DNA of 64,000 bases from Onchidella celtica (taxonomy: Eukaryota; Mollusca; Gastropoda; Systellommatophora; Onchidiidae), in contig OZ007569.1 of assembly GCA_963931925.1 (NCBI GenBank), positions 49,658,101 to 49,722,100 of the forward strand. Reading direction: 5' to 3'. The notes under the pieces were generated by a model that saw only the letters and a program-made list of their open reading frames with translations, was not told the origin of the DNA and made no database searches. The first letter of the stretch is position 1, and every line of letters begins with the position of its first letter. The translations under genes were made by a program, and so were the position numbers. This document shows positions 1 to 64,000 of this stretch, piece after piece.

Positions 1-346
1 GTACTAACCAATACCGTGGCGCCATCAAAAAGAGTGGGATTTAAAAAAAAAAGGATTTTAATTCTGTATTACATAAACTTATAAATCCAATAATCCATGG
101 TGAACAGTTTCTTCAAGTCACTGGACAATGTTTTCACCTTTACCTCTTCAAATTTGTGCACAAAAACAAAAACCAAATTATGGCTAAAAGGACATCAATG
201 GAGATGAAACCAAACTATGAAGGAAATGAGGTGAACAGGTGATACATCCTTAAAAATCATTTGGCCACTTGAATAACAAATAAAAATATTACATTCAAAA
301 CCACCTGTTAGTACTTACTAAATCTGTTAACATGAACCTAGCATTA
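1..346. other. AT-rich flank without recognisable feature
   Basis: No coding region, RNA gene or repeat was recognised here. The sequence is AT-rich and has short A runs. Confidence 0.5.
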
Positions 347-3246
347 TTAACCCTCAGGCTGTGCGAGGCGTCAAAACACGGCATCGACTTTCTGGCTGTT
401 CACTCTGCACAGGCGTATAAATAGGGCAAGGTGAAGGTGACTGCGCAGCACGGTCACAGCGCCTAAAACCCGGTCGTTTAGTTTGGCCACCGAGCCCCCT
501 ATTGGGTCATCGCGACCGGGATCAGCGATGGGTCACTACACTTGCGACGGGCAGCGCTTTGCATGGGCAAATTAGATCAAATTGGTACTATTATGATTTA
601 TCGCCTTGCATTGTAACCAGGGCCGTCAGAATAACCATCTTGACGCACGTGAGAGATAAGGCTTTGAATTTTGCCGTGGAAGAAGATAGCTGTTATAGTT
701 TTGTAATGGCAAGTAGCGAAAGGCTGTACATTTCGCTGAAGAAGATCTAATGCCTACTCATTTTAAAGCCACATAACAAAAAAAAGTGCTCTACACAAGG
801 CACCAAAATGACGGTCAAACGGAGGACAAGACGTGTTCGTGTCCTGACGAAAAGGCATCGTTGTCGGAAGAATAGTAATCCACATATAGATGATTTATTT
901 TACATCTGTACTCAGTAGTGTCAAAACTTACATCCAAAAACAAGCTGTATGTTATACATTGTCCTTCAAGATACAGCATGATTTAAGTATTATCGTAAGC
1001 ACAATAATGTGTATAGGCAGCATTTTTCAAGTTGTTTTGCGACTCAGCGATGGCGCAATTTGAAGAATATGTGAGATCAAAACTTGCATGAGTTTCTCCA
1101 GTCTGTCAGTGATTCCTTGTGCGTGTTTCTCGCTTTGCTAGTGACTGGTGACTACTCTGTCTCTTGCTCTCCCGGCAGAGGCAGGCCCAAATCATGTTGT
1201 TTTATGAATGGACTGCAGTCATGTTTTAATATATGTTGCTTTGGAATGACTTTATTTCGAAAATGCCTCCCGAGCAATGTCATGAAGGTGTCTGTTGCTG
1301 TTTAAATTACAGGAGTCGATGCTTCCGTCCCGTGTGCACTATGTACAACAACATTATGAATTTGACTACATGATGTAATTGCGCTGGCCGCTGGTTCATT
1401 AGTGATCGTGCTTACGTCGGTAGTATTATTGACTGAATTTATGTCAAGGTCGAGACTGTTGCTAGGCAAGTCTAGGTGTTGAACGTTTCATACAATCTTC
1501 AAATTGAGATGGTGTTGATACATACTACACTGGTTGACTGTTTTATGACTATCAAAAGAACACCAAATCAGTCCGCCTCGGCTTGCTAGCTCTCGCACGT
1601 TCTTTACTGAAGTAGAGTTGAAACGTTATCGGTTATTCTTAACGAGCACCTACGACGGATAAACTTCAAATGTCTGTCATTTGAAAAGCCACTGATGTCA
1701 ATTCCATAGATTAGTAATAACCCGTCACAGATTCACAAATCTTTGGCTTCCTTTTGAGTCGTTTCTGCTTTTTGTCACATTTTCCATTCCACAAATTCTT
1801 CAAAGTTTGTCGAGTGAAGAAAATGTGTCTTTCGCATGTATGGGTCACAGTGTAGTTGATATAGAATGAAACACATCCGCAGAATAATACACCAGCAATA
1901 GGATGTAAACTGATATTGTCCAGCGATGAGAGTTCCGACAAGCAAGAAATTTTTAGGTGTGAAATGGGAAAAGGTCTGTAATCAGGGGTCATAGAACACA
2001 ATGCTTTGAACCACTGAAAATTTTTTCGGGTCGCCAGTTTCTATATGCGCGTAACCCTCACCCACACCCCCCCTTTAACAGTACTTAATACATATGAAAT
2101 TAAACTTGTCAGGAAAACCTGAACAGTATAATGAGAATTAAAAATCCTCGCGCGAATTGCGCAAATTCGCGGATCCCCGGAGAACTATGACCCCTGTGTA
2201 ATACATAGAACCAAAGTTCGTGGCAATCGATAGAGCCGTTTTGAAGCAATCAAGCAAGAAATACACCACTTAAAAAACAATATCATGAAAACGGGACATT
2301 GCACTGTGATCGGATTTTCACAGACTGAGAGAAGAGAAGTTGTGCTTTTGGTGCTATTAGTGAAGAAATTAGAGTTAATTAAGTCGTAAAGACGCCCGTG
2401 TCATCATTAACGGCTCGCCTGTAACCGATGCTGTAGCCCGCAGCGCGTGACCTCGGTGTAACCCAGATTGGGTGCGGTCAGTGTGCGATTTTATGGGTGG
2501 CCCAGGACCAAACTAAGTGGCTTGGTTTTGAGTGGAACTCGGCGCTGTGCAGTAGCCGTATTTTCACACATCAGGACACTGTCATCTTCGAGACATAACT
2601 ACTGTCTTATTGCTCATTGTATCTTTTCTAAATCAAAGGCATTGTGACAAGGATATGTTAACCAGTGAACCACTTGTTGGACTTGCAAAGATTAAGCTTT
2701 CAAAGGCTCCCCTCACACTATCAAAAGGTGTAACATTGACATGCGAACTGTTACCCAACAAATTTGCAATATTATCTTATTTTCTCACAAGCTGACCATC
2801 ATCTAGAATTGTCTGTATCTAAGAATCAATCAGATTCAGAAACAAGCTCTGAAACGAGTTTTGCCCCAAATGCCCACATTCGTTCCTAATATAAGTGTGT
2901 GCCAGTCTGGATGAAACCAAATTCATAGGGCTTGGGGGGCGTGGCTAGTTATCATGCTTTGTTCTCACGAAAATTACAGCTGTCAGTTTGGTACCATAAG
3001 TCAGATTATTGGTTAGAGATTTACTACTGACAAAGGTTTTACTGGTTAATTCATTATCAAGCATGATAAGGCACAGCAGCGAATGTTTTCATATCGATCA
3101 AATAAACCAAACCACATGGACAGCAGTAGTGTGGTCCTCGCACATTGGCAGGGGTCAGTGCGACCCAGATAAAAATAAGATTCCCCATGAGTAAGGTCAC
3201 TGACCAGACAACGTGCTTTACGGGTAGCACGTGGGTGGTGGGTTAA
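347..3246. mobile_element. Candidate piggyBac-like TTAA element, about 2.9 kb, no transposase seen
   Basis: The left edge reads TTAACCCTCAGGCTGTGCG and the right edge, read on the minus strand, TTAACCCACCACCCACGTGC, so both ends have TTAACCC. The rightmost 690 bp (about 2558-3246) recur inverted at 3892-4560. The leftmost 120 bp resemble, more weakly, the other end of that inverted copy. A TTAA target with CCC-starting ends and a length near 2.9 kb are usual for piggyBac elements. No piggyBac-type transposase frame is visible: open frames inside are 60-96 codons with no recognised motif. Treating 347 and 3246 as ends of one element is an inference. The right end is much better supported than the left. 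Confidence 0.4.
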
Positions 3247-3891
3247 GAAACATTTTGCTAGACCAATTATCTTACAATTATTAATGTGAATACTATAGTT
3301 TTATAAAATTCATCCACACTGGGAACACGTTTTGCATCCCCAATCACATTTTTCTTTTGCATAAAGTAAAGTCACGGACCCAGGCTTGTGAGAGATGCAT
3401 GTTTTCCTCCAGCCGCAGCACAGGTATCTCTCTTTCTTGTACTTATAATAAGCCCACTATCACACTTTCTGTCCCTGAACATCCCACTCTGCCTTGTCAT
3501 TACATGTCTTAAAAAAATCCCAGGATGTGCTTACTGCATGTTGATTGTACACTACCTTACTCATTGAAAAGACACCCCACTGTTCCTTTCCCACTTCATG
3601 CAGCCGCTTTATTTTGCATTGCTTGGGCCACATTGTGTTTGCAATACTAAGTTTAGGTTTAGCCTAACTGGCCCTTGGACAATTGAGTCTCCCTGGCGAG
3701 TTGGTCCTCCATAGAGAGGTTTTTGATAGTAAATGCATGTCTTGGCGATTGCTGAGAATTTCGATTAAGGGCCTTGACCTTTCCTTTCATATCTGCTGAT
3801 ATTTTAATGAAACTGAAGGTGACTGCACTTGACGGAACAATCGAAACACGCATGACCTGCACAGCAAGAATTTGGCGGGCTACACTGCACT
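3247..3891. other. Spacer between two inverted TTAA elements
   Basis: This 645-bp stretch separates the two inverted copies. A minus-strand frame of 67 codons (3659-3862) has no domain I recognise and nothing else supports it as an exon. Confidence 0.4.
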
Positions 3892-4675
3892 TTAACCCAT
3901 ACCCCGCGCGCTACCCGTAAAGCCCGCTGCACGGTCAGTGACGTTACTCATGGAGAATCTTATCTGGGGTCACTGACCCGTGCCGCTATGCGATGACCAC
4001 AAACGCTGTCCACGTGGTTCGGTTTTTATTGATCGGTATGAAAACATTCGCTGCTATGCCTTATCATGCTTGATAATGAATTAACCAGCAAAACCTTAGT
4101 CTGTAAGTCTCTAACCAATGATCTGACTTATGATTCCAAACTGACAGCTGTAGTTTTCGTGAGAACAAAACATGATAACTAGCCACGCCCTCCCAAGCCC
4201 TACACAAATGGTTTCATCCTGATTGACACATACTAATAAACCAATGTGGGCATTTGGGGCAAAGATTATTTCAGAGCTTGTTCTGATTGGTTCTTAGATA
4301 CAGACAACTCCAGATGGTGGTCAGCTTGAGAGAAAATGAGATAATATTGCAAATTTGTTGAGCAACAGTTCGCATGTCGATGTTACATCTTTTGAAAGTG
4401 TGGGGAGAGCCTTTGAAAGCTTAGCCTAAGTCTTTGTGATTCCGACCAGTGGTTCACTGGTTAACATGTCCATGTCACAATGCGTTTGATTTAGAAGAGA
4501 TACGGTGAACAATAACACAGTGGTTACGTCTCAAAAAGGTCAGTGACCTGATGCGTGAAAATACGGCTTGTGCGTGGCATGGTCAGCTTGACCTTCTCGA
4601 CTTTTACCGCCCGTGCGGCATGAGCGCTTGCGAGTAAATACCGACAATTACCGCCCCTCGCAGGGTGAGGGTTAA
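3892..4675 (+). mobile_element. TTAA-bounded MITE, inverted relative of the upstream element
   Basis: The 784-bp element starts TTAACCCATACCCC and ends GGTGAGGGTTAA. Its first 670 bp match the reverse complement of 3246-2558 nearly throughout, with scattered substitutions. Shared blocks include GCTACCCGTAAAGC, a TCATGCTTGATAATGAATTA-type block and AGCCGTATTTTCAC. Its last 120 bp resemble the sequence just inside 347. That is the structure expected of a non-autonomous copy made by internal deletion. It has no coding capacity. Confidence 0.6.
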
Positions 4676-5409
4676 CTGGCACAGCAGTTGAAAAAGGCAA
4701 CAACAATTTGTTATTTGATTCATTCACTACTGAATCAGTGAAAGTTAGGGAGGAGTACCTTACTCGAGTGCCACTTTGTCAGATTGATAAGTAACGACGT
4801 GAGGGTCTAGTCAGTTTGTATCATCGAGGCGGTAGGCCGATGTTCGTCTGGGCAGTAGTCAGATTGACATATCAGGGAAAGCCCCCGGGGTAGCTATGTA
4901 TCATCTCTTTTAGTTAGTTTCTGGTCTTTGGCGCTCGAGTACGGAACTCCTTCCGAAAGTTATTTGTTAGTACTAGACTAGTAGCACATATTGGCAGATC
5001 TCTGCTTCAGCTCTTCCTTGGACAAGGCTTGGTAATTAATAACAAAAACTGAGATACAGTTTTGGTAAGATTTGGAGCCTCTACCTGAATTAAATTTAGG
5101 TATGAGTTCGTTAGATCTGGATCTCCTTTAAACTATTGCATAATGCTAGATGGGGCCTAATAATATCTAGATTCTAGATTAGGCCTAGATCTGGATAGGT
5201 AGATCTAGATCTAGTCTAGATCTAGGCCTATATCTAGATCTAGTAGGCCTACAAATAATATGAATACTGGTCCGCCATAACTAAGCCCACTGTGCTTAAT
5301 GTCTTTCATAAAAGAACCTGTGACGTTTCAGCAGCGACACTACAGTGGCCCTGCCGACTTTTGTTTGTGAGAAGAATCAGTCACAGGTCAGAGAGAAAGG
5401 TGAGCTCAC
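4676..5409. other. Intron of the PH gene, with an AGATCT/CTAG-rich patch
   Basis: This is the beginning of the first intron of the minus-strand PH-domain gene. From about 5150 to 5255 it is dense in overlapping palindromes (AGATCT, CTAGATCTAG, TAGGCCTA) and has almost no other sequence. No exon was recognised. Confidence 0.5.
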
Positions 5410-5613
5410 CTGAGGGGATTCGCTATAATATAGGTCACAATTCTTCAGTAAAAACCACTGTTTTTTCCATTTTCGCGAAAGTCTTGCTCTCTTCATTAAA
5501 TAACCTTTGATCTCTGTGTCTGTTACGTCAGCATCTGGTTGTGAATCGGAACGATTTGACAAACTGTTTGTTTTTTGACTGTCCGTCGTTACTGAGTCAG
5601 AACAGGAAGCCAT
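5410..5613 (-). CDS. First coding exon of a PH-domain protein (partial gene)
   Basis: The exon encodes 68 residues. After a Ser/Thr/Asp-rich leader of about 35 residues it enters the first strands of a PH domain: KGYLMKRARLSRKWKKQWF, then LLKNCDLYYSE. The Trp-Lys-Lys-x-Trp-Phe pattern is the usual beta1-beta2 signature. The exon ends CCCCTCAG followed by GTGAGC, a consensus donor, in phase 0. I chose the ATG at 5613 because it sits in AACATGG, a good Kozak context; the frame stays open upstream without an ATG. PH domains bind phosphoinositides or proteins and recruit their owner to membranes. The strands loosely recall the CNK/IPCEF1 type, but I cannot name the protein. The rest of the gene must lie to the left; no further exon was found before position 1. 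Confidence 0.65.
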
Positions 5614-6321
5614 GTTGGAAAACTTGTCAACAACAAGATTTATCAAAAACCAGTATAATGTCGTGATAATATAGGTTACAGGTAGGTTACTTCATGTTAG
5701 ACTTATCTAAATACGTCTCGGTTTCATACAGAGACACAATTTACACGTCTTCTGATCTATTTGCAAGTTACAAGTAATGAAAAGAAGAGAAATGCTAGTT
5801 TTACGACAATGCCAAATTTTGTCTGCGACTTTTGAACTCAATAGGAATGGATTGATTCTTAAAACTAGAAGATATACAAACAGTGATAAATCTGATTCAC
5901 TTTGTGTTTACATCTTCAAAGACAGGAAAAAACAACATTTGCCAAGTCCAGGATAGATGAAATGAGAAATGTCACCGTGCACCATGGGTTATCTTTAGCG
6001 ACATTTCAGAACGGAACAAATTCTAATAATGGTAGGTAACAACACTGGTCAGATTTTCGTCACACAGGGTTTGCTCGCAGAAAGAGCTCACAACACTCGA
6101 GACCGAGTGCCAGTGCGAACCACTTGTAGCAGACGATTACCGAAATGATCGACTAGATGGAATAAGTGTATCGATTAGCCTAGGGTTGGGGTTTTTAACT
6201 CATAGCCCAACCTTGATTGCCGCGGGAATCGACGTGAGTAAAGTACTTTGGCTATTAGAACGGAAAGAAATCAGTGCCACTATTGTCGCGGACGCTGTCA
6301 AGTGTCGCACATAATACTGAA
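5614..6321. promoter_or_regulatory. Divergent intergenic region: PH-gene and PRKD 5' ends
   Basis: The 708 bp between the two start codons must hold both 5' leaders and probably a shared or overlapping promoter, since the genes are head to head. No clear TATA box lies at a useful distance from either ATG. CpG dinucleotides are more frequent from about 6060 to 6320 than in the surrounding intron. A small inverted repeat (GGTTGGG at about 6185 with CCCAACC at about 6208) could form a hairpin in the PRKD leader. Transcription starts cannot be placed from sequence alone. Confidence 0.5.
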
Positions 6322-6465
6322 ATGGATGTAGACACAAGTTTTATGAGTCGAGGGAGGATTTCCTTTTTCATGCAAATTGGTCTGATGAGGGAACCAATTT
6401 ATGTTGACACTGACGCAACAATAGCAGTATTACACGACCAAGCATGTGCCTTCGTCGACAGAAAG
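6322..6465 (+). CDS. PRKD: Protein kinase D homologue, coding exon 1
   Basis: The exon encodes 48 residues including ISFFMQIGLMREPIY and HDQACAFVDRK. These align with the vertebrate PKD N-terminus (ISFHLQIGLSREPV and EMACSIVDQK). This is the first half of the ubiquitin-like domain that mediates PKD dimerisation ahead of the C1a, C1b, PH and kinase domains. PKD is a diacylglycerol- and PKC-activated Ser/Thr kinase acting at the Golgi, plasma membrane and nucleus. The frame is open upstream, but the first ATG is at 6322. That gives a leader of only about 12 residues, against the long Ala/Pro-rich leader of mammalian PRKD1. The exon ends AGAAAG followed by GTAAGTG, phase 0, directly after the VDRK lysine. 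The next exon is 48.8 kb downstream. Confidence 0.9.
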
Positions 6466-9400
6466 GTAAGTGAAATTTTATTAACTTTGTCATTAAAATC
6501 TATGGTTCAGCTGTATGCATGCCACTTTGGCCTCCATGTATCCTCAGCTTTCAGCATCGGCGAAGCTGTGTACGTCTGAGTGTTATTGGCCACGCCCATT
6601 TTGTAAGCCAAATGAGTGAAATCAATGAAGCGCGGTATGCATTTATCTGGATAATTTATTTTCAGGTGGCATTTGATTAGAATATTTTTAAGCTAAAGGC
6701 GAAAATTCTTCCAGTGGTCATCAGAATACACAGTTTTGTGTCATACCATTTCCGTACTCTATCTTGTCGACAATGCGCAGTGTCCCTTCTTCTCCTTACG
6801 GATTAGGCGATCCAAAAGTATGAAAATGCTAACACAAAAATATCAGAAAGCGTTTTATCCACGATACTCAAACTAAGATTTATGGTGACCTAATCTAGAA
6901 TGCATTTGTTCTATTTACGGTCTGGCCCAGCCTCTTTGAAGAAAAGAAAATTCTGCACGGTAGTTCAGCATAGCATCAAGTTTATTCAAAGCAGTTTATT
7001 AGCCTTATTTGCAGCATGGAATCTAGGAGGATTTCCTTCTCTATTCTGTTCAACTTTTCTTTCCTTCATGGCCTAAATTTGGGTAGATCTATGCTTTTTA
7101 TACTTGGCAACAACACCAAACTTAAGTTTCATTTTTGTGAAGATAGGACTCTTCAGCGGATTCCATATTTAGAATTTGAAGTCAGCAGAAGGATTTAAAT
7201 ATGGCTGCATATCAGTAATATTACTGCAAAACACTAGCTTTTCTCAGCATATTGGCTTAAATGTTGTTAAATGATTTTAAGGTAAAATGAACCCTGGACA
7301 AAAATATGGTTAGGCCTACATAGGTTTATTAATATTGTAAAAAGTTAGAAAGTTTTTTTTTTACTACTTTCACATTTTCCGCTCCGATCATTCACCACAA
7401 TTTACTGGTTTTCTCAAATACCGAAATTGAAATCATGATCATGACCTGAAACTTTTGCTGGCAGCTTTTTGTCTCGTAGAAGGTGTGAGGCCTAGGCTAG
7501 AGTTTATAAATAAGTTTCTTAAGTAGTCATTCTCAATTAATTGTACTCTTCTAAAACTGATGTTGTCATAATTCATGGGTCATTTAAATTCTGATTGTTT
7601 AGACAACCGTAAGCACAATTTGTGAACTTGTGGGAACAAATCAACTTTATAGTTAGATTTATTACAGTGTCAACTGTTTTCTTCTTTTACTTTTCTTGTC
7701 AACATTGATATTATACATGTAGATCTCATTCCCAATTCATCATTGTTAGTGGGATCATCCTAACTTAGGCTAAATACTGCTAATATTACAAGGTAAACAT
7801 GAACCTTAGTTTTTGTTACTTGCAAAAAGTGAAAAGAAGGAAAAACCTGTAAAATATCTGTCTTATTTGTGAGCTGCCCTTGAGTACTATTCAATGTCAT
7901 TCATGTTACCATTGTCATGATCACATTAGGATCATAAATGCCGTGCTAGGTTACGACGTCAGTGAGTTAATTTTTACGATCTTGTTGATTATAACCAGCG
8001 TAATTTGTCCTTGAGCTGTTCTCGTGAACAGTTTGTTTTGAATTTGAAACACCTTTTTTCTGATAGATGGAGAGAAGGAAGGGCGAGACAGAATAAATGT
8101 ATAGCTAGGAATGACAGAGCAGTTCTCGACCCCGTGATTTTGATTAACATAGATAAGGGGCGAGTAAAGGTAGTTTATTTAGACGCTTAGTTGGCGTTCG
8201 GAAATTCGTGCATAAGAGTAGAAAGCACGGGGTTTGAAGATTTTAGTAGTTAATGTTTCGCATTTTAATTTTGTCTAGACCGTAAAATTGACCTTGATTT
8301 TGGCGCAAGGCCATGACAAGCATAAATTAACATTGCAGGCTGAGCTGAAGCGACTGCACCAATCAAATGTATGAATCTGGACGGAAGGTCGAGACATAGC
8401 TTTAGTATTTAAACCCGTGCAGAGCTTAGATAGATGCCACATGTAGACAATCCATTTACGAGGTGGACGGCGATAGTCCTCAGCCAGATGAGAGACATAG
8501 AGATGCAGTTGAGCAGTCCATATTGTGAGGAGCGTGATGTTTTAAAGCTCCAGAGCCTAAGCTACTTGGTTTGATATGAACCCACAGCGTTTACATCCAG
8601 CGCTCTCACTCCCAGTGAGGGCCTAATGGTGAGAGTTCATACTAATTTGTAATGATGAAAGTGAACCGTTCTACTTACTTTTGAAGACAGTTTCAGAGCT
8701 ACCGCCAGACAACGCATGGTTGTACAAGCATTCTCAATGGCATGTCTAGAGGAAATGTCCATATCATAACATGTCTCATTGAATTAATAGAATTTAAACT
8801 GTTATATCCGTCGCCACGTGCGCGGATTCTATTTGGCATCTAACTCATATGACCTGCAAGTAGTTAGAGTGAATAAGTTAGTCTTTATAGAAAGCTGTAG
8901 TTTCATTAGTTAGATTCAGTTGCCTTTGAATTGATATTTATATTTATAATTATATTTGTTACATTAATTCCTGTAATTAAACTGCCCTACAGTTCTGCTA
9001 AAAATCAAAGTAATTGATTTATTTAGTTTTTAGAGTGCAAGTATTTTTTTTTGTGTGTTCGTCGATTGTGGGAGCGGACCTCGAAAGAGTGTCAGTCGAA
9101 TTCTCCCCATCTAACCCACATCGCGACAACCATAAATACCAAATTACTTGAACATTGACATGTAAAGCAAGTTAAACAACAAAATTCTTTTCTACGGTGA
9201 GAAAGAATTTATTGTAAATTTAATGGACCTGATCAGACATCGAGAAGTAGATTACTGCTCATTAATTGAAGAGCACACTCATGGTACACAATGGAAATAG
9301 AATCCTTACTGTAGATAATGAATTAAAAATGTTGAAGTCCTCTGTGAAATATCAGTCCACTTCCTGACATTGACAGATCATTTGATCTGCTTATTAGAAC

Positions 9401-10128
9401 ATTCTCATATATCATCATATCATACATAATGGGGTGATCAGTACTAACTCATTCAATACAGTTTAGTAAGTCAAATATTCAGGTCACGTTTTTCGCTTTG
9501 CTATAGAAAGCCAGATATTTGGCTTGAATGGACACTGTTTTTCTAACACAAATATCTAAGCCAACTTTTCGAAATATCCAATCCTGTCCGCATTCATTGA
9601 TTTTCCTTTATTTTGATGTACATGTATATGAAATGTCTTGTGTTCATACTGAGTGAAAGAAGAACATCTTGGAACCGCCCCCAATTTTCAAACTGGATAT
9701 TGTTGAGAGTTCCCGTCCACACCCACAGAAGTTATCGTAGTGAATGAGTTAATTTTTAAAACTTGTACAACACCAGTGCAAAACTTAGCCCCTTTCTCTT
9801 AGACAACATCAGCATACCTGTCACAGTTTACATCAAAATTTATCCTGTTCAAACCTCCGATCTGGGGAGGATAATGTCTTTGATAACCTTTGTGACATGA
9901 AAGATGCTAAGAAACAGTTGAGTTGTCAGTGTGTCAGTGAAGTTTCTCAACCACAATACCTTTTTCCTCATCACCAATACAAGTACACACTGACTAGTGA
10001 CAGATGTAATGAACGGTGCTGCTCTATGTTCAGTGTACATTAAGTCAATAATTATAAGGATCAGTTACGATAAAGCGGCATTTTTTCGCTCTCTCTCTCT
10101 CTCTGTCTTTCTCACCCTTACCCTCTTT

Positions 10129-10161
<33 letters not shown>

Positions 10162-13043
10162 CGCACACAAATTAAAATAATAATAATAAATAATCGCCAT
10201 CTCAACCATTACTTTATCTATGCAGTTTGCATCAGTCTACTCTTCTTACTCTTTTCTTGTCTTTCTCTGTACTTTCACAAGTACAGACTCACACTTTCTC
10301 GTGTGTTCATAATTATAAGCTCGGAAAGCGCACACACGACCCCAAGCACTCCACACTAAAGTGACAGCTCCTTGCGCCCGTTTAGTCATCCATACCTGTG
10401 TACAGGACACACCTGTCTCATTTGTCAGATGGTTACGGCACTTTACAAGCAGGAAAGGTCCCCTGACCTTCCCAGTTTCGGCTACAGTTAACTTCTTCAG
10501 GCTATGAACTTGTTGATGGCCACTTCGTTAAGTCCAGTTTACCTTTACTTTGGACCCATTTTTAACCTTAGCCTAAAATGTTGAAGCTGTATAAGTCAGT
10601 GAGAGATCCAGCATAAGGCATATAGATATAATATTACATGTTTATGAAACTAGTCAGATTGATGTTTTCTGGCCTGGGGTTGAGATTAAATGTAACCAAG
10701 GAAGAAGTGAGAAATAAAATAATTCTTATGTTTTCGTTTCAAAAACCTCCAAAACAACATGGGGGACATTATAATATAAAGCGACCACCACAACCAATTG
10801 CAGGTTTATAGGTGATGCATTTTTTTTTTCACCATTATTAGATCTATAGGCCCTACCCAAGAAACATTAGCAAGGAATTCATCTAACTGATACACTGTAT
10901 GTTTTAAGATTTCGCGCCTTTGTCATTTCAAAAGTGTCTTCCTGCTGATGGTATCAGTTACCAGAATAGTTTACCCGGCTTTTGCATCAAGGACAAGACG
11001 CGACTTTTTTTTTTTTTCGGCGGTAGCGGTATAATTATTTGAAGAATGAAGTAGAATCTTTCACAGATTTGTAACCGCCAAGTAAAGTCAGGACAAGTTT
11101 TCCTCGTTCTTCCTAGAACGTGTAGTTTGCTGGGCGGCGAAGAAGTCCTTCATTTCGGAAGGACTGGTGGAAAAGACTCATCTGTTTCCTCACCCCACCC
11201 CAAATATCCAACATGCACACCTTCCCAAGTCTCCTTTACGTAAATCAATTTTGGTTGCTTGTCTTGTACCATTCGATTAGCCTATTGACCTGGTCCCACA
11301 TGCTAGGAAAGAGAGTTTAGAAATAGACGGGTAAGATAAGGAAACGTATCAACAGTTATTCTTGTTGTCTACAAAACAAATGTTTCCTTTAATTCCAACA
11401 GTCCATAAAAACAAACATTCGTGGGAGAATAATGGCTAGGTTTACTTGTTGTCGTGATACCTCAGTCTTACGTAGTCAATTTCACATTATGGGGTCGATA
11501 GACCAGACCCATAATAACGGGAACCATTGCGTCTCCCCACGTTTTGTTCCTACAATCGAACGTAGCTCGCTGAATCGGCTGCCTGGATTTCAACCAGATT
11601 GATGTGTTCTGTAGATACACAGGCAGGCGGGCAGATAGATAAATAGACAGACAGATATATAGATGGAGCATACCATATATAGTAACAAGCCAGTTCTGGA
11701 TGTCCCATGTCTCCCGTGCATATTCTACAGCTGCTGAAGCAATTAATGCAGGCGTTGTACAAAATACCCCACGTGTGAGTGCATGTGTATCTGTGAGTGC
11801 GTGCGCGCATGTGTGTGTGGCGCAAGATTAGATTTGTGTGACTGAACATTGTTTAGTAAACTTCATCTTTAGCGTCAGTTACACGAGAAGCCAATCATGC
11901 CAGCATCACTACGTCAATCTGACGTAGATTCCCGCCGGGTTGGTAGGATAACCGTAGGGGCGGGTTCACGACATCAAACTGACGTCGAGGCGATGTCGTA
12001 TAACCAGCGGATCTGCACGTCGGAACGATGCACATTCCTGTGTGCAAACTTGACGTCAATCCTGTGCTTCGGATTTCCGTAACATGCTGGCTGGGATACG
12101 AAGAACCGGTAGATTACGCAAATTCGGAAATAAAGTGTTGTGTAAACATGTTTATGAAGGTCTCTAAAATATGAAGAAGAAAGGGGATATTATGTCCATT
12201 AGAATCCGTGCACATATGTTTGCTAGAAACTGAACGAATATGTAATACAGTATCTGTTCCGGCGGCTGTATTCTTTGTTAGGTGTAACGCTCAGGCACTT
12301 GGTTATGGGGAGTTTAGAGACGCCCCCTCTGGTCACCACCTTCCCCGCCCATCTCTCAATATCCCCAGTGTGTTGCTTGCTGTATTGCGTCAAGGGCCCG
12401 CTGACCATCCGCTTTGCCTTCATACATTCTGGGTGCGGGGGCAGTAACAGTTGGCTTGCTCATCATGCACTTGTTTCACATTATTTTATCCCTCGTCTGT
12501 TTTGGTGTCACATGAAGTACACTCTTCTTGTTCTGTAACCCCGGGTCACAAGGGCCATTCTTTGTCTACATTATATCTCTCAGAGACCGCATCTCCTGTG
12601 CAGTTACCATGGAATAGTTTGCCTCACCAAATCTGTACGCTTAAATACCGGTATATAATTCTATGATAGCCATAGATATTAAACTAATATTGAAAGAGAA
12701 AAGCTAGAGCTCAGTACGAAATTGGAATGTGATCAGCTAGGTAGTGTCCACATGTCTTTATAGCCAAAAACTTGCATTGTTTTCGTTTTAGAATTTGTTT
12801 GTCATTTGAAATGTAATTTTTGTACACTTATGGTATTACTTGTTACTAACACAGGGTTTGCTAATTAATAAACGTTTTTTTCTTGTACGTGTGTGTTGGG
12901 TGGGGGGGGGGGGGAGTACATTTAGTCTTAGTTGGTGGCTTTCGAGGCCTCATTCCATCCCTAAATTATGTAGATGTCACTATCAGCCTGTTCTCTTAAA
13001 ATATGTGGTTTGATTTTTAATGCACTGTATTATGATAAGCATA
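6466..13043. other. Intronic stretch without recognised genes
   Basis: Apart from a CT/CA microsatellite near 10.1 kb, short A, T and G runs (a G run of about 14 at 12901) and a short AGAT-rich patch near 11.63 kb, I recognise nothing. Open frames here are 60-120 codons without domain motifs. Confidence 0.5.
10090..10170. repeat. (CT)n/(CA)n microsatellite
   Basis: Two CT-rich blocks are separated by a short interruption, followed by CACACACGCACACA. The pyrimidine strand is the sense strand of PRKD. Confidence 0.9.
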
Positions 13044-13048
13044 ATTAT

Positions 13049-14273
13049 TGTCACGAGCAGAGTTAGGGTCTTGGGGATGTTACGACTGCACGAGAGGCAG
13101 CTAACTCACACTCGGACACAACCACACAAGAAAAGTATTAAATAACTAGAGCCTATATATGTCAGGCCGGTCAGGCCATAGTTTACATAAATATTAATAA
13201 CAAAACAAAAGACAATAGGGGTATATATTCAAACCAAAAAAACTCTAATTAATAACTTAACCAATGATATTCATGTAACTATGGAGGTACTGCAATCAAT
13301 AGCAAATAGGCATATTATACGAAACTAGATATCAATTTAAAGTGACAGTTGAGTCGCCACTGGCCAGTCGCCAGGCAAACTCTCCCTAAATCATATGGGC
13401 TTGAGTGTTAGGAGAGTCCAGTATGTTCAAAGCCTACAGAAGCACTCTTCGGCTTGTAGGTAATTTAAGCAGTTGCCAAAAGACTATATTTTATGCACAA
13501 TCACTATTCAATTCATCAACAATGTGCTATATTATTCCAATCATACTATGGCAATAGATCTATGATACAGGACACTCGTGGTCGAGTGCCAGCTGGGGTT
13601 TCCTTAGTCTTCCTATGAGGCTGTAGTTCTCTCTCTATCTCCGATCTCTATTATGCTTGAACAAATAAGATATATTACCATTGGTCACGCCTACTGGTAG
13701 GCGCGAACATCAATATAGCGCAGCGTGGGCTTTCAAAGGTCAGCCCACTCAGACCTTTCTTTCTAGAGCTCAGTCAGTCCGTTAGCAAGGACTTCTTGTC
13801 TTCAAAGCACACAGTTCAGGTACTGGTCAACCGGAGATACTTCACGACACGATGCTTCTGCTCGTCTGTATTCACCAAATCTGAACGTTACACGATGTTT
13901 TATACTATCTGGCTACCCAGCGTGCTAGTCCGCTGGCCCAATTAGTTCAGCTATCTCATAGGTCGAAACCTCCCCCCATTTTAATTGTAGTAATACGTCT
14001 GCACTATTCTACCAGCCAGTTAACGTGCAAAAACTTGTCTAGTCATACTTAATGTCAACTATCCCCACCTTGTTTCACCCCTACTCCATTACTTATTAAT
14101 CACGAACATTAAAACCCACAAGCGTGAATCTAACAGTTTAACTTTACATTTATTTACTCACCAACTATAATTCGCGAGGGCCGTTCAAGGCCACCAGCCA
14201 ATTTCTCATGGCCCTGGTAAAACAACAACAACTCACTCTCTGCGTGAGTTTTAACAACATCTGAATCATGACA
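13049..14273 (-). repeat. 3' LTR of the Gmr1-type element
   Basis: This 1225-bp LTR has TGTCA/TGACA ends. It contains the uninterrupted form of the site (13169-13179, GGTCAGGCCAT) that the LINE occupies in the other LTR. It is essentially identical to 21807-21937 plus 25181-26282 apart from a 3-base indel near 13245. Confidence 0.95.
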
Positions 14274-14882
14274 CATCCCCCACCCCAGTTAAAATTTGCA
14301 GTTTTAACGATATAACAGATTATCGTAAGGGGAAGGCATGAGTCGAGAAATTGCTCGAAAGGTGAACTTAACTAGGTAAGAACTAAGACTACTACAAAAG
14401 TTGAAAAAAACCTACAGGACGGGTATCATTGATGGACAAAACTTCATGAAAATCTTAAGGCTCCGTCCAAAAGTATATATCTCTCTGAGGATTAAATCTT
14501 ACCTCTAAATACGTAGACATTAACAATCATAACTCTAAAATTTTAGAGTACAACACTGATCCTGTGCGAATGTCATCAGGAATGCATACATACAATGAAT
14601 AATACTCAAGAAAAGATAACTATAGTAGCATCGATGGCATTAGTGGATCTGGACTCCTGGTCTGCCATGACTTCTCGTCCTCGACCCTGGGCAACAACGT
14701 CTGGTGTGGCCAAAATACGGGTCGACGTCAGTAAAATAGCTGTTGGATCAAAGGAAAGCAAAGGGGTGGGTGAAAAGTGTTCACAATGGGTGAACAATAT
14801 GTGATACCATCCTTCGGTCTCTGAATGAGGTGCTAATCAGTATCCAACGCCAATACATATGACAGACTAAAATACAACAAGA
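14274..14882 (-). other. 3' untranslated part and polypurine tract of the LTR element
   Basis: Next to the 3' LTR the minus strand reads ACTGGGGTGGGGGATG, a polypurine tract where plus-strand DNA synthesis would be primed. The remaining 590 bp up to the end of pol have no recognised feature. Confidence 0.75.
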
Positions 14883-17800
14883 TTAAGGTAACCGTGATAA
14901 TAGGTCGGCATGGACATTATCTCCACCAGGAATGGCCTTTATAATGAAGCGGTATTCCTGAAGGGCCAGACTCCATCTGGTCAAACGAGCGTTCTTGGCT
15001 CGGTTCGATTTTAAAAATAACAACGGTTTATGGTCTGTCTCGATGACGAATTCCGTCATAAGTAGGTAGCGGGAAAACGCGTCTACGGCGTATACAATCG
15101 CCAGGCATTCTCGCTCTATAATAGCGTATCTCTGCTCTCTCGGAAGTAATTTCCGGCTAGCGTACATACAAGGGCGCAATAAGCCATCTCTTTCCTGAAG
15201 CAAAACAGCTCCAATTCCTTGGTCCGACGCGTCAGTTCGGACGGTGAAGGTGCGCCTAATATTCGATAGGATAAGCAGCGGCGAACTGGAGAACAGTTGC
15301 TGTACTGTCGCGAGCGCGGTGGCGCACTGCGTATTCCAGGTAATTTTGTTGGGTCTGTCTTTTCTTGTAAGATCGGATAACGGGGCCGTAAGGGCCGAAA
15401 AATTAGGAACGAATTTCCGATAATAGCTTAAGAAGCCTAACAGGCTACGAACCTGCTTCTTAGTATGAGGAGCCTGGAGTTTTAAAATCTTACTTATCTT
15501 ACTGTCGTCCGGTGTTTGGACGCCTTTGGCGATCGTATGTCCCAGAAAGTTAATCTGCGTATAACCCAGGAAGACTTTGCTAGGCTTAGCTGTAAGCCCG
15601 GCATCTCGAAGTTTACTAAGCACTTGACGAAGTGCTTCTAAGTGGCCTTTCCAATCCGTATGGAAAGCGCAAATGTCGTCAAAGTAGCTTAGGACGCATG
15701 GTGTCTGCTGCAATAGGATGTTCATCATCCTCGCAAATGTCGCTGGTGCCGTTACGAGACCGAATGGCATGAATCTCCATTGCATGAGACCCATAGGGGT
15801 CTGAAACGCTGTGTACTGTTTACTGGCCTCTTCCATTGGGATTTGCCAGTAGCCTTTAGCCAAATCTATTTTCGAAAACACGGACGACTCGGCCAATCGC
15901 GCAAATAGATCTTCCTGATTCGGGATAGGTTCAGCATCGTAAATGGTTAGAGCGTTAAGCTTCCTGTAATCGATACAAAATCTAACGGAACCGTCTGTTT
16001 TCTTTACTAGTACAATCGGCGAGCAGTAAGGGCTCGTCGAGCGCTCAATGACTCCTAAGCTGAGCATCTTTTCCACCTCGGACTGTATGGTGTCGTGCGC
16101 TTGCTGCGGGCGCGGGTAGGGTTTGACAAACACGGGTACGTCCGAGTGCAACCGGATGACGTGTTGAACTAAGGATGTTTTACCCGGCAAATCAGTGAAT
16201 ACTGGCGAAAACTCCCGAACAAGATTCATGATGTCCTGTGTTTTACTTTGATCCAGCTCTGGATTGATATTAACGGAAGTCGCGTCCTCTGTGGCTTGCA
16301 AGGATAGGAGCGATCTAGTCATAGATAATGGCTCCCGGTCGTTGTCATCGATAGTGACCATCGCTGCGTTTGCTTGGGCCACAACATGGCATGAATGATC
16401 GTGATGAGTTTGATCATCGGTAAGATACTTTTTCAACATATTAATATGGTACACCTTATCGTTACCACGTATGGTAATGAGATAATTAACTCTCGAGAGT
16501 CGCTTTTTAACTAGAAAGGGGCCTTTCCAAGTGAGGAGTAGCTTGTTATTCGTTTCTGGTAGCAGCACCAATGCCCGATCTCCGACTGACAGGGTTCTTA
16601 ACCGACTACCCCGATCGCGATATCCTATAAATGACCTGGTCCGTACGCATGCAAATTGTCGAGCCAGGTCGCATGCATTAACTATTCTATGTCGGAGATC
16701 GACTATGTACTGATACGCGGATCGCGTATCAGGAACGTCGGTATCAGAACCGGCGTATAAATCGCGTAAAATGGCCATCGGGCCACGTGGTTTTCGACCG
16801 TATAAAAGTTCAAACGAGGAAAAACCCGTTGTCGCATTTGGGAGTTCCCTATATGCGAACAAGATGGCCGGAAGTCGACGGTCCCAGTCACCAGGTCTAT
16901 CGGCGGAAACACGTGCCAGCATAGTTTTCATGGTGGCATTCCAGCGCTCGCAACAGCCATTGGACTGTGGATGGTATGGCGACGTAAGTTTCTGCCTAAT
17001 GCCCGTGAGTTCCAATACTTTCCTGAAAAGGTCAGAGGTGAATTGCGGACCTCTATCGGATAATAATTCGGACGGGAATCCGATACGTGTGAATATGATC
17101 ACCAATGCCTCGGCGACGTGATCGGCCGATATTTCCTTTAAAGGGACAGCCTCAGGCCAACGGGTGGCATAATCGATTACTGATAGAATAAACCGATGGC
17201 CTCTATCCGAGTTCGGTAATGGCCCGACGATGTCGACGGCAACTCGCTGAAATGGAGTGGAAACCGGCGGCATCTCTTGTATAGGTGCCCGCGAAGTTTT
17301 TCCTTTGGGGGTTCTTTTCTGGCATGTATCGCAACGCGACACATAGCTATTTATGTCCCCGTAAACCCCGGGCCAAAAAAAATGAGACAGGACTCTCCAT
17401 TTTGTTCTCGCTTTGCCTTGGTGGCCCGCCAATGGCGTGTCGTGCGCGAGGCGGGTGATGTCTCGGCGAAATGATCTCGGTATGACCAATTGCAAAATAG
17501 TTTCGCGCTTTCCCCGAAAAACGCGATATAGGAGGTCGTCTTTAAGGCAGAACCTGGATGTATCCGGGTTGTCCGGATCAATCTTAGCAAAGAGGGGCTT
17601 TAGTGATGGATCTGTGCGCTGTTCGTTACGAAAAATCTCGGGGGTTACATTCAAATCGACGACAGGCGATCGTAATGTGTCGTCACTCTGGCGACGCGAT
17701 TGTTGTCTTGTCGTGACACACGCAATGTCGTTATCATCCCAAATCCCGAGTTCGCAATCGGAGACGTCCTTTAAGTGGGGAATATTCCCAATGATTAGGT

Positions 17801-19385
17801 CGGCGACCGGATTTGGTAGCACGCAGGCCGTGACAACACCAGTTATAAACGGTGTGTCAACATATATTTCCGCCAAACGAAAATGTTCAACTGAACCACC
17901 AAAAGTAATGCATGTCGCATCGCGATCCAGGAGTTGTGCAGGACGGACCAGCGATTCACGTACACCGACGGTCGTACAGCCTGAATCTCGCAATACGGAT
18001 GCTCGTATGGCGTTTACTCGTCCCTCATACAATGTCAGCGCGCCTCGCTCGTGGAGGGCGGACATAACTGGAATAACTTTATCTACGGTTTCGGCATTCC
18101 TAGTTCTGTAACCGCGGTTTTCGGTGAATGCTACAGAGCATGCATTTGCCGCATCTAATCTAACTCTGCATTGTCGCGCAATGTGACCTCCGGCGCCACA
18201 TCTATAACAGTAGACTGGATTATCATCCCTTCGAGGTGTACCTCGATTAGAAGGAAATGTGGGCGCTTGATAGTAGTTGTTACGCGGTCCTCCGGTAGGG
18301 AAAGGACGTGTATATCGGGGTTCCCAGTCCCGAGAAAATTTATGGGGATTCGGTTGCCTCCTGCTAACCGGCGGCTCGGACCGTGGACGAAGCTGCGGCG
18401 ACTGTCGAAAGGGCTGTCTTGATTGTCTCGACGGTACCGGTGTCTTAGTAGCAGCGCCGGCGTAACACGGTTCGCTTACTTTAGCTTTAGCTAACGATCG
18501 ATTAGGGTGAGCCGCAGCATACCGTTCCGCTATCGATGTTATCTCGACGGTAGTTTTGGGGGCTTGTTCCTTAAAATGCGCCACCAGGTCCGTGTGGCAG
18601 GACATATATATTTGGTCTTTAATTATCAAATCATATAGTTTCTTGTAGTTTCCCTCTTCCACACCGGCCAACTCAGTCCAACGGCTGAGTAGGTGGCGGA
18701 GGCGGTCCACGTAAGTAGAGAAATTCTCAGATGCCTCCGGCTTGCAATCGCGGAAACGCTTATGAAATCCATCTTCCGTATGTTGGAAACGCTTTAATAG
18801 CGCGGTCTTTAGAATGTCATAGTCCCTAGCGTCATCAATAGTGAGGCTATGGAAAACTTCCAACGCTCTCCCTGTCAAAAGATTGGCGAGGCATGACGTG
18901 TACTCACTACGCTGCCATCCCGCGCAAACGGCATGGAGTTCGAAGCGGTGTAGGTAGGAATCAATACGATCAACCTTATCATTAAAGGTTGGCAATTTAG
19001 GCTTCGTTTTATTATTGGAAGTAACTTCCGGAGCCCCGGTAGGTTGGGCTTGCTTCGCTTCTAACTGTTTCAAAGCGAGCTCGTACTCTCTTTGAGCCTG
19101 TTTTTCCGCGCGTTCCGCGGCTCTATCGTCTCATTCCGCAGCTTTTTCTTGGCGTAATATCTCCGCGGCCTTTTCTTGGCGTAATATCTCCGCGGCCTTT
19201 TCTTGGCGTAATATCTCCGCGGCCTTTTCTTGGCGTAATATCTCCGCGGCCTTTTCTTCTCGTAATCTCTCCGCGGCCTTTTCTTCTCGTTCTTCTTTCA
19301 GTTTCTGGTCTACCCAAGAAGCACGCTGAGCTTCCGGTATGCCAAATGATTGGGCTAGTTCCAAATATTTCTGTAGTTCGGCCAT
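14883..19385 (-). CDS. gag-pol of the Gmr1-type retrotransposon
   Basis: In transcription order: a coiled-coil N-terminal gag segment with KAAEILRQE repeats (19300-19140); a gag core with a CX2CX4HX4C zinc knuckle, CYRCGAGGHIARQC (about 18210-18168); an aspartic protease with a DSG motif (about 17985); an integrase with an HHCC zinc finger (H..H..CDTC, about 17444-17320) and a DD35E core ending in the glutamate of CCER (about 17234-16947); an integrase C-terminal GPF module (about 16525); an RT with VRFCIDYRKLN and YFDD (about 16076-15534); and an RNase H with TDAS and TDHKP (about 15251-14886). Gag and pol are in one frame, so no ribosomal frameshift between them is implied. The coding region appears almost whole, with about one break. 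Integrase upstream of RT is the reverse of ordinary Ty3/Gypsy and is the hallmark of the Gmr1 group. No chromodomain was seen. Confidence 0.92.
19140..19290 (-). repeat. 27-bp tandem repeat within gag
   Basis: About five copies of a 27-bp unit (core TTCTTGGCGTAATATCTCCG on the plus strand) encode the nine-residue repeat KAAEILRQE. The outer copies are more diverged. The repeat predicts an extended charged coiled coil and is prone to copy-number change. Confidence 0.9.
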
Positions 19386-21806
19386 GATATCGGTCGATAA
19401 TGCGATATAATAATGTCCTAATCGAGGACAGCTTCTGAAAAATCTCTAACTTTATTCTCCCTTGAAGCAATTTATCAATTGCACTCTGCGGGTGTTCGTT
19501 CCTGCAGTATGAACGAAATTAACGAAATCAACAACAAACTGTACGTCTTAGTCAACCAAGTAGTGGTTGAGCTATCTCAGTGATCACTTAACTCCACGTA
19601 TTTCTCCTAATCCTCAAGCAGTCAGTCTACTGCTTCCGTGATTGGTCGTTTACTAACGATACCAATGTAATATTCCCAGTGTATTTTCCGTACACTCCTA
19701 GCAGCGTTCCCTCTGCTATAAATCGGAATAAATCAATATTCACGATATTAACTTCCTTGGCTATACAAGCCTAACAACTCTAATATCCAGATTATCTCTC
19801 AACGTGCCCTAGACACGTGATTTATCCCAGGCAATAATATAGCAAGTATGAATACAAAATTGTCACAAATCCCAGACTGGGAGATGTAATAAGTTATGAC
19901 AGGACAACAATCACGAACAACCAAGTTAACACTTAACAGAACAATCCATCAGACTCACACATTTATTAAACATAATTATACATATAATAGCGCAATTACA
20001 TATATTATATTATTGAATGACTGCCGTACAACGGCCTTATTCTCACACACACGCTCCCTCGGATCCACAATCCGGTAGTTACTCCTAAAGGCACTTCGGC
20101 CTCAGCCTCTCCCCTCAGGGTCTTAATAGTACATTAATAAGTTACTGGCACCGCAGTCTCTCAATATCCCCTTCCTACTGTCATACACCTTAACACTCCC
20201 CTAGCACCTCCGCAGGGCAATAACACATTATTATTTCCATAGCCATCAACATGGCAACAACATAGTATCAGTTCACTAGCCTATCAACATGGCAACAACA
20301 TAGTATCAGTTCACTAGCCTATCAACATGGCAACAATATAGTCTCTCATTCACTCTCATATCTACGTCCCTGTCCGTGGCCTGACTGCCACGACTTTATG
20401 TGCCTCTACTGTCCTGCACTGACAGCCTCACTTCTGGCCTATGTGTGGCCTCCGGCCCTATGCTGGCCTATCCCCTGTGCTCATCGAGGTGGCTCTGCGG
20501 CCCGTCCCCGACACCTACAAGAATAACATTACATTGGTATAATACCCTACCATTTCTATTCACTCCACCTCTCCTTACAATCCATGAAGCGTACACACAC
20601 TAGTTCACCTTTCACTCACCACACATCTTACGGTAACACACCTCCATCGGAGTACACACTACTCACTCGCGCTACAAATCCATGCACTCACTTTCGTCTA
20701 TCGCTCATGGCGCACATTGCTATATCCAATATCAAGGACTTCCACATTCCTCACATATACTTATTCACATCATGGTAATAGACGAATATAATATAATACA
20801 TCAATCATAATAATCAATCGACATTCTACATACCAGTCATAACTGGAAAGACTCTCACTAGTCTTCTCGACTGCTTCCCCTTTATGTCCGCCCGATGGGC
20901 TTTTATTCACACGTCCGATCCCTAGGACCTTCTAACTTGCAGTGATAGTTATACAGCGCTTTCGCCTCCTTCAGACCCCGCCCCACTACTACTCACAACA
21001 GCACGCTTAACTTGCTGTCTACTGTGAGTCCTTACTCTACACCCGCTCTGTAGCAATCCCCTTAATTGCACTCACTCCACTCGTGACAAAAATATAATAA
21101 TGCAACACTATAATGGAAAAGAATTACATGGAGAGTAAGACGAGACTAACAGAAAGAACAAACGACAACAGACCTGACTAACCTGAAACTATCTACAAAA
21201 AGGTAAGAAAAAGAACAGGAGAGACGTCTTCCTAAAATACGAGGAAGATAGAACGCTAACAATCTATACGAATAACAGGTCCCTACAGAACTATTCAAGG
21301 CAAAGCATACCTCACACCCGGTTTAAACCACCATCTAGATCGACTAGTCTGGCAAGAAAGGTAAGCTGAGTCTCGATCCCTTCCAACCTCCCGCCTATCT
21401 AATCTAACACAAAAGAAAAATAATGCCTGTCAAAAGTACGGGAGCTGGAACGACGAACCCCTCAAACGAAGACAAATACAGATGGTTCACTTAACTGGGC
21501 AAAATGGACTGGCTCTTTCCTTTGGTCCACAGCGCTGGTCTTGTCTTTTCCTGATGCTAGCTGTCAGTCCCTCGTAGTGGTCCCAGGATCAATGACGAGA
21601 GGACATGCCAGACATGTGGGGGAGAAACAAAAAAAAAAAATCAGCAGTATACAAAACTATAAACTACAAAAATGACATAAATAACAGTGGAGTCTAGAGT
21701 GGTAGACCTGCAGCTGTTGACGGGGTCCTCTTCAGATGATAGTAGTGTCCTCTAGATGTCAGAGGGTGACGGGTCCTCTTCAGATGTCAGTGGGGTCCCC
21801 TCCAGA
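19386..21806 (-). other. Long leader (5' UTR) of the LTR element with tandem repeats and a candidate primer-binding site
   Basis: The leader between the 5' LTR and gag is about 2.4 kb, unusually long. It holds a 38-bp tandem repeat (20243-20343; unit begins ATCAACATGGCAACA; about 2.7 copies). At the LTR border, two bases inside the element, the minus strand reads TGGAGGGGACCCCACTGAC (21804-21786). A start of TGG is expected for a tRNA primer-binding site, but I cannot assign the tRNA. The adjoining 90 bp (21716-21806) contain imperfect repeats of GGGTCCTCTTCAGATG. No other frame with recognisable domains was found. Confidence 0.7.
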
Positions 21807-21937
21807 TGTCACGAGCAGAGTTAGGGTCTTGGGGATGTTACGACTGCACGAGAGGCAGCTAACTCACACTCGGACACAACCACACAAGAAAAGTATTAAA
21901 TAACTAGAGCCTATATATGTCAGGCCGGTCAGGCCAT
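21807..21937 (-). repeat. 5' LTR of the Gmr1-type element, left portion
   Basis: This matches 13049-13179 and ends in one copy of the LINE target duplication, GGTCAGGCCAT (21927-21937). Confidence 0.95.
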
Positions 21938-21957
21938 CATCATCATCATTGCCTTTC

Positions 21958-22450
21958 TCACCCTGGATCAGGGTATAGGCCACCAACAAACACCTTCCAT
22001 CCCTCTCTATCATGGGCCAGCCTCTTTACATTATTCCAAGTCTTTCCGCTTCGTTGCACATCATTTTCTCTGGCTCTTCTCCACGTTCCGCGCGGCCTTC
22101 CTCTTGATCTCTTGCCCTGGGGATTCCAGTCCAATACCTTCTTCGTGATGCTGTTTCCTGGCCTCCTGAGAGTGTGGCCGATCCATCTCCATCGCCTCCT
22201 ACCAATTTCCTCTCTGACTGGGTTCTGTCTTGTTCTTTTCCATACAATTTCATTGCTGACCTTGTCTGTCCATCTGATCTTAAGTAGCTTCCTCAAACAT
22301 CTGTTGATGAAAACTTGGATTCTCTTTATGCAGGCCTGGGACGCATTCCAAGTCTCACATCCATACAACAGGACTGACTTCACGTTCGAGTTGAATATCC
22401 TCAGCTTTGTTTTTAGAGATATATCCTTGGTTCTCCAAATCTTGCTTAAG
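21958..22450 (-). pseudogene. LINE C-terminal segment, shifted frame
   Basis: This continues the LINE protein after a single frame change near 22450: SKIWRTKDISLKTKLRIF, then SVLLYGCETW, RWRWIGHTLRR and GKRSRGRPRGTWRR. These are typical of the region after the RT in RTE-like elements (a basic, Trp-rich tail). It ends about 20 bp before the tail repeat, so the 3' UTR is very short, as is usual in this group. Confidence 0.85.
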
Positions 22451-24974
22451 ATGTGAAAGCTGCCTGTGCCTTTCCAATTCGTGCTTTGACTTCTGCCTCT
22501 GTTCCTCCCTTATTGTTAATGATACTACCAAGATAGCAGAAGGACTCTACATCTTCCAGTGGTTGATCTCCTACTGTGACTTGTTCGCTTAGGGGTGCAA
22601 CAATTTTTAGGACCTTCGACTTCGCGGGATGTATCCTCAATCCAATAGATTCTGAAATTTTGTTTAGAGCTGTAGTCTTTGCTTGCATCTGGTCGTGTGT
22701 GTGCGACAATAGTGCCAAGTCATCTGCAAAATCTAGATCGTCCAGCTGTGTCCATGGGGTCCATTGTATGCCATTTCTTCCTCCACTGGTGGTTTCTTTC
22801 ATAAGCCAATCAATCACCAGGATAAACAGAAATGGGGACAGCAAACAACCCTGCCTAACACCAGTCTTGATATCAAAGCTGTCAGTAAGCTCACCATCAT
22901 GTACGACTCTGCAACTTGTCCCCTCGTACATGCTCTTGATAAGATTCACCATCTTCTCTGGGATTCCATAATGTCTCAATATTCTCCACAGTGTTTCTCT
23001 ATCGATGCTATCAAAGGCCTTCTCGTAGTCAAGGAAGTTCACTATCAGTTGGGAGTTCCACTCTAGCGACTGCTCTACTATGATTCTCAGCGTGGCGATC
23101 TGGTCGGTGGTTGATCGATTACTCCTGAAACCAGCTTGCTCCTCGCGAAGTTTTTGGTCTGTTGCATTCTGTATTCGCTTGAGAATAATCCGATTGAAAA
23201 CCTTTCCTGGGATGGAGAGAAGTGTGATTCCTCTGTAGTTACTACAATTGCTGAGGTCCCCTTTTTTTGGGAGCTTCACGAGCTGTCCTTCCTTCCAGTC
23301 CTTTGGAAACTTGCCTCCGATCCAAATCCTCGAGAATAGTGAGTGCAGACCCTCTGCAGCCCCAGCAGCATCTGCCTTCAGCGCCTCTGGTGGGATCTGG
23401 TCTGGTCCAGCTGCCTTCCCTCGATTTAACTGCTTTATGGCATCATTAATCTCTGCTTTAGTCGGAGGGTCGCAACTGATCGGTAAATCATTTCTTGCGG
23501 GTAGAATGTCGGGTGGGTTGCTTGGTGGAGGTCTGTTCAAGAGGCTGTTAAAATGTTCTATCCATCTTTTTGCCTGAGCTTCCTTTCCAAAAATAGCCTT
23601 CCTGTTGTAATCCTTGACAGGAACTTCAGGTTTTCCATATTTTCCAGCAAGAGTCTTTGTAGTCTGGTAGAGGATCCTCATGTGTCCTCCTGTTGCTGCC
23701 TTCTCTGCTTTCTCTGCTAACATTCCTATGAACTCCTCTTTGTCTTTTTTAATTGATTTTTTGACCTCTTTAGCTGATGCTCGGTACTCTTCCTGGTTAC
23801 CAACTCTTGAGCTTCTTGTACGACTTGCATTTACCCGTTCTTTTAGGTCTCTTCTTATCCTTATCAAGTCCAGTGATTTTTGACTGATCCATTCCTTGTG
23901 TTCCACTTTCTTTTCCCCAATAACATCCTGACATGTCGATGTAAATACTCCTTTTACCTTAGCCCAGTGAGTCTCCAAATCTACTGTCTCTTCGAGGTCA
24001 ACAAGGGGTTTGAATCTATTCCTCAGTGTCAGCTGGAACTCTTCCTTCTTGTCTCCATCCAGAAGGCTCACTTGAAACTTTCTCCTCTTTGTTCCTGCTC
24101 TGGTACCTTGTTTCTTGAGGCGGAGTTTGAGTCTTGCCAGCAGCATGTGATGGTCAGATCCAACATCTGCTCCTCTCTGTACTATGACATCCTCTAGTGA
24201 GCGTCTGAATCGTCGGGTGATGCAAAAGTGGTCAATCTGATTTTCAGTTACTCCATCCGGTGAAATCCAAGTGGCCTTATGGATCCTCTTGTGTGGGAAT
24301 ACTGAACCTCCAATCACATAGCTGTTAAATGCGCAGAAACTTGCAAACCGCTCTCCATTCTCATTCATTTGTCCTAAACCATTGCACCCCATAATGTCCT
24401 CATACCCTGTATTGTCCTGTCCTATCTTGGCATTGGCGTCTCCCATTATAATGTTCACATCTTTTCTTGGCAATGTGTCAACTATTTCCTGAAGCTGGTT
24501 GTAGAAGTCGTCCTTGTCCTCATCGGTTGCTTCATTTGTTGGGGCGTATATCTGCACAATGTTCATGTTGATGTTCTTGTTCTTAGTAGTAAATGATGCC
24601 AATATAATTCTCCTTCCATAGGGTTCCCATCCCCTCAGTGACCTCTGGGCGTGCTTGCTCAAGATGATCGCTACTCCTTCTGTATGCTTTTTGTCCTCCC
24701 TTCCAGAATACAAAATCTTTTCCCCAGTATTAAGTTGTTTCAGTCCGGACTGTATCCAGCGGGTCTCGCTAACTCCAAGTATGTGCAGTCTGTATCGCCT
24801 CATCTCCATTGTAACCTGGGCACTCTTTCCTGCTTCATACATGGAGCGGACATTCCACGACGCAATCCGGAGTGACTTGCTTGATGAAGGAGCAGTCGGG
24901 CCAGTGGAGTCCTTTCGGCTTTGTCCATTGTCCTTCATTGAATCTACAGGTGCAGATGCTCCCCCTTCTCCCAA
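22446..24974 (-). CDS. LINE endonuclease-reverse transcriptase, main frame
   Basis: The N-terminal endonuclease shows LRIASWNVRSM, SETRW, QIYAPTNEA, IIMGDANAKIG and GSDHHML. The RT follows with LPKKGDLSNCSNYRGITLL, EEQAGFRSNRSTTDQ, DYEKAFDSIDR, GVRQGCLLSPFLF and the catalytic FADD. It nicks the target and copies the LINE RNA from the nick. The first in-frame ATG is at 24938, but the frame is open for another 43 codons without ATG, back to a stop at 25106-25104. The conserved frame leaves this one close to 22450, just after KAQAAFT, and continues in the C-terminal segment below. The copy therefore has one frameshift and otherwise looks intact. Confidence 0.92.
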   Translation of the reverse strand: MGEGGASAPVDSMKDNGQSRKDSTGPTAPSSSKSLRIASWNVRSMYEAGKSAQVTMEMRRYRLHILGVSETRWIQSGLKQLNTGEKILYSGREDKKHTEGVAIILSKHAQRSLRGWEPYGRRIILASFTTKNKNINMNIVQIYAPTNEATDEDKDDFYNQLQEIVDTLPRKDVNIIMGDANAKIGQDNTGYEDIMGCNGLGQMNENGERFASFCAFNSYVIGGSVFPHKRIHKATWISPDGVTENQIDHFCITRRFRRSLEDVIVQRGADVGSDHHMLLARLKLRLKKQGTRAGTKRRKFQVSLLDGDKKEEFQLTLRNRFKPLVDLEETVDLETHWAKVKGVFTSTCQDVIGEKKVEHKEWISQKSLDLIRIRRDLKERVNASRTRSSRVGNQEEYRASAKEVKKSIKKDKEEFIGMLAEKAEKAATGGHMRILYQTTKTLAGKYGKPEVPVKDYNRKAIFGKEAQAKRWIEHFNSLLNRPPPSNPPDILPARNDLPISCDPPTKAEINDAIKQLNRGKAAGPDQIPPEALKADAAGAAEGLHSLFSRIWIGGKFPKDWKEGQLVKLPKKGDLSNCSNYRGITLLSIPGKVFNRIILKRIQNATDQKLREEQAGFRSNRSTTDQIATLRIIVEQSLEWNSQLIVNFLDYEKAFDSIDRETLWRILRHYGIPEKMVNLIKSMYEGTSCRVVHDGELTDSFDIKTGVRQGCLLSPFLFILVIDWLMKETTSGGRNGIQWTPWTQLDDLDFADDLALLSHTHDQMQAKTTALNKISESIGLRIHPAKSKVLKIVAPLSEQVTVGDQPLEDVESFCYLGSIINNKGGTEAEVKARIGKAQAAFTS

Positions 24975-25180
24975 GATAAAAGACTGATTTGAAGTATTTG
25001 CTTGTGTTTCTGTAACTGGTTTATTTTTTACAGGGTGGGTAGTTGGCCCACCGCCAACTGGCTCTTCTCGGGAGACCAGGACCTTTGCACCTTTAGTCGC
25101 CTCTTACGACACGCAGTATCACGTCAGATGTATTCTCTGCTGTCCCTCTTCTACAAGAGAGCCCCGCATCTGCACGGGCG
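24975..25180 (-). promoter_or_regulatory. LINE 5' leader with a conserved-looking hairpin
   Basis: The minus-strand leader contains GTCGTAAGAGGCGAC (about 25110-25096), a perfect 4-bp stem GTCG/CGAC with a 7-base loop, followed directly by TAAAGG. RTE-type leaders are known in some lineages to carry HDV-like self-cleaving ribozymes. A hairpin followed by such a junction could be part of one, but I could not fit a complete double-pseudoknot by eye. Confidence 0.35.
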
Positions 25181-26282
25181 GGTCAGGCCATAGTTTACAT
25201 AAATATTAATAACAAAACAAAAGACAATAGGGGTATATATTCAAACCAAAAAAACTCTTAATAACTTAACCAATGATATTCATGTAACTATGGAGGTACT
25301 GCAATCAATAGCAAATAGGCATATTATACGAAACTAGATATCAATTTAAAGTGACAGTTGAGTCGCCACTGGCCAGTCGCCAGGCAAACTCTCCCTAAAT
25401 CATATGGGCTTGAGTGTTAGGAGAGTCCAGTATGTTCAAAGCCTACAGAAGCACTCTTCGGCTTGTAGGTAATTTAAGCAGTTGCCAAAAGACTATATTT
25501 TATGCACAATCACTATTCAATTCATCAACAATGTGCTATATTATTCCAATCATACTATGGCAATAGATCTATGATACAGGACACTCGTGGTCGAGTGCCA
25601 GCTGGGGTTTCCTTAGTCTTCCTATGAGGCTGTAGTTCTCTCTCTATCTCCGATCTCTATTATGCTTGAACAAATAAGATATATTACCATTGGTCACGCC
25701 TACTGGTAGGCGCGAACATCAATATAGCGCAGCGTGGGCTTTCAAAGGTCAGCCCACTCAGACCTTTCTTTCTAGAGCTCAGTCAGTCCGTTAGCAAGGA
25801 CTTCTTGTCTTCAAAGCACACAGTTCAGGTACTGGTCAACCGGAGATACTTCACGACACGATGCTTCTGCTCGTCTGTATTCACCAAATCTGAACGTTAC
25901 ACGATGTTTTATACTATCTGGCTACCCAGCGTGCTAGTCCGCTGGCCCAATTAGTTCAGCTATCTCATAGGTCGAAACCTCCCCCCATTTTAATTGTAGT
26001 AATACGTCTGCACTATTCTACCAGCCAGTTAACGTGCAAAAACTTGTCTAGTCATACTTAATGTCAACTATCCCCACCTTGTTTCACCCCTACTCCATTA
26101 CTTATTAATCACGAACATTAAAACCCACAAGCGTGAATCTAACAGTTTAACTTTACATTTATTTACTCACCAACTATAATTCGCGAGGGCCGTTCAAGGC
26201 CACCAGCCAATTTCTCATGGCCCTGGTAAAACAACAACAACTCACTCTCTGCGTGAGTTTTAACAACATCTGAATCATGACA
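25181..26282 (-). repeat. 5' LTR of the Gmr1-type element, right portion
   Basis: This matches 13169-14273, starting with the second copy of the LINE target duplication and ending TGACA at the ATTAT duplication. Confidence 0.95.
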
Positions 26283-26287
26283 ATTAT

Positions 26288-28260
<1,973 letters not shown>

Positions 28261-28827
28261 CCAGCTGTCTGTCATCTGTCCATATCTGTGTGTCTGTCTG
28301 CCTGTGTATCTTATCTGAGATGACATTCTGCAAGGCATGCCTCTGGGTCTTAGTGCTGATTGACTTTGCCTGGTAGTAGGAAATTGCTTTTATTTTACTG
28401 TATTAAAAGAAAGAAAAAAAAGCAGAAGTAACAGGAGTATGTGCTGTCAGTAATATTAAATTTTGACAGAATTTTCATTATTATTTTTATTCGGGTAAAA
28501 GTGGTGGTGTCGATTTGAAGCTCTGAGACGCTAATGAAATTAAGGATAAACATGTATCAGACAGTTTGGGGGCCCAGCGTATTTTTCGTGATGAGGATTT
28601 CAATGTTATGAAATGAATATAAAATTACCCAGTTAAGCCGCAAACAGCCTGACAATATCAGTTCTTGGCGTATTGAGTTCGGTTACGTTGTGAAATCGGT
28701 TTTGATTTGGTATGGACATTCATCTTGAGTAATCCAGATGATGATCAACTGCAGCACAACACGTTGTACAATGTAGTAAGATGTCAGTAAAATGCGTGGA
28801 AGGTACCAGTTTGCCCACTGGCTCGGG

Positions 28828-28960
28828 GAATACACAGATGTGATTTTTAAAGTTGAGTTTCGATCACAAATGTGTAAACTGAGGCCCAGAACGAAATTTC
28901 CTGTCATACTTTTTAATTCTACTTGAAGGAAATGCGTCTTTTTTTTCTGGTTCAAAATGT
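28828..28960 (+). repeat. Dispersed repeat, third copy of the 50.8-kb family
   Basis: It shares GAATACACAGATGTGAT, AATGTGTAAA, the AACGAAATTTCC block, TTCTACT and GAAATGCGTCT, in the same order and spacing, with both units at 50789-51694. Confidence 0.75.
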
Positions 28961-31565
28961 CGGAACACTTTCTTCTGTTCAACTCAGTGGTGACTCAAAA
29001 TCAATGAAAGAATTAACAATTTAGCGAACTTTGAGACCTTTTAAAATATGCCCTCGTACACCTCTACGTATTTTTCTACGCATAATATGATAGTTTGTAG
29101 AATTTAAGGCTCAGCGATATAAAAGCCTTCACGGTTGCATTGGAGGCCTTACTTCCTTTATAGTATGATTAACACGGTAATGCCAACAGTGGCAGTAACA
29201 AACTTACCACTGATGAGCGTAGGAGCAATAACCGTATTTGTGAAGTTTAACGTCAGCATTCTGGTCGTGCCGAAGTATCCTTGAACACGGAAGTAGTTGG
29301 TTATCATAGAGAAGAAAAAGAACTGTCAAGGACTGGAAGAAACGAAGCAAAACCCAGCATAACCATCCCTTGCCTTTGTCTTTTAGTATTATGTATAATT
29401 GGAGTATCGATTCTTATTGAGAATCATCCAGAATGACAGCATGTCAGAAAAACGGAACCATGTACCATTCTCATGTAGAACATTAATGAAAACTCCAGAT
29501 ATATCCGTAATGCATTTTTTGTTTTGCTTTGCTTTACAAGGTAAGACAGATTTGTTATGAATAAAATGTAGTCCTTAAAGCATATAAATTCGGTTAATTC
29601 CAGTTGGTAAAAATTAAAATCAATTACTGTCGTAATAATATAGTCATTACTAGCATTCTCTTGTGTGTTAATTAGAGTAGACCGGCATCAAAAGTCCAAT
29701 GTACCAAAACAACTATCACGACAACAACAGACTATTAGCAGGTATTACCGGGAGGATTCTTAGACCAGCAACGCCGAATGCCTGCGAGAAATGGCTTATC
29801 TGTCAAGACAACCCATTCTAAGAAGATCCGCATTGTCTGAAACGCGTAGCCTGTCAGGTTCGGGCTGCGAATGCACGCTGAAATTATGCATACTATTTTG
29901 TTAAATGAATGCACGTATTTTATTAACTCGGCTAGTATGTCTGGAGTGAAACTTGACATTGGCCTTAACCGCATTGTCTGAGTTGTATTGTTTTAATAGC
30001 TGTTAATGTGGAAATATTTGTTCTGCCCCCCACCTAATGCACTTAGATAAAGTGTCATGTCATTTTGCCCATCCATTACACCGAACAACCCTCTTCTGGT
30101 CTATGCATGGTAAATCCGGTAAAATGCCATAACACCCGCCTTGTTATTCATTTTCTAGCCACTTTATCGTTCATCAGCCACTTAATTTTTTGAAAACATC
30201 ATTTGGAAATAATGTGAAAATATCAATTTCCCAAGTTTATTATAGTAGAAGCAATAAAAAGCCATTTTGGGGCGGTTGTTCAAAATGGAATTGGAAACCA
30301 TCGGAACTGTTTTGATATGACCCTAGAATATAGAATATCTTTCATGGGGACCTTTATTTATTATTCCTTCAATAATTAAGCGAACTTATGGCAGAGTGCT
30401 TTTGGAGACTATGTTTTATTTGCAACTTTGTACTAATTTTCTCTCACTGTTCGTTTATCTGTCAGACAATGCCTGTCCACCTTGCGGCTCTTTCTTTCTC
30501 TCACCCTGTAGCTCTTTCTGGCCGTTCTCCCCTTTCCACTCCCTTCCACATCCTCCTCTTTGGTCTCACTATTGTCTTCTTAATAATTTGTTGACATATG
30601 TCAGTGGATGTGGCGGAATCGGGCGGCTTGGAAATTTTTATATCTAAAAAAAAAAAAAATAATAATAATAATTCTGAGACGATTTCAAGCAAACTATTTT
30701 AACTGAGTGCAGAAAAATGGCATATGTTTCATATTATTTGCATAGAAAATGTTTCCCCCTATGGATGGGGTTTTCTCAGGAATTTGCTCTTTCACCTGAA
30801 GCCCTTTTCCGCTCTAGCCACACTCTCTTTGTGATGTTATTTTTAAATGGCACCCGAGGTACGCCCCCCTTCCCCCCTAGTTGAAAAAAAAAAAAAAGAA
30901 AAGAAAAATCAACTGCAACTTCAGAGCTCGTGATTTGTTTAAAAGGCCGGGCAGAAACAACAATAACAACAAACTTACGACTCCTGCATTAACTATAGTA
31001 GGCTGTAAGGGGAAAGAAACCCATGTAATTACAGTGCAGCGTGGTATACATTTTCGTTCATTGTGGTCTTGCTTTGTTTGCGTCAATGCCTTCCTTTGTT
31101 TGACAAACAGAGGCTCAATATTGGAAAATGCAAAGAGTCGCAAACCCGGATAAGTCTACATTATTTGGTTCGTCTGGGTAAACCCGCTATCAAAAATAAC
31201 AACAATAATAGAAGGTAAGGTTTTATAATAACAGAGTATCCCAGAAGAATGGAAACTTCAGTACCGAAAGGGTTTAGAATAGATGGAGTTTTCGATCGAC
31301 TGTCTGAGACACTGGCAAAAAGTTCTTTGTTCGTTGGATGATCATTTTAAGGTGATTTCACAAAATGCCTTTTTCTTGAAAATGCTGTTTCGAGAAAATC
31401 GCGATTTAGTTTTGCGGTCTCTAAATTTAAATGTAGCAAACAAAATGCAGTTTTTATAGACTGAAGTGGCACATTGTGATGTCTTTTAACTTTGTGTAAA
31501 GTTTTATTTGAATTGGTGCTGAATTAAATGATATTTGAAAAAAAAAAAGTGTTTTGTAAGATTAA
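28961..31565. other. Intronic stretch, nothing recognised
   Basis: There are no domains or RNA genes, only A runs near 30645 and 30885 and short frames without motifs. Confidence 0.4.
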
Positions 31566-31738
31566 AGGCATTTTGTCATCTCACTTGGCCTCAGGCGAAC
31601 GCCTATATTTCAAAAAAAAAAAAAAAGGCCTTTTGTCATCTCAGTTGGCCTCATGCGAACGCCTATATTTCAAAAAAAAAAAAAGAAGACCTTTTGTCAT
31701 GTCACTTGGCCTCAGGCGAACGCCTTTATTTCGAAAAA
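31566..31738 (+). repeat. Three-copy tandem repeat of 60 bp ending in poly(A)
   Basis: Three units of TTTTGTCATCTCACTTGGCC plus CTCAGGCGAACGCCTATATTTC, each followed by an A run of 9-15 (short and interrupted in the last). The third unit is more diverged. Confidence 0.9.
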
Positions 31739-32119
31739 TAGGCGTTCTGTCGCCTTTCACCAGAAATAAGGCATGGGTTTTGAAAAATTGTTGTTGTTTT
31801 TTTTAAAAATAATTTAGAAATGGCTATGCTTTTTCAAATTCTGATAAGCTCATAAGATGAGGATATTGTTGAGGAGAATCAGTGATGAAATGAAAAATTT
31901 TCGCGCCAAAATTAAAAAAGGTGTTTTGTCAAATCACGTTAGCATTATCGTAATAGACAAAAGAAAGTACATGTATATAATTATCATGTCGTTCCTCATT
32001 GCTTACTGTTGTTGAGAGGAAAATGTACAGAAAGCAGACAAAAGAGAGTTGATGTATTAGATGTAGCTCTCGAAACATTTGTGCCAGTTCCGAGTGAAAG
32101 GGCCTACTGAAAACACTCC

Positions 32120-32530
32120 CAGGGCCGGATTTAGACCTTGGGGGACGCAGGGGCACTTCGGTTCCGTGGGTTCCTCATACATAGGAATCACAGGCACAGC
32201 AAATCACCAGATTTACACATGGAAGTCCCATTTATTACGTGTGATTGGAACCGACAAATTGTACGTTCATCGAAGGGTAAAAAATCTAAAATGAGTTATT
32301 TATGTGAAGCAAACGCATGTAATTAATAGACCTCTGTACAAAGAACATAGCCATGATGCCATGATGTCATGAAGTCTTTAGTTTCTGTAGATAACAGTGG
32401 CTGACCCAACGATTTATACAACAAAGTTACACTCACTGTTATATTTTTTTAACGGGGAGGGGGTGGGGCTTGGCAGAAGGCCAGGTTCTATTACGCCTTT
32501 TGCTCCCCTCTTCCTGTAGAAACGGCCCTG
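32120..32530. mobile_element. Probable hAT-like MITE remnant
   Basis: The left end reads CAGGGCCGGATTTAGACC and the right end, reverse complemented, CAGGGCCGTTTCTACAGG. The CAGGGCCG ends are typical of a widespread group of hAT non-autonomous elements. No exact 8-bp duplication was found, so the borders are approximate. Confidence 0.4.
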
Positions 32531-34892
32531 AAAACGACCCTGAATGAATTATATTGTGATTCCCGCAACAGCAGTATAATAAGTCTTAGCAAGACATAAA
32601 CCCCACTGCTCTGTCATTCACGGTTATCACTGAAAAAAGAAATTCCCATCAAAATATCAGACCAGTCCTGTGGAATATCAATTGCTGGGTCAAACGAATC
32701 CAATTTCTAGTATTTTTGATTCTCATATTTGAAGTGAGTATTTAATATAACAACGGTGTATAATATTATTATGATGTTGTTTGCGCAAGTTCGGTCTGTA
32801 GAATGTGTTGTGGTACCGATGTGGAAGGAAAACCTTGGACAATGACAGTTATTATGGTGCCAGTGGCTAAGAAGTCAGAATTGAAACCTGCTATTATTTG
32901 CTGCAATAGCACTGTACATGTACCAAATTCTTAAAAGAGTTTTGTATTTTCCTTTTTTTCCTTTTCTTCTTTGTTTATGGGTTCAGAAGAGTAGCTGAGT
33001 TCTTGTTAAGACCGAATAAAAGAACTTAAAGGTCTCTCATGTCCTACGGCAAAAATTGCGAAATTTAGCCAGAGCAGGTTAAAAAAAAAAGTAACAGTGG
33101 GTTTGATAAAAACCTGTTAAATTGCTGTCTTCCTGGAAAAATTATAATTACAGTATATATATAATATACATATATATATATGCAGTTTATGCCCAACTGG
33201 CTCATCCACTAAAGTTTAATTTTCTCGTTTTCAATGCCGTAGAAAGTGTAGACGGTACAAAGGACGATTCAGAAGAGTAAATAATAACAACAACAACAAC
33301 AAAAAAAGGCCGTAATTTTTCCTTACCATAAGAGCAATCGCCGTGCAGTAGAGATGCGGTTTAAATCTGCACCTCGGGCGCTCGTTATTTTTCAGTTCAG
33401 GTGCACTATCTGGAACAAACAAAGGCAGCCATGGTTAAATAAGGGGAGAAATCATCTAATAAGACGATAACTCCATTGCGGGTATCTCAAGAGACACCAG
33501 TTATGTAGTATGGGAGATATTGTGAGTTGGGCGTAATGTCGTATCGCAACGATAATTGTGGACATGTAGTCCATTGGCTGGGGTGCCCGGGGTAAATCTG
33601 TTACGGCATTAATTTCAGTTCTGGATAATTACATAGATTATTTTGGATCCACCTCAACTTCTTGTTTCCTTTTAAGTATCTTTGATTGCTTGTTGTTAGT
33701 TATTGTGTTTTCAGATGCTGTCCTATCGCACGCATTCCCCTTGCGCATTACTGTCAGCAATTCAGGCGACTATTGTCATGAAAGGGCAACAATCTGCGCG
33801 CACGGCAGTTTCTCTAGTGAAAACTCAGTAATGGGCGTCATGAGATGTGAATAGTCAAATATAAAAAAGCGGCGTGGAAAAGGTGGGGCTCAGTTTTGAA
33901 AATTTATGCAAATTACTCCCAGTGTTATTCGGCAATCGCAAACTACATTATTTTGAAGGAACTCAAATGAAAATTGCACATTTGGAGGTTTTGTGCTTAT
34001 GTCCGAGTTGCCTGAATATTGCAACTTATTCTTAAAATTTATGATGGCTGTGTCTGTTGAAAGAATTGTGGTTTAAAAAACAACAACGACGTCAGCAACA
34101 TTACAACCACGGCCATCAGTATCACTGCCGTTATTCCAGACTATGTCTGTCTCACCCTTTTTTACTGAATGAATATGTAACCGCGACCCAATTATCAAAT
34201 TAAATGCCACAGCTAATGTTTATATGGGATTAGTGCACGAATCTGTCTTCAAGTCGGCATCTGATGACGAATGGGAATTGTCCAGTTATGTATTTCACCA
34301 ACCTTTATACACTAGGAGTAGGATCCCATGCACTGCGAATTTATGAACCCATGCATTATTTTCATTTTTTGTTGTTGTTGTTGTTATAATTACTTCAACT
34401 CAGTGTCCTAGCTGGTTTTCATAGTTTATTAGTAGCTGAATAAAATAATAGAACATCAAGTGCAAGGTATACCAGTTTTAAGAGACACCTGTCGATTTCT
34501 ATGAAATTCAGTGATAGAATTGCCTTAGTAGAAGTCATGCAGCATCCATTGAGTCGGTAGTGGTAGCTTTGAAATTTCCATACGTCAAGAAATTTAAATG
34601 CGGGAAAGGAAAAGCAGCATTTATGCCCGTTGTTACATAGTCAGACTTGGGGCACTTTTGTTTTCTATTCTGAAGGCAAGCTTGCTCGTGAGATTTGAGG
34701 AGTTGCGAAAATGTGATGTCCTTCCGCCCGTTATTGGAGGACATTCAAGGAGCAATGTCTCTGTTGATTTGAATCGAATAGTTATGCATACATCGACGGC
34801 AAGGAGGAAGATATTTTGCCGATATTTCTTGTTCAGTTGTGTTTTAACGCAGTTGTGTTGTTAACGTGTAGTTTTATGGCCTGAATATTAAA

Positions 34893-35110
34893 CAGGGCGT
34901 CCCAAAAGTCTGGATCCGTAGGCAAAAATGAAATTAAACGTTTTATTACAGTAATGGTCAGATTGATGACCTGAGATTATGTGATGCATGGGAACACGTT
35001 TGGAAGAATCTTCCAAGAGTAGTGTAACACTCTTGGATCTGAATAAATAAAAGAACTCAATTTTCATGGAAGGAATAATGCCTATGGCTCCAGACTTTGG
35101 GGACACCCTG
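34893..35110. mobile_element. Mariner-like MITE, 218 bp
   Basis: The left end CAGGGCGTCCCAAAAGTCTG and the reverse complement of the right end, CAGGGTGTCCCCAAAGTCTG, form imperfect terminal inverted repeats of about 30 bp. This is the classic mariner-type end. A TA follows the right end; the left flank has TA two bases out. It has no transposase. Confidence 0.75.
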
Positions 35111-37617
35111 TATAAATAGTTAACATCTGAAAAAGTATCTGGCAGTCTTCGAACCCACCTGTCAAACAGTTTGCTCGCTAACTTCATCCTATCCCAAAAT
35201 ATTTGGAACCTATCTTGGCTTATTACTTGTACGTCAATGCCCAGTGCATGAGAGTTGCGGCATTTTTTCTTGAGTGAACACACATACGACTTGTTTTTGG
35301 TCATTAGAGCAGTATGTATCATTGGTAAGTCGCGAATGAAAGATAACAAAACATTAAAATGAAGCATCAGTAAGAAATAAAAAAAGTGTAAAATTCAATG
35401 GTTATACTTTAACTGAACGTGGGCAATAGTAAAAGGCCTGTTGCAACATCGTATAGCGTTTCTCATGTTTATGTAGATTGGGAATTAGATGGCGTGTTTT
35501 TTGTTAGTGGCGGTGAACAGCAGCCTCATGACTTCAAAAGTGCATCGCTATATTCACCGTTTTCACAAATACATTAGAGCGTGGAAGTTTTAAGATAGAT
35601 GAAAATCTTTGAGGCCTGTGTCCGAGTGACATTATTTTCATTTTCTCCCCGTGCCTTTCAAGGAAATTGCTGAACAGAAAAACTTCAATATCTCTTTGTC
35701 TGAAACAGAAAAGTATCTTTTGAGAAGCGGCAGTGTTTCTTTTTCTGTGATCAAATCCGTTTCCAGAGAGACATCCTGACGCAAAGACAAGATTAGCCAT
35801 TCTTTAGTAGGGCGATCTTATGCGGATGAACAAGGGACTATTGTATAACCCATCGTAATGACGGCCAAAGCGAAAGATTTGATGACCCTGCCAGCAGGCT
35901 TGACGGCGATTCGACTTCACAGAGAAATGGCCGACTGGAGTGAATTATCGACTCGTTACCTCCATCTTCGTCAGACAGGAACGAGGAAAATAATTGCCGA
36001 TCCATAGGTTTCAGCTGCGCTGTTGTTAATCGTTCTGTGTCTACGGCAGGGGATTTCAAGCGTGATGTTTTGGGGATTCTGGAGTATCTTGGCCTCAGCG
36101 AATAGGCCTACAAAACAGATCTATTCAGCCTCCCCCTGTAAGAAACAAACACTTGCATGAACGTACACGCAGTTCAAACAGTCAATTTTGAAATTGGAAG
36201 GGTTGTTTGTTTTTTCTTCGGGGGGCGGGGACAAAGGAAATGACTAATTTTTACGGGTTACCTGATGGCGACATTCCCCTCTTGAAGTAAGTCATTTTTT
36301 TTCTTCCTTTCTTGTTAATGTTTTGGACACACATATTCTGATGTCGTATAATCTACCAAAGCCAGAAGTTTTTAACAGCAGAGCATCTCAGAAGAGTTTC
36401 TTTTCGTTCGTTCTTTTGTTTTCTCCCCCAAATAACTTAATGATATACTTTTTATTTCAATATTATGGCTGCGTGTGTCTGCCCCCCCCCCCCAACTTCC
36501 CCCTTTCCTCAACCCCAGATTTGTAAATTTGTCTTTTCTTCGTTGTCTTCCGCGTTTGATGGAGTTGCAAACCAGAATTTTCCTAGTGTGAAGCGCGCAG
36601 TGTTCGAGATTTGAAAACCGTCTTTGTTTCGACGCATGTACTCATTTAATATCGAGCACTCTCTGTCAATTTTTTTTTTCACGCATCGTTCGTGCTCGGC
36701 ACCCACACCCGTTGCGCAGTCTGCGGAAACAGATTCTGCCAGTTTGACTCAATGTGGGCGATACACGACACGTTTAGTCATCAGCATAACATTTCAGTCA
36801 CGGACTTGATAGCATTGATTTTTATGTTCCATTCCTTGTGAGCTTTCTTTCTTTCTTTCCTCCTTTCACTAACTGTCTTTCTGTAGAAAGTGGAATTATT
36901 TTTCTACCCACGGAGATATGTCATATCAGAGAAAAATGGACTTTATTGAAGCATGAGAACATTATTATTCACGATTCACACCTAAGTAGATGTGGATCAC
37001 ATGACGTGACATTGTGTTCATACACCTGAGCGTCCGCATTCCTCTTTCAGCAGCCACGTCTCTTTGTTTGACTAACTTGTCAACAAACATTCATCTTAAG
37101 GGAACATGGTCATTGCCAAAATAGGTATGAATTTCTGAAAAAACTAACAAACAAACAAATTACCTTAAAGGGAGGAGGTGGTGGGGTCATTTGTACCATA
37201 CATGAGTTTCCCTTCCCGACTTGAACTGCGTTTTACAATGACGGTGATCTTTCGCTTTGATGGAGGGAAAGGTCACTGGGTTTTTATGAGAGAAGTTCAG
37301 ATTGCCCGAGAAGACTGGAGCTGGATTGCTGGAAGAGAAGAAGAAACACATGGTGCGGCTGAAATAATGACGTGTATATATGAGAGTCGGGTTACTCTTG
37401 TCTTCATTACCATTCCAGAGATTAATTTTCCTCCTCTGATTTTACGCAGTAACCACGGCGAAAGTATTGATTTCATGTGTTACTGCTAATTTAGCCCTTC
37501 AAAGTCTTTGTTTACATAGATTTTATTCACGTTTTAAAATTTACGTTTGATTGCAAAAGAGAACCTGCAACAGTCATTCATTTTCATCGTTAGTTAACAA
37601 ATTTAATTCCCCTGCCT
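35111..37617. other. Intronic stretch, nothing recognised
   Basis: Short frames only; there is a C run at 36482. No repeat family or domain was identified. Confidence 0.4.
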
Positions 37618-38080
37618 AAAAGGGACAAGGTGGTCTAGAGGCAAGGTGCTCGCCTCTCGTGCCAAGGGTCCCGGGTTCGAAACCCGGGCCGTGCAGGCAT
37701 GTTGGAAGTTTGGGATTTTTCTCATATTTTCGTGTCCCTGATTCTATTGAGGGGTAGGATCGAGTACCTAGTCTTCTCGGATAAGGACGAAAAAATTCGG
37801 AGGGCCCGTGTGCACGTTGCGCACGTTAAAGATACCTTGGCAGTTGGAAATCGTAAAGAGCAGGCCGAACAGGCCGCTGCCCGGGCAAAATTAAATTAAA
37901 TTCATCTCTACCAGTCCCTCCACCTCCCCCCTCATCTCCCCCCCCCCCCAAAAAAAAAAAACGCCGACCGGCGCTGCACTGTGGCGACGACGTGCCTGCT
38001 CCAGTTATAACTGGGCTGCAATGGCACAAAGGCAAAATTTCCCAAATGGGATTAAAGAGTTATACAAATACAAATAAAAG
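37618..38080 (+). mobile_element. tRNA-derived SINE with a conserved-type central core
   Basis: The head has a pol III box A (TGGTCTAGAGGC, about 37631) and box B (GGTTCGAAACC, 37674-37684) at tRNA spacing. Its 5' acceptor sequence has no 3' partner and there is no tRNA end, so it is not a tRNA gene. The body holds GGCCCGTGTGCACG, then GCGCACGTTAAAGATACC (about 37803-37836). This resembles the core shared by invertebrate SINE superfamilies of the Meta-domain type; I recall it from molluscs and cnidarians. The tail is A-rich (ATACAAATACAAATA) and AAAAGG occurs at both edges as a possible short target duplication. Confidence 0.75.
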
Positions 38081-39610
38081 GTAGGGTGGTAATGATGGAA
38101 TTAAAATGAAAGAAAGGAGCCGGAAATGCTTTACAATGACTGACAATCAGTGAATAAACATCAAATAAGAAATATATAAAGAAATTCATAGATCATATTG
38201 GTAGCAGATTTTTTATCATATATTGTATGACAATATACCTGTGAATACAGTGTCGTCGACCAGCATCCACGCTGACATTACCCTGTATTACACCCTTTAT
38301 TTGTGTACTTTTGTGCAGAATTCAATTTCCGAAAATTTAATGTCAGTTGTCAGATTTTTATCATATGTTGCTTTTCCCCCTCCATTATTTTTCCTTCTTT
38401 TCTGCCCCAGCCTCTAAAATAACATTCATTAGTTGTCTAGACAGTGTATTTGGAAAATTAAATTGGAGACAGGGCAACAAATATGAACCGAATGTCAAAG
38501 TATGACCACTATAGAATATTATTCCGATTGTCAGTGGATTGTGAAGCTTACTTGAGAAAGATTACCAACTTCACAAAAACAACGACAACAACAACAACAA
38601 CAACAACAAAATGAGCAACTCTGTGGACACTTCAAAATTGCACAATCCACATTGAATGGCGGATGATTGCCTTTGCGGGCTTGGAGTGCCACTGCGTATG
38701 TCGTTCGCATAGCAGTGGATTTGAAAACTATATTTTTTTAATTGTGTTTTAATCGTTTCATGTATTTTATTATCGATGACACTGACAGGCTTGTTCTCTT
38801 TGTCGACGACATTGCGATGATTAGTGGGCGCTTCAGGTAGGGTGCCTTTCTGTCCCGTCATTCAGCTGCTATGTTCTTTCGGCCGTTTTGCTGCTTCCTA
38901 GCATAATAATGCCGACACGCATCGACGTGCTTTCTCCAAACTCAAGCACAGGCTCAAGCTGCACATATTGTCTTTAATCTGATTCCAAGGCATTCTAATT
39001 ATGCTTCACGTCTTATACATCTGAATTTCTGTCCATTAAAGGTAGTTTGAATGAGAGATATTTGAAGAATGATGGTAATTCTTATTAAATTTGTCTGTGA
39101 CGGTTGAAAACGTAAAAAGATTTCTGACAACTTCTTTCTGTAACAGAAATGATAAATGTAGAGCTACAAATCATCCAGAAAAATAAATGACCAGTCGTGC
39201 GGCATTATGACACTGCCGTATTAAATATATATTAGTATTACTATTAGTGCTAGTCCGCTGTGTGATCAGATGCTCAATCGATATCTCGGGACCTCAGTTT
39301 GCTGTAATATTAAAATGTCGAATACCGCACATTATTCTGTAGGAAAATGAAACAAACAGATTATGGAATCTTAACTGACCATCTTTTCATTTGTGTCATG
39401 TAGCGTACGGCTACCCGTATTGCCAGGCACAGAACTGCTTTTCTCTCCAGCTCATTCACCTACCGCCAACTTAATTTGCAACATGACACCCCTGTCATCC
39501 ACCTTTCTGAGACGTGTCTCCTGTCACAATGCTTGTCCGATTATTGTTTTTTCTCCCGTCGGGGCTTTATCTAAACCGCCGCTTCCAGTGAGCCTGGTCT
39601 CGCTCAAGTC

Positions 39611-39734
39611 TATGTGAGCGATCGATTCCTAGGCATTTTCTGTCTGTATGTTGACAATCGTTTTGATCTAGTTTGCTCGCACAGTAAGTCTGCAGTATAT
39701 CAAGGGTTAAATGCTTGCCCGTGTTACCTGCAGC
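39611..39734 (+). repeat. 124-bp dispersed repeat, copy 1
   Basis: It shares TATGTGAGCGAT, GATTCCTAG, CATTTTCTGTCTG, GTTGACAATC, TAGTTTGCTCGC and GTAAGTCTGCAGTATATC with 41207-41330, in the same order and strand. Confidence 0.85.
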
Positions 39735-41206
39735 CTAATCGGGTCCACATAATGGGAGATAAAACGTTAAAGGGGATGTCAGATTCTCATTGATTTTGGC
39801 AAGTCTTGTACAAATTACCCGTATTTCCATCTCGCACGCGCCTTAGCCATTCGTTTCATCCACGTACATGCATGTGGGGAGAAAAATAAAGCGTTTGAGT
39901 GCTGGAACAACACACAAGTATTTGTTGCGAGGTGAGTCATGACTCCAAAGAAGGCGGAATAGAGCTGATTTTACATGCAGACTGTGAGGATCCATGAATT
40001 GTAACTCGTGGTGATTATGAACACCATGCATCATGCTATATTCTTGCCAATATATTGTTATCGACAATACAATAAACTTGCAACTCTTCTTGAACTAGAA
40101 TTATACACAACATGAGCTTTGACACACTAATGGACATGTCCCGTGCCAACAAAAGAGATTGCTTAGTGCCATTTTTCAACCTTTCTGTTAAAATGAGACT
40201 GGATTCGATGTAAGAATAGGCTGGAGGCGCACTGAGTCAAGTCTGTTTTGTCTCAAATGTCAGCTGTGGAGTCAGGTGGTGTGATCTGGTGCACGGGCGG
40301 GCCTGATACAAGTTTGTCTCACCAGTTCAGGCCTGCCAAACTGTTTGAAATAGTTGGCGGAAAGAGAGACCTCACATACTAAGTCATTTACACACAAAGC
40401 AGGCTTGAGTGAGTGCGCTTCCAGACTAAAGGATAGCAATTATTAGGGTCTAGTGAAAGTTTTATATACATTGTTATAGTTACCTATGTCCTCTGAAATC
40501 ACTAGACGTTTTGTGTGTTCTGTTCTGCATGGATTCCGCGGTAAAACTAAGGAATGAAGCATTTCTCCAATGATATTTAATACATGTATAATAAGAAAGT
40601 TACATTCCGGTGAATGTCACTCCAGATTTCTCATCTCAGTAGCAGATACCAATTTCAAAAACTGTTATGGGAACAGTAACAGCGTAGCACATGGTAAGAT
40701 TTTGTACCTTTCATCACACTTCATGACAAAACAGTTCATAGCCATGCAGTTTATGACTCAGTCTCTTCAAAATGAGTGATCCGAATCACATGAGACAGTT
40801 AAAGGAAGATTGCACACGATTTTTGCATGTATTAAAATGTGGAATAGTCAGACAGACAGACAGACAACGTGCGCTCTGGTCTAGAGATATACTACTCGTA
40901 TTGCAGACTGAAGTTGTCAGGTCCAGTGGTCTTACAAATCGTTCATAATAAGGATTGGCTGGTTGAAATTGGCCAGAGACCACTTGCTCTATGGAACCCG
41001 ACGGTGTCCAAATTAGCCCATACAACCAATTTCTTCCCTGACCACCACTGGATCGACTGTGACACTACTTGTAGAGTCTGGGGGCCCATTTTGCAAGTAC
41101 TAGTAACATAGCATTGCTGTTTTGAAACCCTTTTTGTATAGAAAAAGCATATTTCAATTCCAGTTTTGTCTTTCTCTCCACCCTCCTTTCCACTTTTTCC
41201 TTCCAT

Positions 41207-41330
41207 TATGTGAGCGATTGATTCCTAGACATTTTCTGTCTGGTTGACAATCATTTTGGTGTAGTTTGCTCGCGAAGTAAGTCTGCAGTATATCTAGGGT
41301 TAAATGCTTGTCTGTGTTAACTGCCACATA
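41207..41330 (+). repeat. 124-bp dispersed repeat, copy 2
   Basis: This is the second copy of the repeat at 39611, 1.6 kb downstream in direct orientation, with about one difference per ten bases. Confidence 0.85.
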
Positions 41331-41934
41331 AATTTGAATTATTTTTTGTGTTAAAACTACTTTGCATAATTTTATGAGTCATCCTTTTATAACACACGAC
41401 TTTCAGTCTAATTTTGTCACCCCGTGTGTCTTACTTTTGGTGCCAATAAAACAGTTATGGCCTGTTACAGTAACAGTAACATAAAAGCTTCATAGGAGGA
41501 AGGAGCTACATGTATCATTTTACAGCCCCACACTTGAATCCTTTGACATACAGTTAACCGATAGTGGCCATTGGTACAGGCGTCCACAAAGACTGAAAGA
41601 GTCTCTGATCGCCCAACGTCGGAAATATTATCGCGGGTGGACTGACACGTTCATTTATGGCTGTAAAATTCTTGGTTACTTTATAATGTAAATTAACTTT
41701 GTCACGGTTTGATTATTGATTAGTAAATTAAACGGGATTGTGCTAAGAGAGCTTTTTTTACACGTTTTAAGCGGTATTTCAAAAAGCATCGTTCCCATTG
41801 TTAAATGTTTTCTTCAGGCGAATGTCAATCGATTCATTGTCCTACCGGCGAAAAAAAAACATTTTCTTGCTCTCGTTTTTTTTTTATAGTAATATTTTAT
41901 GCGCCTTTTGTCCTTCACCATCTGTCTGTCGGTC

Positions 41935-42170
41935 TCTTTCTGTCTCTCTGTCCCTCTGTCTCTCTTTCTCTCTCTCCCTGTGTGTCTCTCCCTGTCTCTG
42001 TCTCTCTCTCTCTCTCGCTGTGTCTCACTCTGTCTCTCTCTCTCTCTCTGGCTGTGTGTGTCTCTCTCTTTCCCTCTGTCCCTTTCTCTCTCTCTCTCTC
42101 TCTCTCTGTCTGCCTCTCTCCCCTCTGTCTGTTTGTCTGTCGCTTTCTCTCTCTTTTTCTCTCTCATGCC
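41935..42170. repeat. Long imperfect TCTC/TGTC pyrimidine repeat
   Basis: About 235 bp of nearly pure pyrimidine with scattered G on the PRKD sense strand. Long frames here on both strands encode only Ser/Leu/Cys or Arg/Glu repeats and are artefacts. Confidence 0.95.
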
Positions 42171-44693
42171 TCCTCCTCACCGTGTATATTATATGTGTAA
42201 ATGTGTGCATGTGTGTTTATTTTCAGTAACAGTACGCAATAATTTCCCATAATGTGAAATTACAAATAGAGAAAGGAATTGTGTAAGTACTGACAATGCT
42301 CTTTGTGATGAGATGGGGGCAACGGCTTGTGGGCAGAAATGCCATTCGTCAATATCATAATTTCATGTCGGAAATAAATTGACAATTTATTTATGCGGTC
42401 CCCGTTTTCTGGCCAGGAGTTTACTCAGATGTACGTACATAAGTATTTCCAGAGATTTCAATAGATACTAACGCCGAAAAACGTGTGAAATGTTTGAGTA
42501 TAATTATACATGCAGCTGTAACTGGCTCGTGGGAGATGTTAATAATAGATTTGCGTCCTGGGAATGGGGGCCACTTGCGAAAAATATGTCCATAAAAGTT
42601 ATTAGAGGTTATTAAAAGTTATTCCCATGTATTCCCATGGGTGGATATGATCAACAAGACAAAGGAACGGAAGGATAATCCTCACAGCCTAATTCACAGG
42701 TACGAAGAAAAATAGGTAAAACGCCCCTGTTCTGACTTTCCAGTCCGTGTACAATTTACAAAAGGGACGCGGGGTGTTTCATGACAGTGCGCCCAAGCAA
42801 GAAATTGCAGATACATGCAAGTCATGCGACTTTTATTACGTGACGTGTTAGCTGTCTGTCTGTCTGTCTGTCTGTGCGTGCGTACCTGGTAGTGTTATAT
42901 TTAATGATGTAGCTTTTCTGTCGTCATCCTCCTCTATCTTCTCAACAAATTCTTCCTATTTCCTTATTCGTATTTGCCCCCTCACATTGTTCACAATCAG
43001 GTGCAAACCCTTCCACCTCCTGCTCCCCCCTCGCTTTTAAAAAAAACTTCAGCTCGTCTTTTTTTGTGTGTGTGGATTCGCCACCTTGCACTAAGTGGGT
43101 CATTTCTTGAAGAGTGCTCTGAAAAATCCTTGCGAAAAAAAAAAAAAAAGCTATTTAGTATGCGAATGTGAATACGCATTCATTATTCACCAGACGCATA
43201 TTGAAGTTATTTAATTCCACTTTGATTTGCTTATGTGACCTTTGAACTATATTCACACATTTCAAAAGCGTAAGTTAGCAGAGTCTCCATTTGCAGTCGT
43301 TGATGTTCCCCTGAAAAGTGCCAAACACAAGGCAGGCACTATCAAACACGAACTGTCGTAAATGGATTGCCCTTATTAGAAAGGTGGGGGAAAAAAAAAG
43401 TCAAGTGTTCAGAAAATCTTAACAAACGTATTGATTAAACCTTTGAGAACTGTAAAAACTGAAAAGGTCCTACTTTCAATGTGGCCGGGGATTATTAGAC
43501 AGTAAGCATGTTGCCGTCCTTGCGAAATCACTGGATCCATCGAGCTGCAGGCCGAAACATTTATTCGGCGCGTTTGTTTCTTGCAGTCTTGCTTATTCAG
43601 GAGTTTCATTGGTTTTGTCAGTTGTCGAGTTACAGGCTTAATATACACTTAGAAGAAGACGAGTCAATTTGTAGTAGTGATACATAGTGTGTAGTGGTTT
43701 TATACATCTTTTCTCTTTACTGTTTCTTTGCATCAGGAGGTTAGTTCTCAGTTTCCTGTTCCTGTTCCTCCACCCTCATTTTCAGTTTCCTGCAAATAGG
43801 TTATGATTCAATAAGGTAGGAACTGCAGCGACTGCAATTTGTTGTTCTCTCTCTCAGTCATTTCGCTGCCCAAATCACCCTCTCTTGTGTCTTCATTTGG
43901 CATCCAGTCTGAGTATTTAGCACTAATATTCCCCCAGTTTTCCCTCCCCCAACCCCCAGCACACCCTGTCCTCTACCCACTCCTTTTGTCCTGTCATTCT
44001 GCTACATTCTGTCGTTCGTCTTGCTTCTTCCCGGCATGGTTATGGCCGTTATTGGGTCGACCTCCTTCCTCCAAAAACTCAAACTCAAAACTCCCGTTCC
44101 ACTCGCTTGCCAGCCTACCAGCCTGTCTGTCCATGAAAATTCTTTAAGTGATCAAAAACGGAAGGGAGAGCGGAGGATATCATGACCACCCGCAATTTTG
44201 TTTTGTTGAACTATTTATGTCTTCACCTTGGGTCGTGAAATGTCTACCTCTGAGGGATCAATAATATTTGAAAGAGAAAACTCAGCGAATGATCTGTGAA
44301 AGCCAGTGGAAAAGAGGGTTATAAACGAGTAATGCAACCCTGGCAAAGTCTGGAGCTCATCTGGGTCGAGTGTACAACTGTATTTCGTTAACATGGAAGC
44401 TTTCCGGGCATTGTGAAAAGAACGAACAGTAACTTGCAAAATAAGTGAGGATTAAAATTAAAAATCGTTGAATTTATTAACGTTTTCAATAATTTAATAG
44501 CTCTGGCTTGAGAGTCTCGATATTCATGAATCTTTATTTTCACTTTTATTTGATCTTTCTTTTAGGCATCTGAGGGCTGAGAGCTAGCCCAAAGCGAGAT
44601 AACGAAAAAACCGTGGAAAGTGCAATATGGCCGTTATCATGCCGACGCACCGCTAAACCCAAGCCCAAACCCAGACTCGATATTCATGAGTAA
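42171..44693. other. Intronic stretch, nothing recognised
   Basis: A short TGTC repeat lies at 42855-42882. The minus frame at 44215-44439 reads somewhat protein-like but has no identifiable domain or start context. Confidence 0.4.
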
Positions 44694-44989
44694 TAATAAT
44701 ATTAATCATGCTCATCATCGTCAGAATGTCTAATGGCGCTCAGTCCGGAGAGATATTTTAACTTTCCGGGAACGTTGCTGTCAGTTACATGTACATGCCA
44801 TCCGGACACGAATTTGCAGGTTTCGTGACTTGTATAGTACTAATAATATTAATCATCTTCCTCATCATCAGAATGTCTAATGACGCTCAGCCCGGAGGGA
44901 TATTTTAACTTTCTGGGAACGTTGCTTTCTGTTACATGCCACCCGGATACGAATTTGCACAGTTTGTTCGTCGGTTTCGTGACTTGTGT
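44694..44989 (+). repeat. Tandem duplication of about 148 bp
   Basis: Two diverged units each run from TAATAATATTAATCAT through CAGAATGTCTAATG, CGCTCAG, GGAACGTTGCT and ACGAATTTGCA to GGTTTCGTGACTTGT. The second has a short insertion near its end. Confidence 0.85.
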
Positions 44990-45285
44990 CTATTTTAGTT
45001 GTGATGACGCTTTTGAAAAATAGATTTTCCCACCCGGATATTTCCGAGTTTTAAATATAGTCAAAGGCAACGCCGAAAAACCCGTTCCCGTGGATGCCAT
45101 GAATATTGTGTGACTGTATGGGTGGTTTCACTTCATAATCAATGATTGTGGAATTTGCAGCGCATGGTTTCAGAGTGAATGCATTACATAAGCTTCCAGG
45201 ATCTAAATTCGTCACTCATGACTGAGCATCCCCGTTTTAATACTTCCTAGAAAAAAAGGCGGCCAACATTTGTCAGTGCGACATC

Positions 45286-45289
45286 TATC

Positions 45290-45355
<66 letters not shown>

Positions 45356-45396
45356 GTCTATCTGTCTATCTGTCTGTCTGTCTGTCTGTCTGTCTC
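45286..45396. repeat. (TATC)n/(TGTC)n tetranucleotide microsatellite
   Basis: About 20 TATC units are followed by TGTC units. Confidence 0.97.
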
Positions 45397-45715
45397 ACTC
45401 ACTTTATTTGTAAGTCTACCAAATGATATTTATGCATTGACAGCAGTCTGTCTGTTGGCGAATTTGCCTGAAATTCAGTGTCGATTAGTCGCTCGCGTAA
45501 TGTAAGGTCGACTGGCTTATTATCGGCGAACTACGTCACCCTCCCGCACCTGTGAAAGCCAGATAACTTGATCAGGAAGTAACATTTGAACCGGATACTG
45601 GGACTTTTTTTTATAGAAAGTCTCATTCACTTTGCTCATCCCCTCCCCCATCCCCCGGCATCCCCAAACCCGCCCCCTTTCTTCACGTAATTGAATGGAC
45701 TTTAAGTTGAACGTT

Positions 45716-45752
45716 TCTTCTCTCTCTCTCTCTCTTTCTTTCTCTCTCTCTT

Positions 45753-45793
<41 letters not shown>

Positions 45794-45795
45794 GT
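45716..45795. repeat. (TC)n/(TTTC)n microsatellite with a C run
   Basis: A pyrimidine-only tract of about 70 bp on the plus strand, followed shortly by a C run of about 10. Confidence 0.95.
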
Positions 45796-47275
45796 CCCTC
45801 TCCCTTCCCCCCCCCCCCCGCGCGCTGAGTGGTTTGGTGAGTCCAATGATATCACTCAGGAGTGAACTGCTATGTTGGAGTACGGTGAAGTTATGTGCAT
45901 TGGTGTGGTGGCAGCATGGATTGTTTGTGTGGTATAATTTTTGTGGTGACGAGCATTTCAGGAAACCCACATTCAGCAGAGTCCTTGAGGATATCTTTTT
46001 ATTGCGAAAACTTTTGATCATTTCTTTTTTGGTAATAACAATCAAAATGTGTGAAATCATTGTTTCGATGCATGCCGTTTTATTTGTTCGATAGGGGGTC
46101 ATCGATGATTTTTGGGTAGTAAGAAGAAGACAGTAGCCTATAAAGAAAGGTCTTATCAGCAGGTTGGAAAGAAGAGGCTAACAGGTTTTTGGGGCAAAGA
46201 GATTCAATATAATTTGGACAGAAAAGAGGATTAATGAATTTTATAGTGTTTATGTTGAGAGAGAGAGAGAGTGGGGGGAGGGGGCGATTGTGCATAACAT
46301 TGTGATAAAATAGTTGGAGTAAGATTAATTCCTGGTGAAGCAGGGGAGAAAAAAGGGTTGCTAGCAGAAGAGAGGGAAAGGAACAGCCAAAATTAGTTGC
46401 AGTTGGGAAGACAAGTCACGGTCAACTGCAGATTAGGCATCTTGGGTTGTTTTATCCATAATTATGTGAATGAAATGATGAGGAATAGTATGTTTATGTC
46501 TTTTGGGGGGAGGGGAAAAGGGTATCGTTAGTTAGCCTAAAGTTAGGGAGGAAGTTGGATTGATTTTGTTTTTTGGGGGGATTATTGTTTTTATTAGTGT
46601 TGGGAGAGGGAAGGTTAGTGTAATGTGGTTTTTAAAAAAAATGGCCAGGGGCAGTACAATTTTGCAGTGGGCATTGGTACATATCTAGATTCTTGATGTA
46701 CAATTATGATGACGATGGTTTTGCATTGTACGCGAAATGATGGCTATAGCACTGGGTTTTCTAGCGCTTTAATGGGAGCAGTAATTTCTGTAGCCAGACT
46801 GGTCGTATAAACGTGCGAGTTGATGACGCCCAAATGAGGCTGACCGGTGAACCTAAAGTCTAGAGTTTCTGACACGTGTCTTGCTTTTGCGTACTACATG
46901 CTGTATTGGGTTCGGTTCATTCGAGCGTCTTTAACTTTGCGCGTTTGTATGACCAGTGTGCCATTGATTTTCATGTTATGTAGCTTTGACTGGGCGGGGG
47001 AGTTGATGTGATTGGAACGTTTAGTGAATTAGCGAAACAGCACATTGCAAGCAGCGTGGTTGATTGCAATGATAAAATGGTGATGTTAGAAATCATATCG
47101 TAAAGGAAGTAAGGTCTTCAATGTAATCATGAAAGGCTTTTTAACCTCTGAGCCTGAAATTCTGCAAAACAAAACGCGTAGAACGACGTAAAGATGCCCA
47201 TGGGCATATTTTAAAAGGTCTTGAAGTTCGCTATATTTTTAATATTTTCGTTGATTTTTTTTTTCAGCCGCAACT

Positions 47276-47497
47276 GACTGCTCTTGTCCATAGCTTCCGC
47301 CCCGCACCGCTTTTTTACGGAAAAATGACGTATGAAAACGTAAAACACTCCTTGCCTCTGTATACTTGTCCACAGCATCTATTCCGCTCCGCTCCTCACT
47401 ACTATGGAGGCAGTTAGTGTATTATTTTTTCATACGTCCTTTTCCGTCTTGAAAAAAAAAAAAGTGGAGCGGAAGCTGCGGACAAGCGCAGTAAACT
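47276..47497. mobile_element. Hairpin-forming MITE, inverted repeats of about 80-90 bp
   Basis: The left arm (47276-47353) holds CTTGTCCATAGCTTCCGC, ACGGAAAA and GACGTATGAAAA. The right arm (47405-47497), reverse complemented, holds CTTGTCCGCAGCTTCCGC, ACGGAAAA and GACGTATGAAAA. A partial third copy of the end motif (ACTTGTCCACAGC) sits in the loop. There is no coding capacity. The superfamily is unclear. Confidence 0.75.
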
Positions 47498-48749
47498 GAA
47501 TAGAAGAAAGTGTTCCCACAGTTTGAGCCGGAAATAAAGACGCATTTTCTTCAAGTAGAATTAAAATAGTTCGACAGGAAATTTCGTTCTGCGCCTCAGC
47601 TTACACATTGGTGATCGAAACTGAACTTTAAAAATCACATCTCTGCTTATTCCCCGAGCCAGTGGGCCAACTAGTACTAGTAAGTGTAGCAGTTGAAACT
47701 GGCACTGTAGATGTGACTGTGATGTTGGTACAGATGGTTTGTAGCGGAAGCCGTGGAACTGATTCATAAATTACAATAATTGGACGTCGTTGGAAGAACC
47801 AGAAGTATTTTAAACTAAGAAATAAAATTGACATCTTGGAGAAATACCTTCGTAATACTTTCTGAAACAGGAGAAAATGGGTATTGATAGGGAGGTGAAA
47901 GATGAAGCGACATTAATTTCTTTCTTTCTTGTTTTTTTTTTTTCACTTTTTTTTTCCATTGTTTATTGAATCTGATATTTTCTATCGATCGGTGTCCTGT
48001 TAACCTTATTTTACACTTGGGGTCTGACATACCCCAAACACTCACTGTTTTAATTATAACATCTCCCAACCAAATAGGGTTAAACATGAGCAAAAGAGAG
48101 AGGGGGTGGGGGGGGGGGGTGAGAGAGGGTGCGAAATTATGAGAAAATAACGGAGATGAAGTTATTCATACAATCTCTGATAGGTTGAAAACTTCCTGAA
48201 TCACGACTAATTTGCGTCTCGGCTCTCGTGTTTAATCTTTCCATTCGCGGGTGGATAGCGAGAAAAGAACTAAATGTAACGTGTCATGATGATTTTTCTT
48301 TGAAGGTTTTATACGGATAATAATAAAGAGTCCTAATAATATAGTGATTTTCTGTTGTTAACAAGAATCCTTTTTATAAAATATTATTCATAACTTTGAA
48401 TTATTCATGGGGCGTAATAGAACTTAGATATGTTGTTTTTTTTAATGGCGGGAAAAGGGGGGGGGGGCAGGGGTTTGCTCGTCACAAAATAATTGGTTGA
48501 ACGTAATAAATTCGTTTTTCTATTCATCAATATTTGAGAACTCAAATATTCGTGAAACCACTTCCATAACTCTGGTTGCCATTTCAGTAAGTGCACTTGT
48601 TTTGTCCAGAGGGGATTTGGCCCTCAAAATTACAGCATTGGCATTTCGAAAGTACCCGACAAGAATGCTCTTACTTTACATAAAAATTCAGTGAAATAGG
48701 TAGTCAAGAGCGACATTGAATTTTGCTCGAGATCCCCTTGAATCTGGAA

Positions 48750-49097
48750 GTAAAATGTATTTTATATAAATTTGAATATGAGGGGAAGAGTTAGCGAAGA
48801 GTAGTGTTGGCTTGTTTGTTTTATGAAACTCATCATCTGAAATCTGGCTGATTGTTTGATCGAATAGGAGACATACTCCATAGACTTTTCTCTGTGGAAT
48901 CTAGAAATGAATATATAATATATTTTGTATAGACTATAATATGAGGGAAAGACTCAAAAGATCACGTTGCTGTTAACAGTATTTCTTTTTTCGCAGCGAA
49001 GCGTGGCATTGACAGGTTTGTTTTAAGAAATCCATTATTTTAAACCAGGCTGATTGTTTGATCGAATATGAGATCAGTTCCGTAGGCTTTTGCAGTA
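48750..49097 (+). repeat. Diverged tandem duplication, unit about 190 bp
   Basis: Both units contain an ATATGAGGG block, a GCGAAG block, TTTGTTTTA, GGCTGATTGTTTGATCGAAT and a CCATAGACTTTT / CCGTAGGCTTTT block in the same order. Confidence 0.7.
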
Positions 49098-49107
49098 CGT
49101 GGGTGGC

Positions 49108-49564
49108 CAGAGGTGGTCACGACAAACTTCAGAGAGCCACAAGATATTTAACAAAATGTACACACACGTTGTTATTGTTGCATAAGCATTTTGTCACAAA
49201 AATGTTATATAAATGAGTTTTGTTAATGTACATAACGTGAGCGAGGTAACTCTTGCTGACCTGAAATTTCTTTACTTCCTCTGCCTCCCACCATTCCTTC
49301 CCTCACCTCTAAAGAACAAATCATTAGCCACATCTAGCATTATATTTAGGATTTAAATTCTGAAATATTTTTAGTAACCATGAACATTAAACTTACGTTT
49401 GAGACCACTGGGGTCTCAGTTCATATCCAGGATATTAATTATGAATCTAGAATTTTTTTCTTATTTATCATTTATATTAACTGTGATGAAAAAAGAACCC
49501 GACCAACATATTCCCCCAGGAGCCGCATATTGCAGGTCAAAGAGTCGCGGTTTGGTCACCCCTG
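49108..49564. mobile_element. Possible hAT-like MITE remnant
   Basis: The right end, read on the minus strand, is CAGGGGTGACCAAACCGCG, followed by ATATGCGGCTCCTG, a typical hAT-type end. The left end CAGAGGTGGTCACGAC is a diverged inverted match. No target duplication was found. Confidence 0.4.
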
Positions 49565-49779
49565 GTAAAGACGCAGTTTTACTGCAGGAATTCTGAGAGA
49601 TTCTGGAACGGTGTATTTTGAATTCCGACACACAAACGGACACATAAACAAAATGTCACCGTCTGACCTACCCAGGAATAAGAATGGACCAAATTAAGAC
49701 ACTCAAGCGATTGATACACTTATTCAGTTTGACAGTGTTCTTCACAAGCATGAACCGAATTGCGAACCGATCATACCAT

Positions 49780-49945
49780 CTCTTTCCCCCCCCCCCCCCC
49801 TTTCTGTTCCTTCCTGTTTTTTTTTCTTTTTTTGCTTTTAGGGGGTTCACTCCCTCTTGCATCCACACATACACACACTCTTTCTCTTTTTCTGCCCCCC
49901 CCCCCCCGCTCTCTCTCTCTCTCTCTGCCTTTTTCTGGAAAAAAA
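49780..49945. repeat. Pyrimidine-rich and homopolymer patch
   Basis: C runs of 14 and 13, T runs, a short CACA block and a CT repeat lie together. They disrupt nothing recognisable. Confidence 0.9.
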
Positions 49946-50169
49946 AAAAACACCAAAAAACTACACCAACAACTATCTCAGGATACAGTGATATTTTTCC
50001 AGAGAATACAATACTTTGCCTATTTACCTGTGGATGTTTAGATCAGCTGCCTAACGTGAAGAGGACGTCACCATGATTTTCTCTCCATCCCTAGTCTATT
50101 CCCCCCCCCCCCCCCAAACAAAAGAAAACTAATTTTCCATCTATCTAGCCATGAACGTTCAACTAAATA

Positions 50170-50365
50170 TCACAATCAATATAGACTGTCTACACGGACC
50201 TTCATTATCTCCATACAGCTTGAAGTTATACGCATCAGGTGGAATGCTGGGATCGAATGACTCAGGATCAAATTGCTTTTGTTGTAAAAAGGCGAGATGT
50301 TCGTTTAAACCTGAGGACTCGGCGAGAGCTAAGCGGTTCTTAGTAAACGGGTAGCCAGAATCCAT
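50170..50365 (-). CDS. Orphan coding-like frame, possible first exon of an unknown protein
   Basis: The minus-strand frame starts at an ATG in CTGATGG with a stop just upstream. It reads MDSGYPFTKNRLALAESS, then HLAFLQQKQFDPESFDPS, IPPDAYNFKLYGD. The composition (balanced acidic and basic residues, Pro and Gly turns, no homopolymers) looks more protein-like than neighbouring frames. I do not recognise the protein. The frame closes at 50159, and no strong GT donor was found near its end, so it could be chance, an exon of a nested gene or a transposon remnant. Nothing nearby supports expression. Confidence 0.25.
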
Positions 50366-50788
50366 CAGGACTCATTCATATGGAATAAAAGCTGACTGGT
50401 GTGAGACGGTATTTGGACTTCGGGAAACACGGGGGAAAGAGTAATTTGGTTATATTTCCATTTTGCTTTGTTGGGTGGGATTTTGCCCCCAGTCTTGAAT
50501 TTTGTAAAAATGTGAGAGGCACCTGAGTAGCACTGCTTGAAGTATGTGCGTCTTGAAAATGTTTAAAGTGTCAGAATCTTTGAGAAAGTACATTTTGTAG
50601 AAAACAGAAAAAGTCTTCAACGTGTTGGTCCCACATTTTATCATGTTGAAACTATGGCAAGATTTTTGTGTGCGCTGTCGTCTATTTTTTATGAATGGAG
50701 TTTTAGTGCCGCATGTCGTGTTTTTTTTTTTTTTGTCGTTTTCTCTGCGCCTACTTGTATGTCTAATTATTTAAGCAGTATTATGATT

Positions 50789-51227
50789 ACTAGCCTACCC
50801 GGGCAAGATATATCTTGCAAGTTTTCCTCGTATCAAACCCAGCTAAATCTAGGTCCCATTAATAACGGCACTCGGATTCGATGCAAAGACTAATGACTAA
50901 TAGACCGTTTCGTTATACCGCAATTCCTTTGCAGAATACACAGATGTGATAGAATTTTACCTGCGGCTGGCAATGTGTAAAGAGAGGCTTAGAACGCAAT
51001 TTCCGGTCAAACTTTTCGATTCTACTCGACGAAAATGCGTCTCTTATTTTGCGGTCCAAAAATTGGTGAGTAGATAATAATATAGACTGAATTTTGTCCA
51101 AAAAAGGGGTGTGCACGTAACTGATCATCAAAAATTGAAGAAAAAAAAACAACCAACAAGCTGCATAATTTTTGGCCATGTAGTCGCGAAGTTTTAGGTG
51201 CTTACGTGGTCACCCGCTAGCTCCATT
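50789..51227 (+). repeat. Tandem repeat unit 1 (about 440 bp)
   Basis: It begins ACTAGCCTACCCGGGCAAGA and ends in CTAGCTCCATTATTATAAG. It shares the same block order with the next unit, including ATACACAGATGTGATA, ATTTCC, a CTACTCGAC block and TAGTCGCGAAGTTTTAGGTG. Confidence 0.9.
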
Positions 51228-51243
51228 ATTATAAGATTATAAG

Positions 51244-51694
51244 ACTAGCCGATCCACGCAAGATAAATCTTGCAAATTTTCCATGTACCAAGCCCAATCG
51301 TGTATCTAGATCTAGGCTGCATTAAGACAGCATTTGGATTCGATGCAATGACTAATAGAACGTACTGTTACACCACACTTTCATGTAGAAATACACAGAT
51401 GTGATAAGGTTGATTTTCTACCACCAATGTGTAAAGAGGCCAAGGACGAAATTTCCATGCATGCTTTTTTTTTTTTAAATCTACTCGACCAAAATACGTC
51501 TCTAATTTTGTGGCTCAAAAAATGGTAAGATAAATAATAGTGAAGACTGATTTTTGTTCTAAATGAATGTGTCCACGTAACTCGTCGTCAAAAATTGATG
51601 CAGTCCAGCAAGTTTCATAATTTTTTATGGTGTAGTCGCGAAGTTTTAGGTGATTACACGCTCACCTTCTAGCTCCATTAGAGTAAGATAAGAC
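51244..51694 (+). repeat. Tandem repeat unit 2 (about 450 bp)
   Basis: It begins ACTAGCCGATCCACGCAAGA and ends CTAGCTCCATTAGAGTAAG. It differs from unit 1 at perhaps a quarter of positions, so the duplication, or two adjacent insertions of one family, is old. The family also occurs at 28828. The short AAGATTATAAGA-type junction sequence could be a microsatellite-like 3' tail of a non-autonomous retroelement. Confidence 0.9.
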
Positions 51695-54600
51695 TTTTAT
51701 TAAAAGGTAAATTGTTAAGAAAATACACCAGGCAGCAACGAGCACGTTCATCCAACTAGTTAAATTAGACAATAATTTCGCTGACATTGATTATGACTGT
51801 GCAAAATTTAATTAAAATGCTAAAATGTGCGAAATCTCATGAAAATTCAAAAATGTTTAAATTTCAATATGCAAGTTAATATTCCTTTTTTTGATTAAAC
51901 TGGGCTACTTTTTAGGTCGTTCGAACATATCATAGTATTCAAGCACAGAGACACGTCTCACTGTTAACACAGACCATTATCTTGCACAGCAATTACTTTG
52001 TTATGGATCTCGGCGCAGTTTTCTTTACATGTAAATAATCACTGAAGCCGCAGGTAGAATGTGATGGAGATATTTAGTTGTCTTTTTTTAATAACCACTT
52101 TTTGGGACAATGAGGGTTAAATCGTTGGCTTTCTCGACTATAGTTTGGGAAACTGAATTTGTTTAGCTGATGCTGAGTTGGTCTGAGTTTTGTAATGAGT
52201 GAAAACTGGGGCCGAAAGAGGTGTTTTTGCATTCTGTAGATGTTTTTATTGAAATAATTAATTTTGTTCCTTCCGTGATCTTGTAATCCGTTACATTTTG
52301 CAGTGTTATGGTATTGCGCTTTTCGTAAAGGCATTGTGCTTGCAGGCTGCATTAGAATCGGCCAGTTTTGCGATAATGTAGAAAGGAGGAGGGCATAGAT
52401 CTATATATATATATATAGAACTCACAAGTGTACGCCTGCAGTGTGGAGACGGGTTAGATATATATAATAAGGCGATTTGCTGTCCTGTCTTGGGTGCTTC
52501 AAACGAGCCCCGGGTGTAGCATGTGTGGGCATTTACATTCGTCCGCCTAGATTAAAAAAAAAAACGTGACACGGCAGCAACCCTACAAAGGCGCGCGCCG
52601 AGGCTCAAGAGAGATTGGACATTACTATAAGAAGAAAACAAACAAAAAAGATGGAAACTGCTGTGCTGAACCTGACCCGCTCCTATAAGGGATGTATGGG
52701 AACGAGCTGTTTCTGTTGCCAATGTAATATGTTATTTCCATGCTTCCCACCAGTTGATTTCCCCCCCCCCCCCCCGTCTTCTTTCTTTGGAACGCCCGTC
52801 TGTTTTTAAAGAATTCGAGACATCTGCGCGTTGCGCACTTAATCAGTTTCGAAATTTGATCCGATTGTCTGCTAAAGGTCACATAAGATTTGATCTTGTC
52901 ACAAGAGTAGTTTTGTAGCAGGAAGTTTTATGATGTCGCAAGAGTACAACAGATTCATTTCGATCGGTTTTTAACTCGGGCAGCCCTAAATACGGTGCGC
53001 TCGATGCCCGATTTCAAGGGAGGTTAATTGCAGGACATAATTGGAGCTAATATATTTCATGGATAGCTTCCCCTGCGAGATGACGCCCAGCTCTGTAATC
53101 GTCATGTTTTATTAGCCACAAAATTCCAGTCTCACTCGGCAGCTTTCATGTGAATGGGTTGTCAGTTCACTCAGGTTGATATCTTTCTAGAATACCAATT
53201 TAGTGGTAATCTATTGAAATATGAATGATAATAAAAATTTTTTAAAAAAACACGTTTTTAATTTCTTTTGTTTCATCCTAGGCCGTGGCCTAAACTTATA
53301 CCCGCTTGGTAAATACGGGCCTAGGTGAATGCATTCAGTAAAACACGCCCATAAAAACACGCTGAATGTAATTTATAAATACTTACATGCAGTGGGTGTG
53401 ATAGCCACTCATGCATTAAATTTGTCAATGCCCAACGGGAGATAATATTTTGGCGCAAAAATGAAGTTTAAGTAAGTTTTACATCAGTCTGTTAGTAGAT
53501 GAAAAGGAGGAGAATTGTACTGGATTTCATTCTCACATGTAGCCACCCAGGCAAAAAAAAAAAAAAATTCACGTTCCATTATGAGACATTTGGACTTTGT
53601 GCCAAGAAAAAAATCTTTCTGACACATGTGTTAGTCCAGGTTTGTTACCATAGATTAGATCATGCGGAATAGGAAATTCTAGTTTTAAGAAACCGTTCGC
53701 TTTCCCTCTCAACCCCGGGGAAAACTGCGGCATGTTCAGACGGAATAAGCACATTATACCAGACTCGCCCAATTACTACCGGGTGTCCCGAAAGCAAAAG
53801 TGTAGACGGTCATGTCGTCCTAAACCTTTCCGTTACCCAAGTTTTTTTTTTTTTTTGACTAATTGAATTAAATAGGGCCGAAAAGGGGGGGGGGGGGGAA
53901 CAAAGAGAGACAATGTTGAGTGTTACAAGGAAATGGAATCATTAGATGAGAAGGAGGAACGGTGCTCGTCAGAGACAATTAAAATATAAACCTAAACTAG
54001 TCTTAGTAATGATTAACTCTGGTGGGTTTACATACAAGAACAAAACATGACTATTTGCATCATGTGGTCAAACTGGGTTTAGGTTTAAGGCTAGGATTAG
54101 ATTGAGCCAATTGGCAGCAACAGTCATTTCGTTAGCGATATGGCCACAATAACTTTTTGGGATATTGACCACGGGTTGTTAACAAAAATATGAAAGTGAG
54201 TATTTTAGCTGCATGGCTCATACAGCCTCTGCCAAAATATTTGAGGGGAAGAAGCGCTTGTGCGGGACGGATGAAACTGAATATTTCGCTTATTGCCTAA
54301 AGTCAAACAATGGGAAGTCAGATTTTTTTTTCCTTTTTTGTTTGTTTGTTTTTGGTTATGTCATGATGAAATACAGTCGCTAGTCAGTAGAGCAATTGCA
54401 GAAGATACCTCACTAAAAGCAGACAAACATTGGTCAATGAGGAAACATACAAGTAAAATGTGTAAAAGAATGTTATTTTTTGGTTACAGATAATAAGACA
54501 CAAATTAAAATGTCATGAATGTAAAGTGGAAAGGAACGAACTGCATGTTGATTGACAGTAAAATGATGGATATAAAAATGAAGAATTAATGTCTCTGGAC

Positions 54601-54917
54601 GAGAAGAAAGAAAAACGAGAGAGAGATAGAGAATCTTGAAATATAGAGAGGTAATTGTGGTGAGGAAAAAAGAACTGAAAACTTTGCTTTGCTATATTAA
54701 TGAATCTATCATTTGCGAGGAGGGCGCGGTTGTTGTTGTGTGTGTGTGTGCGCGCGCGCGCACAAACAAAGAAGACAGGTTTAAACTGCACATGATGTGA
54801 ATCGATTTTAATTTCCCACGGCCTTGGTCAGGGCCATGATAAGAAACTGCATGTTTGGCACCAGTTTTATATGTTTATTTTTTTAATATATAATTTATAA
54901 CTGTCTTTGAATGTCAT
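51695..54917. other. Intronic stretch, nothing recognised
   Basis: There is a TA microsatellite near 52405, a C run at 52759, a G run at 53887 and a GTGTGCGCGCGC alternating tract at 54738-54762. No genes were seen. Confidence 0.4.
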
Positions 54918-55180
54918 CTTCTTCTTGTTCTTATAGGGCCTCTTCCGCCCACAGAAGGATGTAGCCCTCCGCCAACGGTCACCATTCCTCGAACTGTTTT
55001 TCGTCCGTCATGTCCACGTGTGTCCACCTGTCTGCACAATTTCATCTGTCCATCGCTTCTTGGGGCATGCTTTTGTTCTCTTTCCTTTTCTAGGCCTCCA
55101 TTCAGTGCAACACTTTGTCCATCTGTTATCATTCATCCTTCCCATATGGCCAGCCCATTTCCATTTTGTCCAAATTGAAG
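54918..55180 (-). mobile_element. 3' fragment of an RTE/endonuclease-type LINE
   Basis: On the minus strand the fragment encodes KWAGHMGRMNDNRW, then TEWRPRKGKRTKACPKKRW and other pieces of the basic, Trp-rich tail that follows the RT in many non-LTR elements. It is interrupted by stops and lacks the endonuclease and RT. It is a different family from the LINE at 21.9-25.2 kb. It ends only about 90 bp upstream of PRKD exon 2. Confidence 0.75.
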
Positions 55181-55268
55181 GTCATAATTGTGTCTAATTT
55201 GAATTTATTTTAATATGTTATTTTGCACTCATAAATAATTTTATTTCATTTTCTTTGGTTCATTCCAG

Positions 55269-55407
55269 TTCCCAGAACATGGATTCTATAACACAGTGGA
55301 CAAAATTTTGCTATTCCGCCATGACGCCAACGACCCCAACATTCTCAGGAAGGTCACCACCATGGCTGATGTCAAAGAAGGATGCCTTATCGAAGTCGTT
55401 TTGTCTG
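55269..55407 (+). CDS. PRKD: Protein kinase D homologue, coding exon 2
   Basis: The 139-bp exon encodes [19 protein letters not shown], then [21 protein letters not shown]. It matches vertebrate PKD ([19 protein letters not shown] and DIQEGDLIEVVLS). It completes the ubiquitin-like dimerisation domain begun in exon 1 and follows directly from the VDRK of that exon. The acceptor is TTCATTCCAG, with a T-rich tract before it. The donor is TTGTCTG followed by GTAAGTAC, leaving one base of the next codon (phase 1), as expected before the Ala/Gly that precedes the first C1 domain. It lies in a different frame from the long frame that overlaps it. The next exon, start of C1a, was not found in the remaining 8.6 kb. 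Confidence 0.95.
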
Positions 55408-56031
55408 GTAAGTACATGTAAATCATTTATGTCACCGAGGGGGGAAAATATGCAGGAAAGCTCAGGGTGCACGACATTCTTCTTGTTGTACTACTTCTTC
55501 TTTTTCTTCTTCTTCCTGGGTGGTCAGAGAACCAACCGGCCATATTTTCACTCAAGTATTGTGTACCAAGAATTTTGTGCCCTAAACCAGTCCACGTTCA
55601 TCAATACAAATGAGCATGTGGTGTGTGAAATGGTGGTTTAATAAGAAAATCATGGTCATTTCACCCTTTCTCCCCCAAAGTTGTCAGACTCTGTTTGTGA
55701 ATGTTGATACATGTACTGCTAGCTGTAGGTGCAGTAGAGCAATTGTCGGGCTGATTCGCCGTAACACATGATCAACGCATCCTTGTTCCCAGTCTCTGTG
55801 TACTCTGATAGAATAGCCTTTTCATGTCGAGGAATTGCCATTAGGAAAAGAAAATTAATTCTAGACCCCGTTTTTATGAAAGCTTGAGTCAGAGCGTCCA
55901 TCACAATTCTGAAAAATTCAACCTGAGAATGCGGACGGCTCGGGTGGAAGAGGAGTGTTGAATTTGGTGAGACAGAAGAATGATGAGACACTGATGCCAG
56001 CACTAAGCAATGAATGCTTGACATAGTCAAC

Positions 56032-56110
56032 TCTCTCTCTCTTTCTCTCTCTCTCTCACTCACACACACATACACTTTCTCTCTCTCTCTCTAACACACA
56101 CACTCACTCA
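56032..56110. repeat. (TC)n/(CA)n compound microsatellite
   Basis: Alternating CT and CACA blocks, interrupted; pyrimidine-rich on the plus strand. Confidence 0.9.
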
Positions 56111-57349
56111 CTTACTTCGTGTGTGCATGTGCGTGCTCTGACGGTATTTTGTCTGGACGGATGGGGTCAGGAAGCACCCCCCCACCCCCCTTTTTTTTCC
56201 TTAAAAATATGGTTAGCCATTTTGGTTGTATTTGTCACACTTCATTGAAAATTGTGCACGCTATTCATTGGGAGAACGCAATTTCCTTATGATGGACAAA
56301 TGCTTCATTATAGTTTTGAATTGGAGACAAAAGTGACAGGAAAGATATTGGGGTGGGGGCAGGGGAGTTCCATCTGCTCAATCATTAAAGTCATCATAGC
56401 GAAGGAAATAGTTCTCACGCTATCTACTAGTTTTGGTGTGTTGTTATTTTTATATTTTAAATGTCCAGGATTCTACCGAGGGTTATATTCTTTAACGATG
56501 TTCTCCAAATTCTTGTATTTAGCGTCCTGTATTTCGTACCAAACTGAAATGTATCATGTCAAGAACAAAAGAATTCAAATTTATACATGAAATATTGATG
56601 GGCCATGTGTTTTGCCCATTGTGTTTCCTTTTTGTGACATTGTGATGTGATTAATATCCTTACTTTATGTATCAGTTACTCTTGGGCATTTATTACCCAT
56701 GGTAATCTTCTGCCATTATCTGATTTATGTGGGAGACGGCGCGACACTCATTGATTCTTCCTCGGACTTTCAAATTGTCTCCCTGATAGCTCACTCAGTA
56801 ACTTGAAAGCTCTCTCATGCAGAGGCTTTGTCAGTCATTGACCCGCACGCTAGCTTTCTCGCTCACATACACCACCACCCAGCTCGTATTCTTTGGCTCA
56901 GATGCACAGTCATCGCTCTTACAATACACCCGATTATCCGAAGAATCGCAAGATGTTTCTCGTTATGCCTTCAACCAGTGGAGTCAGAATGGCTGTTGTT
57001 CGGGGCGCATGGTATTTCACATTATAAGCCATTGCTGAGCCGTGAACACAGCTCAAGTCTTTTCTCTATTTGGCTTTGTAATAAACATTGTTCCAGAATA
57101 CACTAAAGTTCAGAGGGGGTGTAAATTTATGTAAGTCATTCGTGCAAACACATCCACACATACAATCTATTCATTATCTTTATTTGATCATTTTCTCTGT
57201 GAACACCATCTGACTTATGATTTATTTATTGATCAGTACATAACCTTCCACTTATAACATTGTATCCGTGGTATCTCTTTATCGTAGGAGGGGTGTTTCC
57301 ATTCCTTGAATTGTACGTCTTTGTTTCTTTCTCAAGGGTTCACACAGGT

Positions 57350-57445
57350 CCTTAAAGTCCTTAATTTTCATAAAAGAAAAATAAGTACTCAAAAAGTCCT
57401 TAAATTCTGAAAATGATGCCAAAGTCCTTAAAAAGTCCCTAAGAT
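57350..57445. repeat. AAGTCCTTAAA-type clustered motif
   Basis: The motif AAGTCCTTAA recurs about four times in under 100 bp with irregular spacing. Similar motifs occur in dispersed repeats of other animals, but I cannot name the family. Confidence 0.5.
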
Positions 57446-59349
57446 TTGTGTTTCAGTTGAAACATTTGAGATTCAGATCTTCCAGTTGCACACTAGATAA
57501 CTGGTACTTTGAAATAACTGACCTTTTCAGAGTGAATTAACTATGTTTGAACTCTGGATACAGAAACATTCCGTTTCGATGAGTAATGCGCACCACTTGT
57601 ATAGTTGTAATATTTCTAGGTCACAGGTACACAGGCCCTTAATTTGTTTACTGTGAGTCCCGAGGAATTAGTTTTCAAGACTTTGTATGAACCCTGTTCT
57701 TCCATTTTTACCTTACCTTGTAAATATTTTGCGTGTCTGTAAAAAAGAAAAAAAAAAAGTTTGATTAATGTCTTTGTTTTCGGAGGACCTCTGCCCTTGG
57801 CATTTGCACCTAAGTGGTAAAAATTTATCGTTCGGACTTTGTACGACAGGGATATTCAAACGGGCACAATGTGGGACTGCGTTTATGGACAGAGTTACAG
57901 AAAGAGTTGTAGTTACAGTCAGAAGAAAATGTTTGGTGGCCAAGGAAATTGTGGCATTATGTCAGGCTGTTTGCAGAACATGGGTGAGATGTGCTCATGT
58001 ATGCATGCAGTCTGAAATTTCAGGTCCTGGCAGATAGAGCATCGGGTAGGATTGCATAGAAAAAGGAAGGGTTGATTTAAAAAAAAAAAAAGTGGAAAGA
58101 ATGTGCTTGAAAGCCTGGAAACGATAACAAGTGATGAAAAAAAAAACAAAAAGTGGACATCATTAAATTGCAAAAAGGCTTATAATTCGTCAATAAGAAG
58201 GCTGTCGTGGGTTTGTTAAGTTGCTTGCGCATGTTCCCAAAGAAAGAATGGAATCGAATGGCGTGTGAATTTGTGGTATCCTTTCTGCTGCCTATAACTC
58301 CCATTCATTTGCAGGGACGCCTGTCTTGTTATCTTTGCTATCCCCAATCAGCGTCTCCTCTGGCATGACTATTGTCGGCACAGGTCGACATTTCCAAGAG
58401 GACATTTCTGTATCAGTGTCCGGGCTAGTGGGCATTGTGCCTCGGGCCAAGTCTCATTAACTCCTTCAATCCATCAGTAAATCCCCTTACGACCCTCCCC
58501 CCTCCCCCCGTCCCAAGTTTTAGGCCCCAGCAATCGAAATCCCTATTTCTTCCCCCCACTCCACCCCACCCCACCCTGGCCGTCGCTCTCATGATCCCCC
58601 AGGGGCTGTTCGAACTCTCTGTAAGTGTCAGGCACTGAGGGCTAGCCGGTGTCACTAATTAGGCCAGATGATAGGGCCGATATTTATTATCTTTAGGAGG
58701 CAAACATTGCCTTCCCTTACTTCCCTAATAAGTGGAACCAGCTGTTAAAATTCCTCGTGTCTTGTGGTTTGGCACTGCTGTAATATGTACGACAGCGAAT
58801 GCAGAAAAATTTAGCTGTTTATACGCGTATGTGTGTTTAACTATCAGTGTGTCAAGGGTCGATTCCGACTATATCGTGGACTCTGCAGTTCTGTTTGCAC
58901 ATGTTTATTTTATTTGTCAAATTCTCTGTTCTGTGTGATTTTATTGGAAGCCTTGGTCGCTGTATTTGAGTTTTGTTGTTGTTGTCTTTTTTACAATTTT
59001 ATTCACGTCTGCCATTGTTAACAACGTGGCTTTCTCACTGTATCTTGGACTTCCAAAGGTGTCTAAATTATTGGCCCTTTTTTTTACCCTCGTTCGTTCG
59101 TTTTCTTTTTTTTTTTTTGTGCTTGAAATTGGATTACATTACGCACTTTTCAGCGTATTGTTTTGTCCGGCACAGCATAAACAACAACAACAACTATAAA
59201 CTGTTGTCCCAATGGCACTCTTGAGATCTAACGAGATCTTGGGCGTCCAGCTTGTACTGTCTTATCTTGCCTTAGTCTCGGGGTTAGACAAGTGCGCAAG
59301 GTGTTGGACATTTTTATTCATTCTCCTCTTGCTATGGTTTCTCTCAATT

Positions 59350-59517
<168 letters not shown>

Positions 59518-59872
59518 TCTCTGCTTGCCCTCCCTCTCCCTCTCTCTGCTTGCTCAATAATTTACAGTGTCCGAAAGATGGCTTCATTATTTCACCCCCC
59601 CCCCCCCAAAAATCATCGTTTTACATCGTAACCATTGTGTTTTGCGATGGTAATTGTTTATCATTGTCAGTCTTTTTCCTAAACCAAGGGTTGTCAATCT
59701 GTTGCGCCTGGCTCATTGAAGGTCCAGCTTGAGCTCCAGAGAGGCTAAATCTTCAAAGCAAAAATGATACGTATGTTATGTGTATGCTTATCATATTTTG
59801 TGCTCCGGGGTTAGGAGGTTAAGGGGGGGGGGGGGGGAGGTGTTTGAAAGTGAACGCAAAGCTTTTATCGGA

Positions 59873-61224
59873 TGTGATGTTTCCACTTTCTCTCACTAAC
59901 TTTCTTCTGACACCAGCCGTGATGGGCACGGCACAAACACACTAAATAATCGACTATCTCTCTTCTACAAGTTATAACGAACGATATCTGTATTGCTTAT
60001 ATATATACAATAATTATTAATTCATTCAATAATAATAGGAACATAGGTCATACAATTTCATGTGAATTTCGATGGAATGAAGTTGATGCAAATCAGTACA
60101 TGATAATTAAAAGGCTTCGTAATATTCAATTCCTAGCACATTTTATAAAACACACGGGTACATTCAGCATAAGGAAACCTCTCCTTTAGGGGTGTATGGC
60201 GCTATCTGGGCACTGGTTCTTCCTCTCTACTCTGGCTTGACTGCGCAGTTAGATCAACAGGTATCGGCAGGTACCAATAGGTCGGGAAGCCAAGACGCCA
60301 CGATGTCGTTAATCAAAGGACAAGAAGTTGAGAAGCCAAGAAGGTGTTGTTCTTCCTCCTCTGTAGAAAAACAATCGCAACTTCCTAATCTACTGCTGGA
60401 AGGCATGACTTCCATACTTACTCCATGACGGATATTCATCACCATACTTTTAACCGCTGACACTGTTATAAGTCAGGCTGCAGCTCCCATACTCCATAGG
60501 CTCCCATATAGGCAATAGAATAAACGATCAATACAGTTTTAATGATATTTACACGTTCCCCACGAGGAATAACGCTCTCTCTAACAGACCCCATCCTATA
60601 AGGTTTCGTAACACATATGTAACGGCGTTTCCGTGACTCTCTCAGAGGCAGTAGTTATACCAAAGTAAACCCACTAGATTTAGGTTCTACAATCATGAAC
60701 ACTAAGTAAAATACACATACATCGTACAATTAACTTACCACTCAGCAACAGCTCAAATGCCGACAAGATACCAAAGATACCACGCTCTGACAAAGGATGT
60801 TTGCGGGTTCCCTGACCTTCCCCCACTCACAAGACTAGTACAAAGTTACAGTTGCAGTTGTGGTCTCCTCTTCGGCACGAAGCTGGTGAGTGCTCTCAGC
60901 GGTCTGAAGTTGGAAGGAGCGTTCGGGGATTTATACCCAGTCGGGCAGCGTCCCAAGACGCTCACCGAGTGTACATTAATTATCCTAATAGCCACCCCCG
61001 TCGACTCCACGTCAAATACTATTGAAGCATCTCTACCCCCCAAGCAATTCCCAGGTGATCTGATCGTCAAGTACGGCGGTCAAGTAAACACTACCCTTTT
61101 CGGGTGTCAAAGCGCTTCAGTTGCATCCCGTACTTTCCCCCTCTGGCCTACAATAACTCTGTCTCCCCGCCGTCAACTATCTTCCCACGCTATTTATACC
61201 TTGCCAATCTGTGACCCTGTTACA
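59873..61224. mobile_element. Solo LTR, 1352 bp
   Basis: It begins TGTGATG and ends CTGTTACA, with 5-bp direct repeats TCGGA immediately outside (59868-59872 and 61225-61229). There are no internal retroelement domains, so it is what remains after recombination between two LTRs, or an orphan LTR. Its sequence is unrelated to the LTR at 13 kb. The family is unknown, and orientation is uncertain: TATA-like motifs occur on both strands. Short frames inside (up to 163 codons) lack domains. Confidence 0.75.
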
Positions 61225-62488
61225 TCGGATTCTCAGAGAAGACTATGAATCAGAACTGAACAGAATCGTGGGCCCAGTGTTGTCGGCCTCATTCCCATAG
61301 AATGTCTTTAGTGTGATGTCCCTGTGACAAATTCCTGTTGGTTCTGCAACTTCCAGGGTTATTCCATCCTTCCATGTGGTTTATCAGGTGGCTTGTCAGT
61401 TCCATCATTATTTCTGTCCTCCAGCCTGCCTGCCCTATTCTCTTCCCTTCTCCCGTTCCTGGCTCGGGGTAGTTCTGTTGTGCTAGCTGTCTCCACTTCG
61501 TTTCGCTGTAGCAAACATTTGGAAGTTCGTAATTACATTATAAGCAAATCAGAAAGGATTAATTTTATCTCATGAAAAAAAAAAGCGTTGGACACTGAAA
61601 TTTTTCGAGTCGTGTGATAAGGTTTCCTAACGGGGGGGAGGGGGGGTCCACCTGAGATGTGCAGTCTTGCAACATTTCTCTGAAATGTGAATTCTTTCTT
61701 ACCTTTTGTAGTGTGAATGTTAACCCTTTCAGTACTGAAACAACATTGCTGTTAACTCTTTACCGCTGCATCAATTACAGGTTTTGTTCCTCCATTACTG
61801 GCCTTTAAATATAGATCAACAGCCTGATTAAGATTCATATTTATCACTGAAAATAACTGAAAAAGGTGAATCTTAATATAAACTGGACGGGAAAATCTAG
61901 CTTTCACAGCATCAGTATTCTGCGAGCCAGAAGTCTTTCATTCCTGCTTGTCGTTTGGGTACAGAGTGGCAGTTGAGATAATATTTTGATGTGTCACACA
62001 TAATCAGCGAAAGGTGCAGAGTGCGATCTTGACTGTCTTGTCGCCAGCGAGACATGCGCGTGTAGCAGCACCGTGGTGAACCAGTCAGGAGCTTGTCCTA
62101 TCCTTTTTCTTTTGTTTTTGTTTTTGTTTCGTATTTTCTTTTAATGTTGTCTTGCCTTCGTTTCTGTTCAGCAACGCCCGTAGAGTCGCCGGGGGACAGA
62201 CCCTCATTACTTCCTGTTCTGCTTCACGCCCATCTTTATCGCCCCCCCCCCTCCCCCCACAATCAAATCCAGTCTGTTCATCCTACTTTCTTCTCCGACT
62301 CCCATCCTCTCTCTCGAGGACAGATCGATAAGTGTGGGTGCCGCCGAGCTTATAGATTTAATTAATCACGCATCCCACCCCAGAGATATAATTGCCCCGT
62401 GTTAAATCTGATAGTCTTTCTCAGATAGAACTATTAGCAGAATTATGGCGTGTGAGGACAGTATACTAGGTGTGATATATATGCCGAT

Positions 62489-63250
62489 TTAAGGTTAGGT
62501 TAAACTGGCCCCGTAGCCTGAAAAGGTCGTTCTCCAAGCCTTTTTCCTTTTTTCACTGATATGAAATTTATTCAATTCTGCACATTTCTGTGTGTTTTAC
62601 AATGTTCTAGAACTTCAAGAAGTATTTTATTTTGATTTTTAGGGTGAGTGCAAATGTATATGTTCGCACAGATTTTCTGTTGTTTTTTTTTTGCAATTTC
62701 TCAGGTTTGCCATTTTCAGGACAGCGACTGCAGTCATGACAAGATATCTCAAAAACTACTTAAACTACTGGCTTGAAACTTTGCCTAGTTAAGTAGTTCT
62801 TGGTGGTATGCAGGTGACAATAGACTATTCCTAAAGTTATTAACCCATAACTTTTGGAGTAAAGCTAAATTTTGGTAACCTGATCCCCATAAATTTCGGA
62901 AAAATTTTCCTCCATGATTTTGAAAATTCATAGAAAAAAAAGTAGCAACAGTATCTACATGAAAATAGTCTAAAGTTTGTGTAGCATTACTTTCTACACT
63001 GATGTTAAGTTTCAAAATGATACCTATGTAACTCTTTGAGATATCTTGTCACAACTGTGTGGCATATTTGGGGTTCGGCACACACCCCCCCCCCCCCCAA
63101 GATGTTTATTTTGTGCCCCCATCCTTTATTAAGGAGAAATTGGGCATGAAATGGTGTTTTCTGTATGTTTCTAACCTGTATCTAACACACTGTGGTATTT
63201 TCAGTTCATTTATGCCAAGAATTCTATTTGCCAGTTTAACCTAACCTTAA
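62489..63250. mobile_element. TTAA-bounded element with two nested inverted repeats
   Basis: The outer ends are perfect inverted repeats of about 21 bp starting TTAAGGTTAGGTTAAACTGG (62489 and, reversed, 63250). An inner inverted pair, TGACAAGATATCTCAAA, lies at 62737-62753 and 63035-63051. The element is 762 bp, non-coding and includes a C run near 63085. The TTAA ends suggest a piggyBac-type MITE, but TTAA might be part of the repeat itself. The nested pair suggests one element inside another. Confidence 0.65.
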
Positions 63251-64000
63251 TTCGAAAATTGCCGGTGGGTCATTTTTGCTTACACTTTTTTAAGTTGTCT
63301 TGACGTCACAGAGCGGGACTTACAATCCATGTCGGGAATTCCTTTCATGTTATCCTCATCCTAGTGCCGCCACTGATTAAAGTACTATGTCTTTGTTAAA
63401 TAGTGACAAAATAAAACGACCTGATAATAAACTACTGCGACATTCGAATTAAAAAGTTTGTAATTGTGTATTATTTTCTTGTTCTCAGTGTTACAGAGGT
63501 AAGTGCATCCATTTCCTCGGTGGGGCAGTGCGACATTTGTCAGAATTGTCATGGCGTTTAAACACTTTTCCTTGCAAGTGTAGCTCACCATTTGCTTTGC
63601 CTTGATTCCTTAACTGCGAAGGGAGTCGTAGAAACGCTGTGACAACGAGCGGAGGGACAGTCTTCTTCAGGCGCTTCTTCCCTGTCTTCCCTTAAGGAGA
63701 ATATTATATACTTTATACTTCTGTCCGGAGTATGTTATGTTGAGTCATACTGTCAGTTCACGGCTACCAGGTTATGAAAAGAGAAGATCAAAGCAGTCGT
63801 CTTTGATGCGGGATTTCGTTGGCATTAGAAAGACTTCAACGCGGCTGGCGTACTCTTTTCATTCATTATAGACAGACTGTTAGCCAATTAAAAGATTTTC
63901 GATAGAAAAGCACTTTTGCAATATTGAACATTTTAATCACACCAGCATCTCCCATGAGAAGTAATTATTATATTCCTGAGGGAACCGTGATGATGCAAAA
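63251..64000. other. Intronic end of window, nothing recognised
   Basis: No exon, repeat family or RNA gene was recognised. Confidence 0.4.

Follow-up and report, generated by a model that had tools for sequence, protein, structure and literature searches.

The usual order of Ty3/Gypsy retrotransposons places reverse transcriptase (RT) and RNase H ahead of integrase. The Gmr1 clade of Ty3/Gypsy reportedly goes back to Goodwin and Poulter in 2002. According to a passage of PMC6238403, integrase lies upstream of RT in this clade, and the Gmr elements of the pufferfish order carry gag and pol in one frame of 1506-1634 aa (PMC11117352, Table 2). Gmr1-like elements of protostomes have been in print since 2013, when, in the sections available from PMC3587641, the crustacean elements GyRex4, GyRex5, Gychoro2, GyMaja1 and GyLiva4 were classed as Gmr1-like, with GyRex4 and GyRex5 resembling a fish element of Gmr1 structure. 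Likewise, an excerpt of PMC8220671 describes trees of RT, RNase H and integrase in which LGF3 of Lamellibrachia falls together with Gmr1. Finally, extracts of PMC3424704 and PMC4592553 tie the SCAN domain to the gag of Gmr1-like elements, and SCAN is called vertebrate specific in the former.

The window analysed here is the whole stretch of 64,000 nucleotides from the mollusc Onchidella celtica, and judging from its sequence it very probably holds a Gmr1-like Ty3/Gypsy LTR retrotransposon with the pol order protease-integrase-RT-RNase H and a SCAN-like capsid (Table 1). In the minus-strand frame 14883-19130, capsid, zinc knuckle, a protease-like motif, integrase, RT and RNase H follow one another, and the succession of zinc knuckle, integrase (HHCC, DD35E, GPF), RT (YFDD) and RNase H that an earlier note had read from the sequence was borne out by Pfam and the catalytic motifs. 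With amino-acid positions counted in the minus-strand frame 14883-19073 used for the Pfam search, the matches fell at 288-303 (CCHC), 531-589 (Integrase_H2C2), 607-702 (rve), 1023-1181 (RVT_1, 109 bits) and 1246-1374 (RNase H), while motif reading gave an HHCC spacing of x6-x29-x2, D614 and D673-(35)-E709 of the DD35E core, GPF at 851 and YFDD at 1130. Like the Gmr1 clade, the element combines integrase upstream of RT with Gypsy-type RT and integrase and a SCAN-like gag, and no frame of at least 80 aa was found between pol and the 3' LTR; unlike that clade, it resides in a mollusc and has a repeat-built gag N-terminus of variable length. It shares with the crustacean elements, as far as the sections of PMC3587641 describe them, a protostome host and Gmr1 kinship, but GyRex4 and GyRex5 are partial RT/RNase H or integrase sequences there, whereas in the mollusc family the order can be read directly from whole copies. 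LGF3, in the excerpt of PMC8220671, is lophotrochozoan likewise but from an annelid, and is likened here by description only.

Table 1. Coordinates of the features of the element and its insertions in the window
Feature	Position	Strand	Basis or remark
3' LTR	13049..14273	(-)	1225 bp, TGTCATG...CGTGACA; direct repeat with 5' LTR parts
Polypurine tract GGGGTGGGGGA	14276..14286	(-)	Sequence; two bases ahead of 3' LTR
Reverse transcriptase (YFDD) and RNase H	14952..16007	(-)	Pfam RVT_1, RT_RNaseH, RT_RNaseH_2
Integrase: H2C2, DD35E core, GPF module	16428..17483	(-)	Pfam and motifs
Probable protease	17781..17990	(-)	Motifs RDSGC to LIIGNI
CCHC zinc knuckle	18165..18212	(-)	Pfam zf-CCHC
SCAN-like capsid region	18507..18770	(-)	Pfam SCAN 24.6 bits (below the cut-off of 27), E 2.2e-5
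In-frame TGA cutting gag of window copy	19131..19133	(-)	Between repeat-built N-terminus and capsid
Gag N-terminus, 9-aa repeats (27-nt units)	19134..19385	(-)	Charged, coiled-coil-like to the eye
Solo-LTR-like insert in 5' UTR	19861..21088	(-)	1228 bp, TGTCA...TGACA; 5-bp duplication ATTTT
Putative primer-binding site place	21780..21806	(-)	Position only; adjoins 5' LTR: TC, then TGGAGGGGACCCC...
5' LTR, last part	21807..21937	(-)	131/131 identical to 13049-13179
Nested non-LTR retrotransposon (endonuclease and RT) within 5' LTR	21938..25180	(-)	Pfam and duplication
5' LTR, first part, up to non-LTR insertion	25181..26282	(-)	Alignment with 3' LTR

The domain order of the mollusc element is also that of Ty1/Copia; unlike Ty1/Copia, however, its RT and integrase match the same models as those of Gypsy elements. 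Pfam has a separate model for the RT of Copia elements, and the 12 families matched at E up to 0.1 did not include a Copia-type RT model. Both enzymes are of Ty3/Gypsy type, with Ty3 as the best match among solved structures, and the marks of Ty3/Gypsy (Metaviridae) are present at the locus in the form of RT, RNase H, an integrase with HHCC, DD35E and GPF, LTRs and a short target duplication. The protease that the earlier note had placed in the domain order is less firmly seen: two motifs that also occur in two other families are present, D[ST]G (aa 363-365) and one resembling LIIGN, but Pfam returned no protease match in the window frame. A profile comparison lined these motifs up with those of two proteases from ordinary Gypsy elements, although the match was weak (probability 5.7%, E 0.0067), and a structure model of the stretch was too poor for searching (pLDDT 32). 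Because the evidence consists of motifs with no Pfam match, a weak profile match and an unusable model, we grade a protease between zinc knuckle and integrase as likely and no higher.

The unusual order proved to be real and family-wide. Integrase lies ahead of RT in all 29 other copies fetched from the host genome, the window copy being the thirtieth locus, and independent copies with RT before integrase, the observation named beforehand as one that would make this copy a rearrangement, were sought and found in none of these 29; RT/RNase H upstream of integrase, the order of Mag, CsRn1 and Osvaldo, occurs in 0/30 copies with the window copy included. At 18 other Gypsy loci, RT precedes integrase in 17 and RNase H precedes it in one. 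Nothing beyond the odd order itself suggests that one ordinary Gypsy copy was rearranged at this locus, and the other fetched copies refute this hardly credible reading; of the 109 copies scored, moreover, 72 have a frame of no fewer than 1480 aa, and two further families with integrase close behind gag also stand against it. These families, B and C, came from a SCAN search made without regard to domain order, in which 150/150 scored matches, from 9579 candidates, lay above the cut-off. In the 1.5 kb examined downstream of SCAN at 30 fetched loci, integrase was present in 27 and not found in three, and RT or RNase H was found in none. The two families are diverged and, since both were found through SCAN, its presence in them (49.5 and 49.8 bits) is by construction. 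The integrase-first order is seen in full in at least one of them, family B, in which an RT (48% identical) lies downstream of integrase, and in part in family C.

To place these elements, trees were built without named sequences of Gmr1, Mag, CsRn1 or Osvaldo and with a narrow ordinary-order comparison set, all but one family being close kin. The integrase-first rows formed one side of a branch both for RT (support 97/96, 13 rows) and for integrase (95/93, 17 rows), in analyses for which the tree program warned of long branches; with fewer rows, support fell to 94/93 for RT (7 rows) and to 93/94 for integrase (8 rows), and neither branch was starred. The nearest sampled ordinary family to the integrase-first group was L046 in both trees, and this agreement argues against a chimera with RT and integrase from different Gypsy lineages; for family C, the pairwise integrase scores are equal for L046 and two other ordinary families. 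Although the change of order itself requires a recombination step at some time, we consider such a chimera very improbable. The rival view that molluscs evolved the integrase-first order on their own, apart from the Gmr1 clade, draws on the same composition of the trees, without a named Gmr1 reference, and on a large mollusc survey whose Table 1, with 21 Gypsy clades, has no Gmr1 row (PMC6238403). The trees of that survey, as described in part of the paper, were built on RT and RNase H, and the SCAN-like capsid, in the extracts cited above, is assigned to Gmr1-like elements, which makes an independent origin unlikely. Searches of viral-contig and genome-contig collections revealed no relative outside the host genome. 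To what that clade table covers, a Gmr1-like placement of the family adds long-framed, young, high-copy elements of this kind in a mollusc; integrase ahead of RT is evidently no bar to the amplification of a Gypsy element, since at least 109 copies match the window copy at 98% identity or more in the integrase piece.

The SCAN-like character of the capsid bears on the same kinship. The window gag scores 24.6 bits, or 21.4 bits in the whole frame, against a Pfam cut-off of 27, and SCAN matched none of five gag frames from ordinary-order Gypsy elements; a SCAN-like gag, even below the cut-off, that is absent from the ordinary frames supports kinship with Gmr1. A structure model of the capsid stretch was too poor for searching (pLDDT 45). 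The tie between capsid and SCAN had so far been treated mostly with vertebrates in view. Within one genome, the unusual pol order is linked here to a SCAN-like capsid, and the origin of SCAN thereby becomes testable by sampling invertebrate elements. Whether integrase-first order and SCAN-type capsid form a single old module that has stayed joined in protostomes and deuterostomes alike is, in our estimation, evenly balanced. If so, the SCAN domain of vertebrate transcription factors would descend from a retroelement lineage that long predates vertebrates and that persists, abundant and probably active, in three or more diverged families of a living mollusc.

The repeat noticed earlier in the gag N-terminus was confirmed as a 27-nt unit spanning 19135-19285 in 5.6 copies, and frame lengths of 1486, 1495, 1504, 1513 and 1522 aa, in steps of 9 aa, account for 60 of the 109 copies. 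The single gag-pol frame, also claimed for this copy, is interrupted in it by the TGA but, by frame length, holds for the 72 long-framed copies, which in this respect would resemble the pufferfish-order Gmr elements. Because of this stop, the window copy cannot itself make intact Gag-Pol. One might regard the in-frame UGA as a programmed readthrough signal setting the ratio of Gag to Gag-Pol, since with gag and pol in one frame some other device might do so; however, the 72 frames are too long for a stop at that place, and a stop upstream of the capsid would leave no capsid, so that we deem this reading extremely improbable.

With its insertions, the whole element extends over 13049-26282 on the minus strand. 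The earlier description as near-complete holds for the coding part, but it left out both LTRs and the two insertions. The copy is indeed young, as had been proposed: the LTRs differ by no substitution and one 3-nt indel, and the sole mismatch of their alignment, at 25180, lies outside the LTR at the edge of the non-LTR insertion. At 1225 bp the LTR is unlike those of fish Gmr elements, which measure 337-518 bp (PMC11117352). The element is flanked by a 5-bp target duplication, ATAAT, before the 5' LTR and after the 3' LTR (13044-13048), and the nested non-LTR element, which shows Exo_endo_phos and RVT_1 in frame 22446-24974 (Pfam), by one of 11 bp, ATGGCCTGACC. The LTR-to-LTR distance, with the solo-LTR-like insert left out of the count, is 7525, and neighbouring copies elsewhere are spaced by 7478-7507 in six of nine cases. 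We envisage that the family transposes as LTR elements commonly do: an LTR-driven transcript would yield one gag-pol polyprotein that may form a particle, the protease would free integrase and RT, and reverse transcription would be followed by integration with a 5-bp duplication; the family may be active at present. The window copy is a recent insertion that was later struck by the non-LTR element.

With regard to priming, the element contains no complement of at least nine bases to the sequence that follows its 5' LTR, as self-priming would use. Rfam gave no match at gathering scores over the whole window. The 131-nt repeat (13049, 21807) was considered as a part of the non-LTR element and rejected, as self-comparison identified it as the end of the split LTR. 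The host, which had looked like a protostome from the sequence, is supported as such by matches to a molluscan-type haemocyanin domain, of which there are 33 in three clusters on one contig.

Along the pol-bearing frame of the window element, Pfam matches follow the order SCAN (below cut-off), zf-CCHC, Integrase_H2C2, rve, RVT_1, RT_RNaseH_2 and RT_RNaseH. The integrase HHCC is present with spacing x6-x29-x2, its catalytic residues are D614, D673 and E709 (35 residues separating the last two), GPF lies at residue 851 and the YFDD of RT at residue 1130; the best solved match is Ty3. Both Pfam order and motifs thus bear out the arrangement first claimed in the earlier note, in which zinc knuckle, integrase (HHCC, DD35E, GPF), RT (YFDD) and RNase H succeed one another. 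The protease that the same note set before the integrase is probable: D[ST]G and LIIGN-like motifs are common to three families, but Pfam gave no protease match in the window frame, while the same scan does detect protease in two frames of ordinary order (L049, L052), and a profile comparison of the stretch placed the motifs in register with a probability of just 5.7%.

Features of the window copy and of the insertions within it
Feature	Position	Strand	Basis or description
LTR, unsplit	13049-14273	minus	self-comparison, BLAST
Pol-bearing frame	14883-19073	minus	1396 aa, Pfam-scanned
5' UTR insert	19861-21088		1228 bp, ends TGTCA...TGACA, ATTTT duplication
5' LTR, two parts	25181-26282 + 21807-21937	minus	aligned to other LTR
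Non-LTR retrotransposon within 5' LTR	21938-25180		11-bp duplication, ATG-repeat tail, endonuclease + RT

The host genome (1.14 Gb, 43 contigs; the window is C3:49658101-49722100) was searched for related copies. Integrase precedes RT in all 29 other fetched copies of the window element's family, family A (L010-L038), five of them broken, with RT partial or out of the integrase frame (L017, L026, L030, L031, L032). Copies with RT before integrase, which had been named as the sign that the window copy is a rearrangement, numbered 0 of these 29. RT precedes integrase in 17 of 18 other Gypsy loci (L001-L008, L039-L048), drawn from the highest entries for PF00665, where 150 of 10,142 candidates were scored, and mostly close kin save L046, L001-L008 being one family; the eighteenth, L043, has RNase H before integrase, without an RT match.

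The SCAN match on the window gag (24.6 bits, E 2.2e-5) falls below the cut-off of 27. SCAN was detected at E <= 0.1 in none of five gag-position frames of ordinary families, one of which (L053) has no recognised gag or protease domain; a sixth scanned frame, a transposase, was left out of this count. When the genome was searched with SCAN only, all 150 scored matches (9579 candidates) exceeded the cut-off. Among the best 30 of these 150, integrase pieces lie 3' of SCAN within 1.5 kb at 27, at several in another frame than SCAN, and none was found in that interval at L059, L066 and L078; RT or RNase H within 1.5 kb downstream was found at 0 of 30. These 30 include at least two families beyond the window's: B (L065; capsid 33% and RT 48% identical to the window's) and C (L054 and kin; capsid 22-27%). 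Since both were found via SCAN, it is order, not SCAN, that tests them. RT downstream of integrase was read in one copy of family B (L084), and we infer the same for family C. SCAN-type gag also occurs in very long frames of 2124 aa (G000:C9:1912536-1912802) and 1836 aa (C4:3070423-3070692), possibly further integrase-first families or fusions.

One branch sets the integrase-first rows apart in the RT tree (97/96, 13 rows), and so does the corresponding branch of the integrase tree (95/93, 17 rows); with near-copies removed, values were 94/93 (RT, 7 rows) and 93/94 (integrase, 8 rows), not starred. The larger trees leave out L002-L008, 25 of the 30 SCAN loci and family A copies beyond the window's (in the RT tree, beyond the window's and L010); L043, lacking an RT match, is left out of the RT tree, and the tree program gave a long-branch warning. 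The nearest sampled row to the integrase-first group is in both trees L046, of ordinary order; by pairwise scores L046 is nearest clearly for the window family and barely for B, and ties with L039 and L045 for C. The two trees, on a thin sample, give no sign of a chimera of RT and integrase lineages.

Integrase-first order is the mark of the Gmr1 clade (PMC6238403, PMC2774666), Gmr1 is listed among clades found in several phyla (PMC8556966), and Gmr1-like elements of protostomes are published from crustaceans (PMC3587641) and an annelid (PMC8220671). A mollusc survey (PMC6238403) names Gmr1 a single time, among its background remarks, and gives the clade no row in Table 1; its trees were built on RT and RNase H, so some MolGy clade may be integrase-first but unremarked. 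In the open-licence literature we found no report of a molluscan Gmr1 member or of a SCAN domain in a mollusc retrotransposon, and we call the kind of element known and the molluscan member new. SCAN is described as descended from Gmr1-like gag, the SCAN gene family being vertebrate specific (PMC3424704), and the homology is likewise stated in PMC4592553; the SCAN link in a protostome is the part most worth following.

The window element is flanked on either side by ATAAT. BLAST of the first LTR part gave 1105/1109 identities, with 3 gap positions and a single mismatch at 25180, which is outside the LTR on the insertion edge, and the second part is identical across 131 positions; the LTR pair therefore differs over 1225 bp by 0 substitutions and one 3-nt indel. 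The non-LTR element, with an 842-aa frame (22446-24974) followed by a distinct 3' frame, must be younger than the element whose LTR contains it. The 5' UTR insert, which holds a 38-nt tandem repeat (20240-20342), is read from its sequence as a putative solo LTR from another element; excluding its 1228 bp, the LTR-to-LTR distance is 7525. Neighbouring copies elsewhere (n=9) are spaced at 7506 (three times), 7507, 7479, 7478, 7419, 7132 and 7129. Two tandem arrays of family A were seen, with four integrase pieces at exact 7506 spacing (G000:C4:60439169-60462814) and three spaced at 7129 and 7132 (G000:C14:7100856-7116244); their units probably have LTRs in common.

The single gag-pol frame proposed earlier is true of much of family A but not of the window copy, which an in-frame TGA (19131-19133) cuts in gag, past the repeat array. 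Among 109 scored copies including the window's (15,406 candidates; at least 109 copies), the stop-to-stop frame reaches 1480 aa or more in 72 and is shorter in 37; in 60 it is exactly 1486, 1495, 1504, 1513 or 1522 aa. As these lengths rise by 9 aa at a time, which matches the repeat unit of 27 nt, array length probably differs among copies. Over a 1128-nt integrase piece the window copy shows 9 to 15 differences (median 12) from the 29 others, which among themselves show 0 to 11 (median 4; 8 of 406 pairs identical); these being the best-scoring others, the family-wide spread may be larger. An LTR piece (13500-14100) gave 40 scored matches of 1216 candidates, each at least 99% among the matches listed. 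The window copy was apparently inserted recently and belongs to what seems a slightly different sublineage.

The life cycle sketched here draws partly on general knowledge of LTR elements, the sequence marks alone being observed. A transcript would start from the LTR and yield one Gag-Pol chain, particles would assemble via the SCAN-like capsid and protease would free the products; a tRNA bound at the site that follows the 5' LTR would prime synthesis, the plus strand would be primed at GGGGTGGGGGA, and integration would yield the 5-bp duplication. The changed order puts integrase mid-chain and RT and RNase H at the chain end. The 109 scored copies show that an integrase-first element is able to spread, alone or helped in trans. 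With its stop preceding the capsid, the window copy would depend on other copies for Gag and Pol.

That the host is a protostome, as the earlier note suggested, agrees with 33 matches (E <= 0.001) to the molluscan haemocyanin beta-sandwich domain PF14830, an established marker of molluscs, and we take the host to be a mollusc; all 33 lie on contig C7 in three clusters, near 0.3, 2.5 and 59.4 Mb. PF14830 had 0 matches in 14 control genomes, a weak control because the six identified (at least 6 of the 14) are prokaryotes. Elsewhere in the window, ARAGORN reports a tRNA-Glu-like sequence (37625-37695), absent from the Rfam list at gathering score, which may be a short interspersed repeat. An inverted pair of about 180 bp at 89% (28803-28981 and 47497-47677), perhaps a short repeat family, is joined at 50.9 and 51.4 kb by weaker copies.
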